A stretch of DNA of 51,704 nucleotides from Bacillota bacterium (GTDB lineage Bacteria > Bacillota > Limnochordia > DTU087): NCBI GenBank assembly GCA_012839845.1, contig DUMM01000020.1, positions 1 to 51,704 on the forward strand, in the 5' to 3' direction. The notes below the pieces were generated by a model. The model worked only from the letters and a program-made list of their open reading frames with translations. It was not told the DNA's origin and searched no databases. The translations under genes and the position numbers were made by a program. The first letter of the stretch is position 1; each line of letters opens with the position of its first letter. This document shows positions 1 through 51,704 of the stretch, piece after piece.

Positions 1-346
1 AACCTTCTTGGAGATAAATCCCTCGTTTCCTCTTCTTAACTCCTATCTCAGGAGCTTCTCCTTGCATAAGACCCCAATACTGCACCACCTGGATCCTACT
101 GGAAACCCGATAACTTCTGACTCATACCAACCAGGTCGCGTTTTCCCTGTAGGGCTCTCGCAACGGCGCCGGCCGTTCTTGACTCTGCTCACCGTACCTT
201 CCAGTAGTCTTACACAGCACGAGGCATTTATGGTAATGTATATTGAGTGGGACTATCAGTGTTAGTCCCAGCTGACCGAGATGGTTAGAATGTGAAACAG
301 CTGAGAGCGGCGTTCACCCCGGAACCCTATGAAAGGGGCAGAAGAT
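1..346. other. left-edge region with no recognised gene
   Basis: I see no recognisable gene here. A plus-strand frame is open from the left edge to 265, but its translation resembles no family I know. A minus-strand frame is open from about 88 (GTG) or 67 (ATG) off the left edge, so a divergent gene could begin here; its first residues (MQGEAPEIGVKKRKRG) are not diagnostic. A perfect 7-bp hairpin, GGGACTA/TAGTCCC, lies at 249-269 with no T-run after it. The last 70 bases must hold the promoter region of the Crp/Fnr gene, but I could not assign -35 and -10 boxes with confidence. Confidence 0.4.
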
Positions 347-1054
347 ATGAATGAATGCAGCAGGTGCCAGAACCACCTGCATATCTGTGCCAGAAATGTG
401 CCCATTTTTTCATCTCTGGGCCCAGAAGAACTGATGGACGTTGGCAGCCTCATTCGGTCTGTGGAATACCAAAAGGGAGAACTCCTGTTCAGCGAAGGGG
501 ATATAGGCACGAATCTGTACATCGTCCGCAGCGGCCGCATTAAGCTCTATACAGTGTCACCAGACGGGAGACAGCAAATTCTCCGCGTCTTGGAGCCTGG
601 AGACTTCTTCGGAGAACTAGCGCTCTTTCAAGATGCTCCCCAAAACTGTTTCGCTGAAGCCATGGAGGCCAGCCAGGTCTGTCTCCTGGGCAGCTCAGAT
701 ATGAAAGCCCTGCTGCAAAGGAAACCCTCGGTAGCAGTGGCCCTCATAGAGGCAATGAGCTCCCGCCTTGCTCAGGCCGAGAGGTTCATCGCAGATCTGG
801 CCCTAAAGAGCGTTGAGGAGCGGCTGGTTTCCTGGCTGATAATGGAGGCAAAGGCGGGTCTTCAGAGGGAGGGCGAAATCGAGATCCGCTCGCCCTTAAG
901 TAGGGAAGAACTTGCCCAGCTGCTGGGAACAACCATTGAGACAATCAGCCGTCGCCTCAATGCCCTTCAAAGTGAAGGACTTATTGCTCTGCGGGGACAC
1001 AGGTCCATAATTATCCGCGATCTCGAAGGCTTGCAAAAGGTCCTTACCAGATGA
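347..1054 (+). CDS. Crp/Fnr family transcriptional regulator with N-terminal cysteines
   Basis: A cytoplasmic DNA-binding regulator of 235 residues. An N-terminal cyclic-nucleotide-binding-like beta-barrel (about 20-135, with the GDFFGELALF turn) is followed by a dimer helix and a winged helix-turn-helix (about 165-230, LSREELAQLLGTTIETISRRL). Cysteines 4, 7 and 14 sit just before the barrel (CSRC, then HIC), and another lies in QNCFAEA, a layout that in Fnr relatives can ligate an oxygen-sensitive Fe-S cluster; cluster binding here is inference. The ATG at 347 is chosen over the one at 329 because AAAGGGG lies 9-16 bases upstream of it. It is a monocistronic gene; its targets cannot be read from this window. 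Confidence 0.88.
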   Translation: MNECSRCQNHLHICARNVPIFSSLGPEELMDVGSLIRSVEYQKGELLFSEGDIGTNLYIVRSGRIKLYTVSPDGRQQILRVLEPGDFFGELALFQDAPQNCFAEAMEASQVCLLGSSDMKALLQRKPSVAVALIEAMSSRLAQAERFIADLALKSVEERLVSWLIMEAKAGLQREGEIEIRSPLSREELAQLLGTTIETISRRLNALQSEGLIALRGHRSIIIRDLEGLQKVLTR

Positions 1055-1180
1055 ACTCACCGTCGGATCTTTGTCTGTATGCTCTCTTCGTACCAGCGGC
1101 GGCATTTCTCGGGCATCAACAGCGGACGGCTCCAAGAATAAGCTCGGTGATTCTTAAGTAGAATATAGGTGAGCGACAAC

Positions 1181-1223
1181 GGCCCCAGGTGCTGCTTTTT
1201 CCGTCGGCAGCAGCCCAGGGGCC
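1181..1223 (+). other. long imperfect hairpin upstream of the asp23-like gene
   Basis: GGCCCCAGG-T-GCTGCT pairs with AGCAGC-CC-A-GGGGCC across a 13-base loop, giving a GC-rich stem with one bulge and one mismatch. Only three T follow, so it is a weak candidate terminator for the upstream Crp/Fnr gene. The rest of the 1055-1428 gap holds the candidate promoter at 1225-1252 and otherwise nothing I can support. Confidence 0.45.
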
Positions 1224-1224
1224 T

Positions 1225-1252
1225 TTGCATCTCGAGATTGTTATGGTATATT
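1225..1252 (+). promoter_or_regulatory. candidate extended -10 sigma-A promoter
   Basis: TTGCAT (1225-1230), 16 bases, then TATATT (1247-1252) preceded by TG one base upstream, making an extended -10. It would give a leader of about 170 bases before the Asp23-family start at 1429. Confidence 0.4.
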
Positions 1253-1428
1253 GGTCGGGAGCTTATCAGTGGTCCAGCTGTTATTGGGACAGCGAACGAC
1301 CAATGGTCACAAGGAAATGCTCAGACTCTGGCGAATACAGTAGCTTAGTTTTTTTCCATCGAATGCGGGATTACAATGGCGAGCGGGTGCTTACGGCCAG
1401 GTTGAGCAGACAGTTTGGAGGGAGAGGC

Positions 1429-1800
1429 TTGGCAGGTAGATTTACGACCGCGTTGGGTAAAGTAGAGATTTCCGATTCGGTGATTGCGATTATCGCGGGA
1501 ACGGCCGCTTCCGAATGCTACGGGTTAGTAGGGATGGCTGCCCGTAATGTACAAGACGGACTTATTGACCTTTTGCGCCAAGAGCACTACGAGCGGGGTG
1601 TAGAAGTTGAGGCGGCAGGAGAAGAATTGATCATCAGGCTGCATATAGTTGTGGAGTACGGAACTAAGATTTCAGAGGTAGCCCACAACGTGATGCAGCG
1701 GGTGAAATATGCAGTAGAGACCACCTGTGGTGTTCCTGTACGGCAAGTTGATGTGCGGGTTGAGGGTGTTCGAGTTACACGACCCAGCAGCGACAGATAG
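1429..1800 (+). CDS. Asp23/Gls24 family envelope stress response protein (YloU-like)
   Basis: A protein of 123 residues spanning the whole Asp23 (DUF322) domain: GKVEISDSVIAIIAG near the start, SECYGLVGMA in the middle and VEYGTKISEVAHNVMQRVKYAVE toward the end, as in B. subtilis YloU. These proteins are small cytoplasmic or membrane-associated factors linked to cell-envelope homeostasis; the biochemical role is not settled. The start is a TTG at 1429 because GGAGGGAG ends 4-5 bases before it and the family begins there; the frame stays open back to 1189, but that extension is not conserved-looking. It sits directly upstream of the DhaL/DegV-type kinase gene, the usual yloU-yloV arrangement. 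Confidence 0.88.
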   Translation: MAGRFTTALGKVEISDSVIAIIAGTAASECYGLVGMAARNVQDGLIDLLRQEHYERGVEVEAAGEELIIRLHIVVEYGTKISEVAHNVMQRVKYAVETTCGVPVRQVDVRVEGVRVTRPSSDR

Positions 1801-1836
1801 GCCGATAAATACTTGGAAATTGGCAGGAGGAGCGGT

Positions 1837-3531
1837 TTGGGATTGGAGAGAGAGTGGATAGGGGGCAGCCTCTTTAGGAGTATGATCTTCCAAGCGGCTA
1901 CCCTGTTGAATCAGAAGAAGGCAGAGATTGATTTCTTAAACGTATATCCTGTACCTGACGGCGACACCGGCACCAACATGGCGCTGACGTTATTGGCGGC
2001 CGCTAGAGAGGTGGAAAGGTGTGCCTCCGATTCCGTGGGTGATTTGGCTGCTGCGGCAGCTAAAGGTTCCTTAATGGGAGCCCGGGGTAATTCAGGGGTC
2101 ATCCTTTCGCAGTTGTTGAGGGGACTTGCCCGACCGCTGCAGAACAAGGATAAGGCAGGAGTACCTGACCTGGCCAGAGCCCTTCAGGAAGCTTCCGCGA
2201 CTGCGTATAAAGCAGTAATGCGCCCTGTAGAAGGGACAATGCTGACTGTGGCTCGTTTTGCCGCTGAGGCGGGAAGACAGGCAGCCAGGAAGGAAACCGA
2301 TATCGTCAAATGGTGGCAGGTAGTTCTCGAGGCAGCTGAGAGGGGATTGGCGGAGACGCAAAAGATGCTGCCGGCCCTGGCGGAAGCCGGCGTTGTCGAT
2401 GCTGGAGGCCAGGGAATCGTTGTTATCATGGAGGGTGTCTACGCTGCTTTGGAAGCCCCTGTCTTAGCTGCAGTGCCCAGCACCGGCACCGCCTTCGAGA
2501 TTTCAGTCGGCGAAAAAAGCCGCATCCAGGAGCTGAAGGCCATCGAGTTCCGGTACTGCACTGAACTCATCATCAGGGGGGAGGAGATTGCTCTCGATGC
2601 CTTGCGGGAAAAATTGGCGGTCTTAGGGGATTCTCTCCTGGTGGTGGGCGATGGGGATACGGCCAAAGTCCACGTGCATACCAACCGTCCTGGTCAGGTG
2701 CTGGAGATCTGCGGTGAATATGGGGAAATGCTGGATATTAAGATCGACAACATGTCCGAACAGAACCGAGAGGTCAGCCGTCTGAACAAGCTGGCTGAAA
2801 CCAACGGCAGGAAGCCGTCTTCAGCTGCTGAGGTTGGGAATAACGACCAACAGAGAAGCAAGACCCTGGAAAAAGAGATCGGCGTAGTGGCAGTCGCTTT
2901 GGGAAGTGGTTGGAAAGCTATCTTCGAGGGACTGGGAGTAGATGTAGTTCTTAACGGCGGTCAGACGATGAACCCCAGTACAGAAGAACTGATCGACGCA
3001 ATTGTGAAGGTTCCCGCCGGGAAAGTCATCGTACTGCCCAACAATAAAAACGTGGTGTTTGCCGCTGAGCAAGCGGCAAAAGTCGTTGATAAAGAGGTTG
3101 CCGTGATTCATACTCCTGGGTTGCAGCACGGAGCGGCGGCTGCTGCGGTTTACGATGAAGGCTTGGGGTTTAGGGAGCTGGTGGCCAAAATGGAATCCGC
3201 CAGCCAGGCAGTGGTCAGCGGCGAAGTGACCTATGCTGTTCGCAATACAACCACCAACGGCATTAAGGTTAACGAGCGGGACTATATCGGTTTGCATCAG
3301 GGCAAAGTGCTGGTAGCCGGCCAGGATCTGGCCTTCACTACCAAGGAGCTGATTAGAAAGCTGCTCGCTGCAAGGAGAGCGGAAATTGTAAGTTTGTTCT
3401 ACGGCCGCGATGTGGTCCCAGCGGCCGCAGAGGAACTCCTGCGGCAGCTGCAGGCTGAATTTCCAGAGCCTGAATGGGAACTTTATGAAGGGGGACAGCC
3501 GCTGTATTACTATCTGGTGGCCGTAGAATGA
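1837..3531 (+). CDS. fakA: fatty acid kinase catalytic subunit FakA (DAK2/DhaL domain, YloV family)
   Basis: A cytoplasmic kinase of 564 residues, the usual length. The N-terminal DhaL (DAK2) ATP-binding domain (about 10-200) shows NVYPVPDGDTGTNM, GARGNSGVILSQ and VDAGGQGIVV; the aspartates of PDGDTGTN bind Mg-ATP. A middle domain and a C-terminal DegV-like domain (NGGQTMNPSTEELIDA, about 370 onward) follow. FakA phosphorylates a fatty acid carried by a FakB (DegV-type) protein to acyl-phosphate. A DegV gene follows 84 bases downstream, which supports this role over dihydroxyacetone kinase. The TTG at 1837 is chosen because AGGAGG ends 6 bases upstream; TTG 1843 is the alternative. Confidence 0.9.
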   Translation: MGLEREWIGGSLFRSMIFQAATLLNQKKAEIDFLNVYPVPDGDTGTNMALTLLAAAREVERCASDSVGDLAAAAAKGSLMGARGNSGVILSQLLRGLARPLQNKDKAGVPDLARALQEASATAYKAVMRPVEGTMLTVARFAAEAGRQAARKETDIVKWWQVVLEAAERGLAETQKMLPALAEAGVVDAGGQGIVVIMEGVYAALEAPVLAAVPSTGTAFEISVGEKSRIQELKAIEFRYCTELIIRGEEIALDALREKLAVLGDSLLVVGDGDTAKVHVHTNRPGQVLEICGEYGEMLDIKIDNMSEQNREVSRLNKLAETNGRKPSSAAEVGNNDQQRSKTLEKEIGVVAVALGSGWKAIFEGLGVDVVLNGGQTMNPSTEELIDAIVKVPAGKVIVLPNNKNVVFAAEQAAKVVDKEVAVIHTPGLQHGAAAAAVYDEGLGFRELVAKMESASQAVVSGEVTYAVRNTTTNGIKVNERDYIGLHQGKVLVAGQDLAFTTKELIRKLLAARRAEIVSLFYGRDVVPAAAEELLRQLQAEFPEPEWELYEGGQPLYYYLVAVE

Positions 3532-3549
3532 GGATAAGAGCTCTAGCTT

Positions 3550-3574
3550 TGGCTGGGGTTTAACTCCCCAGCCA
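3550..3574 (+). other. perfect hairpin between fakA and degV
   Basis: TGGCTGGGG pairs with CCCCAGCCA (9 bp) around a 7-base loop. There is no proper T-run (TGTTGT follows), so partial attenuation or mRNA processing between the two genes is more likely than full termination. Confidence 0.5.
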
Positions 3575-3615
3575 TGTTGTCAGTAGATACCAGTGATGAT
3601 CAAGGGAGGAAAGGC

Positions 3616-4449
3616 ATGGCTGGCATTCAAATTGTAACCGACAGTGCGTCAGACTTGACGCCGAAAATTGCCGCGCAGTACGGAATACGAATTGTGCCTT
3701 TGTCAGTTACTCTCGGAGGTGAACACTACACCGATGGAGTAGACCTTACTGCAGAGGAATTCTACCAGACGCTGCGTACCATGGACGTCTTGCCCAGAAC
3801 ATCTCAACCGGCTCCCGGCAGCTTTGTTGATGTATATCGGGAGGCGCTGGATGCAGGGAAACAGGTGCTTTCTATACATATCAGCAGCAAACTCAGCGGT
3901 ACATACCAGGCAGCCTGCTTGGCAGCGGAAATGTTGGGTTCGGGTGACATTAAAATAATAGACTCTGAATCGGCGTCAATGGGCGTTGGTCTCCTGGCCA
4001 TCGCCGCTGCTCGGAAGAGCGCTTCCCTAACCGAGGCGCAAGAAGCGGTGGCCAGGGCGAAAGAAACCATGGGTGTGTTGTTCACACCGGATACCTTTGA
4101 GTACATGGTTAAGAACGGCAGGATAGGGAAAGCAGCCTCTTTAGCCGGCAGTCTGCTCCAAATCAAGCCTATACTTACCATTGCAGGGGGGACTGTGGAC
4201 GTCGTCGAAAAGCTGAGGGGGAGGAAAAGGGCCCTCCGCCGTATGCTGGAGATTTTCCGGGAGCGGGTCGGAGATAACAAGGTTCATGTAGCAGTGCTTC
4301 ATGCCGATGCTGAAGAGGAAGCGCGGGGGATGCTGGAGGAAATTCAACAGGCAGTGGACTGTGCCGAGGTTTACTTCGCTTATGTAGGACCGGTAATCGG
4401 CTCCCACGCCGGCCCTGGAGTCTTGGGATTAGTGTGGCATTTGGCGTAA
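3616..4449 (+). CDS. DegV family fatty-acid-binding protein (FakB type)
   Basis: A 277-residue DegV protein, the normal length. The N-terminal IVTDSASDLT motif, the RTSQPAPGSF loop and SIHISSKLSGTYQAA line the fatty-acid carboxylate pocket in the family; the C-terminal part has GPVIGSHAGPG. Such proteins present a bound fatty acid to FakA for phosphorylation, feeding PlsY/PlsX-type phospholipid synthesis. The ATG at 3616 follows GGGAGGAAA by 5 bases; the in-frame ATG at 3574 lies inside the upstream hairpin and has no ribosome binding site. Adjacency to fakA suggests a working FakAB pair; which fatty acid is bound cannot be told. Confidence 0.88.
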   Translation: MAGIQIVTDSASDLTPKIAAQYGIRIVPLSVTLGGEHYTDGVDLTAEEFYQTLRTMDVLPRTSQPAPGSFVDVYREALDAGKQVLSIHISSKLSGTYQAACLAAEMLGSGDIKIIDSESASMGVGLLAIAAARKSASLTEAQEAVARAKETMGVLFTPDTFEYMVKNGRIGKAASLAGSLLQIKPILTIAGGTVDVVEKLRGRKRALRRMLEIFRERVGDNKVHVAVLHADAEEEARGMLEEIQQAVDCAEVYFAYVGPVIGSHAGPGVLGLVWHLA

Positions 4450-4498
4450 AAGCGGATGCTAATACTGCTTGATAGTCCCTTGTATAGGCTTTGTGAGC

Positions 4499-4535
4499 GG
4501 GTTCGGGCACTTCTGCCCGACCCTTTTCTTTTCTA
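4499..4535 (+). terminator. intrinsic terminator after the fakA-degV unit
   Basis: GGGT(T)CGGGCA pairs with TGCCCGACCC with one bulged T and a CTTC loop, followed by TTTTCTTTTCT. Confidence 0.85.
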
Positions 4536-4542
4536 TAAAGCT

Positions 4543-4569
4543 CGATGGCGGTCTTAAGGACCGCCATCG
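4543..4569. repeat. perfect 11-bp inverted repeat
   Basis: CGATGGCGGTC, a 5-base spacer, then GACCGCCATCG. The centre contains the palindrome CTTAAG. There is no T-run on either strand, so it does not look like a second terminator. Confidence 0.75.
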
Positions 4570-4597
4570 GGGGAGAGGAGAAACCGGAGGAAGAGCA

Positions 4598-4619
4598 AAT
4601 TGGTAACTTAAGACCAATT
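4598..4619. repeat. second inverted repeat centred on CTTAAG
   Basis: AATTGGT pairs with ACCAATT around AACTTAAG. Like the repeat at 4543-4569 it has CTTAAG between GGT and ACC. It lies in the gap before rsmD. The 9-mer CTTAAGACC (4607-4615) recurs in the FapR operator candidate at 10299-10307. Confidence 0.6.
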
Positions 4620-4744
4620 GCGCCTCCTATTCATTTGGGGGAGGGTTAAGCCGTACTTCGGTATTAATGTGTTCCTTTTTCGGACATAGTATGCTCGTCA
4701 TCAGAGAGAAGCTCTTGGCAAATACTGGAACGGAAGTGGATGGG

Positions 4745-5320
4745 ATGAGAGTGATCACTGGAATTGCCAAAGGCCGCAAGCTGGAGACAGTCAAAGGTCT
4801 CAAAACCCGTCCCACCTCCGACCGGGTAAAAGAATCTTTATTTGCCATTTTGGGGGAGAAAGTAACCCAAGGAAGATTTCTGGATCTTTATGCTGGTTCG
4901 GGAGCGGTGGGTATTGAGGCCCTCAGTCGAGGTGCGCCGGCTGCGATATTCATTGATAACAGCAGAGCAGCCGTTCAGGTGATCCGCAGGAACTTGGAAC
5001 GGGTGGGCCTGGCAGAGCTGGCGGAGGTTCACTTGGTCGATGTTGAGCGGGCTGTCTCCATCCTGGCTAAGCGCAAATTGGACTTTGCGTGTATTTTCTT
5101 GGACCCGCCGTATCTTTCAGGGAAAGTGGTAGAAACACTGACAGCCATTGATGGGTACCAACTCGCGGGGGCGGAAACCCTGGTAATTGCGGAACACGGT
5201 AGGCGGGAAGAGCTGCCTGCACTCATAGGAAACCTCAGACTCTGCCGCGTTCAGATCTATGGAGATACGGCGCTTAGTTTTTTCATAAGACAGGATTCTA
5301 CAGATTGCCAGAAGGCATGA
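4745..5320 (+). CDS. rsmD: 16S rRNA (guanine(966)-N(2))-methyltransferase RsmD
   Basis: A cytoplasmic rRNA methyltransferase of 191 residues, the usual size. The Rossmann SAM-binding motif [15 protein letters not shown] (about 46-60) and the catalytic FLDPPY motif (118-123) are intact, and the N-terminal [13 protein letters not shown] substrate region is typical of RsmD. The enzyme modifies G966 of 16S rRNA in the assembling 30S subunit. The ATG at 4745 matches the family start ([11 protein letters not shown]); the frame is open to 4667, but those residues are not family-like. coaD follows after 28 bases, a very common pairing. Confidence 0.92.
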
Positions 5321-5348
5321 AGGAATTTCTAGGGAAGAAGGGAAATAT

Positions 5349-5840
5349 ATGAAAATCGCAGTTTGTCCGGGGAGTTTTGACCCTGTGACCAATGGACATC
5401 TAGATATAATCACCCGAGCCTGTGACCTTTTCGACCGGGTGTATGTGGCAGTCTTGAACAATCCTGAAAAGAAGCCTTTGTTTACTGCTGAAGAGAGAGT
5501 GGAGCTGCTGAAGAAGGCCACAGAACATCTAGAGATCGTTGTCTGCGAGCAGTTTGAGGGGCTGGTCATTGAATACGCCAGGCGGCGGGGCGCGGTAGCC
5601 ATTGTTCGGGGGCTGCGGGCTGTAACTGATTTTGAATACGAGCTGAAGATGGCCTCCATGAACCACCATCTAGACAAGGATATTGAGACAGTCTTTATGA
5701 TGACCAGCACAGAGTGGTCCTTTCTCAGCTCCAGTGCTGTCAAAGAGGTAGCCAGCCTTGGCGGTGATATCAGCGCTTGGGTTCCACCATGTGTTGCTGA
5801 GGCCCTGGCGAGGAAATTTGCCCATGCTCGTACGGATTGA
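5349..5840 (+). CDS. coaD: phosphopantetheine adenylyltransferase
   Basis: A 163-residue nucleotidyltransferase that makes dephospho-CoA from 4'-phosphopantetheine and ATP, the penultimate step of CoA synthesis. [10 protein letters not shown] (8-17) carries the T/HxGH nucleotide-binding motif and the C-terminal [14 protein letters not shown] holds the ISSTxVR-like ATP loop. The ATG at 5349 has AAGAAGGG upstream. It forms a unit with rsmD and probably with the coiled-coil gene downstream. It supplies CoA for the fatty-acid genes further along. Confidence 0.95.
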
Positions 5841-5876
5841 GCGACTGAGTCTTGACCATTGAAGGGGGCTGTTGGC

Positions 5877-6332
5877 TTGAATCGAAGAAATATCATTATT
5901 TTGCTGGACCGGTTGCAAGAGATAATCGAGGTGGCACCGAAGATCCCCCTTTCGGGCCGGAGCCTCGTTGATGAGGATGAAGTCCTGGACTTAATTGCCA
6001 AGATCCGAAACGCGCTGCCTGAAGAGATGCGGAGGGCTGAGGCTCTGGCCGCAGAAAGGGACAGGATCCTGGAAGACGGCCAGAGAAGAGCTGAGCGTAT
6101 CATTGCCCAGGCCGAAGAACAGGCGGCTAGGCTCCTGCGGGAGAGCGAGATCATTAAGCTGGCTCAGGCAGAAGCAGAACGGATCGTCGAGGAGGCCCGC
6201 AGGCAGGCTTATGAGATGGAAACTGGAGCTAAGAATTATGCCAAGAAACTCCTGGAGATTCTGCAAAAATCACTATCGGAAAATCTTTCGGTCGTAGAAA
6301 ATGGACTCCAGCACCTGGAACAGATGGAATAG
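5877..6332 (+). CDS. conserved coiled-coil protein downstream of coaD, function unknown
   Basis: A soluble 151-residue protein. The first 45 residues (INIILLDRLQEIIEVAP-like start, then GRSLVDEDEVLDLIAKIRNALPEE) resemble a short globular head; residues 46-125 are rich in A, E and R and look like a long helix or coiled coil, superficially like ATP synthase subunit b, which is why relatives are often labelled ATPase. No catalytic motif is visible. The TTG at 5877 follows AAGGGGG by 8 bases. Proteins of this kind are common after coaD in clostridial genomes; the role is not known to me. Confidence 0.8.
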   Translation: MNRRNIIILLDRLQEIIEVAPKIPLSGRSLVDEDEVLDLIAKIRNALPEEMRRAEALAAERDRILEDGQRRAERIIAQAEEQAARLLRESEIIKLAQAEAERIVEEARRQAYEMETGAKNYAKKLLEILQKSLSENLSVVENGLQHLEQME

Positions 6333-6383
6333 CAGACGATGAAGTTCTGCACCCTAAAGATATACGGAAAGGGAGGGGTCTAG

Positions 6384-6932
6384 ATGTCCTCGACACCGGG
6401 CACCGAGACTGCCACCTTAGCAGGCGGCTGTTTTTGGTGCTTAGAAGCTGTTTTTGAGAGTCTCCGGGGTGTGTCCAGCGTTATACCTGGATTTGCTGGG
6501 GGAACCACTGTTAACCCCACGTATGAGGAAGTTTGCACAGGCACCACCGGTCATGCCGAGGTGGTTCAGATAACGTTCGACCCGGCGGTTATTTCTTATC
6601 GGGATCTGTTAGAGGTTTTTTTCAGTATCCACGACCCAACAACGCTTAATCGCCAAGGGCCAGATGTTGGGACGCAGTATCGCTCAGCCATTTTTTACCA
6701 CACTGAAGAGCAGAGGCAGATGGCTGAAGCGGTAATAGCTGAGCTGGAAGCTAGTAAAGTGTTCGATCTGCCCATAGTCACCGAAGTTGTGCCCTTAACG
6801 GCTTTCTATCCGGCAGAGGACTACCACGAGAACTATTACAACTTGAACCCCAATCAGCCTTACTGCCGCACAGTGATTGCTCCCAAGATAGCCAAGTTTA
6901 GGAAAAAATTCCAAGATCGACTGAAAGCATAG
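6384..6932 (+). CDS. msrA: peptide-methionine (S)-S-oxide reductase MsrA
   Basis: A 182-residue cytoplasmic repair enzyme that reduces methionine-S-sulfoxide. The GCFWC motif (15-19) carries the catalytic Cys16, and the downstream EDYHENYY segment is the family's second signature. C19 of GCFWC and a C-terminal YCRT cysteine are possible resolving residues. A start ATG with GGGAGGGG upstream is clear. It converges with ylbJ with only 19 bases between the two stops and no evident terminator there. Confidence 0.95.
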
Positions 6933-6951
6933 CCGCCGCAAAGGAGAAGTC

Positions 6952-8199
6952 CTAGGGCCTTATCCGAATGTAGATGATTCTTATACTGCGGACAATATTC
7001 AAGATAAGACCCAGAGTTACCAGCAGGGCAGTGCAGCCTGCGGCGGTTTTTAGAGATGTGGCTGCGCGGGACAAGAAGGATGCTTCACCAATGCCAACGG
7101 TAAAGGGCATCGGTAGACCTGAGGTCGCCAGCGCCGCTACAGGCCGCCAGACCAATACTGTCATGACAGCTGCTAAGATGCCGTGGAGCATCCGAGCGGC
7201 GATGTAAGGGCCCAGGCGGATGTCGGTCCCCCGGATCATGGTTGCCACTTGAGTATGAACAGATAAGCCGCTCCAGCCGATAATAAAGCCGGCAACAGCT
7301 GTTCTGACCAGCAGGGAGGCGTTGGCTTGGCTGATCGCTTCGCACCCAATAGTGATCTCGATGATTCCCCGAAGCAGGGGCGGTATGACAGCATCACTGA
7401 CACCTAAGGGTCGGAGAACCAGTGCCAAGCACTGCTGGATAGCTTTTGTCGCGCCGGAAACATCCAAGATCCGCCCCAGTACTGAAAAAACCATGATGCA
7501 GCCCCCGATAAACAACATGGAGGCGAGTGTCTCCCTGATGGCGTCGCCGAACAGCTGGCCGAAAGCTCGGCCATCCCTCATCCTAGCTTCTTCCAGTGTC
7601 TTGAAGGCCCGTGAGAGGATATTTCCCCCTTTGGATGAAAGGGAAGCGGGTCCAACTGCCGGTTGGCTTTTCTCGGGCAGGAAGCGCATTAAGAATCCCA
7701 CGACGACCACTGACAGGTAGTGGGCAGCGGTAATGGTCCACCCGATTTCCTGAATTCCGAACATGCCGATGGCGACTGCACCTACCATAAAAAGGGGATC
7801 GGCGGTGTTGGCAAAGGATACAAGCCGTTCGCCTTCAGTGCTGTTGCAGAGACCCTGTCGCCGCAGCTGAGCAGTGATCTTGGCGCCAATGGGATACCCT
7901 GATGCCAGGCCCATGGCAACAGCAAAGGCTCCAACCCCGGGAATCCGAAACAGCGGACGCATGAGGGGTTCCAACAGCACTCCGATGAAATGGACCACTC
8001 CCAATCCCATGAGGATTTCCGACATGGCGAAGAACGGCAGGAGAGCGGGCAGCACGATGTCGAACCAGATCTTGAGACCTTCCAAAGAAGCTGAGAAGGC
8101 AGCTTCTGGATGGCGCAGGATAGCGATGGTGAGAAACAATGCTGACCCCGCTGATAGGTAGATGTTCCATCTGGACATGGGGTGGTTTGTGCCTGCCAA
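6952..8199 (-). CDS. ylbJ: sporulation integral membrane protein YlbJ
   Basis: A 415-residue polytopic membrane protein with two repeated nucleoside-recognition (Gate) domains: ILPALLPFFAMSEILMGLG and GLASGYPIGAKITAQ in the first half, GGCIMVFSVLGRILDVSG and GWSGLSVHTQ in the second. In B. subtilis ylbJ is a sigma-E-dependent gene next to coaD and is needed for normal spores; the neighbourhood is the same here, but the gene is inverted and separated by two genes. The TTG at 8199 follows GGGGAGGA by 6 bases and is preferred over the upstream in-frame TTG at 8223. It suggests that the organism sporulates. Confidence 0.9.
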   Translation of the reverse strand: MAGTNHPMSRWNIYLSAGSALFLTIAILRHPEAAFSASLEGLKIWFDIVLPALLPFFAMSEILMGLGVVHFIGVLLEPLMRPLFRIPGVGAFAVAMGLASGYPIGAKITAQLRRQGLCNSTEGERLVSFANTADPLFMVGAVAIGMFGIQEIGWTITAAHYLSVVVVGFLMRFLPEKSQPAVGPASLSSKGGNILSRAFKTLEEARMRDGRAFGQLFGDAIRETLASMLFIGGCIMVFSVLGRILDVSGATKAIQQCLALVLRPLGVSDAVIPPLLRGIIEITIGCEAISQANASLLVRTAVAGFIIGWSGLSVHTQVATMIRGTDIRLGPYIAARMLHGILAAVMTVLVWRPVAALATSGLPMPFTVGIGEASFLSRAATSLKTAAGCTALLVTLGLILNIVRSIRIIYIRIRP

Positions 8200-8224
8200 A
8201 TCGATTCCTCCCCGGCACTGCAAG

Positions 8225-8259
8225 ATTTGTACAAGGCTGAAGCCGATATATTTATATGA
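8225..8259 (-). promoter_or_regulatory. weak candidate sigma-E-like promoter for ylbJ
   Basis: On the minus strand an AT-rich CATATAAATATAT block is followed by TGTACAAAT, loosely like the sigma-E -35 and -10 boxes. Spacing is not ideal (12-18 bases depending on alignment). The call leans on the known sigma-E control of ylbJ in B. subtilis. Confidence 0.25.
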
Positions 8260-8332
8260 CCACTTGGGTGGAATATGTCTGGAGGATGTTTAGGCCAAAC
8301 TCAGAAGAGGCTGCTAAAGTCAGGAGGCCGCT

Positions 8333-9235
8333 GTGGGAAGGAAGGGTAGCGTGGTACTGAGAAGGAACTACATCATCATCTTTTTCACCTTATTTTTCTG
8401 TGTCATGCTGTCAGGGAATGCAGGAGCAGCAGGGCGGTCCTTCGCCGACTTGGGAGTGCTGCAGCTGAACATGCAGGGTGCTGCTGTCATGTTTTTGCAA
8501 AACTGTTTGGTGGAGCTGGGGTATTTGTCTCAGCCATCAGACGGGGTCTTCGGTCCAGCAACCCGACAAGGAGTAATGGCCTTTCAACAGGCGAACGGTC
8601 TTACAGCGGACGGCATCGTCGGTCGAGCCACATGGCAGGCGCTGGAGGAGCGTTTGATGGGCGGTTCTAGTAATTATGTGGTAAAGGCCGGTGATACCCT
8701 ATGGGCAATAGCCCGTCAGTACGGCATTGCCGTCTCGGAATTAGTCAAGGCCAACGCTCTTGCCGATCCCAACAGGATAAGGCCTGGACAGGTACTGCGG
8801 ATCCCCAAGAGAACGGGGAGCAGCAGCGAGGCGGTACCAGCAGTTTCTTTAGTGCCGTGGTGCGAAGTTGACCGGTTGTTTCCCCGGGGGGAAGTTGCCG
8901 AGATCATTGATGTTGAATCCGGTCTGCGTTTTGAAGTGCGCCGGCTGTTTGGCACCAATCACGCTGATGTCGAACCACTCACCGCTGCCGATACAGAAAT
9001 AATGAAGAAGATTTTAGGAGGGAGTTGGTCATGGGCGAGAAGACCCATTGCGGTCAACCGCAATGGGCTGTACATCGCGGCGTCGATGAACGGAATGCCT
9101 CACGGCACAAGCAGCATAGAAGACAACAACTTCCCAGGGCACTTTTGCGTTCATTTCTTTGATAGCAGGCTGCATTCTGGAGACCGATTGGACCCAGACC
9201 ACCAGCGGGCGGTGATGAAGGCATTGATGTACTAA
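8333..9235 (+). CDS. secreted peptidoglycan-binding protein with PG_binding_1 and LysM domains
   Basis: A 300-residue exported protein. A signal peptide (hydrophobic IIIFFTLFFCVMLSG, cleavage near AGAAG at about 31-34) precedes a PG_binding_1 domain (about 38-98, LGYLSQPSDGVFGPATRQGV) and a LysM domain (about 114-158, YVVKAGDTLWAIARQYGI ending IRPGQVLRIP). The remaining 130 residues form a conserved-looking C-terminal domain with NFPGHFCVHFFDSRLH; I have seen similar tails in clostridial wall proteins but cannot name the activity. The GTG at 8333 has AGGAGG 5 bases upstream. It is divergent from ylbJ, so it could be a spore or cell-wall hydrolase; this is inference. Confidence 0.85.
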   Translation: MGRKGSVVLRRNYIIIFFTLFFCVMLSGNAGAAGRSFADLGVLQLNMQGAAVMFLQNCLVELGYLSQPSDGVFGPATRQGVMAFQQANGLTADGIVGRATWQALEERLMGGSSNYVVKAGDTLWAIARQYGIAVSELVKANALADPNRIRPGQVLRIPKRTGSSSEAVPAVSLVPWCEVDRLFPRGEVAEIIDVESGLRFEVRRLFGTNHADVEPLTAADTEIMKKILGGSWSWARRPIAVNRNGLYIAASMNGMPHGTSSIEDNNFPGHFCVHFFDSRLHSGDRLDPDHQRAVMKALMY

Positions 9236-9333
9236 TATAGTGATCCCACGGTTACCGAAGCGGCTACCCTAGGCCGAAGGGCAGCTGTGGGGAGCTGTTT
9301 CCGCTTAAAGGCCGCTGGCAAAGACGTGCATCC

Positions 9334-9362
9334 TTGACAGCCGTTATAGCGGTGACTATAAT
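9334..9362 (+). promoter_or_regulatory. consensus sigma-A promoter for yceD-rpmF
   Basis: TTGACA (9334-9339), 17 bases, TATAAT (9357-9362): both boxes match consensus exactly. The transcript would start about 10 bases before the yceD start at 9380, so the leader is very short. Confidence 0.9.
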
Positions 9363-9379
9363 TTATGAGGTGAGACCCA

Positions 9380-9931
9380 ATGCGGGTGAATATTGGTGAG
9401 ATCAAGGATATCAAAGGCGGGGAAATCCAGTTCCGTTTGGCAGAAGATTGGTCTGAGCTGGACTTAGATGGTCGTTCCGTCCACTGCGTTAGTCCAGTAG
9501 TGTTCACCGGTCGGGTCATTGCAACAGGGGAAGTGTTCTTGGTAAGAGGCACAGTTGTTACAGACATCGAGACCACCTGCGCAAGATGCCTCAGTCCCGT
9601 TCGGGTCAGTGTAAAAGCCGATGTAGACGAACGGTTTCGCATGGCTCCCTATGGAGGCGGTGCCGCAGCAGCATCAGACCTGGCAGACGAGGACGATGAT
9701 TGGCAGGAGGAGGATGTGCGGGAGTTTCGAGGTCTGACTATCCGTCTAGATGATGTAGTCTTGGAGAATCTGCTGGTATCGCTGCCGATTAAAGTCCTCT
9801 GCCGGGAAGGATGCCGGGGCATCTGTCCTCAGTGCGGTAAGGATCTAAACGCCGGCGACTGCGGCTGTACCATCGATGACATAAATCCCCGGATGGCTGA
9901 ATTGGCTCAACTGCTCAACCAGCAAGACTGA
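9380..9931 (+). CDS. yceD: YceD family (DUF177) protein, ribosome-associated
   Basis: A 183-residue cytoplasmic protein of the DUF177 family, always found next to rpmF. CARC (about 72-75) and the C-terminal CREGCRGICPQCGKDL, then CGC, form likely metal-binding knuckles; an acidic loop (DLADEDDDWQEEDV) lies between. The family is linked to 23S rRNA processing in some bacteria and plants; the exact role here is not established. The ATG at 9380 has GAGGTGAG upstream. It is transcribed with rpmF, 46 bases downstream. Confidence 0.92.
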   Translation: MRVNIGEIKDIKGGEIQFRLAEDWSELDLDGRSVHCVSPVVFTGRVIATGEVFLVRGTVVTDIETTCARCLSPVRVSVKADVDERFRMAPYGGGAAAASDLADEDDDWQEEDVREFRGLTIRLDDVVLENLLVSLPIKVLCREGCRGICPQCGKDLNAGDCGCTIDDINPRMAELAQLLNQQD

Positions 9932-9977
9932 ACTGCTGGGGTATCGGCAGCGTCCACTGACAGGAGGTGAAAAGTAT

Positions 9978-10160
9978 ATGGCTAATCCGAAACATCGTCA
10001 TACCAGGGCTCGTTCAAGAAAACGCCGTGCCCACTGGAAGCTGACTCTTCCGGGTACAGTGGAATGTCCTCAGTGCCATGAACCGAAACTGCCGCACAGA
10101 GTATGCGGCAACTGCGGGTATTATAAGGGCCGTCAGGTGATTGAGGTGAGTGCGGAATAG
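9978..10160 (+). CDS. rpmF: 50S ribosomal protein L32
   Basis: A 60-residue basic protein of the large subunit. The N-terminal MANPKHRHTRARSRKRRAHW is the classical L32 start. Cys30, Cys33, Cys43 and Cys46 (CPQC and CGNC) form an intact zinc ribbon, so this is the zinc-dependent form. AGGAGGTGAAAAG lies upstream. It ends the yceD-rpmF unit and is followed by a terminator, which separates it from the fapR operon. Confidence 0.97.
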   Translation: MANPKHRHTRARSRKRRAHWKLTLPGTVECPQCHEPKLPHRVCGNCGYYKGRQVIEVSAE

Positions 10161-10185
10161 CTTTGGCTAAAGCGTGGGATAGAAG

Positions 10186-10221
10186 AGACTGAGGGGCTTT
10201 GAGGTCTGCTCAGTCTTTTTT
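10186..10221 (+). terminator. intrinsic terminator after rpmF
   Basis: AGACTGAG (10186-10193) pairs with CTCAGTCT (10209-10216), followed by a T-run that begins within the stem (TCTTTTTTATTTT). Confidence 0.88.
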
Positions 10222-10299
10222 ATTTTCACTGCTCCTGCAGTTGCTGCTGCTGGCCCTTGCCAAATCTGACGGGATCAGGTAAACTATGATTACGAGTTC

Positions 10300-10316
10300 T
10301 TAAGACCAGGTCCTAG
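10300..10316 (+). promoter_or_regulatory. FapR operator candidate upstream of fapR
   Basis: The 17-bp element TTAAGACC-A-GGTCCTAG is an imperfect palindrome (6 of 8 paired positions) that on the minus strand reads CTAGGACCTGGTCTTAA, close to the B. subtilis-type FapR site TTAGTACCTAGTCTTAA as I recall it. A -10-like TATGAT lies at 10285-10290, so bound FapR would cover the transcription start. No convincing -35 box is seen. It predicts malonyl-CoA-relieved autoregulation of the lipid operon. Confidence 0.6.
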
Positions 10317-10401
10317 TAGGAACCATTAGCAAGGCCGAGTGTTGAAACCGCAAGGTGCCTCACTCGGTCCCCGAAGGTTTTGGAAAGGGCTGCGTAGGTT
10401 T

Positions 10402-11001
10402 ATGGTCCGCAGATTGAACAAGAGAAAGCGCCAAGAAAAGCTGCTGGAGCTGGTGCGTGAGCAGCCGTTCCTTACCGATGAGGAACTGGCAGCGCAGTTT
10501 GGCGTCAGTGTACAGACCATTCGCCTGGATCGGCTGGAGCTGTCCATACCCGAAATGCGGGAAAGAACCAAGGCCTTGGCTGAGGCTGCCTACGGTCAGC
10601 TGAAAGCCATGAGCGGGAGGGAGTTGGTGGGTCAGCTCCTTGATGTCGAGCTGGGGAAAAGAGGCAGTTCTCTCCTAAAGACGACGGACGAAATGAGTTT
10701 CAGCAAGACAAAGGTTATTCGCGGGCATCATATCTTTGCACAGGCTAATTCGCTGGCAGTTGCCCTGGTTGACTCGCCGGTGGTGTTTACCGCCAAGGCC
10801 GAGATTCATTTTCGCCATCCGGTGTATGCCGGGGAATCCATATTCTGCCAGGCCGAAGTAATAGGCACCAAGCGGAATCGGACTGTAGTGGAAGTAAGAA
10901 GCAAGGTCAGCGGCAAAGAGGTGTTCAGAGGACTCTTTGAAGTAGTTGCTGTCGAGATGTGGGATACCGCCCGGAGTGAGACGGGCAATCCGGAGGGATG
11001 A
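10402..11001 (+). CDS. fapR: FapR, malonyl-CoA-responsive repressor of lipid synthesis
   Basis: A 199-residue regulator. The N-terminal DeoR-like helix-turn-helix (about 8-50, LTDEELAAQFGVSVQTIRLDRLELSIPEMRER) closely matches B. subtilis FapR, and a hot-dog-fold effector domain (about 105-190) carries GHHIFAQANSLAVALVD, the region that binds malonyl-CoA. FapR represses fatty-acid and phospholipid genes until malonyl-CoA accumulates. The ATG at 10402 fits the family start (MVRRLNKRKRQ); the frame opens at 10339 but that extension is not conserved. It heads the plsX-fab operon and is preceded by a matching operator. Confidence 0.94.
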   Translation: MVRRLNKRKRQEKLLELVREQPFLTDEELAAQFGVSVQTIRLDRLELSIPEMRERTKALAEAAYGQLKAMSGRELVGQLLDVELGKRGSSLLKTTDEMSFSKTKVIRGHHIFAQANSLAVALVDSPVVFTAKAEIHFRHPVYAGESIFCQAEVIGTKRNRTVVEVRSKVSGKEVFRGLFEVVAVEMWDTARSETGNPEG

Positions 11002-11011
11002 TGGGAGACCC

Positions 11012-12013
11012 ATGAAAATCGCACTAGACGCGATGGGCGGTGACTTTGGACCCAAGGTCACTGTACCGGCAGCAGCAGCATTCGTCAAGGCTAGTGGTGC
11101 CACTGTTCTGTTAGTCGGAGACCCGAGTCAGCTCGAGCCGTTGGTGGAGCCTTACGATACTGACAGACTAATAGTCGTGCCAGCAAGAGAGACCATCGAA
11201 ATGGGAGAACATCCCGTCAGTGCCGTTCGGCAAAAGAGTGACTCCTCTCTAGTGGTAGCAGCGCGGCTGGTCAGGGACGGCGAAGCGCAAGCCTTTGTGA
11301 GTGCCGGCAACACGGGGGCTATGATGGCCGCTGCTTTACTGACCATAGGAAGAATTCCAGGTATAGAACGGCCGGCAATTCCCTGTCCAATACCGGTGCC
11401 CAGTGGAGAGGCAATTCTGCTGGATGTAGGTGCCAACGTAGACTGCAAACCGAAACACCTGCTTCATTTTGCCGTCATGGGGCGGGCCTACCTGGAGAAA
11501 GTGCGGGGTGTTCCCAACCCTGCAGTCGGCTTGCTGAACATTGGCTCTGAAGTGTCAAAGGGTAACGAGCTGACCATCAAGGTATATCAACTCCTTGAGC
11601 AATCTGGGATGAATTTTGTCGGCAACATTGAAGGGAGGGAGCTTTTTGACGGCCGAGCCAACGTAGTTGTTTGCGATGGCTTTGTTGGCAATGTGGTGCT
11701 GAAAGTTGCTGAAGGATTGGCAATGAGGATCTTCGATACGATCAAACAAGAAGTGGCGGCCAGCAAACTGGCTCTCCTTGGGGGAATGTTGGCAAAGCCG
11801 GCCCTCCAGAGGGTCAAACAGAGATTGGACTACACAGAATACGGCGGTTCTCCCTTGCTGGGAGTTAACGGAGTTGCCATCGTCAGCCACGGCAGCTCTA
11901 ACGTGACCGCGATTCAAAATGCACTGAAGGTAGCAGAGGACGCTGTACGGGCAGGGCTTAGAGACAGTATTGCCAGTCTGGCAGCGGAATTAGGCGGTGA
12001 GAACAGTGACTAA
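11012..12013 (+). CDS. plsX: phosphate acyltransferase PlsX
   Basis: A 333-residue peripheral membrane enzyme that converts acyl-ACP and phosphate to acyl-phosphate for PlsY. The start MKIALDAMGGDFGP is the family signature, and SAGNTGAMMAAAL, LDVGANVDCKP and VVCDGFVGNVVLKVAEG mark the active-site loops. The ATG at 11012 has GGGAGA upstream. It lies 10 bases after fapR and overlaps fabH by 8 bases, implying translational coupling. The product is the same intermediate that FakA would make from exogenous fatty acids. Confidence 0.96.
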   Translation: MKIALDAMGGDFGPKVTVPAAAAFVKASGATVLLVGDPSQLEPLVEPYDTDRLIVVPARETIEMGEHPVSAVRQKSDSSLVVAARLVRDGEAQAFVSAGNTGAMMAAALLTIGRIPGIERPAIPCPIPVPSGEAILLDVGANVDCKPKHLLHFAVMGRAYLEKVRGVPNPAVGLLNIGSEVSKGNELTIKVYQLLEQSGMNFVGNIEGRELFDGRANVVVCDGFVGNVVLKVAEGLAMRIFDTIKQEVAASKLALLGGMLAKPALQRVKQRLDYTEYGGSPLLGVNGVAIVSHGSSNVTAIQNALKVAEDAVRAGLRDSIASLAAELGGENSD

Positions 12014-13004
12014 ACAATTGCGGGCAGCAGGTATCTGGGGAACTGGCAGTGCAGTGCCAGAGAGAATACTGACCAACGCAGATTTGGAGAAAATGGTTGA
12101 CACCAGCGATGAGTGGATTACTACGCGCACGGGGATCAAGGAGCGGCGAATCGCTGACGAAGGGCAAGCAACAAGCGATCTGGCGGCGGCAGCGGGACGG
12201 CGAGCCCTTGACGCGGCAGGTGTCGCCCCGGAAGAATTGGATTTGATCATCGTGGCTACCGTAACACCAGACATGATGTTTCCGGCTACAGCCTGCTTGG
12301 TGCAGATGAAACTGGGAGCCATCAATGCCGCGACCTTCGATCTATCCGCTGGTTGTTCCGGTTTCGTATATGCTCTTGATGTGGCCGCTCGATGTGTGGC
12401 CAGCGGAGGCTATGACCGGGTGTTGGTCATCGGTGCTGAGGTTCTGAGCAGAATCACCGATTGGACCGACAGGAGTACTTGTGTGCTGTTCGGCGACGGC
12501 GCTGGTGCCGCAGTAGTTGGACCGGTCAGTGAGGGACGGGGACTTTTGAGTTCTGATCTGGGGGCAGAAGGTGCCCAAGGCCATCTCCTTACTCTTCCCG
12601 CTGGAGGATCTCTACTGCCGGCATCTCTGGAGACAGTCCAGGAGCGCAAGCACTACATCTGCATGCAGGGAAACGATGTGTTCAAGTTCGCAGTACGGAT
12701 AATGGAAGAGACTACACTGAAATCCCTCCAGAAATGCGGCCTAGGTCCAAAGGACATAGATGTGTATATTCCCCACCAAGCCAACATTCGGATTATTGAT
12801 GCAGCGATTAAGCGGCTGGGTATTCCCAGAGAAAAGGTTCTGATCAATGTCCAGTGGTACGGAAATACATCGGCTGCATCTGTCCCCATAGCCCTCAATG
12901 AAGCCCAAGCGGCGGGCATGATCAAGGATGATGATGTGGTGGTCTTAGTTGGCTTTGGAGCAGGCCTTACTTGGGCGTCAGCTGTCCTGCGGTGGGGTAG
13001 ATAG
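12006..13004 (+). CDS. fabH: beta-ketoacyl-ACP synthase III FabH
   Basis: A 332-residue condensing enzyme that starts fatty-acid synthesis by joining acyl-CoA to malonyl-ACP. The catalytic triad is visible: Cys117 in SAGCSGFVYAL, His in HQANIRI (about 258) and Asn in YGNTSAAS (about 288). The GTG at 12006 sits inside the plsX stop region (GTGACTAA) with AGGCGGTGA 5 bases upstream; GTG 11997 is the alternative. Tight packing with plsX and fabD (1 base) shows an operon. Confidence 0.95.
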   Translation: MTKQLRAAGIWGTGSAVPERILTNADLEKMVDTSDEWITTRTGIKERRIADEGQATSDLAAAAGRRALDAAGVAPEELDLIIVATVTPDMMFPATACLVQMKLGAINAATFDLSAGCSGFVYALDVAARCVASGGYDRVLVIGAEVLSRITDWTDRSTCVLFGDGAGAAVVGPVSEGRGLLSSDLGAEGAQGHLLTLPAGGSLLPASLETVQERKHYICMQGNDVFKFAVRIMEETTLKSLQKCGLGPKDIDVYIPHQANIRIIDAAIKRLGIPREKVLINVQWYGNTSAASVPIALNEAQAAGMIKDDDVVVLVGFGAGLTWASAVLRWGR

Positions 13005-13005
13005 C

Positions 13006-13935
13006 ATGGGCAAAACAGCATGGGTGTTTCCAGGACAGGGCAGTCAGTATGTAGGTATGGGAAAAAGTGCAGCAGAGGCAGATCCCCAAGCCAGAGCCTT
13101 GCTGGAGAAGGCGAGCGAGCTTTTGGGCTATGATTTGGCTGCGCTATGCTGGGATGGACCAGAAGAGAAGTTAAAACAAACAGTTCATACGCAACCCGCT
13201 GTGCTTACCGTCAGCACTATGCTGAGTACTATACTAAGATCCCGTGGACTGGTCCCCGATGTAGTTGCAGGCCACAGTCTCGGAGAGTATTCGGCCTTGG
13301 TGGCAGCCGGCAGCCTTGACTTTGAAACTGCAGTGACCCTGGTTGCCAGAAGAGGACAGCTTATGGAGCAAGCGGTGCCTGACGGCAAGGGCACTATGGC
13401 AGTGCTGCTGGGTTTGGATTACCAGCAGGTTGCCGCCATATGTCGGGAGGCAGCGCAAGGAGAGGTAGTCGAACCGGCTAATCTCAACTGCCCGGGGCAG
13501 ATCGTCATTTCCGGGCACCGGGCGGCTGTGGAAAGAGCTATGGCGTTAGGTGCGGAACAGGGAGCCAAACGGGTTGTGGAATTGGATGTCAGCGGTCCCT
13601 TTCACTCGTCTTTGATGCGGCCTGCCGCGGAGGAGTTTGCTGGGGACTTGGCTGAGGCTGTTTTTCGGGACCCTGAAATACCTGTAATTGCCAACGCCTC
13701 TGCAGACTACGTCAAGCATGCAGATGATATCCGTCGGGCCTTAGTCAAGCAGCTCTACAGTCCTGTGCGGTGGGAAGAGACTGTCCAGAAGCTGGTAGCG
13801 GAAGGAGTTGACGTTTTTGTCGAGGTGGGACCGGGAAAAGTACTTTCCGGCCTCATTAAGCGGATCTCCCGCAGTGTCACAGTGATCAGTTTTCAAGACA
13901 TGGAAGGGCTGGAAAAAGTACTTGAAATGGTCTAA
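13006..13935 (+). CDS. fabD: malonyl-CoA:ACP transacylase FabD
   Basis: A 309-residue acyltransferase that loads malonate onto ACP. FPGQGSQYVGMG near the N-terminus and GHSLGE (89-94, nucleophile Ser91) are intact, and the catalytic His is in SGPFHSSLM (about 200). Translation starts at the ATG 1 base after the fabH stop, so it is probably translationally coupled. There is no fabK or fabI between fabH and fabD as found in many clostridia, so the enoyl reductase lies elsewhere. Confidence 0.95.
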   Translation: MGKTAWVFPGQGSQYVGMGKSAAEADPQARALLEKASELLGYDLAALCWDGPEEKLKQTVHTQPAVLTVSTMLSTILRSRGLVPDVVAGHSLGEYSALVAAGSLDFETAVTLVARRGQLMEQAVPDGKGTMAVLLGLDYQQVAAICREAAQGEVVEPANLNCPGQIVISGHRAAVERAMALGAEQGAKRVVELDVSGPFHSSLMRPAAEEFAGDLAEAVFRDPEIPVIANASADYVKHADDIRRALVKQLYSPVRWEETVQKLVAEGVDVFVEVGPGKVLSGLIKRISRSVTVISFQDMEGLEKVLEMV

Positions 13936-13949
13936 GGGGGTATAGTAAT

Positions 13950-14687
13950 ATGGGGCTAGCAAACAAGGTGGCCATAGTCACCGGCGGTGGTAGGGGCATT
14001 GGTCAAGCCATTGCCTTGCGCCTTGCTCAAGGAGGAGCAAAGGTCGCCATCTGTGATGTGCAGAATAGCGAGGAGACCGCCGCCCGCATAAAGGCAATGG
14101 GTGGCGCTGCTTTGGCCCTTAAGGTTGATATCACCGTAGAATCCCAGGTACAGCAGGCTGTGGAGACCGTTCTTGCTCAATGGGGCACTATTGACATTTT
14201 GGTCAATAATGCTGGTATTACCAGAGATGGTCTCCTCATGCGGATGAGCGAATCCGAATGGGATGCGGTTCTAGATGTTAATCTAAAAGGGGCTTTCTTA
14301 TTTAGTCGGGCGGTTCTGCGCCCGATGCTGAAGCAGCGCTGGGGTCGAATAATCAGTATAGCATCGGTTGTCGGCTTGATGGGCAATCCCGGACAAACCA
14401 ACTATGCCGCGTCTAAAGCCGGCCTGATTGGTTTTAGTAAGAGTCTGGCCAGGGAAGTTGCCAGCCGCGGCATTACCGTGAACTGCATTGCTCCAGGGTT
14501 TATCGCCACCGACATGACCGACGCGCTGAATGAGGCGCAGCGCAAGGCGCTCCTTGACCAAGTTCCCCTCGGTGAAATTGGTCGTCCGGAGGATGTTGCG
14601 GCTGTTGCGGCATTTCTCGCCAGTGATGATGCCCGCTACATCACCGGTCAGACCATCAACGTTGACGGTGGACTAGTCATGTACTGA
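13950..14687 (+). CDS. fabG: 3-oxoacyl-ACP reductase FabG
   Basis: A 245-residue NADPH-dependent short-chain dehydrogenase that reduces beta-ketoacyl-ACP. The cofactor motif TGGGRGIG (11-18), NNAG (86-89), catalytic Ser139 in the SIASV strand and YAASK (Tyr152, Lys156) are all present. The C-terminal GQTINVDGG is standard. The start is the ATG at 13950 with AAGGGGG upstream. It belongs to the fap-fab operon. Confidence 0.95.
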   Translation: MGLANKVAIVTGGGRGIGQAIALRLAQGGAKVAICDVQNSEETAARIKAMGGAALALKVDITVESQVQQAVETVLAQWGTIDILVNNAGITRDGLLMRMSESEWDAVLDVNLKGAFLFSRAVLRPMLKQRWGRIISIASVVGLMGNPGQTNYAASKAGLIGFSKSLAREVASRGITVNCIAPGFIATDMTDALNEAQRKALLDQVPLGEIGRPEDVAAVAAFLASDDARYITGQTINVDGGLVMY

Positions 14688-14778
14688 TCTTTCGGATCAT
14701 CGGGTGCGCCGATGGGTATATCGGTGTGAACGCCGGTGCTGTGACAGCCTTGGCAAATAAGGGAGGTGACTGGGTAGA

Positions 14779-15012
14779 ATGGACGTTTTGGAAAGGGTTA
14801 AGGAGATCGTTGTCGAGCAGTTGGGGGTAGATCCTGACGAAGTGACCAATGATGCTTCATTTGTAGACGATCTCGGTGCCGACTCACTGGACCTGGTGGA
14901 GCTGGTGATGGCATTAGAAGAGGAGTTTGACCTGGAGATTCCTGATGAAGATGCGGAGAAAATCACCACTGTTGGTGATGCCGTGAGGTATATCAAGGAT
15001 AAGATCGAGTAG
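14779..15012 (+). CDS. acpP: acyl carrier protein
   Basis: A 77-residue acidic carrier protein. The ADSLDLVEL motif holds Ser36, the attachment site for 4'-phosphopantetheine. GGGAGGTGAC is a strong ribosome binding site, as expected for an abundant protein. It sits between fabG and fabF; the 91 bases before it have small hairpins and the gap after it has a perfect hairpin, which may give acpP mRNA its own stability. Confidence 0.97.
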
Positions 15013-15023
15013 GCTGTGGATTT

Positions 15024-15045
15024 GAGTCCCGTTTATACGGGACTC
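15024..15045 (+). other. perfect hairpin between acpP and fabF
   Basis: GAGTCCCG pairs with CGGGACTC (8 bp) around TTTATA. No T-run follows, so a processing or stability element that sets the acpP to fabF ratio is more likely than a terminator. Confidence 0.6.
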
Positions 15046-15085
15046 ATCCCCTCTGGGGAGCGGCCCTGTTGAGGTGAGACGTAAT

Positions 15086-16324
15086 ATGAGGCGAGTAGTG
15101 ATTACCGGAGTAGGGGTTGTTACACCTCTAGGCATTGGCAAAGAGGCCTTTTGGGATGGCTTAGCCAATGGCCGGTCCGGTATTAGGCGTATCACCCGGT
15201 TTGACCCCAGCGATTTGAGTTCGCAGATCGCTGGCGAAGTGCCGGATTTTGAACCTTTGGACTTCATGGACAGGAAAGACGCCCGCCGCATGGACCGCTT
15301 TACCCAGTTTGCTGTGGCCGCTGCTGCCCTGGCTTTAGCCGACGCAGGCTTGGATGATAAGGTCCCTTTGGGAGAACGGGCTGGTGTGCTCATCGGCTCC
15401 GGTGTAGGCGGGATCGAGACCCTAGAGGAACAGGCTTTGACTCTCGTTACCAAGGGTGTCAGTCGAATCAGCCCTTTCTTTGTTCCCATGATGATCGCGG
15501 ATATGGCCGCCGGACAGGTCTCTATCATCTTTGGAGCTAAGGGCCACAATGCTTGTACAGTCACAGCATGCTGCTCCGGTGCCCATTCCATCGGTGATGC
15601 TTTCCGGGTGATTCAGCGGGGAGACGCCGATATAATGATCAGCGGCGGAGCAGAAGCGCCCATAGCCAAGCTGGCCATGAGCGGATTTTGTTCAGCCAAG
15701 ACTCTTTCTACCCGGAATCATGAGCCTGAACGGGCATCCCGTCCTTTCGATGCGGGCCGAGACGGGTTTGTGATGGGCGAGGGAAGCGGCATCGTGATTT
15801 TGGAAGAACTAGAACACGCTCGCGCCCGGGGAGCTAAGATCTACGCCGAATTGGTGGGATACGGAGCAACCGCTGATGCATATCACATCACAACTCCGGC
15901 TCCGGAGGGCGAAGGCGCGGCCCGGGCCATGCAGCTGGCTTTACAGGACGCCGGCTTGACAACTGATGATGTGGATTATATCAACGCACACGGCACCTCC
16001 ACCAAGTACAATGATTATTTCGAAACAGTGGCTATCAAGCGGGTGTTTGGTGAGCGGGCAGCTGCGGTACCTATCAGCTCCACCAAGTCCATGACCGGTC
16101 ACCTCCTCGGTGCCGCCGGAGGAGTAGAGCTTATCGCAAGTTTGCTTGCCATGGAGCACAACTTGATTCCGCCGACCATCAACTACGAAGAACCGGATCC
16201 CAACTGCGACTTGGATTATGTGCCCAATGTAGCCCGTCCCAAGGAACTGAATGTCGTCATGAGCAACTCCTTTGGATTTGGCGGCCATAACGCAGTCTTA
16301 GTAGTGAGAAAGTTAACTGACTAA
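15086..16324 (+). CDS. fabF: beta-ketoacyl-ACP synthase II FabF
   Basis: A 412-residue elongating condensing enzyme. Catalytic Cys162 lies in [15 protein letters not shown], and the two histidines are in [11 protein letters not shown] and [28 protein letters not shown] is the usual start. The ATG at 15086 is chosen with GAGGTGAGA upstream; the in-frame GTG at 15074 lies inside that ribosome binding site. It ends the fab set, and rnc follows by 15 bases. Confidence 0.96.
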
Positions 16325-16339
16325 TAAAAGGTGTGAGCC

Positions 16340-17068
16340 ATGGCGGAATCACTTACTGACGGAAGAATCGCAGCCCTAAAGCGCCTGGAAGCTGTCCTCG
16401 GTGTTGCCTTCCCGTCCTATGAGCTCCTGCACCAAGCCTTAATTCATAAATCCTATGCCAACGAACGAGGACTTTCCGGATACCATAACGAACGCTTGGA
16501 GTTCCTAGGGGATGCAGTACTGGGACTGGTGATCAGTGAGCATATCTACCGGTGCTTCCCCGCTGCCCCCGAGGGAGAGCTGGCGAGGCTCCGTTCAGTG
16601 GTGGTAAGTGAACCCTCGTTGGCGGAGAAGGCCAGAGAGCTCAAGCTGGGAGATTACCTTCTGGTAAGCCGGGGAGAAGCCCAGGCCGGCGGCCGGAACT
16701 TGGATTCACTTCTCAGTGATGCTTTAGAAGCAGTCATCGGTGCCATGTACCTGACACTGGATTATGAGACCTGCCGCGAATTTATCCTGCGGATGCTGGG
16801 AGATGCTGTACAGAGTATATGGCAGAGCAGAAATTTTGTCGATCCCAAGAGCGCCCTGCAGGAAAAGGTTCAGCAGTACGGCACCGATGTTCCCGTCTAC
16901 CTTGTCTGCGATGAACGAGGTCCCGACCATGACAAGACCTTCCACGTGATTGTCCAGTGGCAGGGCCGGATTCTCGGGGAAGGACAGGGGAAGACAAAAA
17001 AGGATGCGGAGCAGGCTGCTGCTCGTAGTGCCTTGAAGTTCCTCGCAGAAGACGATGCCGGCAGGTAA
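16340..17068 (+). CDS. rnc: ribonuclease III
   Basis: A 242-residue double-strand-specific endoribonuclease for rRNA and mRNA processing. The RNase III signature NERLEFLGDAVLGL (about 50-63) carries the Mg-binding acidic residues, and a C-terminal dsRNA-binding domain (about 165-238, DPKSALQEKVQQYG and GKTKKDAEQAAARSAL) is complete. The ATG at 16340 has AAAGGTGTGAG upstream. It is the last gene of the lipid operon before a terminator; fabF-rnc linkage is common in clostridia. Confidence 0.96.
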   Translation: MAESLTDGRIAALKRLEAVLGVAFPSYELLHQALIHKSYANERGLSGYHNERLEFLGDAVLGLVISEHIYRCFPAAPEGELARLRSVVVSEPSLAEKARELKLGDYLLVSRGEAQAGGRNLDSLLSDALEAVIGAMYLTLDYETCREFILRMLGDAVQSIWQSRNFVDPKSALQEKVQQYGTDVPVYLVCDERGPDHDKTFHVIVQWQGRILGEGQGKTKKDAEQAAARSALKFLAEDDAGR

Positions 17069-17110
17069 CAAGTCAATCAACCGCTGCAAGAGATAGCGTG
17101 ACCGTCCACA

Positions 17111-17136
17111 GCTCCTGCTTCAGCAGGGGCTTTTTC
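17111..17136 (+). terminator. intrinsic terminator after rnc
   Basis: GCTCCTGC pairs with GCAGGGGC (one G-U pair) around TTCA, followed by TTTTT. Confidence 0.85.
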
Positions 17137-17147
17137 ATTGCATCCTG

Positions 17148-17176
17148 TTCTATTTCCGGTAGACAAGCAATATATA
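17148..17176 (+). promoter_or_regulatory. weak candidate promoter for the sigma-factor gene
   Basis: TTCTAT, 17 bases, TATATA. The -35 is poor, but spacing is right and the position between the rnc terminator and the sigma gene makes sense. Confidence 0.3.
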
Positions 17177-17212
17177 TGAAAGGGACCTACCGCTGGACAA
17201 GGAGGGAACGCC

Positions 17213-17914
17213 TTGGCTGGAAGAAACCAGGAGCGCGATCTAGAATTAATCCGGCAGGTGAGGGCAGGGAACAGGAAGGCGCGGGAGGAACTGGTCACCA
17301 AGTATATCCCCATGGTCAAGCGTATTGCCCGCAATCACTACGCCAGTTTCTTAGAATTCGAGGACCTTATGCAGGAGGGCTTGATTGGCCTTTTGAGCGC
17401 CATTGAGGAGTACGATCCGGACAAGAAGGTGAAGTTTTCTTCCTTTGCGTATATCTGCATTTTGCGCAAGATCTACAACGTCATCAAGCACAGCAACGGC
17501 AACAAGCACAAGGCCTTGAATGATGCCGTGTCTATCTATGCCTTTGTCAATCCAGACGAGACCCGCACTGTGTTGGACTGCGTCCCCTTTGAGGATCCCT
17601 CACTGGATCCCGAGCAAGTTGTGGAGGAGCGGATAGTCAATCAAAGGCTCAAGTCTGTGCTGGAAAACCACCTGTCCGTTCTTGAATATACAGTCATTTC
17701 CCTGTTCCTGCAGGGTTACACAACTGCTGAGATCGAAGCCGCCATCGGTGTCAATGCCAAGGCGGTAGATAATGCCCGTACCCGGGTGCGGCTGAAGCTC
17801 AGGCGGATCTTGACGGAACACGGGTCCTTACTCAACCCTAAGGTGCCGGTACGGGTCCGGCGCCGGGAAGACCTGTATAGAAAGCTTCCCAAATTAGAGC
17901 TCCGGGCAGAATGA
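17213..17914 (+). CDS. sigma-70 family RNA polymerase sigma factor, SigH-like
   Basis: A 233-residue sigma factor with region 2 (about 20-95; FLEFEDLMQEGLIGLLSAIEEYDPDKKVKFSSFAYICI, the core-binding and -10 helix) and region 4 (about 145-205; LSVLEYTVISLFLQGYTTAEIEAAIGVNAKAVDNARTRVRLKLRR, the -35 helix-turn-helix). There is no region 1.1 or 3. The architecture and DNAR(T)RVR(L)KLRR end resemble sporulation SigH rather than ECF factors, but residues after region 2 differ from B. subtilis SigH. TTG 17213 has AAGGAGGGA upstream. It is flanked by terminators, so it is a separate unit set between rnc and smc, where sigma genes are not usual. Confidence 0.85.
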   Translation: MAGRNQERDLELIRQVRAGNRKAREELVTKYIPMVKRIARNHYASFLEFEDLMQEGLIGLLSAIEEYDPDKKVKFSSFAYICILRKIYNVIKHSNGNKHKALNDAVSIYAFVNPDETRTVLDCVPFEDPSLDPEQVVEERIVNQRLKSVLENHLSVLEYTVISLFLQGYTTAEIEAAIGVNAKAVDNARTRVRLKLRRILTEHGSLLNPKVPVRVRRREDLYRKLPKLELRAE

Positions 17915-17974
17915 GGTCGGGTAAGATCAAAGCCGAAAAAAGGGATAAGAGCTGTGTTTATAGAATATATCATG

Positions 17975-18000
17975 GGTCCGGCGATTAGGCCGGCCTTTTT
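17975..18000 (+). terminator. intrinsic terminator after the sigma-factor gene
   Basis: GG(T)CCGGC pairs with GCCGGCC with one bulged T and a 6-base loop, followed by TTTTT. Confidence 0.8.
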
Positions 18001-18056
18001 GCTGAACGGAAACCGGTCTGAAGAGGGCCTAGACCCTGGGGAGCGGAGGTGGCCCC

Positions 18057-21000
18057 TTGTACCTTAAACAGCTGGAAATCCACGGGTTCAAATCCTTTGG
18101 AGAAAAGACCAAGCTAGAGTTTGACCGAGGCATTACTGCCATAGTAGGCCCTAATGGGAGTGGAAAAAGCAATATTGCCGATGGCCTGCGCTGGGTTTTA
18201 GGGGAGCAGAGTGCCCGTTCCCTGCGGGGTGATACCATGCAGGATATTATTTTCGCCGGCAGTTCAGGAAAAGGGCCCTTGGGGATGGCTTCTGTCTCCT
18301 TGACTTTAGGTGACTGCAAAGGTTGTCTCAATCTGGAATATGACGAAGTTACTGTTACCAGGCGGGTGTACCGTTCCGGTGAAAGCGAGTACTTAATCAA
18401 CAAATCACCCTGCCGCCTGCGGGATATTCGCGATCTCTTTTTGGACACGGGTCTCGGCCGGGAGGGATACTGGCTTATCGGTCAGGGCCAGATCGATGCA
18501 GTCTTGTCCAGCCGACCGGAAGAAAGGCGCCTGATCATCGAAGAAGCTGCGGGCATCAGCAAATACCGCGCCCGGAAGATGGAAGCGGTAAAGAAACTGG
18601 CAGATACTGAGACTAATCTGGTACGCCTCAACGATATCATTGTCGAACTCGCACGGCAGCTTGAACCTTTGGAAAAGATGGCAGTTAGGGCGCGAAAGTA
18701 TTTGCAGCTCATGCGGGAATACCAACAGCTGGGACAAGCCTTGGGTGCCCTTGAATGGTCGCAGCTTACCAAAGAAAGACAGGAGCGGCTGGCGGAAGAG
18801 GGACAGACTCTGGCTAAGATTGCGGCAATTGACGAAGAACTGCGGCAGGTGGAAAAGGCCGCGGCTGCTCTCCGCCTTGAGTCAAAAGAGCTCGAGCAAT
18901 TGGCTGCCACGCAGCAGGAACTCAGGGCTAAGACCATCCAGGATATGGGAGAAGTGCGGCGCCGCCAGGATGCTCTTGCGGAAAGGGTCAAGTATTCAGA
19001 AGCAGAGGGGCGCCGGCTGGCGGAAGAGCTTGCCGAACTGGAAAGACGGCGGCAAGAGGTGCGGAGGGATCTAGCCGACTGTCTGTGGCGTCTCCGGGCT
19101 CTGAGAAAACAGAAGTCCGATGAGGCGGCACGTCTGAACCATTGGGACGCCTCCTTCATTGAGCGGGAGAAGCAACGTGAAAAGCTCCTCGAGGAGACGG
19201 AACGGGTTAAGGCAGCCCTTGAACACACCCGTCAGAAGAGAGCCGAGATTCACGGGGAGGTCGAAGTGGGAGAGAGCCGCAGGGCTCTTTGGCAAGAGCA
19301 GCACTCAGTTCTTTCCCGCCGATTGGAAGAGATCCAACGGCAGCTGAGAGCCATCAGTACTCATATAGCTGCAGAAGAGGCTGCTCTGGCCGAAGCCCGT
19401 AATGCGCTGGCGGCCAAAGCCGCTTTCTTTCAGGACTGCGTAAAGCTGCAGCAAGATTTGGAATCCCGTCTCAAAGCCCAAGAAGAGGTGGTGCGGTCTT
19501 GGGAAGACAAGCTGCAGCTGTTAAGCTCCCGCCATCAAGCGTTGGCGGACATGGAAAAGGACTACACTGGGTATGCCCAGGGCGTTAAGGCTGTTATGAG
19601 AGCGAGGGATCGTTTTCCCGGCATCTGTGGAGTGGTAACCGAGCTCATCAGAGTTCCCAAGCAGTTAGAGACTGCCGTTGAGGTGGCCCTGGGAGGCGGC
19701 CTTCAGAACATCGTCACTGAGACCGACCGGGAAGCACGGGAGGCGGTGGCGTTCCTGAAGGAAAGAAAGGCCGGTAGAGCTACCTTCTTGCCCCTTTCAG
19801 GACTCCGTCCTCACTCCTTCAGCAAGCAGGATTTACAGCGACTGGAACAGGATGGAGTAGTCGGTGTTGCGTCTCAGCTGGTTGAGTACGACCCCAAATA
19901 CAGAAGCGCTGTCGAGTACCTTTTGGGAAGGGTCGTGATAACGCGGGATCTTGATAGTGCCGTTGCCCTGAGCCGCAATTGGCGGAACTTCAGCAGGATT
20001 GTCACCCTTGACGGCGATCTGGTCACGCCGGGAGGCGCCATAACCGGCGGCAGTCTGCCTCAAAGTGAGCGCAGCGGCCTGCTGCAGAGGCGGCAGGAGG
20101 TAGCACGGCTGGCCAGCGCTCTGCAGGAGTGTCGAGAAAGGCTGCAGCGAGAGAAGCAGCTCGCCACCGCCTTAGCTAAGGAGAGAGAGCAGGCGGGGGC
20201 CAGGACGAAGGAGGCCGCTGACCAAGTACAGCAGCTGGAGTTGCGGGTTCAGGAGCTGGAGAAGTCTGTTATGCTGAACAAGAGTGAGGTTGCCCATTGG
20301 GAAAGGGAAGCAGACCAGGTGCAGACCGAAATGGAGGAGATGGCAAAGAGGATTGCCGAAGAGGCAGCCGCAAGACAGGACAGACTGGCTGCGGCAGAGC
20401 GGCTGGATGGAGAGGCACTTGTCCAGGAGAAAAAGCTCTCCGCTTTACAGGCCCAAATTGCGGACTTGGAGAGGGAGCGGGTTAGTGCGCAAGAGAGCTA
20501 CACTGCGGCCAAAGTTAATCTAGCGGCACTGAACAGTCAGATTCAAGCTGACGAAAAGGCGGCGGCCGGCTGTCGTTCAGAGCTTTTAAAAATCGAACAG
20601 CGCACTGAGCAGATAGCAGCAGCTCTAGAAAATCTCATACGGGAGCGAAGTGAATCACTCAAGGAGCAAAAGCGGCTGGAGACCCAATACTCACAGTTGA
20701 AGGAAAAGCTCAAGGAAATTGAAGAGCAGCTTGCAGAGAACGGCAGTCAGCGTCAAGCTGTTGAGAATACGCTGCGGGAGAAAGAAGAAGCCCAGAAGAG
20801 CAAGCAGGCGCAGCGGGCAGTTTTGCAGCAGGAACTGGCAGATGTCAGGCGGTGGTTGGATAAAATAGCACTGAAGAAAGCCCAGCTGGCTGAGGCCATG
20901 GCGGAGGAATACGGGCTCACGATGGACGCGCTGGATGAAATGCCGGCACCAGTGGGCGATGCTGCCGAGATGCGGAGGAAACTGCAGCTGGTCAAGGAGC

Positions 21001-21653
21001 AGATCAGAGACCTGGGGCCGGTGGACACTGGGGCCATCCAGCAGTATGAAGAGATGGCAGAGCGCTGCCAGTACCTTAGAAGACAGCAGCAAGACCTTCT
21101 GGAGGCAGGGCGGCAGCTGAAACAAGTGATTGCCGAGATGGATGCTGTCTGCTCGGCTCGCTTCAAAGAGACCTTTGCAGACGTACAGAAGGAGTTTCAG
21201 GCTGTATTTGCTAAGCTCTTCGGCGGCGGCAGTGCAGAGCTGGTGTTCTTGGAGGCTGAACAGCTGGAAGATGCCGGAGTTGATATCTCTGCTAAGCCGC
21301 CGGGAAAGAAGCTGCAGAATATCAGCTTGCTTTCCGGAGGTGAACGGGCCTTGACAGCTATCAGCTTGCTGTTTGCGCTCCTGCGGGTGAAGCCCAGTCC
21401 ATTCTGCGTCCTGGATGAGATAGATGCATCCCTCGATGAGAGCAATCTGGAGAGGTTTACGCAGCTTCTAAGGGAATTCGCCGCCGATACCCAGTTTATC
21501 GTGATTACTCATAGGCCTGCGACCATGGAGGCTGCTGATCGGTTATACGGTGTGACTATGAATCGGGCTCATATCAGTCAATTGGTGTCAGTTCGGCTCG
21601 ATGAGGCAGCGGCAGTTGTGGAAAACAGCGGGACGGAAAGTCAACTGGTTTAG
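18057..21653 (+). CDS. smc: chromosome partition protein SMC
   Basis: A 1198-residue condensin ATPase, full length. Walker A GPNGSGKSN (31-39) is at the N-terminus. Long coiled coils (about 170-510 and 675-1015) flank a hinge (about 520-665) with glycine-rich GGGLQNIV and PGGAITGGS. The C-terminal ABC signature LLSGGERALTA and Walker B FCVLDEIDASLDE complete the head. SMC with ScpAB compacts and segregates the chromosome. TTG 18057 follows GGAGGT by 6 bases. ftsY follows by 14 bases, the standard smc-ftsY pair. Confidence 0.97.
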   Translation: MYLKQLEIHGFKSFGEKTKLEFDRGITAIVGPNGSGKSNIADGLRWVLGEQSARSLRGDTMQDIIFAGSSGKGPLGMASVSLTLGDCKGCLNLEYDEVTVTRRVYRSGESEYLINKSPCRLRDIRDLFLDTGLGREGYWLIGQGQIDAVLSSRPEERRLIIEEAAGISKYRARKMEAVKKLADTETNLVRLNDIIVELARQLEPLEKMAVRARKYLQLMREYQQLGQALGALEWSQLTKERQERLAEEGQTLAKIAAIDEELRQVEKAAAALRLESKELEQLAATQQELRAKTIQDMGEVRRRQDALAERVKYSEAEGRRLAEELAELERRRQEVRRDLADCLWRLRALRKQKSDEAARLNHWDASFIEREKQREKLLEETERVKAALEHTRQKRAEIHGEVEVGESRRALWQEQHSVLSRRLEEIQRQLRAISTHIAAEEAALAEARNALAAKAAFFQDCVKLQQDLESRLKAQEEVVRSWEDKLQLLSSRHQALADMEKDYTGYAQGVKAVMRARDRFPGICGVVTELIRVPKQLETAVEVALGGGLQNIVTETDREAREAVAFLKERKAGRATFLPLSGLRPHSFSKQDLQRLEQDGVVGVASQLVEYDPKYRSAVEYLLGRVVITRDLDSAVALSRNWRNFSRIVTLDGDLVTPGGAITGGSLPQSERSGLLQRRQEVARLASALQECRERLQREKQLATALAKEREQAGARTKEAADQVQQLELRVQELEKSVMLNKSEVAHWEREADQVQTEMEEMAKRIAEEAAARQDRLAAAERLDGEALVQEKKLSALQAQIADLERERVSAQESYTAAKVNLAALNSQIQADEKAAAGCRSELLKIEQRTEQIAAALENLIRERSESLKEQKRLETQYSQLKEKLKEIEEQLAENGSQRQAVENTLREKEEAQKSKQAQRAVLQQELADVRRWLDKIALKKAQLAEAMAEEYGLTMDALDEMPAPVGDAAEMRRKLQLVKEQIRDLGPVDTGAIQQYEEMAERCQYLRRQQQDLLEAGRQLKQVIAEMDAVCSARFKETFADVQKEFQAVFAKLFGGGSAELVFLEAEQLEDAGVDISAKPPGKKLQNISLLSGGERALTAISLLFALLRVKPSPFCVLDEIDASLDESNLERFTQLLREFAADTQFIVITHRPATMEAADRLYGVTMNRAHISQLVSVRLDEAAAVVENSGTESQLV

Positions 21654-21667
21654 GGAGGAGAGTCGAG

Positions 21668-22738
21668 ATGGGAATTGCAGATTGGCTGCGCCGCCGAAGC
21701 AAGAAAGAAGAAAACCACAGTTCCCCCTCCGGGACAGAGGATGTTAAACGGCAGGATGCTGAGCCGAAAGAGGCAGTGGATGAACACGATAGTAAACTGA
21801 CTGGGAGTGAGCAGCAGAGCCCTCGGGGTTTGTTTGCCCGTCTGAGGGAGGGTCTGAGCCGGACTCGCTCGTCTTTTGTGGGCCGGGTTGACAGCCTATT
21901 GTCTAGCCGCAGGAGAATCGATGAAGAGCTTTTTGAAGAGTTGGAGGAGATACTTATCCAGGCCGATGTGGGGGTAGACACCACCCTGCGGCTTGTTGAT
22001 GAAGTGCGGGCAGCTGTTAAGGCTAGCGGTATAACAGATGCTGAACAGGTCAAGCCCATTTTGCGAGCGAAAATATTGGACATCCTATCGGCGTACACAG
22101 CACCCTTAGAGCTGCCGCAGGAAAGCCCCGGGGTGATCATGGTGGTCGGCGTCAATGGAGCCGGCAAGACAACAACCATTGCCAAGCTGGCTCGGCGCTT
22201 CAAATCACAAGGGAAAAAGGTGATCCTGGGAGCTGCCGATACTTTCCGAGCTGCCGCCATTGAGCAGCTGGAGGTTTGGGCCAACCGGGTAGGGGTAGAG
22301 ATAGTCAAACATCAGCCAGGTGCTGACCCGGCAGCGGTTGCCTATGATACAATTCAGGCCGGAAAGGCCCGAGGGTGTGATGTAGTTATCATCGATACAG
22401 CAGGCAGACTGCAGACAAAAACCAACCTGATGCGGGAATTGGAAAAAATCGGCCGGGTGGTAGAGCGAGAACTGGGCGGCAGGGCTCCAGAGGTACTGTT
22501 GGTAATAGATGCCACCACCGGCCAGAATGCTCTGTCCCAAGCTAAGCTTTTCAGCGACGCGGTGAAGATTACAGGAGTTGTTTTGACCAAACTCGACGGT
22601 ACTGCCAAAGGTGGGATTATTGTCGCGATTGCCGCAGAGTTGGGCCTTCCCATCAAACTCATCGGGATTGGGGAAGCCTATGATGATCTGCGGGATTTCG
22701 ACCCAGAGGAGTTTGTCGCAGCCCTCTTTGACGCTTGA
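21668..22738 (+). CDS. ftsY: signal recognition particle receptor FtsY
   Basis: A 356-residue SRP-type GTPase that receives ribosome-nascent chain complexes at the membrane. A short charged A region (about 1-70) is followed by the N domain and the G domain: GVNGAGKTT (about 161-169), DTFRAAAIEQL, DTAGR, TKLDG and GIGEAYDDL. GGAGGAGAG precedes the ATG. Its partner Ffh is encoded two genes downstream in a separate unit with its own promoter. Confidence 0.97.
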   Translation: MGIADWLRRRSKKEENHSSPSGTEDVKRQDAEPKEAVDEHDSKLTGSEQQSPRGLFARLREGLSRTRSSFVGRVDSLLSSRRRIDEELFEELEEILIQADVGVDTTLRLVDEVRAAVKASGITDAEQVKPILRAKILDILSAYTAPLELPQESPGVIMVVGVNGAGKTTTIAKLARRFKSQGKKVILGAADTFRAAAIEQLEVWANRVGVEIVKHQPGADPAAVAYDTIQAGKARGCDVVIIDTAGRLQTKTNLMRELEKIGRVVERELGGRAPEVLLVIDATTGQNALSQAKLFSDAVKITGVVLTKLDGTAKGGIIVAIAAELGLPIKLIGIGEAYDDLRDFDPEEFVAALFDA

Positions 22739-22749
22739 GTGGGGAAGAG

Positions 22750-22778
22750 TTGACAGGGGCAGGCAACCCTAGTATACT
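22750..22778 (+). promoter_or_regulatory. near-consensus sigma-A promoter for the ylxM-ffh operon
   Basis: TTGACA (22750-22755), 17 bases, TATACT (22773-22778). It lies just after ftsY and 40 bases before ylxM. Confidence 0.88.
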
Positions 22779-22817
22779 ACTGCTGTAAACCATTTTTGCT
22801 TAACAGGGGCGGCGGAC

Positions 22818-23189
22818 ATGATAGACCAAACCGTGCACATGGGCTTACTGTTCGATTTTTACGGTCAGCTGTTGACTGAAAAGCAGCGGCTTTTCTTTTC
22901 GCTGTACCACCAGGACGATCTGTCCTTAGGGGAGATAGCGGAACAGTACGGTGTCACCCGCCAGGCCGTTTATGACATCATCCAGCGCTCACAGAAGACT
23001 CTGATCAATTTCGAAGAGAAGCTGGGGTTGATCAAGCGCCATATTCGCCAGCGGGAGCAGCTGGAAAGGCTTCAGAAAAAGCTCAAAGAGCTGGCTGACG
23101 AATTGGCCCAGACAGCCGCCTCAATGCCTTGGCAGAAGCAGCTGGCAGAAGCACAGGCACTGCTGGCAGAACTGATAGAGGAGTTCTAG
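22818..23189 (+). CDS. ylxM: YlxM/p13 family helix-turn-helix protein
   Basis: A 123-residue protein with a sigma-region-4-like helix-turn-helix (about 20-65: LTEKQRLFFSLYHQDDLSLGEIAEQYGVTRQAVYDIIQRS) and a helical C-terminal half. It is the YlxM partner always found upstream of ffh; in streptococci and staphylococci it has been reported to interact with the SRP and modulate its activity. ATG 22818 has a weak AGGGGCGG site. It is the first gene of the SRP and ribosome operon. Confidence 0.9.
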   Translation: MIDQTVHMGLLFDFYGQLLTEKQRLFFSLYHQDDLSLGEIAEQYGVTRQAVYDIIQRSQKTLINFEEKLGLIKRHIRQREQLERLQKKLKELADELAQTAASMPWQKQLAEAQALLAELIEEF

Positions 23190-23258
23190 GGCCGCCGAGG
23201 CCGTATAGGAGATGCAGACCCGGTCGAAAGCCGATAGTAAGGATAGAGGAGGGCCAGT

Positions 23259-24608
23259 ATGGCGATTTTCGGTTCGCTGGCAGAAAAGCTCCAAAACACT
23301 CTGGCCAAGCTCCGAGGCAGGGGCAAGCTGACCGAGCAAGACGTCAAGGAAGCCCTGCGGGAGGTGCGGCTGGCACTCCTGGAGGCAGATGTCAACTATA
23401 AAGTAGTCAAGGATTTTACTGATCGCGTCCGGGAACGGGCAGTTGGACAAGAGGTCATGACTTCCTTGACTCCTGCCCATCAGGTGATCAAGATCGTCCA
23501 TGAAGAGCTGACCGAACTGATGGGCGGCACTCAAAGTAAGCTGAAGCTGGCCTCTCAGCCTCCGACGATTCTTATGCTGGTGGGACTCCAGGGAGCGGGG
23601 AAAACCACAACCTGTGCTAAGTTGGCCAGGCTTTTGCAAAAGCAGGGACACCGGCCCCTTTTGGTGGCCGCGGACGTGTATCGGCCTGCTGCTATCACGC
23701 AGCTAAAGGTCCTGGGCGAGCAGCTGCAGATCCCGGTTTTCAGCCTAGGAGACCAAGTGAATCCCGTGGACATCGCCAAAGCAGCAGTAGAGCACAGCAA
23801 GCGCTACGGTAACGACATTTTGATCATCGATACAGCCGGCCGGCTGCATATCGATGAAGAGCTTATGGCAGAGCTGCGGGCTATGGATGAAGCAGTGGCT
23901 CCCCACCAGGTGCTGCTGGTGGTTGATGCTATGACGGGCCAGGATGCGGTAAACGTGGCCAGCAGCTTTAACGAGAGTCTGGATATCGACGGCATCATCT
24001 TAACCAAATTGGATGGAGATGCTCGGGGTGGAGCAGCCCTGTCCATCAAGGCAGTCACCGGCAAGCCCATCAAGTTCGCAGCAACCAGCGAGAAGCTGGA
24101 TGGCTTGGAACCCTTTCACCCTGACCGGATGGCATCCCGGATTTTGGGAATGGGCGATGTCCTTACTCTGATCGAGAAGGCGGAAGCCCAGCTGGATGAG
24201 GCTAAGGCCAAGGAGATGGCAGATAAGCTCCGCAGGGCTGATTTTACCTTCGAGGATTTTCTCGAGCAGCTGGAGCAGGTCAGGAACATGGGTCCCTTGG
24301 ATCAGCTGCTGGATATGCTTCCGGGGGTGCCGGGAATGAAAGGGCTGCGGGGACTGCAGGTGGATGAGAAGCAGTTTGCCAGGATCGAGGCCATCATCAG
24401 ATCAATGACCGTTGAAGAGCGGCTGCGGCCCGAAATCATTGACGGCAGCCGCAAGCGGAGAATTGCCGCCGGCAGCGGCACCACGGTGCAGGACGTAAAC
24501 AAGCTGCTGAAGCAGTTTAGTCAGACTCGGCAGATGCTGCGCCAGCTAGGTGCCTTGGACAAAAAGGTCAAGCGCGGCAGGCGATTCCGCCCCTTTGGCC
24601 TGTTTTGA
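23259..24608 (+). CDS. ffh: signal recognition particle protein Ffh
   Basis: A 449-residue SRP54 homologue. The N domain (about 1-85), the G domain with GLQGAGKTTTCAKLA (about 108), DVYRPAAITQL, DTAGR and TKLDGDARGGAALS, and the methionine-rich M domain (about 300-449) with GMKGLRGLQVDEKQ are present. It binds 4.5S RNA and signal sequences and docks with FtsY. GGAGGGCC precedes the ATG. The C-terminal tail KRGRRFRPFGLF is basic. I did not find the 4.5S RNA gene in this window. Confidence 0.97.
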   Translation: MAIFGSLAEKLQNTLAKLRGRGKLTEQDVKEALREVRLALLEADVNYKVVKDFTDRVRERAVGQEVMTSLTPAHQVIKIVHEELTELMGGTQSKLKLASQPPTILMLVGLQGAGKTTTCAKLARLLQKQGHRPLLVAADVYRPAAITQLKVLGEQLQIPVFSLGDQVNPVDIAKAAVEHSKRYGNDILIIDTAGRLHIDEELMAELRAMDEAVAPHQVLLVVDAMTGQDAVNVASSFNESLDIDGIILTKLDGDARGGAALSIKAVTGKPIKFAATSEKLDGLEPFHPDRMASRILGMGDVLTLIEKAEAQLDEAKAKEMADKLRRADFTFEDFLEQLEQVRNMGPLDQLLDMLPGVPGMKGLRGLQVDEKQFARIEAIIRSMTVEERLRPEIIDGSRKRRIAAGSGTTVQDVNKLLKQFSQTRQMLRQLGALDKKVKRGRRFRPFGLF

Positions 24609-24633
24609 TAACGTGAGAAATGGTTGCCAAGGA

Positions 24634-24650
24634 CCGCCGATTTCCGGCGG
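24634..24650 (+). other. short GC-rich hairpin between ffh and rpsP
   Basis: CCGCCG pairs with CGGCGG around ATTTC. No T-run follows. It is a possible mRNA processing point between ffh and the ribosomal genes. Confidence 0.4.
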
Positions 24651-24738
24651 AACTGGTTATCATCGCGGACTGCAAGATGATGTTTGCAGCTGCGGGTATA
24701 GATGAGAGATTTATTTAGGAAGGAGGAAAATCTATTCT

Positions 24739-25014
24739 ATGGCTGTAAGAATCCGTCTCAAGAGAATGGGTGCCAACAAGAGGCCCTTCTATCGTTTGGT
24801 GGTAGCTGATGCCCGGGCAGCTCGGGATGGCCGCTTTATTGATACCTTGGGATACTATGATCCTCTGCAGGAACCTGCCAAAATCGTCATAGACGAAGAA
24901 AAAGCTCTTGATTGGCTGAAAAAAGGTGCCCAGCCCTCGGATACCGCCAAGTACCTGCTCACGCAGGTGGGTATCATGGATAAGTTTGCAGCATCCCGCA
25001 AGGCAGCACAGTAG
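24739..25014 (+). CDS. rpsP: 30S ribosomal protein S16
   Basis: A 91-residue small-subunit protein. [20 protein letters not shown] and the DTLGYYDPL segment are diagnostic. The strong AAGGAGGAAAA site lies upstream of the ATG. It sits in the ffh-rpsP-khpA-ylqD-rimM-trmD-rplS order typical of Bacillota. Confidence 0.98.
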
Positions 25015-25025
25015 GAGGCTCGTAT

Positions 25026-25259
25026 ATGATGAGGGAGCTTGTTGAGTATATTGCCAAGGCCCTAGTTGAGCAGCCCGATGAAGTGCAGGTTAGTCAGGTT
25101 GAGGGAGAGAGATCCCTGATCGTAGAACTGCGGGTAGCGCCAGAAGATATGGGCAAGGTCATCGGAAAGCAAGGCCGGATCGCTAAAGCTATACGCACAG
25201 TGGTCAAGGCCGCAGCCACCAAAGAGGGGAAGATGGTGCACGTTGAAATCATCGACTAG
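25026..25259 (+). CDS. khpA: KH domain RNA-binding protein KhpA (YlqC)
   Basis: A 77-residue single KH domain with the GxxG loop in [16 protein letters not shown]. KhpA pairs with KhpB (Jag) as a small RNA chaperone linked to cell-wall growth in other Gram-positives. GTAGGAGGCTCG lies upstream. The ATG at 25026 or the one directly after it at 25029 can start the protein. Confidence 0.94.
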
Positions 25260-25317
25260 CGAGACGCCTCAGCTTACCCCCAAGGCGGATTCTGCCTGGC
25301 CTTAGGGAGGTGATTAT

Positions 25318-25740
25318 ATGGAAAAAATCACAATCAGCCGGCCGGTTGTCTGGAAGGCTGTGGTCACTGACCGGCTGAGGGAAGAGCTGCGTCAGGAGCT
25401 CAAGCTGGCCATCAACCGCTTGGAGATGGAAATACAGCAGTTGGAGTTTCAAAGCAAACGAGTACTCCCGGAGCTAGAGAGGCAGAACCTCAAGCGGGCG
25501 GTGGAGATGCGCCAGCAGATTGAAGAAGAAAAGCATAAGCGGCGCCAGGCTCTGGAGCGGTTGACACAGCAGATGCAGGATGTAGATAGGCTGGAGACTG
25601 GCGAGGAAATAGCGCGCGGCACTCTTGACAGCTGGATAGAAGTCTCGGTAGGCGATGATTTCAGTGCAAAACTCTACGCGGAAATAGTAACCAAAGACGA
25701 TAAGGTTATAGAACTGCGGGAAGGGCGGCCGGAGGCGTGA
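25318..25740 (+). CDS. ylqD: YlqD family protein
   Basis: A 140-residue protein of the YlqD family. A long central helix with coiled-coil character (about 22-90, rich in E, Q and R) is followed by a small beta domain (WIEVSVGDDF to VIELREG). The function is unknown. It sits between khpA and rimM as in B. subtilis. GGGAGGTGATT precedes the ATG; its stop overlaps the rimM start. Confidence 0.9.
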   Translation: MEKITISRPVVWKAVVTDRLREELRQELKLAINRLEMEIQQLEFQSKRVLPELERQNLKRAVEMRQQIEEEKHKRRQALERLTQQMQDVDRLETGEEIARGTLDSWIEVSVGDDFSAKLYAEIVTKDDKVIELREGRPEA

Positions 25741-26270
25741 AAGGCACAAGGGCCTGGGTGGTCATCGGTGAGATCACCAAACCCCACGGTGTTCGGGGAG
25801 CTGTAAGGGTACTGCCCCACACCGACTACCCTCAGCGGTTTGACTCTTTGAGCGAGGTATATCTTGGAACCGATGATGATCCGGAACCGAAGCAGATGAG
25901 TTTTTCTTTGCTGGGCTGGCAAAAAGACCAGCTGATCTGCCGTTTAGGTGGAGTAGATTCCCGGGATGCTGCGGAAAAACTCCGGGGAAAGCTGCTGATG
26001 GTTCCCAGAGAAGAGGCAGTACCGCTCCCAGAAGGGTACTATTATATCTTTGATCTTGTCGGCCTTGCGGTACACACTGAAGACGGTGAATACCTGGGCA
26101 GGCTGAAGGAAGTGCTGCAGCCTGGTGCCAACGATGTCTACATCGTGGAAGCGGCAGATGGTTCAGGTGAGATTCTCCTTCCCGCCATTAAAGAAGTGAT
26201 CTTGGATGTGAACCTGCGGGAGGGGCGGATGCTGGTGCGGCTGCTCCCGGGACTGCTGGAAGAAGAGTAA
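25737..26270 (+). CDS. rimM: ribosome maturation factor RimM
   Basis: A 177-residue 16S processing factor. The N-terminal RimM barrel (about 5-90; IGEITKPHGVRGAVRVLPHTDYP) and C-terminal PRC-barrel (about 98-170; YYYIFDLVGLAVHTEDGEYLG, GANDVYIV, LLPAIKEVI) are complete. It aids 30S head assembly with S19. The GTG start overlaps the ylqD TGA (GTGA), so translation is probably coupled. Confidence 0.95.
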   Translation: MKGTRAWVVIGEITKPHGVRGAVRVLPHTDYPQRFDSLSEVYLGTDDDPEPKQMSFSLLGWQKDQLICRLGGVDSRDAAEKLRGKLLMVPREEAVPLPEGYYYIFDLVGLAVHTEDGEYLGRLKEVLQPGANDVYIVEAADGSGEILLPAIKEVILDVNLREGRMLVRLLPGLLEEE

Positions 26271-26288
26271 ACGGGAGGTGCCCGCTTG

Positions 26289-27041
26289 ATGCGAATCGAT
26301 GTCCTCACGCTGTTTCCAGAGATGTTCCAGGGCCCACTCGATGCCAGCATTGTGGGGCGAGCTCGGGCTGCAGGCATAGTTGATATCCGCCTTTGGAATA
26401 TCCGGGACTTTGCCGAAGGTCGACACCGCCAGGTGGATGATTATCCCTTCGGCGGAGGCACCGGTATGATCTTGAAACCTGAGCCTGTGTTCAGTGCGGT
26501 GCGGCATGTGTTGGGTGGCGAGAAGGCTCCCATTATCCTCATGAGTCCCCAAGGCGAGGTGTTCAGTCATCGGCTGGCAGAGGAGCTCTCTCGTGAGAAA
26601 CGGTTGGTGCTGATCTGCGGGCATTACGAAGGGGTTGATGAGCGGATTAGGCAGGCTTTGGTGACCCGACAGATCTCCATCGGCGACTATGTGCTGACAG
26701 GTGGAGAACTGCCCGCCATGGTGGTCATCGACGCTGTAGTTCGCTTTTTGCCGGGAGCTTTGGGAGATGGCAGTGCTGTTCACACTGATTCCTTTGCCCA
26801 AGGGCTCCTTGAGTATCCCCAGTATACCCGGCCGAGGGAATTTGAAGGCATGAAAGTTCCAGAGGTCCTGCTGTCAGGCAATCACCAGCTGATTGCCAAG
26901 TGGCGCCGTGAGCAGGCACTGCGCCGGACGCTGCTTTTGAGGCCGGACTTGTTAGCAGGACTTGAGCTGAGTGAAGAAGACCGACAAATCTTGGCAACCA
27001 TTGAGAAAGAACTATCGCAGGCTGATGAACAGCTTAGATAA
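26289..27041 (+). CDS. trmD: tRNA (guanine(37)-N(1))-methyltransferase TrmD
   Basis: A 250-residue SPOUT methyltransferase that prevents frameshifting by modifying G37 of tRNA. The trefoil-knot SAM site is clear in [20 protein letters not shown], with [12 protein letters not shown] before it, and FPEMF near the start. The ATG at 26289 follows GGAGGTG by 8 bases; the TTG directly before it is the alternative. Confidence 0.96.
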
Positions 27042-27067
27042 GCAGTTTGGAAGGGAGGCAGAAAGCG

Positions 27068-27415
27068 TTGGATCTCATTCAGGCTATCGAGCGTGAACAG
27101 ATGCGGACCGATATCCCCGATTTTAGGCCTGGTGATACCGTTAGGGTGCATGTCAAGGTCATAGAAGGAGAACGGGAGCGGATTCAGGTCTTTGAAGGCG
27201 TGGTGATTGCCCGTTCCGGTGGGGGCATCAGAGAGACCTTCACTGTGCGCAAAGTGTCCCAGGGTGTTGGTGTAGAGAGGATATTTCCCCTGCATTCGCC
27301 CCGGATCGAGAAAATCGAGGTTGTCCGGCGCGGTAAGGTGCGAAGGGCTAAGCTGTACTACCTGCGGCAGCGGGTCGGTAAAGCAGCTCGGATTAAAGAG
27401 CGCCGTACTTGGTAA
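27068..27415 (+). CDS. rplS: 50S ribosomal protein L19
   Basis: A 115-residue protein at the 30S-50S interface. Family features include [35 protein letters not shown] and the basic C-terminal [17 protein letters not shown]. The TTG at 27068 is chosen because AAGGGAGGCAGAA precedes it and the length then fits the family exactly. It is the last gene of the operon before a terminator. Confidence 0.96.
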
Positions 27416-27428
27416 GCTGATGGCCGAG

Positions 27429-27456
27429 AAAAAGGGACTCCTGCAGTCCCTTTTTC
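27429..27456 (+). terminator. intrinsic terminator after rplS
   Basis: AAAAAGGGACT pairs with AGTCCCTTTTT around CCTGC: a GC stem with an A-run before and a T-run after, so it could work in both directions. Confidence 0.92.
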
Positions 27457-27487
27457 CCCATTTCAACGTGGAAGGGAGACCGGGAGT

Positions 27488-28030
27488 ATGGCTGCAGAAA
27501 AATCCGCACTGCGAGAATACCTAGAGGCCTTTGTCATTGCTGTCGTCCTGGCTTTATTTATAATTACATTTATCGCCCAATCTTTCGTTGTCCAGGGGCG
27601 GTCTATGGAACCGACGCTGTATGACGGTGAGCGGCTGCTGGTGGATAAGCTGACCTATCGGTTTCGGCCTCCCCGAGCTGGAGAGATCGTTGTGTTTCGC
27701 TATCCTGCAGACCCAAGCCGCAAGTTTATCAAGCGGATCATTGGAGTCCCCGGCGATGAAGTGATGATCAGGGATACTGTTGTCTATGTGAACGGCAAAC
27801 CCTTGCAGGAGGATTACATCAGCGCACCTACCTACGGTGATTGGGGCCCCAGGAAGGTGCCCAGCAACAGTTATTTCGTCCTGGGGGATAACCGCAATAA
27901 CAGCGATGACAGTCGCTTTCCCGATGTGGGTTTTGTCTCCCGGGAACTGATCATGGGCCGAGCTGTTGCCAGGTACTGGCCCCTGACTGCTCTGGGGATT
28001 ATCGAGATTCCAGGAACGTTCGCTAGATAA
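27488..28030 (+). CDS. lepB: signal peptidase I
   Basis: A 180-residue membrane serine protease that removes signal peptides. A single N-terminal transmembrane helix (about 13-31) leads to GRSMEPTL with nucleophile Ser39, then KRIIGVPGD with general base Lys82; the GDNRNNSDDSR box near the C-terminus is intact. The catalytic domain faces outside. The length fits the short Gram-positive type. AAGGGAGACCGGGAGT precedes the ATG. Translation runs on into rbgA 23 bases later. Confidence 0.95.
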   Translation: MAAEKSALREYLEAFVIAVVLALFIITFIAQSFVVQGRSMEPTLYDGERLLVDKLTYRFRPPRAGEIVVFRYPADPSRKFIKRIIGVPGDEVMIRDTVVYVNGKPLQEDYISAPTYGDWGPRKVPSNSYFVLGDNRNNSDDSRFPDVGFVSRELIMGRAVARYWPLTALGIIEIPGTFAR

Positions 28031-28052
28031 TTCAGTACAAGGCGGGAAGGAA

Positions 28053-28919
28053 TTGAGCCAGGTGTCTGTAGATATCCAGTGGTATCCCGGCCATATGGCT
28101 AAGACTAAGCGAGAACTGAAGGAGATTTTGCCGGTTATAGACGTTGTGCTGGAGGTGCGGGATGCGCGGATACCAGCTGCCAGCCATAACACCGATCTGG
28201 CTGAAATCACAGCCCGCCGACCTGTAATTACCATTCTGACCAAAGCGGACTTGGCAGAAGAAGAGGCAACCAATGCCTGGATAAGGTACTTAGAGGCACA
28301 GGGACTTCCGGCGGCTGCTGTAGATTTGCGCACCGGACGGGGACTAAAGGTGCTGGAGAGGAAAATTCGGCGCCAGCATCAGCTTATCGGCGAAAGACTG
28401 CGCCAGCGGGGCAGGCAAGCCCGAGGCCTTAGGGGCTTGGTGGTGGGAGTTCCCAATGTAGGTAAATCCACCCTTATCAACCGACTGGCTGACAGGTCAG
28501 CAGCCAAGACCGGTGCTCTCCCGGGAGTCACCCGGGGAAAGCAGTGGATCAGGGTTGGCAGCTGGCTGCAGCTATTGGATGTGCCGGGGGTACTGTGGCC
28601 CAAGTTTGAAACCCCCCAGACGGGGTTCTACTTGGCAGTTACCGGGGCTATCAGTCCAGATGTCTTCGACTATGTCAGGGTAAGTGCGGCACTGGCCGAG
28701 TACTTGCTCAGCCGTCGTCCTCAAGCTCTTAAGGATAGGTACAATCTGGGCAGCGTACCCGGTGATGGTATGGAGATTCTGGCAGCCATAGCAAAGCGCC
28801 GGGGCTTCTTGCTGACCGGCGGTTCGGTCGATGTGGAGAAAGCAGCGCTCCTGCTGCTCAAGGAATTTCGCGAGGGGCTGCTGGGCCGTTTCACTCTTGA
28901 CCTCCCTCCGGATTTTTAG
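28053..28919 (+). CDS. rbgA: ribosome biogenesis GTPase RbgA (YlqF)
   Basis: A 288-residue circularly permuted GTPase for late 50S assembly. The motifs come in the permuted order: G4 TKAD (about 68), then G1 GVPNVGKST (about 132), the switch with PGVTRG, and G3 DVPG (about 175). WYPGHMAKTKRE at the N-terminus is the family signature. The TTG at 28053 has GGCGGGAAGG upstream. The gene pair lepB-rbgA matches B. subtilis lepB/sipT-ylqF order. Confidence 0.94.
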   Translation: MSQVSVDIQWYPGHMAKTKRELKEILPVIDVVLEVRDARIPAASHNTDLAEITARRPVITILTKADLAEEEATNAWIRYLEAQGLPAAAVDLRTGRGLKVLERKIRRQHQLIGERLRQRGRQARGLRGLVVGVPNVGKSTLINRLADRSAAKTGALPGVTRGKQWIRVGSWLQLLDVPGVLWPKFETPQTGFYLAVTGAISPDVFDYVRVSAALAEYLLSRRPQALKDRYNLGSVPGDGMEILAAIAKRRGFLLTGGSVDVEKAALLLLKEFREGLLGRFTLDLPPDF

Positions 28920-29012
28920 GTAATATATATCCGTCTTCCATTTTCTGGAGATATACTAGAAAAACAGAAGAATTGGTACGCGGCGGATCGTTAACCTTGG
29001 TTGGGTGGTACG

Positions 29013-29843
29013 ATGGTCGAATTGGAACACTTGACTGTGAAGGAGATCAAGGAGTGGGTTGAAAGCAGGGACCGCCTTCTGCCGGAGGAGATAGCCGCTC
29101 TGGAAAAGGATCAGCGGGTTTCAGTGCAAAGACTGGCTGCACTGTGCAAGAGGCTGCAGAGGGAGGAGATGCGGGCCCTATTCCAACGCCGGCGCCTTTA
29201 TCGTTTTCGACGGATCCTTTACAGTCACGGTTTCAAACGCATTGCGGGAGTCGATGAAGTAGGCAGAGGTCCTTTGGCAGGGCCGGTCGTGGCAGCAGCT
29301 GTGGTCCTTCCCACAGGTTTGCCATCCTTTGGGGTCGATGACTCCAAGAAGTTGTCTCAGTCCCAAAGGGAAGAGCTGTATAAGAGGATAAAGCAAGAAG
29401 CTATCGCAGTAGGTATCGGAATTGCACAGCCCCAAGAGATAGATGAGCTCAACATTCACAATGCCAGTCTGATGGCAATGTACAGAGCTTTATCAGCCCT
29501 TCAACAGGCACCAGATTTCTGCCTGGTTGACGGACGGTTCCTTGTTCCAGGCCTGGAGTATCCTCAGCGGGCAATTGTCAAGGGTGACTGCCGCTGTGAT
29601 GTTATTGCGGCGGCGTCCGTCATTGCCAAAGTCACCCGGGACCGCTTGTTAGAAGAGCTGGATGCTGTCTACCCATTCTACGGTTTTGCTGCTAACAAAG
29701 GCTACCCAACTTCCCAACATATACAGGCGTTGAGAGAGCATGGTCCGAGCCCTGTGCACCGGTATTCATATGCTCCGGTACGTTTGGCTGGGGAGAATGC
29801 CGCCGTCACGAGGGGTGAGAAAAATTCAGATTGTACGGGTTGA
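29013..29843 (+). CDS. rnhB: ribonuclease HII
   Basis: A 276-residue enzyme that removes RNA embedded in DNA. A helical N-terminal extension (about 1-70), seen in Bacillus-type RnhB, precedes the catalytic domain with AGVDEVGRGPLAGPVV (acidic pair Asp81-Glu82) and DFCLVDGRF. KGDCRCDVIAAASVIAKVTRD is the conserved core. The ATG at 29013 is chosen with GGGTGG upstream; the TTG at 29001 is possible. Its last 29 bases overlap the start of the HD-GYP gene. Confidence 0.95.
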   Translation: MVELEHLTVKEIKEWVESRDRLLPEEIAALEKDQRVSVQRLAALCKRLQREEMRALFQRRRLYRFRRILYSHGFKRIAGVDEVGRGPLAGPVVAAAVVLPTGLPSFGVDDSKKLSQSQREELYKRIKQEAIAVGIGIAQPQEIDELNIHNASLMAMYRALSALQQAPDFCLVDGRFLVPGLEYPQRAIVKGDCRCDVIAAASVIAKVTRDRLLEELDAVYPFYGFAANKGYPTSQHIQALREHGPSPVHRYSYAPVRLAGENAAVTRGEKNSDCTG

Positions 29844-30744
29844 GGATTTGCGACCGGGCATGCGGTTGGCCCGAACGGTGTACAGCGCCGATGGCAGGGT
29901 GCTCCTGCAGGCAGGGATTGTCCTGAAAGATTCGTATATTGAGAGATTGCAAGCCTTAGGATTTCCGGCGGTTTATGTCGGAGATCCTGAAGCAGCAGAG
30001 AGGTTTAGGGATGTAGTTTCCGAGTCCACCCGGCGTCATGCTATAGCCGTGGTGAAGGAAAGCTTCGAAGAAGTAAAGCTCGGTTCAACTCTAAAACTAG
30101 AGCCCATAGCCCAGGTGGTCAACGATATCGTCGATGAGATCGTGTCCACCCGGGAAGTTGTCTTGCCCTTGACCGATATCCGCAAGCACGATGACTACAC
30201 CTTCGGCCACAGTGTCAGTGTTTGTGTTATTTCTGCGTTGCTTGGCGTAGCACTGGAACTAGATGATCTCACCCTGCGGGAACTGGCGATGGGGGCTATT
30301 TTGCACGACGTAGGAAAGGTAAAGATACCGGAAAAGATCTTGCTTAAACCCGCGCCTTTAAGTGCGAAAGAATGGAATGAGATGCGGAAACACACCCTAT
30401 ACGGCTTCCAGCTCTTGCGGGGAAGAGATGGCCTGTCCTCCCGGGCGGCTCACGTGGCTTATCAGCATCATGAGCGCATTGACGGCAGCGGGTATCCCCG
30501 GGCGTTGGCAGGGGATAAGATTCACCTATTTGCCAGGATTGTGGCAGTAGCCGATACGTATGATGCCATGACTTCTGACCGGATTTACCGCAGGGGAGTA
30601 ACGCCCTTCGAAGCTTTGCAGGAGCTCAAAGAACTGGCATCGGAAGGGCGACGTCAGCTGGATAAGGATGTGGTCAATGTTTTTCTGGCCAATGTCGCGT
30701 TTTTTCTGCCGAGCTGCAAAGCAAAACTTGACACCCGCGAGTAG
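29815..30744 (+). CDS. HD-GYP domain protein, predicted c-di-GMP phosphodiesterase
   Basis: A soluble 309-residue protein. The N-terminal part (about 5-65, VEDLRPGMRLARTVYSADGRVLL) is the DUF3391-like lead-in seen in many stand-alone HD-GYP proteins. The HD-GYP domain (about 115-290) has FGHSV (His132), HDVGK (His164-Asp165), His193, and HHERIDGSGYP (218-228): all metal ligands and the GYP triad are intact, so c-di-GMP hydrolysis is expected. There are no transmembrane helices or sensor domains. The GTG at 29815 gives the family-like start MRKIQIVRVEDL; its ribosome binding site is poor, and translation may depend on coupling with rnhB. Confidence 0.88.
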   Translation: MRKIQIVRVEDLRPGMRLARTVYSADGRVLLQAGIVLKDSYIERLQALGFPAVYVGDPEAAERFRDVVSESTRRHAIAVVKESFEEVKLGSTLKLEPIAQVVNDIVDEIVSTREVVLPLTDIRKHDDYTFGHSVSVCVISALLGVALELDDLTLRELAMGAILHDVGKVKIPEKILLKPAPLSAKEWNEMRKHTLYGFQLLRGRDGLSSRAAHVAYQHHERIDGSGYPRALAGDKIHLFARIVAVADTYDAMTSDRIYRRGVTPFEALQELKELASEGRRQLDKDVVNVFLANVAFFLPSCKAKLDTRE

Positions 30745-30953
30745 AGATTGCGGTCGGTGCCGGCCAGGGTGCCAGAGGCTCGATGATCGCGGAATTATAG
30801 GATAACACCTACCGAATCGGTCAAGGTACTTCGCTCTTGTAGCTTCCGAGACTTGATGATCCTGCTGCTAAAGAATGACACCCACATCGCCCTTGCAAGA
30901 ACCGACCACTGTCTGTGACCTGGATCTGGGAATGGTCGAGTGGGTAGTATTTT

Positions 30954-31325
30954 ATGGCCGTAAACTGCAGGCAAAGAGGAGACTTATACGAAGAGATAGC
31001 AGCCGGATATCTCCAAGGACTGGGCTATGAGATTCTAGCCCGGCAGTACCGCACCAGGCGCGGCGAGATAGATTTGGTGGCTCGAGACGGCGATACCATA
31101 GTTTTTGTAGAAGTGAAGGGAAGACAGGCTGCCCGGTTTGGTCTACCGCAAGAGGCAGTCGACCGCAGAAAACAGCGGCGCATCCTGCATTCGGCTCAGC
31201 ATTTTCTCTGGAGTCGTGGACTCTTTGACTGGCTGTGCCGGTTTGACGTAGTGGTCATTTACAGCACCCGCTCCGGCGGGCATCAGATCGAGCACATCGT
31301 CGGAGCCTTTGACGCTTGGTCTTGA
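30954..31325 (+). CDS. yraN: YraN family (UPF0102) endonuclease-like protein
   Basis: A 123-residue protein with a PD-(D/E)xK nuclease fold: GEIDLVARDGDTIVFVEVKGR carries the acidic and lysine motif, and the N-terminal RGDLYEEIAAGYLQGLGYEIL is typical. It is always found near rnhB and yifB; the biological role is unresolved. The ATG at 30954 has no strong ribosome binding site. The 209-base gap before it shows no gene and no clear promoter. Confidence 0.9.
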   Translation: MAVNCRQRGDLYEEIAAGYLQGLGYEILARQYRTRRGEIDLVARDGDTIVFVEVKGRQAARFGLPQEAVDRRKQRRILHSAQHFLWSRGLFDWLCRFDVVVIYSTRSGGHQIEHIVGAFDAWS

Positions 31326-31347
31326 TGAGCATCCAGGTGTGTTGAGA

Positions 31348-31396
31348 AGTCACCTATCCTTGTCCTGAAGGGGAGAAGGCAGGTGACTCTTTTTTT
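31348..31396 (+). terminator. terminator-like hairpin that overlaps the yifB start
   Basis: AGTCACCT (31348-31355) pairs perfectly with AGGTGACT (31381-31388), with a smaller inner CCTT/AAGG stem, then C and seven T. The 3' arm contains the GTG start of yifB and an AGGTGA that could serve the TTG at 31395. It therefore either ends yraN transcripts or hides the yifB start. Confidence 0.65.
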
Positions 31397-32858
31397 GATT
31401 GCCAAAGTCCGCGGAGCAACAGTCTTGGGTGTAGAAGGCTTTCTGGTTGATATAGAGGTAGATATTTCCAGGGGACTGCCCGGGTTTGAAATCGTGGGAC
31501 TGCCGGATGCGGCAGTGCGGGAAAGCCGCCAGCGAGTGCGGGCCGCTATGAAAAATTCAGGCTTCGCCTTTCCCCTGCAGAGGATAACTGTGAACTTAGC
31601 TCCTGCAGACCTTCGGAAGAGCGGTCCAGCTTTCGATTTAGCCATCGCGCTGGGGATCTTGGCGGCGGCCGGCACTCTAGAATCCGATCTCCTGAAGGAA
31701 GTCTTGGTTTTGGGAGAGCTTTCCCTAGACGGCAGCGTGCGTGGGGTAGCAGGCGTACTCCCCATGCTGATGGCGGCTGCAGAAGCCGGCTTGCCCCGGG
31801 CACTGGTCCCTATAGACAACCAAGAGGAGGCTGCCCTAGTGGACAACATCCAGGTCGGCATTGTGGGGCATCTTAGGGAGGCCCCCGCCGTGCTGGAGGG
31901 GCGCATTAGCCTCACCGCTCCCCAATGTAGGGATTTTGACCTCGACGTGGATATCGGGGGGAAGGATCTTTTCGAGGTAAGGGGCCAGTTGGCGGCCAAG
32001 CGGGCCCTGGAAATTGCTGCAGCTGGCCGCCACAACTTACTCCTCATGGGACCTCCTGGGTGCGGAAAAACCATGTTGGCTCGCTGCCTTCCCGGTATTC
32101 TGCCTCCCTTGTCTCCTATTGAGGCGATGGAGGTGGCCAAGATCTACTCCGTAGCGCAAGGGGGCAGAGCACCTCTTAGATTGAGCCTCAACCGTCCCTT
32201 CCGCAGCCCCCATCATTCGGCTACGGTGGCAGGTCTTATCGGAGGCGGGGCAAATCCTGAACCGGGGGAAGTCACTTTGGCCCACAACGGGGTGCTGTTT
32301 CTCGATGAAGTGGGAGAATTTCGCCGTACGGTGCTGGATGTGCTGCGTCAGCCCCTGGAGGACGGCCAGGTGCGTTTGGTTCGCCACGGCTACAGCACCA
32401 CCTATCCCGCCCGCTGCCAGCTCATCTTGGCAGCTAATCCCTGTCCTTGCGGGTTTTTCGGCTCCTCTGAGCAGGATTGTCTCTGCACGGCCGGGGAACT
32501 GGCATCCTATCGGCGGAGGCTGTCGGGGCCGCTGCTGGACAGAATTGACCTGCAGGTATGGATGGATCGACTCAAGAACCATGAGTATCACTCCCCTGGA
32601 GAGCCGTCGGCGGCTGTAAGGGAACGGGTGATTCAGGCCTGGGAGCGCCTGAGAGCTGTGACAGCCGGGGAAGTCGTCATGAGAGTATCTACAGGTGCCC
32701 AAGACGTCTTGGCCAGGGCAGTAGACAAGTTCAAGCTCTCTGTCCGGGCTGTTGACAGGGTTCAGCGGGTTGCCAGAACCATCGCTGTGCTGGCGGACTC
32801 GACGGTAATAGAAGCTCACCATATGGCAGAAGCCTTAACTTACCGCCTTTCTCTATAG
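31383..32858 (+). CDS. YifB/ComM family Mg-chelatase-like AAA+ ATPase
   Basis: A 491-residue protein: an N-terminal Lon-protease-like fold domain (about 1-170; VDISRGLPGFEIVGLPDAAVRESRQRV), a central AAA+ module with Walker A GPPGCGKTM (about 223) and Walker B VLFLDEVGEF, and a zinc-finger-like CPCGFFGSSEQDCLC loop. ComM in Haemophilus and Vibrio is a hexameric helicase aiding branch migration in natural transformation; nearby dprA fits that theme. The start is either GTG 31383 (GGGGAG upstream) or TTG 31395, which fits the family start better. Both lie in the hairpin described separately. Confidence 0.92.
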   Translation: MTLFLIAKVRGATVLGVEGFLVDIEVDISRGLPGFEIVGLPDAAVRESRQRVRAAMKNSGFAFPLQRITVNLAPADLRKSGPAFDLAIALGILAAAGTLESDLLKEVLVLGELSLDGSVRGVAGVLPMLMAAAEAGLPRALVPIDNQEEAALVDNIQVGIVGHLREAPAVLEGRISLTAPQCRDFDLDVDIGGKDLFEVRGQLAAKRALEIAAAGRHNLLLMGPPGCGKTMLARCLPGILPPLSPIEAMEVAKIYSVAQGGRAPLRLSLNRPFRSPHHSATVAGLIGGGANPEPGEVTLAHNGVLFLDEVGEFRRTVLDVLRQPLEDGQVRLVRHGYSTTYPARCQLILAANPCPCGFFGSSEQDCLCTAGELASYRRRLSGPLLDRIDLQVWMDRLKNHEYHSPGEPSAAVRERVIQAWERLRAVTAGEVVMRVSTGAQDVLARAVDKFKLSVRAVDRVQRVARTIAVLADSTVIEAHHMAEALTYRLSL

Positions 32859-32980
32859 TTAATCTCTCCGCCGAAAACTGGCGAGGCAGGGTACATTTCA
32901 AGGGACCGGAGTGGGATATCCAACTGGCCTTTAAGCCATGCTAAGGCACAGACGGCATTCTGCGAAAGGGAGGACAACCC

Positions 32981-33226
32981 TTGGGACATCAGCAGGACTT
33001 AGGCAAGACCAAGATATTCAGCTGTCCCAACTGTCAAGCTGATACTCCCCATGTAATCAAGGGACAAAAGAATGATACCTGTGCCCTTTTGTGCAGCAAC
33101 TGCGGAACCGGTTCCCTGGTCCATACCGATGAACTGTGCCTTTACCAGCTGCACTGGGAGGATGAGCTGAGACAGATCTTGGGGACTTTGGAACAGCGGT
33201 TAGACGATGAGCGGTTTCCAGACTAG
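32981..33226 (+). CDS. small zinc-ribbon-like protein, function unknown
   Basis: An 81-residue acidic protein. CPNC (about 15-18) and CSNC (about 38-41) about 20 residues apart would form a zinc ribbon; one further cysteine lies before and one after the second pair. The C-terminal half (LHWEDELRQILGTLEQRLDDERF) looks helical. The TTG at 32981 follows GGGAGGA by about 6 bases, which supports real translation. It lies between yifB and dprA; I recognise no named family, and no activity can be assigned. Confidence 0.65.
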   Translation: MGHQQDLGKTKIFSCPNCQADTPHVIKGQKNDTCALLCSNCGTGSLVHTDELCLYQLHWEDELRQILGTLEQRLDDERFPD

Positions 33227-33268
33227 CGGCATTGAGCTCAGTACAATGTTGCAGGGGGAGAGGAAGCA

Positions 33269-34378
33269 TTGCAGGCGCGGATTTACCTTTGGGGGCTCAG
33301 CCTTCTACCCCATTTGGGCAGCATCACCATCAGGCGGCTTGTGGGGGGAATGGGCAGCGAAGAAGCCGCGTTCTACGCTGAAGTTCAGGAACTGCAGGCA
33401 TACGGGGGCCTCAGTCTAAGCAAAGCTGAGGCAGTAGTTAGGGCTCGATCGGAACTAGACTTAATGGGAGAGTGGGATAAGCTTACCCGGCGGCAGGACG
33501 TTGGGATTGTCACCTGGCTTGACGAGAACTATCCCCGGCGGCTGTTGGAAATCTATGACCCGCCGCCGGTGTTGTACTACAGGGGTTCGCTCGAATGCCT
33601 TAATAGTCCGGCTGTGGCCGTTGTTGGACGCAGGCGGGCTAGTCCTCGAGGCCTGGGATGGGCCAAGCGGCTGGGAAGGGCCCTTGGAGCAGCAGGCGTC
33701 ACTGTGGTAAGCGGACTGGCCGCGGGCGTCGATGCTGCAGCCCATGCAGCCGCTTTAGAGACAGGCAAGACGGCTGCGGTGTTGGGGACAGGGCTGGATG
33801 TTGTTTACCCGCAGTCAAATCGGGCTCTTTACGAGAAAATACCTTCCGCGGGGGTAATTGTCTCTCCGTTCCCATTGGGAACTAGACCCCAGCGGGGTAA
33901 TTTCCCAGCCCGGAATCGGATCATCAGTGGGCTAAGCAGCGGGGTCATCGTGGTAGAGGCAGGCGAGCGAAGTGGTGCGCTTATCACCGCCATGCTGGCA
34001 GTAGAGCAGAACCGAGATGTGTACGCTATCCCGGGAGATCCCGCCGACATAGGAGCTGCCGGTCCCAACTGGCTCATTCAGCAGGGTGCAAAACTGATAA
34101 CCGGCCCCGAAGACGTTTTGGAGGAGATGTGTCTCAGCGGTCAGCTGAGACTGCCTTTGGTTGAAGAGGAGAAGGCGACTTCTTCCAAGAACGCATCACC
34201 GGCAGCAGACAGTTGTATGCAGAGGCTGCTGCAGGCTCTGGTTCGTCCGCTGCATGTCGACGAACTAGCCGCACGGACGGGCCTGCCGGTATCGGTAATC
34301 AACGGTCTACTGGTGCAGCTGGAACTGGCGGGGTTGGTCGAACAGCTGTCGGTTGGAGTTTTCCAGCGGGTGGGCTGA
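33269..34378 (+). CDS. dprA: DNA-processing protein DprA (Smf)
   Basis: A 369-residue protein that loads RecA on single-stranded DNA taken up in transformation. After an N-terminal helical part (about 1-75), the Rossmann-like core shows VAVVGRRRASPRG, VSGLAAGVDAAAHAAAL, NRIISGLSSGVIVVEAGERSGALITA and YAIPGD. A C-terminal winged-helix (about 310-365, VRPLHVDELAARTGLPVSVINGLL) completes the family layout. The TTG at 33269 has AGGGGGAGAGGA upstream. It is common in non-competent species too, so transformation is not proved. Confidence 0.94.
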   Translation: MQARIYLWGLSLLPHLGSITIRRLVGGMGSEEAAFYAEVQELQAYGGLSLSKAEAVVRARSELDLMGEWDKLTRRQDVGIVTWLDENYPRRLLEIYDPPPVLYYRGSLECLNSPAVAVVGRRRASPRGLGWAKRLGRALGAAGVTVVSGLAAGVDAAAHAAALETGKTAAVLGTGLDVVYPQSNRALYEKIPSAGVIVSPFPLGTRPQRGNFPARNRIISGLSSGVIVVEAGERSGALITAMLAVEQNRDVYAIPGDPADIGAAGPNWLIQQGAKLITGPEDVLEEMCLSGQLRLPLVEEEKATSSKNASPAADSCMQRLLQALVRPLHVDELAARTGLPVSVINGLLVQLELAGLVEQLSVGVFQRVG

Positions 34379-34401
34379 AAACCTGTTCTAAGAGGATAAT
34401 G

Positions 34402-34430
34402 TTTACAAGGTCTGTCCCAGGGAATATAAT
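34402..34430 (+). promoter_or_regulatory. sigma-A promoter for smg-topA
   Basis: TTTACA (34402-34407), 17 bases, TATAAT (34425-34430): one mismatch in the -35, a perfect -10. It is placed between dprA and the smg start at 34466. Confidence 0.85.
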
Positions 34431-34465
34431 AGAAGCAAATGTCTGGAGAACTGGGGGACGGACCA

Positions 34466-34945
34466 ATGGAGCGGGTCATGAGGATCATCGAGAGGCTGAT
34501 CACGGAGGTGCTGGATGACTCCAAAGGATCCCTGAGCGGACCCGAGATCATAGCAGCGCTTTTGCGTGAAGGATATAATACTGAGGAAATTGAACAGGCT
34601 CTGTCACTGATTTTTACTCTGCCTGAAGCTATAGAGTCTAAGAGCGAAGAGATCGTATATCCTGCTTGGCAGGATTCCATGCGAGTCTTTACTCCCGAAG
34701 AGCGGGCAAAGCTGGATATTGAAGCCCAAGGGTATCTGCTCGGACTTGTCGGTGCCAATTTGATCGACCAGGCCGAGCTGGAGCATGTCCTAAGTGAAGT
34801 GACAGCCCTGCAGTTTCCCCATGTGGGTATACCGGAGCTGCAGTGGATTTTGGGCCGGGTCGTTGAAGATGAAGTGAGGTCTTTCCTGCTCTCAACGGCA
34901 CCGGTGTATTCCTCTATGGACAAGGCTGAGGTACTCTTAAATTAG
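34466..34945 (+). CDS. smg: Smg/DUF494 family protein
   Basis: A 159-residue, mostly helical, acidic protein. The central MRVFTPEERAKLDIEAQGYLLGL matches the RIYTPEE(C)xxLDxxxxGFLLFL region of E. coli Smg, and the HVGIPELQWILGRVV tail matches its DDLKWVILMVL region. The function of DUF494 is not established. In gammaproteobacteria smg lies next to smf (dprA) and near a topA-type zinc-finger gene; here it lies between dprA and topA. The ATG at 34466 has GGGGGA upstream; the in-frame ATG at 34439 is less likely. Confidence 0.85.
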   Translation: MERVMRIIERLITEVLDDSKGSLSGPEIIAALLREGYNTEEIEQALSLIFTLPEAIESKSEEIVYPAWQDSMRVFTPEERAKLDIEAQGYLLGLVGANLIDQAELEHVLSEVTALQFPHVGIPELQWILGRVVEDEVRSFLLSTAPVYSSMDKAEVLLN

Positions 34946-34987
34946 CGACTCCTCCCCGAAGGGGAATTATTGCTCATGTGTCTTTGT

Positions 34988-35010
34988 GGGCTAACCGATA
35001 AGGTTAGCCC
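34988..35010 (+). other. perfect 9-bp hairpin just upstream of topA
   Basis: GGGCTAACC pairs with GGTTAGCCC around GATAA. Only TTGTG follows, so termination would be weak. A second, smaller TCCCC/GGGGA hairpin lies at about 34952-34965. Confidence 0.6.
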
Positions 35011-35041
35011 TTGTGATTGATGCGCTTAGGAGGGCAAGATT

Positions 35042-37144
35042 GTGGGTAAATCATTGGTGATTGTGGAGTCCCCGGCAAAGGCCAAGACCATCAGCCGATT
35101 TTTGGGCAGAAACTATACGGTCAAAGCTTCTGTCGGTCACGTCCGGGATCTCCCCAAGAGCCAGTTGGGAGTAGATATAGAGAACGGCTTTAAGCCGAAG
35201 TACATCACCATCAGAGGCAAAGGACCTATCCTGAAAGAACTTCGAGATGCGGCCAAGAAAGCAGACCGCATTTTGTTTGCTACGGACCCTGACCGAGAGG
35301 GTGAAGCTATTTCTTGGCATCTAGCCGATGCCCTGGATGTGGACGAAGAAAGCCCCTGCCGAATTGAATTCCACGAAATCACCGAACGGGCGGTCAAGAG
35401 CGCGCTGAAGCAGCCTCGTCCCATTAATCAGAATCTGGTTGATGCTCAACAGGCCAGACGGGTCCTTGATCGGCTGGTCGGGTATAAGCTGAGTCCACTC
35501 CTGTGGGCTAAAGTAAAAGGCGGGCTCAGCGCCGGCCGCGTCCAGTCGGTGGCTGTGCGGTTGATTTGCGACCGAGAGGCGGAAATCCAAGCCTTTGAGC
35601 CCCAGGAATACTGGTCGATAGAAGCTGAACTGCGGCAGATGGATGGAGAACAGAAGGCATTCTCTGCCAAACTCTTCAAGATAAAGGGCGAAAAGGCAGA
35701 AGTCAACAGTGAGGCGGAAGCAGAGGCCATCGTGGAGGAGCTTAAGAAGGCTCACTTTGTTGTGCACTCAGTGGAGCGCAAGGAACGGAAACGCAATCCC
35801 GCTCCTCCTTTTACTACCAGCAGCATGCAGCAGGAGGCCTCCAGGAAACTGGGCTTTACAGCCCGGCGGACAATGATGATTGCCCAGCAGCTTTATGAAG
35901 GACTGGAAGTCGGTTCGGAGGGCACAGTTGGCCTCATCACGTACATTCGAACCGATGCCACAAGAGTAGCCCCCGAAGCTCAGCAAGATGCCCGCCGCAC
36001 TATCCGAGAGCTTTTCGGAGAAGGATTTCTTCCCGCCAAACCGCCGGTGTACAAGACCCGAGCCGGTGCTCAGGCGGCCCATGAGGCCATTCGTCCGACT
36101 TCGACAGACAGGCGGCCGGAGGATGTGAAGCCGTATCTCACCCGTGACCAGTACCGGCTCTATCGTCTTATATGGGAGAGGTTCGTTGCCAGCCAAATGG
36201 CACCGGCCGTTCTCGATACGGTGACGGTGCAAATTCAGGCCGGCGACTACCTATTTCGGGCTACCGGCTCCACCGTTAAGTTCCCAGGCTTTATGGTCCT
36301 TTACACAGAGAATACCGATCAACCCGAAGAAGGCGAAGATCAGGAAGGGCGGCTGCCGGAGCTAAGGGAGGGTGAGAAGCTTGAGCTTCTCAAAGTGATT
36401 CCCCATCAGCACTTTACCCAGCCCCCGCCCCGGTACACAGAAGCTATGCTGGTCAAGACCCTAGAGGAGCTCGGGATAGGGCGGCCCAGCACCTATGCGC
36501 AAATCATCGATACCATTAGACGCCGCGGCTATGTGCAGCTGGTAGATAAGCGGTTTGTGCCAACCGAGCTGGGCACCATCGTAGTAGACCTTCTTAAAGA
36601 GTATTTTCCTAATATTATAGATGTAGAATTCACCGCTACTATGGAAAGCCTGCTGGACCGAGTAGAAGAAGGGGAGGAAAACTGGGAAAAGGTATTAGCC
36701 GAGTTTTGGGAGCCTTTCTCCGAGGAGCTGCGGAAAGCCGAACTGCTGATGGAAGAAGTTGAAATCGCGGACGAGGAGACCGAAGAAGTCTGCGAGAAGT
36801 GCGGCCGTAAAATGGTGATTAAGCAAGGCCGGTACGGACGTTTCTTGGCTTGTCCGGGCTTCCCCGAATGCCGCAACACCAAACCGCTCCTAAAAGGCAT
36901 TGGAGTAGCCTGCCCCAAATGCGGCGGAGAAATAGTGGAGCGCCGGAGCAAACGGGGGAGAACCTTTTACGGCTGTGCCAATTATCCCGACTGTGATTTC
37001 ACCAGCTGGCAGAAACCAGCAGGTAAGAACTGCCCCCAATGCGGTCAGCTTATGGTTGTCCGGCAGGGGCGAGGCAAGGAGTCTGAGATTGTCTGCTCAG
37101 ACAAGCAGTGCGGCTTCCGAGAAAAGGTGCGGGAGGAAGCATAG
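35042..37144 (+). CDS. topA: DNA topoisomerase I
   Basis: A 700-residue type IA topoisomerase that relaxes negative supercoils. The TOPRIM domain is at the N-terminus (VIVESPAKAKT, then DPDREGEAISWHL). The catalytic Tyr301 lies in GLITYIRTDATR. Three C-terminal four-cysteine zinc ribbons (about 580-695) begin CEKCG, CPKCG and CPQCG. The GTG at 35042 follows GGAGGG. It shares a promoter with smg. Confidence 0.96.
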   Translation: MGKSLVIVESPAKAKTISRFLGRNYTVKASVGHVRDLPKSQLGVDIENGFKPKYITIRGKGPILKELRDAAKKADRILFATDPDREGEAISWHLADALDVDEESPCRIEFHEITERAVKSALKQPRPINQNLVDAQQARRVLDRLVGYKLSPLLWAKVKGGLSAGRVQSVAVRLICDREAEIQAFEPQEYWSIEAELRQMDGEQKAFSAKLFKIKGEKAEVNSEAEAEAIVEELKKAHFVVHSVERKERKRNPAPPFTTSSMQQEASRKLGFTARRTMMIAQQLYEGLEVGSEGTVGLITYIRTDATRVAPEAQQDARRTIRELFGEGFLPAKPPVYKTRAGAQAAHEAIRPTSTDRRPEDVKPYLTRDQYRLYRLIWERFVASQMAPAVLDTVTVQIQAGDYLFRATGSTVKFPGFMVLYTENTDQPEEGEDQEGRLPELREGEKLELLKVIPHQHFTQPPPRYTEAMLVKTLEELGIGRPSTYAQIIDTIRRRGYVQLVDKRFVPTELGTIVVDLLKEYFPNIIDVEFTATMESLLDRVEEGEENWEKVLAEFWEPFSEELRKAELLMEEVEIADEETEEVCEKCGRKMVIKQGRYGRFLACPGFPECRNTKPLLKGIGVACPKCGGEIVERRSKRGRTFYGCANYPDCDFTSWQKPAGKNCPQCGQLMVVRQGRGKESEIVCSDKQCGFREKVREEA

Positions 37145-37165
37145 TCTTTGCAGGGAGGGACTCAC

Positions 37166-37702
37166 TTGACAATTCGGTCTACTACCATTGTCGGCGTCTT
37201 GCGGGACGGTAAGGGAGCCTTGGCCGGTGACGGGCAGGTTACCTTGGGCGACAAGGTGATTGTAAAACATGGTGCCAGGAAGGTCAGGCGCCTCTACCAC
37301 GGGCAGGTGCTGGCGGGATTTGCGGGAACAGCTGCGGATGCCTTTACCCTCTTTGAAAGGTTCGAAGCTAAACTGGATGAATTTAACGGGCAGCTCCTGA
37401 GGGCCGCTGTGGAACTGGCCAAGGAGTGGAGAACTGATCGAGTTCTCAGGCGCCTAGAGGCAGTGATGATCGCCATGGATCCGCGGCAGATACTGATCAT
37501 CTCCGGCAGCGGGGACGTCATCGAGCCGGATGAAGGCATAGCTGCCATCGGTTCCGGCGGTCCTTATGCTCAGGCAGCGGCTGCAGCACTCCTCAGACAT
37601 ACTGACCTTTCGGCAGCAGAGATTGCTAGAAAGGCGCTGGAGATCGCAGCAGAAATCTGTGTTTACACCAATAACCACATCACAGTCCAAGAGATCGGGT
37701 GA
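37166..37702 (+). CDS. hslV: ATP-dependent protease subunit HslV (ClpQ/CodW), N-terminally extended
   Basis: A 178-residue proteasome-like threonine (or serine) peptidase subunit that forms a dodecamer with Hsl[37 protein letters not shown] and AIGSGGPYA are typical. In most HslV the mature chain starts at the TT of TTIV. Here the only supported start, TTG 37166 (GGGAGGGA 5 bases upstream), puts TIRS before it, as in B. subtilis CodW (SSFHA before TTI). The nucleophile is therefore uncertain: Thr2 after Met removal or Thr6 after cleavage. hslU follows by 18 bases. Confidence 0.93.
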
Positions 37703-37720
37703 GGATTGGGGGGAGCAGCA

Positions 37721-39115
37721 ATGGCTGAACTGACACCGAGGGAGATAGTTGCTGAACTGGATAAATACATCGTCGGTCAGGATCAGGCCAAGAAAGCAGT
37801 CGCCATAGCGTTGAGGAACCGTTACCGGAGGAGGCTTCTTCCTGAGAAGCTGCGGGAAGAGTTTATGCCTAAGAACATCCTCATGATCGGCCCCACCGGT
37901 GTAGGGAAGACAGAAATTGCCCGGCGGTTAGCTCGCCTTGCCGATGCTCCCTTCATCAAGGTGGAAGCCACCAAGTTCACCGAAGTCGGTTATGTGGGGC
38001 GAGATGTTGAATCCATGGTCCGGGAACTGGTGGAAACCAGCATCCGCATGGTTAAGGTTGCAAAGATGGCCGAGGTTGCCGATGCGGCGGCAAAGAACGC
38101 GGAAGACCGCCTGGTGAGCATCTTGGTGCCCATGCCCGGGAGAGAAAGGAACTTCAACCCATTGGAGGTGTTCTTCGGCCCCCGCCGTGTCGACGAGACT
38201 TCAGAGTCCGCGGAGGCAGCTCAGAGGGAGGAAATCCGCCGACAAAGGGAGGCAGTGCGGGAGCGGTTGAGAAGGGGAGAATTGGACAGCCACCAGGTTG
38301 AGATTGAAGTTGAGGACAATACTCCGCCCATGCTGGAGGTGTTTACTGGCTCCGGTATGGAAGAGATGGGGATAAATTTGCAGGACATGTTCGGCAACTT
38401 ATTTCCCAAACGGGTTAAGAGGCGTAAAGTAAACATCAGAGAAGCGCTGCGGCTTCTGCAGCAGGAGGAAGCTCAGAAGCTGATCGACATGGATGAAGTA
38501 CAGGCAGAAGCCGTAGCAAAGGCGGAGAATGACGGAATTATCTTCCTAGATGAGATTGACAAAATCGTGTCTAAAGGCGGCGGTCAGGGCCCAGACGTTT
38601 CTCGGGAAGGTGTACAGCGGGATATTCTGCCTATTGTCGAGGGCTCTACGGTACTCACCAAATACGGACCAGTTAAGACCGACCACATCCTCTTCATCGC
38701 CGCAGGTGCCTTCCATACCAGCAAACCGTCTGACCTGATCCCAGAGCTTCAGGGACGTTTCCCCATGCGAGTGGAATTGTCGAGTCTAACGGAGAAGGAC
38801 TTTCGCCGCATCTTGACCGAACCGGAGAATGCTCTGATCAAGCAGTACACAGCTTTGCTGCAGACTGAAGGTGTTCAATTGGAGTTCACCGAGGAGGCAG
38901 TTGACAAGATCGCCGCTTATGCAGTCCTGATCAATGAAAGAACTGAGAACATCGGGGCTAGGAGACTGCATACAGTCCTGGAGCGAGTATTGGAGGACAT
39001 TTCCTTTGAAGCGCCGGAGAGGGCCGGTGAGCGGATAGTAATTGACGAAGAGTATGTCACCAGGCGCCTTGCGGATGTGGTGGAAGACCGGGACTTAAGT
39101 CGGTTTATTTTATAG
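37721..39115 (+). CDS. hslU: ATP-dependent protease ATPase subunit HslU (ClpY)
   Basis: A 464-residue AAA+ unfoldase partner of HslV. Walker A GPTGVGKT (57-64), the pore motif in [12 protein letters not shown] (about 88-99), an intermediate domain (about 110-235) and Walker [10 protein letters not shown] are present, with the C-terminal DLSRFIL that docks in HslV. The ATG at 37721 has GGGGGGAG upstream. In Bacillus codY follows; here the c-di-GMP riboswitch and flgB follow instead. Confidence 0.96.
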
Positions 39116-39218
39116 GAGGTAGGACAAAATTCCCTATCCCAAATTATGGGATAAAGTGATAGGAAAAAGAAGGAATTCTTGAAGGAATGTGGAAAAGCAT
39201 ATTCCGTATAGGTGTAAA

Positions 39219-39308
39219 CTATTGCAAAGGGCAAAACCATCGAAAGATGGTGACGCAAAGTCACGGGCCTACGGTCCTGAGGGACTATGGTAGCCGGACC
39301 GCCAATAG
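39219..39308 (+). promoter_or_regulatory. cyclic-di-GMP-I (GEMM-I) riboswitch aptamer
   Basis: Closed by P1 CTATTG (39219-39224)/CAATAG (39303-39308). The core follows the class: AAAGGGCAAAACC, a CCATCGAAAGATGG hairpin with GAAA tetraloop, GACGCAAAG, the ACGGGCC...GGTAGCC arm that holds the tetraloop receptor. The bases matching Vc2 G20 (39230), A47 (39257) and C92 (39302) are all conserved; G at the first argues for c-di-GMP over cGAMP. It leads the flagellar operon. About 100 bases between the hslU stop and P1 contain a TATCCCA/TGGGATA hairpin (39135-39153) and no promoter I could assign. Confidence 0.93.
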
Positions 39309-39336
39309 CCCATACACCAACAGAGATAATATCTTT

Positions 39337-39386
39337 GGGGTTCGGGTCTACTGGCGTCCCTGAGAGACCTTAACCCCTTTTTCCTT
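39337..39386 (+). terminator. riboswitch expression-platform terminator
   Basis: GGGGTT and GGTCT pair with AGACC and AACCCC across a loop, followed by TTTTTCCTT, so this is an intrinsic terminator before flgB. GGGTCTACTGG (39344-39354) can also pair with CCAATAGCCC (39302-39311), whose CCAATAG is the 3' strand of aptamer P1. The two pairings exclude each other: ligand-stabilised P1 frees the terminator, which predicts an OFF switch. Confidence 0.82.
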
Positions 39387-39435
39387 AATAGGAGATTGTG
39401 TGGGCTAGCACTTTCGACTGAGGGGAGGTATGGCG

Positions 39436-39846
39436 GTGGCCGGTCTCAATCTCCTGGGCAGGGTAGGCAGCTTGCTCGAGAGGGCTATGGATGCCGAAAG
39501 CCTGCGCTTCCAGGTAAGAGCCCATAACCTTGCCAATGTCAATACCCCTGGATACAAGCGACAGGATGTGGAATTTGAAGCTTACTTGGCAGCCGAGCTC
39601 AACGGCAAAGGCACCATTGGACTCCGAAAGACCCGCCTTCAGCATTTGAGCGGCAAGGGAAGCAGCGCAGCTCCCAGCATTGTGACGGATAACCGGACGA
39701 CCATGCGGCTGGACGGCAATAATGTGGATATCGAACAGGAGATGGTTGCCTTGACCGAAACGGCGGTTAGATATCAAATACTTGCTGAACAGCTCAGCAG
39801 GAAGATCAGGGAGCTGCGCACGGTGATCAGTGAGCGGGTAAGCTAG
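39436..39846 (+). CDS. flgB: flagellar basal-body rod protein FlgB
   Basis: A 136-residue proximal rod protein exported by the flagellar type III system. The N-terminal heptad region with AHNLANVNTPGYKR and the C-terminal helix (IEQEMVALTETAVRYQILAEQLSRK) are typical of rod proteins. The GTG at 39436 is preferred, with GGAGG 7 bases upstream; the ATG at 39430 directly abuts that site. It is the first gene after the riboswitch terminator. Confidence 0.94.
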   Translation: MAGLNLLGRVGSLLERAMDAESLRFQVRAHNLANVNTPGYKRQDVEFEAYLAAELNGKGTIGLRKTRLQHLSGKGSSAAPSIVTDNRTTMRLDGNNVDIEQEMVALTETAVRYQILAEQLSRKIRELRTVISERVS

Positions 39847-39876
39847 TTAGTTCCTGCCTGAGAAGGAGGGATGGAA

Positions 39877-40299
39877 GTGAGTTTTTTCCACACGTTCCGC
39901 ATCAGCGGTTCTGCTTTGACGGCCGAGAGGCTGAGGATGGATACCATTGCCAACAATCTGGCCAATGTCAACACTACCAGGACGGAGGCGGGGGGACCAT
40001 ATCGGCGGCAGATGCCGGTCTTTGCAACTCGAACTGAAGCACGGCCAAATGCCCACGGCTTTAGAGGAGCAGGTGTTCGGGTAATAGGCATCTATGAGGA
40101 CCCAACACCAGGCCGTCTGGTTTACGAGCCTGAGCATCCCGATGCCGATGAGAACGGTTATGTTCATTATCCAAATGTCAATGTGGTGACCGAAATGGTG
40201 GATATGATCAGCGCTACCCGGGCATACGAGGCCAATATAAACGTGATCAATTCTGCCCGGAATATGGCACTAAAGGCATTGGAAATTGGACGCGGCTAA
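39877..40299 (+). CDS. flgC: flagellar basal-body rod protein FlgC
   Basis: A 140-residue proximal rod protein. SGSALTAERLRMDTIANNLANVNT is the rod signature and NVNVVTEMVDMISATRAYEANINVIN the C-terminal helix. The GTG at 39877, not the abutting ATG at 39871, has GGAGGG 6 bases away and gives the family-like start MSFFHTFRISG. Confidence 0.95.
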   Translation: MSFFHTFRISGSALTAERLRMDTIANNLANVNTTRTEAGGPYRRQMPVFATRTEARPNAHGFRGAGVRVIGIYEDPTPGRLVYEPEHPDADENGYVHYPNVNVVTEMVDMISATRAYEANINVINSARNMALKALEIGRG

Positions 40300-40365
40300 T
40301 GACGATAAAGAATGGGTGAAAATGTCAGATAGCGTCGAGTCGCGTCATAAAGCAGGGTGGTAGAC

Positions 40366-40659
40366 ATGAGGATTGATGCACTGACCAGGGAACCAGCACT
40401 GCCGCTGTCTCGACTGGAAACTCACAAAGCCGGTGAGTCGCAAGGATTTGCAGGGATCTTGAAAAGCGCGCTGCTTTCTGTAGACAACCTCCAAAAGGAG
40501 GCAGATCAGCTGACGGAGGCCTTCGTTGCCGGAGCTCCGGTGGAGATCCACGACGTCGTATTGGCGGCAGAAAAAGCACGCCTGGCCTTGGATTTGACGG
40601 TTTCCATACGCAATAAGCTGGTGGAGGCCTATCAAGAAATCATGCGGATGCAGATCTAG
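40366..40659 (+). CDS. fliE: flagellar hook-basal body complex protein FliE
   Basis: A 97-residue protein joining the MS ring to the rod. FAGILKSALLSVDNLQKEADQLTEAFVAGAPVEIHDVVLAAEKARLALDL is the family core, and the VSIRNKLVEAYQEIMRMQI end is diagnostic. The ATG at 40366 follows AGGGTGG by 5 bases. Confidence 0.95.
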   Translation: MRIDALTREPALPLSRLETHKAGESQGFAGILKSALLSVDNLQKEADQLTEAFVAGAPVEIHDVVLAAEKARLALDLTVSIRNKLVEAYQEIMRMQI

Positions 40660-40722
40660 GCAGCTTCATGATAGGCAGCGGGGAACTGGAATCCGGCTGC
40701 CGCAGCAGGGATGGTGGCGTGT

Positions 40723-42261
40723 GTGAACGAGTTTCTCTCCCGTTTGCGGGAGCAAATTGCCGACATCTGGAAAGGCATGGACAGGTCCCGTCGGTGGTTG
40801 ACAATTGGTATCACAGGAGGCGTTTTGCTCTCCCTCATTTTGGGAATTATCATCCTGTCTAGGGAAGACTACGTTCCTGTGTTCACCGGCATGCGAGCCA
40901 GCGATGCTGCAGAGGTAGTGGCATATCTGAGAGATAACAGCATCCCCTACCGCATCGGACAGCAGGGCAGCGCTGTGCTGGTGCCTGAGAGCCGAGTCCA
41001 TGAAGTGAGGATGCAGCTAGCCAGTGAGGGCTTGCCAAAGGGCGGCGTGGTTGGTTTTGAGCTTTGGGATCAGACTTCCTTGACCGAAACGGATTTTGAC
41101 CGGCGGGTAAGATTGCTGCGGGCTTTGCAGGGAGAGCTGACCAGAACCCTGCTGGAAATTGATGGTGTAGAGAATGCCCGTGTACATATAGTTTTGCCGG
41201 AAGATAGTCTTTTTGTTGAAAACCAGAAGCCGGCCACCGCTTCGGTATTTCTAGTTTTGCGGCGGGGCCGTGTGCTGCAGGACAGTCAAATCCGGGCCAT
41301 CGCCCACTTGATGGCCAGCAGTGTTGAGGGCCTGCAGCCAGAGAATGTAACTATCATAGATAACTACGGCAATGTCCTTTCCGACCGGGTGGCCTCAAAT
41401 TCCGGGATTGTCAACAGCGGACAGGTCTTGGAGCAGTTGGAAATCAAGAAGAACTATGAAAATAACTTAGAGCGCAGCATCCAGGCAATGCTGGAGAGAG
41501 TCTTCGGCTTCGGCAAGGTTATCGTCCGAGTGACTGCCAATTTGGATTTTGACTATGAAGAACTGCGGGAAAAGCGCAGCGAACCAGTGGTAGGCAGCAA
41601 AGGTGTCGTGATCAGTGAGGAGATTAGGACCGAGACCTTTCGGGGTACAGATGCAGGTGGGGTTCCTGGCGTTGCGGCCAACGTTCCCGGGTATCCTGCT
41701 GTTGCCGCAGCCGGAGAGTCTGAATATGAAAAGGAAGAAATAACTCGCAATTATGAGATCAGCGTCAGCGAGAAGTATCGGGTGAAGGCTCCCGGCGAGG
41801 TGAGGAATCTGTCAATAGCGGTGTGGATCGATGCAGAAGAGCTGAGCGATGAGGAGAGGGACCGCATAGCAGCCATGGTCTCTTCCGCAGTCGGTCTGCG
41901 GCCGGAGCGGGGAGACGTAGTTCAAGTAGACGGTATGCCCTTCGCTAGGGAGTGGGATGCAGCAGTTGCGGCTCCGGACCTCACCAGAGAAACCCGCCTT
42001 GATTGGAGAATTGTACTCTTAATAGCCCTAGGCGCAGTGTTGGCACTGGCCCTTGTGAGGCGCCGCAGGCGGGTTGAGGAGCCGGCAGCTGAACCTGAAC
42101 CTGCTGTATCGCTTGTACAGCCTGAAGAAGAGACCACAGAGCGGCAGCTCACTCCAGAGGAGGAGCAGCGCCTGCGGGTGAGAAGGGAAATCGAGCGCAT
42201 GGCCAATGAAGATCCTGAAGGCTTGGCCCGTCTGATTAGAGCTTTGATGACGGAAGATTGA
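40723..42261 (+). CDS. fliF: flagellar MS-ring protein FliF
   Basis: A 512-residue inner-membrane ring subunit. It has an N-terminal transmembrane helix (about 23-45), a YscJ/FliF ring domain with EGLPKGGVVGFELWD and DGVENARVHIVLPE, and a second transmembrane helix (about 425-443). The cytoplasmic tail (PEEEQRLRVRREIERMANEDPEGLARLIRALM) binds FliG. The GTG at 40723 gives the family-like start MNEFLSRLREQ with GGTGG upstream; ATG 40711 is less likely. A glycine and alanine-rich loop (about 310-335) may be lineage-specific. Confidence 0.94.
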   Translation: MNEFLSRLREQIADIWKGMDRSRRWLTIGITGGVLLSLILGIIILSREDYVPVFTGMRASDAAEVVAYLRDNSIPYRIGQQGSAVLVPESRVHEVRMQLASEGLPKGGVVGFELWDQTSLTETDFDRRVRLLRALQGELTRTLLEIDGVENARVHIVLPEDSLFVENQKPATASVFLVLRRGRVLQDSQIRAIAHLMASSVEGLQPENVTIIDNYGNVLSDRVASNSGIVNSGQVLEQLEIKKNYENNLERSIQAMLERVFGFGKVIVRVTANLDFDYEELREKRSEPVVGSKGVVISEEIRTETFRGTDAGGVPGVAANVPGYPAVAAAGESEYEKEEITRNYEISVSEKYRVKAPGEVRNLSIAVWIDAEELSDEERDRIAAMVSSAVGLRPERGDVVQVDGMPFAREWDAAVAAPDLTRETRLDWRIVLLIALGAVLALALVRRRRRVEEPAAEPEPAVSLVQPEEETTERQLTPEEEQRLRVRREIERMANEDPEGLARLIRALMTED

Positions 42262-42338
42262 CGATAGTCGTAGGTGTCGAAAAGGGGGAAGAAGGCTCAG
42301 TTTGCAGCTTGAGTGGGCGGCGAACTGCAGTCGATGTT

Positions 42339-43352
42339 ATGGCTACTAGTTTTTCTGAGCTGACAGGCAGGCAAAAAGCAGCAATTCTAATGATCACATT
42401 GGGACCAGATATATCTGCCAAGATCTTCCGCCACCTCAGAGAGGATGAAATCGAAGACCTTACCCTGGAGATAGCAGCACTGCCTAAGGTAGAGCCAGAG
42501 TTTAAAGATAGGGTTCTATCGGAATTCTACGAAATGTGCCTAGCCAGTGAGTATATCTCCCAAGGTGGAATTGAGTACGCCAAGGAAGTCCTGGAAAAGG
42601 CATTGGGACCAGAACGGGCCCACGAAGTGATCAGCAGATTGACTGCTTCCCTGCAGGTCCGTCCTTTCGACTTTGCAAGGAAAGCCGATCCTGGTCAGCT
42701 CTTGAACTTCATTCAAAACGAGCATCCTCAGACCATTGCTTTGATCATGGCTTACCTCAACCCTGAGCAGGCTGGGCTGATCCTCTCAGCACTGCCAGCT
42801 GAAAAACAGGCAGATATTGCCCGGCGGCTAGCTACTTTAGATAGGACGAGCCCCGACGTCCTAAGGGAAATAGAAGGTACATTGGAAAGAAAACTCTCGA
42901 CATTTATGATTCAAGATTTTACAGCCGCCGGTGGGATCGAGGCTACCGTGGAGGTTCTTAACCGCGTTGACAGAGTTACCGAGCGGACTATCATGGAGAC
43001 CCTTGAAGAGGAAGATCCGGAGCTGGCCGATGAGATTCGCAAGCGGATGTTCATGTTTGAGGATATCGTCAAGCTCGATGATCGGTCAATTCAGCAGGTT
43101 ATCAGAGAAGTGGATACCCGGGATTGGGCTCTGGCGCTAAAGACCGCCAGCGAGGAGGTAGCCAACCGGATCTTCAAGAACATGTCCAAGCGAGCCGGCG
43201 AGATGCTGAGAGAAGATATCGAATACATGGGTCCGGTGCGGCTGCGTGACGTTGAAGAAGCGCAGCAGCGTATTGTTGCCACCATCCGTCGTCTTGAGGA
43301 AACCGGCGAGATTATTATAGCCCGGGGCGGGGAGGATGAGATTATTGTCTAA
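42339..43352 (+). CDS. fliG: flagellar motor switch protein FliG
   Basis: A 337-residue rotor protein. N-terminal LTGRQKAAILMITLGPDIS, the middle-domain EHPQTIALIMAYL motif and C-terminal torque helix FMFEDIVKLDDRSIQQVIREVD are intact. The start is inferred from homology: the ATG at 42339 lacks a good ribosome binding site. The frame is open from a TTG at 42258 that overlaps the fliF stop, and a GGGGGAAGAAGG site lies between, so a longer N-terminus is possible. It overlaps fliH. Confidence 0.92.
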   Translation: MATSFSELTGRQKAAILMITLGPDISAKIFRHLREDEIEDLTLEIAALPKVEPEFKDRVLSEFYEMCLASEYISQGGIEYAKEVLEKALGPERAHEVISRLTASLQVRPFDFARKADPGQLLNFIQNEHPQTIALIMAYLNPEQAGLILSALPAEKQADIARRLATLDRTSPDVLREIEGTLERKLSTFMIQDFTAAGGIEATVEVLNRVDRVTERTIMETLEEEDPELADEIRKRMFMFEDIVKLDDRSIQQVIREVDTRDWALALKTASEEVANRIFKNMSKRAGEMLREDIEYMGPVRLRDVEEAQQRIVATIRRLEETGEIIIARGGEDEIIV

Positions 43353-44139
43353 GATCATTAAGGCTGATTTTCGGCCGATCTGGACCAGAAATGGTCAGGA
43401 AGGTAATGGCAAGTATCCTCCAATCATAGTAACATCGGAAAGCAGCTCAGCCTCAGCGACAGCCTCAGCGGCAGCCATCGTAGATGCGGCAGCCGTAGTC
43501 CGTACTGCTCGTATGCGGGCCTCGGAGCTCATACGGGAAGCAGAAGAGAGGATAGTGGAGCTTGTCACAGCCGCTGAGGAACAGGCAGACAGCATTCGGC
43601 AGGAGGCTCAAGCCGCTGGTTTTGAAGAAGGCCGCAAGAAGGGCTATGAAGAGGGATACGCTGCTGGTTTTGCTGCTGGCAAGGCAGCGGCCGAGGCTGA
43701 GATGCAAGAGAAAGTGGAAACGATCGAAGAAATAGTCCAGGAATGCGGGAAACTTAAGTGCCAGATTATAGCCCAGTCAGAGCAGGACATTGTGGCTCTA
43801 TCCCTGGCTATTGCCGAGAGAATCATCAAGCAGAAAGTCGATGATAACCCTGAGATAACCCTCAGTGTGGTCAGGGATGTACTAGGGAGGGTTGAGAACG
43901 CAGAGCACCTTTCCGTTAGGGTGCATCCGGAAGTCTGGAAACTGATCAACAGCCTTTCCAACGGGAACGACAATGGGATGCTTGATGGAGCGCTCTCCGA
44001 GTGCAAGTGGATTCCAGACAGCGCAGTAAGGCCAGGAGGATGCATTGTGGAAACGGAATTCGGCAGGCTTGATGCCAGGCTGGAGACCAGGTTCTTGAAT
44101 GTCAGCCGATCACTGCTTGAACTCCTGGAGGGTGAGTGA
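43345..44139 (+). CDS. fliH: flagellar assembly protein FliH
   Basis: A 264-residue negative regulator and stator of the export ATPase FliI. There is an alanine-serine rich linker (about 30-50), a long coiled coil with glycine repeats (GFEEGRKKGYEEGYAAGFAAGKAAAEAE, the GxxxG pattern of FliH) and a C-terminal domain from about 140 with VRVHPEVW and RPGGCIVETEFGRLDARLETR. The TTG at 43345 overlaps the fliG stop and has GGAGG 9 bases upstream; ATG 43336 abuts that site. Confidence 0.92.
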   Translation: MSKIIKADFRPIWTRNGQEGNGKYPPIIVTSESSSASATASAAAIVDAAAVVRTARMRASELIREAEERIVELVTAAEEQADSIRQEAQAAGFEEGRKKGYEEGYAAGFAAGKAAAEAEMQEKVETIEEIVQECGKLKCQIIAQSEQDIVALSLAIAERIIKQKVDDNPEITLSVVRDVLGRVENAEHLSVRVHPEVWKLINSLSNGNDNGMLDGALSECKWIPDSAVRPGGCIVETEFGRLDARLETRFLNVSRSLLELLEGE

Positions 44140-45464
44140 ACTTGGACGGCAGATTCCCCCTAGAAGAATACCTGGCCCGGGTGAAAACAGCAGAGGACAT
44201 TCGGGAGTACGGAGAAGTCACCCAGGTCATTGGATTGACCATCGAAGCTAACGGGCCTAGAGCCAGTATAGGGGATATCTGTCGGATTTTTACCGACGAA
44301 GCAGGTGATAAAGGCATTCCTGCCGAGGTAGTAGGCTTCCGGGACCGGCGCCTGATTCTGATGCCGTTAGGCGAACTAGCAGGAGTAGGTCCTGGGAGTT
44401 TAGTGGAGGCCGGCCGCGGCCAGCTGACTGTTGAGGTTGGCGACAAGCTTCTGGGAAGAGTCCTGGACGGGTTGGGAAGACCCTTTGACGGTAAAGGTCC
44501 CCTTCACGGAGAGACCCATTACCCCCTGCAGAACTCGCCGCCCGATCCGCTGGAGAGACAGAGAATCAAGGAGCCGCTGCCGGTGGGTGTAAGGAGTATC
44601 GACGGCCTCCTGACCTGCGGCAAGGGTCAGCGCATCGGAATCTTCGCAGGCAGCGGAGTGGGAAAGAGCACCCTATTGGGAATGATGGCCCGAAACACCA
44701 CTGCCGATGTCAACGTCATAGGTTTGATCGGCGAGCGGGGCAGGGAAGTCAGAGAGTTTATTGAGCGGGATCTGGGGCCGGAGGGACTGGCCCGTTCCGT
44801 GGTGATCGTTGCCACTTCAGATCAGCCGGCCCTAATCCGTCTGAAGGGTGCGTATACCGCTACCGCCGTAGCTGAGTACTTCCGAGATAAAGGATATGAT
44901 GTGCTTTTCATGATGGACTCTGTTACCCGCTTCGCGGTAGCGCAGCGGGAAGTGGGGCTAGCAGTAGGCGAACCCCCGGCGACTAGAGGATATCCGCCCT
45001 CGGTGTTTGCTGTTTTGCCCAAGCTGCTGGAACGGACAGGCCCGGGCAGTACGGGAACAATCACGGCTCTGTACACCGTACTGGTTGAAGGCGATGACAT
45101 GAATGAGCCCATTGCCGACACGGTGCGGGGTATTCTCGACGGCCACATCGTCCTCAGCCGTAAGCTTGCAGATCGCGGACACTATCCGGCCATCGATGTG
45201 CTGGCCAGTGTCAGCCGGGTGATGCCGGAGGTGGTATCCAAAGAGCACCTGCGGGCTGCAACACAGGTTAAAGAGATGATGGCTGCTTATGACGAGATGG
45301 AAGATCTGATCAATATCGGAGCCTATCGGTCCGGCTCAAATCCCCGGGTGGACAGGGCAATCAGCCTCATCGAGCCTATTCGGGGTTTTCTCAAACAGGA
45401 TATTTTCGAAAAAAGCACCTTCGATGACGCTCTCACAGGACTGTTGGACTTGACCGCCGGGTAA
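44136..45464 (+). CDS. fliI: flagellar type III export ATPase FliI
   Basis: A 442-residue F1-beta-like ATPase. The nucleotide motif GSGVGKST (about 172-179), RSVVIVATSDQPALIR, the Walker B strand VLFMMDSVTRFA and the arginine-finger region near GAYRSGSNPRVDRAI are intact. It powers export gate loading. The GTG at 44136 overlaps the fliH TGA (GTGA), but the TTG at 44142 has better spacing to GGAGG. Confidence 0.95.
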   Translation: MNLDGRFPLEEYLARVKTAEDIREYGEVTQVIGLTIEANGPRASIGDICRIFTDEAGDKGIPAEVVGFRDRRLILMPLGELAGVGPGSLVEAGRGQLTVEVGDKLLGRVLDGLGRPFDGKGPLHGETHYPLQNSPPDPLERQRIKEPLPVGVRSIDGLLTCGKGQRIGIFAGSGVGKSTLLGMMARNTTADVNVIGLIGERGREVREFIERDLGPEGLARSVVIVATSDQPALIRLKGAYTATAVAEYFRDKGYDVLFMMDSVTRFAVAQREVGLAVGEPPATRGYPPSVFAVLPKLLERTGPGSTGTITALYTVLVEGDDMNEPIADTVRGILDGHIVLSRKLADRGHYPAIDVLASVSRVMPEVVSKEHLRAATQVKEMMAAYDEMEDLINIGAYRSGSNPRVDRAISLIEPIRGFLKQDIFEKSTFDDALTGLLDLTAG

Positions 45465-45537
45465 ATGCGCGGGCAGATGAAGCTTTATGCAGCTGGGAAT
45501 TTGATTGGTCTTATTACTTGGTGTAGAGGGGATCGGC

Positions 45538-45990
45538 TTGGGCTTTCAGTTTAGTCTGCAAAAGGTACTGGAGCTCAGAGAGCGGTTGGAGCAGCAGGCT
45601 GCCGCTGAGCTCGGCCGCCTTAAGGCTCTGGAGGCAGAGGCCAAGGAAAAACTGCTCCAGCAGCGGCAGAAGCGGCAGGTGCAGCTGGAGGAGTGGAGAA
45701 GCAAAATTCAAGGCGTCCTGGATCTGGATGAGCTAGATGCCTACCGACGCTGGCTTGATGTCTTGGACGCCGCCATTGCAGAGCAGCAAGTCGTGGTGGA
45801 TGAACTCCATCAAGCAGTGCAGCGCCAAACAGAAGAATTCCTCACGGCGCGCCGCAACCGGCAAGTGTTGGAGAAGCTCCGGGAACATGAATATGCCCGA
45901 TTCTTGCAGGAACTTCTCAGGAAGGAACAGCGGGAGCTAGACGATATCGGAGCCACAAGGTTTGTACACCGGGAGGCGTCTTCTTCGTGA
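45538..45990 (+). CDS. fliJ: flagellar export protein FliJ
   Basis: A 150-residue, almost wholly helical coiled-coil protein, as in FliJ: FSLQKVLELRERLEQQAAAELGRLKALEAE at the start and ARRNRQVLEKLREHEYARFLQELLRKEQRELDDIGATRF at the end. It is the central stalk and chaperone-like factor of the export ATPase. The TTG at 45538 follows GAGGGG; the frame opens earlier at 45505. Confidence 0.9.
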   Translation: MGFQFSLQKVLELRERLEQQAAAELGRLKALEAEAKEKLLQQRQKRQVQLEEWRSKIQGVLDLDELDAYRRWLDVLDAAIAEQQVVVDELHQAVQRQTEEFLTARRNRQVLEKLREHEYARFLQELLRKEQRELDDIGATRFVHREASSS

Positions 45991-46559
45991 AGAAATGGTT
46001 TTTGGCAATACTGTTCTTGGTCATAGCGGCGGTTACGTCTGTTGGTGTTCTGCAGACAACAGGAGTAATTGACCTGCGGCCTTTAGTGATAAAGCAAATA
46101 GAATCCATCCCCGCACTAGCTCCCCATTTGGAGACCTACCGGGCTGGCCGGGAAGCGGAACAACGGCTGCAGGCGGCCATGGCAGAACTGGACGCGGTAA
46201 GGGATGAGCTAATCCAAAAAGAGATGGAATTGGAAGCTAGGGCAAAGGCGCTGGCCGCGGAACAACAGAGGTTGGCCAAGGAACGGCAGGCCTTGGATGA
46301 CGAAAGACAGGAACTTCTCAAGCTCAGGGATGAGGTGGAGCTGGTTAGATCCAGATTCCTGGAGCTGGAGAGGATGCGTTCAATCTACGCTGAGATGAGG
46401 GCTCGAGATGCGGCAGCGATCATGAGGGAGCTGCGGCCGGAGCTTGTCGCCTTCATCTTGAACGGCATGGACCCGGAAGTTGCTGGAGATATCCTGGCCA
46501 ATTTGGATCCCAAACTGGCAGCGGAGATTACCCGCATGAGTCTAAGTGATAAGAAATAG
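45987..46559 (+). CDS. ylxF: YlxF/MotE-like flagellar operon protein
   Basis: A 190-residue membrane-anchored protein: one N-terminal transmembrane segment (about 4-27), a coiled coil (about 55-125, rich in E, Q, R and L) and an MgtE-N-like C-terminal domain (about 135-185; MRARDAAAIMRELRPELVAFILNGMDPEVAGDILANLDP). In alphaproteobacteria MotE with the same end domain is a chaperone for MotC; in B. subtilis YlxF sits in the same slot between fliJ and fliK. The GTG overlaps the fliJ TGA. The role in this organism is inferred. Confidence 0.85.
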   Translation: MKKWFLAILFLVIAAVTSVGVLQTTGVIDLRPLVIKQIESIPALAPHLETYRAGREAEQRLQAAMAELDAVRDELIQKEMELEARAKALAAEQQRLAKERQALDDERQELLKLRDEVELVRSRFLELERMRSIYAEMRARDAAAIMRELRPELVAFILNGMDPEVAGDILANLDPKLAAEITRMSLSDKK

Positions 46560-46562
46560 ACA

Positions 46563-46581
46563 TCAAGGGCTGTGCCCTTGA
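46563..46581 (+). other. perfect hairpin between ylxF and fliK
   Basis: TCAAGGGC pairs with GCCCTTGA around TGT (8 bp). No T-run follows. It is probably an mRNA stability or processing element. Confidence 0.55.
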
Positions 46582-46622
46582 CATATAACCAAAACTCAAA
46601 GGAAAGGAGGTGTGACGGAAAA

Positions 46623-48734
46623 GTGCTGACAGACCTGATGTCTCCGGCGGTACTCGCTTTTCCGAAAGACACAACCCCTGCAGGACCAAGCAAGGGTGCG
46701 GGAAAAGCAACTCCTTCGGGGGGCTGGGCTTTCGAGAACACCCTGCGTAGAGTACTCAGTCAGGAGAGAGCTAGACTCGCAGACGAAAGCGTTGACTCCA
46801 CTAAAGCAGATAAAGGCAGTGAAGAGACAGACTATGAGGCTGAAGACGGCCAGGTGTTGACCCTGTCTTACCTCGGATATGTACCTCCTATGGGCTTAGG
46901 AAGCAATGCTGCTAATAACGAGTCTTTTACGCCTGCGGATGCGGTAGACCAAGCTGATGCTGAATTGGAAGCGGCCGTATCGATTTCCGGGATCCTCGGA
47001 AAGGCAGCTAGAACAGCAGCCGGTGTCGAGGGAGCTTTCCCGGAAAGCGCGCAGCTGCACCCGGAGGCGGAAGGATTCGATGCAGCGCAGGTGGGGGGGT
47101 CTTGGCAGAAGGTTAGCCCAGCTTCAGACGCAGCAGCAGATGAATCCCTTGATGGGATAGCAGCAGCACCGGCTTTCGCAGGTGTGGAAGGGGTGAGCCT
47201 GGGAGACGGCAGCCCGGCCGGCACCCAAGCTCCAGGGGTCCTTGGCAAGAAGCCGTTTGAAAACGAAGCATCGTTCCAAACCAGAAACACAGCACTTAGT
47301 CCCAGATTGACTGGAACAGACAACGACCCAGCTGTCCCGCTGCGGGTGCAGAGATTTCAGAGGATGCAGCGGACACCATGGGGCGCCAAACGTCTTCGGA
47401 CAGCCTCAGGACTTCTTGCAGCCGATGAAGGAGCAGGTTCATCCAGAGGAATCCGGACCGAGACGCTGAAAGGTGCACTGGAAGAGGCAGGAGTTGAGAT
47501 AAAGCATAAAGCCCTGCTTTTCTCAGGCGAACTCTCAGAGGCTGAAGACGCTGTGCAGCAGGGTATGGACCTGGCAAAGGAAGTGCTAGCCGCAGCCCAG
47601 GCACCTGGAAGAGCCTTCGAAGCGCCTGAAGTCGGTATTGAAGGGCAGATTGCTCTGCGGCAAGAAACCGAAAACCTTGTGCCGTCGGAGATAAACACAG
47701 GATTAGACGCAGTTTCAGATCTGGCTCAGTTCTCAACCGGTGAAATTGATGACCCGTCTCATGCAGCATTTAGCCAGCAGGAAACGGGCCTCAACGCACA
47801 AACCGAACAAGCAGGAGATCCAGGTCAAGACCCCACCGCTCCTATTCAGCTGGCACCGGCGGGGCTATCCGGGTATGAAGCGGTAATGGATATGCCTGTG
47901 GGCCAGACCGCGGCAGACCTCAATGACCGGAAGGTCAATGCCGGGAGCGGTCAATCAAGCAGGAATGCGGCCAGCTTTCCGAGAGGGGTAGAGGGACAGG
48001 GAAATGCCCTTCCACCAGAGACCGAGTCTGCACCTTCAATCGAAGGGTCCGGTAGGACCATGGCCGAATCTGACTACAGCGCCATCCAGAATGACATCCC
48101 AGACGGGCAGGAAACTGCCAACGGGGGTCGGGAGTCTAGAGCAAAAGATGGCTACCTAAAGGCCGACGAGTCGGACCTGCAAGCTAGCAGCCGCCTTGGC
48201 GGTTTGGGAGAGCAAGCAGCCCATGTGGCAGATCCCTCGGATGCAGGCTTTGAGCAACCAGCACAGAGTACGGCCCTCAGTCCGCAGCAGCGGGCACAAG
48301 AAGCAAAGGTGAGCTCTAACCAAGTGATGGAACAGATTGTTCGAGGCGTAGAGCTGAACCTAAAGGGCGAATACGGCGAAATCCGCCTGCAGCTAAAGCC
48401 CGACAGTCTGGGAGAGGTGGAAGTCAGAATTGCCAGCAACAACGGCATCGTTTCGGCAGAGTTCATTGCAGAAAGCCAGCGGGTAAAGGCTCTCATCGAG
48501 GCTGGTTTGCCTCAGCTGAAGCAGCAGCTTATCGAACAGGGCCTGAACGTCCAGGAGCTTTCGGTCCAAGTTGGAGGGGGCAGTACTTACAGTCGAGATC
48601 CCTACTCGAGAAGTGCTGAGCCCGACACCTCAGGCATTTGGTGGCACAGCGGTGAGCGGCTGGTTTCGAGAGCTGGAGAAAGCACCCAGATTCGGTATGC
48701 TCGATGGGGCAGCACCATCGATTACAGGGTGTGA
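46623..48734 (+). CDS. fliK: flagellar hook-length control protein FliK
   Basis: A 703-residue exported ruler protein, long for the family (often about 400-500). Residues 1 to about 560 are low-complexity, rich in A, E, G, P, Q and S, with no fold visible, as expected for the ruler. The C-terminal Flg_hook domain (about 575-665) has GVELNLKGEYGEIRLQLKPDSLGEVEVRI and SQRVKALIEAGLPQLKQQL, which switches export specificity by contacting FlhB. The GTG at 46623 is in the family position, with AAAGGAGGTG upstream. Confidence 0.88.
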   Translation: MLTDLMSPAVLAFPKDTTPAGPSKGAGKATPSGGWAFENTLRRVLSQERARLADESVDSTKADKGSEETDYEAEDGQVLTLSYLGYVPPMGLGSNAANNESFTPADAVDQADAELEAAVSISGILGKAARTAAGVEGAFPESAQLHPEAEGFDAAQVGGSWQKVSPASDAAADESLDGIAAAPAFAGVEGVSLGDGSPAGTQAPGVLGKKPFENEASFQTRNTALSPRLTGTDNDPAVPLRVQRFQRMQRTPWGAKRLRTASGLLAADEGAGSSRGIRTETLKGALEEAGVEIKHKALLFSGELSEAEDAVQQGMDLAKEVLAAAQAPGRAFEAPEVGIEGQIALRQETENLVPSEINTGLDAVSDLAQFSTGEIDDPSHAAFSQQETGLNAQTEQAGDPGQDPTAPIQLAPAGLSGYEAVMDMPVGQTAADLNDRKVNAGSGQSSRNAASFPRGVEGQGNALPPETESAPSIEGSGRTMAESDYSAIQNDIPDGQETANGGRESRAKDGYLKADESDLQASSRLGGLGEQAAHVADPSDAGFEQPAQSTALSPQQRAQEAKVSSNQVMEQIVRGVELNLKGEYGEIRLQLKPDSLGEVEVRIASNNGIVSAEFIAESQRVKALIEAGLPQLKQQLIEQGLNVQELSVQVGGGSTYSRDPYSRSAEPDTSGIWWHSGERLVSRAGESTQIRYARWGSTIDYRV

Positions 48735-48764
48735 TTCATCAATCAGCGGCAGGGAGGTGAGAAC

Positions 48765-49199
48765 ATGTATGTTGCAAAAACCGGCACATCCGCCTATACA
48801 GACTACAATACCGGAGCAGCAGACCCCAGTAAACGAAACGAGCTGGGAAAGAACGAGTTTTTGCGGCTGCTTATAACCCAGCTGAAGTACCAAGATCCAA
48901 TGGAACCGGTCAAAGACCAAGATTTCATTGCCCAGCTGGCCCAATTCTCTGCCCTAGAGCAGACCGAGAACCTCCGCAGAGTTATGGAGCAGTTTGCTCA
49001 AAGCCAGGAGCAGATGGGCATTATTGCCCAGGCAACGGGTCTTTTGGGCAGGGAGGTGGTCGTAGTCAACTCCGAGACTGGGGAGAAAACCACCGGCATA
49101 GTGAGCTCCATCAGGTTTGTAGATGGTGTCCCTCAGCTGCAGGTAAACGGATCAGTGTATTTCCTGTGGGAAGTTCAGGCTGTTAACTCAGGTGATTAG
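48765..49199 (+). CDS. flgD: flagellar hook capping protein FlgD
   Basis: A 144-residue hook scaffold. NELGKNEFLRLLITQLKYQDPMEPVKDQDFIAQLAQFSALEQ is the hallmark of the N-terminal half. The rest is short, ending after a FlgD Tudor-like segment (GREVVVVNSETGEKTTGIVSSIRF), so this is the compact Gram-positive form. The site GGGAGGTGAG precedes the ATG. Confidence 0.93.
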   Translation: MYVAKTGTSAYTDYNTGAADPSKRNELGKNEFLRLLITQLKYQDPMEPVKDQDFIAQLAQFSALEQTENLRRVMEQFAQSQEQMGIIAQATGLLGREVVVVNSETGEKTTGIVSSIRFVDGVPQLQVNGSVYFLWEVQAVNSGD

Positions 49200-49231
49200 T
49201 ACAGACCGATGGAGCAAGAGAGGTGATTGCT

Positions 49232-49627
49232 GTGACTGATAAGCTCCCGGGACTGCACATGCGGATTCCGCCGCAGCCTATCACGGAGCGGCAGCGGCCT
49301 ACACCGGTCAGCAGACCGGAGACCGGCGGCGCAGCATTCCAGGAGATCCTCAAGAAAAGGCTGGATACTTCAACCCTGAAGTTCTCTGGACACGCCCAAG
49401 CTAGGCTGAGGCTCCGGGGAATTCAGCTGGATGCTGAGCAGCTTCGCAAGCTGGAGGAAGCGGTGGATAAAGCTGCTGCCAAGGGTTCCCGAGATACCCT
49501 GGTAGTGATGAATGGAAACGTATTTGTGGTAAGTGTGCGGAACCGCACCGTGATAACCGTGGTTGACCGGGATTCAGCTAGAGAAAACGTGTTTACCCAG
49601 ATCGACAGCGCGGTGTTAACCGACTGA
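49232..49627 (+). CDS. flagellar operon protein of the TIGR02530 type
   Basis: A 131-residue protein found between flgD and flgE in many Bacillota flagellar operons. The disordered N-terminal half (about 1-40, proline-rich) is followed by LKFSGHAQARLRLRGIQLDAEQLRKLEEAVDKAAAKGSRDTLVVMNG, then VSVRNRTVITVV. The biochemical role is not known to me. The GTG at 49232 has GAGAGGTGA upstream; GTG 49223 is within that site. Confidence 0.82.
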   Translation: MTDKLPGLHMRIPPQPITERQRPTPVSRPETGGAAFQEILKKRLDTSTLKFSGHAQARLRLRGIQLDAEQLRKLEEAVDKAAAKGSRDTLVVMNGNVFVVSVRNRTVITVVDRDSARENVFTQIDSAVLTD

Positions 49628-49736
49628 GATTACAACACCCCGGAAAGTTGAGAGGCTGGACCGGAGGGAGGCCTTGAGGAACTGCGGAACGACCGAAGCA
49701 GTTCCTGCCGGGGGATGAAAAGGAGTGGAAGACACC

Positions 49737-51284
49737 ATGATGCGATCCCTTTTCTCCGGTGTATCTGCTCTGAGAAACCACCAGATCAGAATGGACGTGA
49801 TTGGCAACAACATAGCCAATGTAAACACAGTGGGATTTAAGAGCAGCCGAGTCACGTTTAGAGAGGTTCTGAATCAAACCATAAAGGCTGCCAGCAGCCC
49901 CCAAGGGGGACGGGGCGGCGTAAATCCTATACAAATCGGACTTGGCATGGCCCTGGGCTCCATTGACGTCATTCACAGCCAGGGCAGCCCAGAAGTAACC
50001 GGACGCCAGACGGACATGGCCATCGAAGGCGATGGGTTCTTTATTCTGTCCGACGGATCCCGCTACTTCTACACGAGAGCCGGTCTGTTCGGCGTTGACA
50101 AAGACGGATCTCTGGTGAGTACCGTCAACGGCATGAAGGTGATGGGATACAAAGCGGTCAACGGACAAGTCGATCCCAAGGGGGGACTGACTAGCTTGGT
50201 CATACCAGTGGGAGCCACCATCAAGCCCATCGCCACCAGCACGGTCAAGTTCAGCGGCAACCTGGACTCCCGGATGGATTGGGAATGGAAGCTGTTGAAA
50301 TCGGAGTTTACGCTCAACAGTCAGTCTTACTCTGCAAGAGTTGAGAAGACCGATGAGTTTGGCAAGTGGACACTCAAGATTGTTGACTCATATGGCAAGG
50401 TCGTATTATCAGAGGTCGTTCTCCAGGACGGAGATGGACTTGCATTCGTCGATCCGACCAGTCGTGGCACTACGCCAACTAAAGAGGTAAAGATAGGAGG
50501 CGTGAGATATAGTCTAGAAATAGCAGAAGACGGTCTCACGATAAGACGTGTAGGTGGTGGTGGTGGTAGTGAGACTAAGACTACACTTCCAGCGTCCCTG
50601 GAACGTCCCCAAGTGACACAGACAGTCGATGTTTTCGATTCTCTGGGAAATACCCATGCCGTAAGCTTCGTGTTAACCAAAGTTGGCGTTAACACGTGGC
50701 AGTGGAAGGCAACTTGCAACGTTCCCGGGTTTGATGGCGGAGAAGGAGAAATAGTAGGAGAAATAGTATTCGATAGTACCGGCGCCATCGAGAGCATTAC
50801 CGGTGACCCGCTGGTGTTTACGCCGGTGGGAGCAGATACTGTGCAGATCATGCCGGATTTCACAGCCCTAGTGCAGAATGCTGCTGAAGGCACATTGGTC
50901 TTTGAAAGCCAGGACGGCTATCCGCAGGGAACCTTGGTAGGTTTCAGCGTCGACGAGGCTGGAAATATCATCGGCGAGTATTCTAACGGCCTCACCGAGG
51001 TATTGGGACAGATAGCCATTGCAGTGTTCAACAATCCGGCGGGCCTTGCCAAGGCCGGAGATACCACCTTTGTGGTGTCAGCTAATTCGGGAGAACCCAA
51101 GGTCGGGCAGCCCGGCACAGGTTCTAGGGGCAAGATCATTCCCGGCTCGCTGGAGATGAGCAATGTGGATCTATCACAGGAGTTTACGGATATGATCATT
51201 ACTCAGCGGGGATTCCAGGCCAACTCAAGGATTATTACCACGTCAGATGAGATGCTCCAGGAGCTGGTGAATCTCAAGCGATAG
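49737..51284 (+). CDS. flgE: flagellar hook protein FlgE
   Basis: A 515-residue hook subunit. N-terminal MRSLFSGVSALRNHQIRMDVIGNNIANVNTVGFKSSR and C-terminal DLSQEFTDMIITQRGFQANSRIITTSDEMLQELVNLKR form the coiled-coil base and are conserved. TDMAIEGDGFF and YTRAGLFGVDKDGSLV lie in the D1 part. The middle (about 190-350) is the exposed domain and carries a five-glycine run and a GEIVGEIV duplication. The ATG at 49737 or 49740 is supported by AAAAGGAG. Confidence 0.94.
   Translation: MMRSLFSGVSALRNHQIRMDVIGNNIANVNTVGFKSSRVTFREVLNQTIKAASSPQGGRGGVNPIQIGLGMALGSIDVIHSQGSPEVTGRQTDMAIEGDGFFILSDGSRYFYTRAGLFGVDKDGSLVSTVNGMKVMGYKAVNGQVDPKGGLTSLVIPVGATIKPIATSTVKFSGNLDSRMDWEWKLLKSEFTLNSQSYSARVEKTDEFGKWTLKIVDSYGKVVLSEVVLQDGDGLAFVDPTSRGTTPTKEVKIGGVRYSLEIAEDGLTIRRVGGGGGSETKTTLPASLERPQVTQTVDVFDSLGNTHAVSFVLTKVGVNTWQWKATCNVPGFDGGEGEIVGEIVFDSTGAIESITGDPLVFTPVGADTVQIMPDFTALVQNAAEGTLVFESQDGYPQGTLVGFSVDEAGNIIGEYSNGLTEVLGQIAIAVFNNPAGLAKAGDTTFVVSANSGEPKVGQPGTGSRGKIIPGSLEMSNVDLSQEFTDMIITQRGFQANSRIITTSDEMLQELVNLKR
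50553..50567 (+). repeat. (GGT)5 triplet repeat inside flgE
   Basis: Five in-frame GGT codons (residues 273-277) that encode a glycine run in the surface-exposed domain. Triplet slippage would change its length without a frameshift. Confidence 0.9.
50745..50768 (+). repeat. 12-bp tandem duplication inside flgE
   Basis: GGAGAAATAGTA occurs twice without spacer, encoding GEIVGEIV. Both copies are identical, which suggests a recent in-frame duplication. Confidence 0.9.
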
Positions 51285-51311
51285 ACCCTGCTGTTAAGTG
51301 ACGGTTAGGCT

Positions 51312-51451
51312 GGTCGGGGCGAGGGGTGCGACCCTCCCCCGGCCCATATCTCCCAAGTCCGCGCAGTAGGATCGATGGATCTGCCGGAAGGCGCAGATCT
51401 CTAGGAGTTCTGCTTACGAAAGGGGGGCGGGGACGGTGTAGAAACCCGTCC
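51312..51451 (+). other. three hairpins between flgE and motA
   Basis: Stem 1 (51312-51344): GGTCGGGG and GAGGG against CCCTC and CCCCGGCC with one wobble. Stem 2 (51378-51399): GATCTGC/GCAGATC. Stem 3 (51431-51451): GGACGG/CCGTCC, ending 8 bases before the motA ATG. None has a T-run. No flbD-like open frame lies here. The 175-base gap may be a structured leader for motA. Confidence 0.5.
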
Positions 51452-51459
51452 GCAGAAAC

Positions 51460-51704
51460 ATGGATTTTGCAACACTTGTTGGTCTAGTCGGTGGTTTCGC
51501 GTTGGTCCTTGCAGCTATCTCGGTGGACGGCACTGTGGCAGGTTTTTTGCACTTGCCATCCATCATGGTGACTCTCGGCGGCACCATAGCAGCTACCTTT
51601 GTCAATCACTCGCTGTCCGATATATCCAGGGTTATCGCCATGTTGAGAATTGCCTTTACCGAACGGGCTTATTCTGGCCGGGAGTTGATTGACCAGCTGG
51701 TGGC
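51460..51704 (+). CDS. motA: flagellar motor stator protein MotA (5' part, runs off the window)
   Basis: The first 81 residues of a MotA/TolQ-type stator subunit. Two hydrophobic stretches are seen: DFATLVGLVGGFALVLAAI and then LPSIMVTLGGTIAATFVNH, which match transmembrane helices 1 and 2 of MotA. The following HSLSDISRVIAMLRIAF begins the cytoplasmic segment. The ATG at 51460 has only a weak ribosome binding site. It sits after flgE, as in several clostridial operons; motB would be expected next. Confidence 0.85.
   Translation, partial: MDFATLVGLVGGFALVLAAISVDGTVAGFLHLPSIMVTLGGTIAATFVNHSLSDISRVIAMLRIAFTERAYSGRELIDQLV

Follow-up and report, generated by a model that had tools for sequence, protein, structure and literature searches.

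An invertible flagellar switch is a feature of Clostridioides difficile. Upstream of its flgB operon the same species carries Cd1, a riboswitch that acts as a transcriptional OFF switch (PMC9262584, PMC6366702, PMC6200980), as do the class-I switches of C. difficile (PMC6200980). Four strands account for its two states: strand A pairs with strand P in the aptamer, T and H form the terminator, and A and T together form the antiterminator (PMC9262584). The pilM GEMM riboswitch of Geobacter metallireducens responds to cGAMP, works as an ON switch and has another strand order (PMC9262584). Here we describe an element found between hslU and flgB in the window, the whole stretch of 51,704 nucleotides (contig DUMM01000020.1) from a Bacillota bacterium of the class Limnochordia. 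Sequence comparison and RNA folding indicate that it is very probably a c-di-GMP-I riboswitch that acts on the flagellar operon as a transcriptional OFF switch. By its anatomy the element belongs to the known Cd1-type kind, and it leaves knowledge of the mechanism unchanged. It shares with Cd1 (Cdi-1-3) the aptamer class, the flgB operon as target, the P-A-T-H order and a transcription terminator, but differs in occurring in another lineage, at a junction after hslU and behind a predicted SigH-like promoter. The aptamer is homologous to that of pilM, whereas the predicted logic is opposite, the strand order is different and the ligand-contact position holds a G.

Features of the hslU-flgB junction and the start of the flagellar operon (positions in the window).
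Feature	Position	Strand	Details
SigH-like promoter AGGAATT-N13-GGAAA, predicted	39171-39195	+	predicted transcription start at about 39200-39205
P strand	39211-39224	+	P1 5' strand CTATTG 39219-39224; outer extension GGTGTA 39211-39216
c-di-GMP-I (GEMM-I) aptamer	39220-39306	+	RF01051, 84.8 bits; covariation over 8 relatives
A strand	39302-39318	+	P1 3' strand or antiterminator 5' strand; unliganded fold
T strand	39337-39355	+	terminator 5' arm and loop bases, or antiterminator 3' strand
Intrinsic terminator	39337-39382	+	stem 39337-39377, then TTTTT 39378-39382
flgB, first gene of the operon	39430-39846	+	TIGR01396; followed by flgC, fliE, fliF and fliG on the same strand

The junction opens at position 39115, where hslU ends, and leads to a flgB recognized at 116 bits (cut-off 59). 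An Rfam scan of the whole window returned the RF01051 aptamer as its sole match (E 2.2e-15), extending over the full length of the model (positions 1-87 of 87) and well above the gathering score of 35. This bears out the complete GEMM-I aptamer proposed in the preliminary description of this DNA, which had named an RF01051 search as the check. The conserved ligand bases proposed there are also in place, with a G at 39230, aligned to the ligand-contact base G20, and a conserved GCC at 39301-39303 in the C92 region, in what we take to be the numbering of the Vc2 structures. Close GEMM-I variants respond to other cyclic dinucleotides (PMC9262584), and one member of the source genome's family (G006) has a flgB aptamer, at locus L033, scored better by the variant RF03167 (c-di-GMP-I-GGC) than by RF01051. 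Sensing of such a dinucleotide, for instance 3',3'-cGAMP, is nevertheless very unlikely for the window aptamer, in which the base aligned to G20 takes the form associated with c-di-GMP and for which RF01051, rather than a variant, is the best model. We thus infer c-di-GMP as the ligand.

The window aptamer departs from the RF01051 consensus in a non-standard A-C pair at the base of P3 (39259/39300) and in the replacement of A by C within the tetraloop-receptor strand, which reads CCTACGG where most relatives have CCTAAGG. Such departures might betray a relic aptamer in a decayed, ligand-independent attenuator whose terminator acts alone. This is highly improbable given that the score ranks among the class's top RF01051 scores, that the aptamer is conserved in all sampled genomes of the family and that compensatory changes have occurred within it. 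Across the eight family leaders that could be aligned, compensatory change has kept helices P2 and P3, and all five pairs with two-sided changes in the combined aptamer and terminator lie within the aptamer. The covariation score was reached by none of 500 shuffles and slid controls scored far lower, with 96.6% of pairs being standard over aptamer and terminator combined. In the same eight relatives, the 12 pairs of the terminator are formed in 96.9% of cells.

Downstream of the aptamer lies a G+C-rich hairpin (pairs 39337-39342/39372-39377 and 39344-39349/39365-39370; -22.7 kcal/mol for the fold of 39320-39385). The intrinsic terminator placed 28 bases past P1 in the preliminary description is therefore confirmed in both its spacing and its hairpin. 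The two strings proposed there to pair, 39302-39311 and 39344-39354, were exact in their coordinates and form nine pairs in the unliganded fold. A is common to P1 and the antiterminator and T to the antiterminator and the terminator, giving the P-A-T-H order of Cd1 (PMC9262584) and substantiating the likeness to the C. difficile flgB switch that had been suggested.

Folds were computed with ViennaRNA, without tertiary contacts or ligand, and speak to the possibility of switching rather than to its occurrence. Left unconstrained, 39200-39384 has an optimum of -64.9 kcal/mol that contains the antiterminator (39301-39311/39344-39355 and 39314-39318/39338-39341). With the aptamer enforced, the optimum of -60.0 kcal/mol comprises P1, its outer extension and the complete terminator, the P strand being paired with 39303-39308 (inner) and 39313-39318 (outer extension). 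The comparison of the two folds called for earlier thus yields two mutually exclusive states with the antiterminator as the unliganded optimum, from which it follows that c-di-GMP should terminate transcription. The gap between these states is 2.3 kcal/mol as long as the T strand has yet to emerge, reaches a maximum of 12.6 kcal/mol for the transcript ending at 39370 and settles at 4.9 kcal/mol at full length. In folds of the growing transcript, the antiterminator takes over between 39354 and 39360, ahead of the terminator 3' arm, and ligand bound before emergence of the T strand could plausibly hold the aptamer/terminator state. The antiterminator duplex (-19.3 kcal/mol) is more stable than those formed by shuffles of the A strand (-11.2 ± 2.9 kcal/mol, s.d.; P about 0.01), and none of the 151 other 20-nt stretches in the leader does as well.

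GEMM aptamers that are almost identical can serve ON as well as OFF switches (PMC9262584), so that the direction is unreadable from the aptamer alone. An ON switch, in which c-di-GMP would prevent termination as pilM does with its own ligand, would require the P1 3' strand to sit inside the terminator; here it lies outside, which makes this arrangement most unlikely. Because the A strand takes part in P1 and also pairs with the terminator 5' arm, closure of P1 frees the terminator, and the predicted OFF direction is well supported by this anatomy. Under the OFF reading, transcription would begin near 39200 and, with c-di-GMP scarce, 39301-39318 would leave P1 to pair with 39338-39355, the resulting antiterminator blocking the terminator and letting polymerase read through into flgB. 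With c-di-GMP abundant, P1 would be held closed and the terminator 5' arm left free, the hairpin 39337-39377 would form and transcription would end at the T run. Also in favour of this reading, the source genome encodes four strong GGDEF genes. Translational control of flgB is not favoured, as some 40 bases separate the terminator from the likely Shine-Dalgarno sequence, gaggggaggt just upstream of 39430; the folds computed here extend as far as 39385.

The leader also holds a candidate promoter, predicted from its sequence. A SigH-like motif, matched against what we take to be the B. subtilis SigH consensus, starts at 39171, 49 bases upstream of the aptamer, and a search of 39050-39450 yielded no sigma-70-type promoter. 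In its strict form the motif has two matches on the forward strand of the window versus 0.28 expected, and 11 of the class's 115 aptamer leaders contain it, compared with a background rate of 0.0022 per 200 nt. Strict or relaxed, it precedes the aptamer by 40 to 67 bases in each of the 10 family leaders for which upstream sequence exists; these leaders are not independent of one another. The source genome encodes a SigH scoring 374 bits (NCBIfam cut-off 294.8). Three SigH-related genes in this genome score above 120 bits, and the window itself encodes a SigH relative of the sigma-70 family (17213-17914; 122 bits, below the same cut-off). We tentatively consider, at somewhat less than even odds, that SigH, the stationary-phase and sporulation factor, initiates transcription of the early flagellar operon, which c-di-GMP attenuation then gates. 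If so, the two layers would tie the decision to sporulate to that on motility within a single leader.

Within the family of the source genome, the aptamer lies directly upstream of flgB in all 11 sampled genomes, an arrangement that is thus fixed across one uncultured family and makes a cross-species comparison of the expression platform possible. The antiterminator duplex outperformed shuffles in eight of the 11 (P 0.005-0.06 each), and the same comparison found no antiterminator complementarity in G006, G007 and G010, so that the expression platform is not uniform in the family. G007 and G010 have a longer spacer. A search for an antiterminator common to these three genomes found none. G006, whose aptamer scores better with RF03167, also has no detectable CodY. 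Among the eight aligned relatives, no variation is seen in the six inner pairs of P1 or in the antiterminator core CC..UAG.C, so neither is backed by covariation, which is thereby ruled out as proof of the antiterminator; invariance is expected where one strand must pair with two partners. In G005, G008 and G009, TAGACC of the A strand can pair with GGTCTA, and the bulge that marks this duplex in the window's genus is missing. The terminator is already favoured in the full-length equilibrium fold of several relatives, which suggests that the switch logic depends on cotranscriptional timing.

The association also occurs beyond this family. Among 61 genomes (60 relatives plus that of the window), RF01051 matches are present in 49 and flgB in 59, and outside the family an aptamer precedes flgB in 8 of the remaining 48 sampled genomes of the class that carry flgB (G014, G023, G026, G034, G038, G042, G046 and G060). 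Of 80 named flgB loci, a sample biased by its selection through similarity, nine from several Bacillota lineages have a c-di-GMP-I type aptamer upstream: L033 (the same locus as that of G006), L034, L036, L039, L046, L047 (Carboxydocella thermautotrophica), L052 (Symbiobacterium thermophilum), L066 and L100. Two of these loci have tandem aptamers before flgB, with RF01051 followed by RF03167 in S. thermophilum (L052:2624-2916) and two RF01051 copies in a Syntrophomonadaceae metagenome-assembled genome (L100:2330-2721). On the FlgB tree, which is poorly resolved because the protein is too short, the aptamer label needs up to 11 changes versus 23.1 for shuffled labels, and well supported branches force at least two. 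The association is clustered and recurrent. A single origin is neither supported nor excluded by this tree. The suggestion of a wider or older pattern therefore holds in part for its width, whereas greater age is not borne out by the FlgB tree. We found no earlier report of the aptamer-flgB association outside C. difficile in the literature searched, which comprised papers other than the original GEMM ones. The shut-off design of C. difficile flagella, with a class-I riboswitch and terminator before flgB, appears to recur in distant anaerobic Bacillota, which would make Cd1 one instance of a recurrent design.

Contrary to the earlier statement that this genome is without codY, a CodY of 260 aa is encoded on a contig other than the window's (G000:C78:10554-11039, reverse strand; NF003170 at 255 bits, equal to its cut-off), codY being absent only from the hslU-flgB junction. 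A GGDEF (diguanylate cyclase) gene precedes codY by about 425 bases in the same orientation (L223:761-2781, G000:C78). Elsewhere in the genome, tandem c-di-GMP-I aptamers (L113:1251-1335 and 1448-1535; G000:C13:26150-26434) precede genes for a small protein whose N-terminus is signal-like and for a Wzz/GNVR chain-length protein. A terminator follows the first aptamer, and at the second TTTCTCC is able to pair with the Shine-Dalgarno sequence GGAGGAA, so that control of transcription may be layered with control of translation at this locus, which has a SigH-like element 119 bases upstream. Finally, a perfect inverted repeat (TATCCCA-N5-TGGGATA, 39132-39156) separates hslU from the flagellar leader and scores as terminator-like on the reverse strand; in relatives within the genus the same site is occupied by another inverted repeat.
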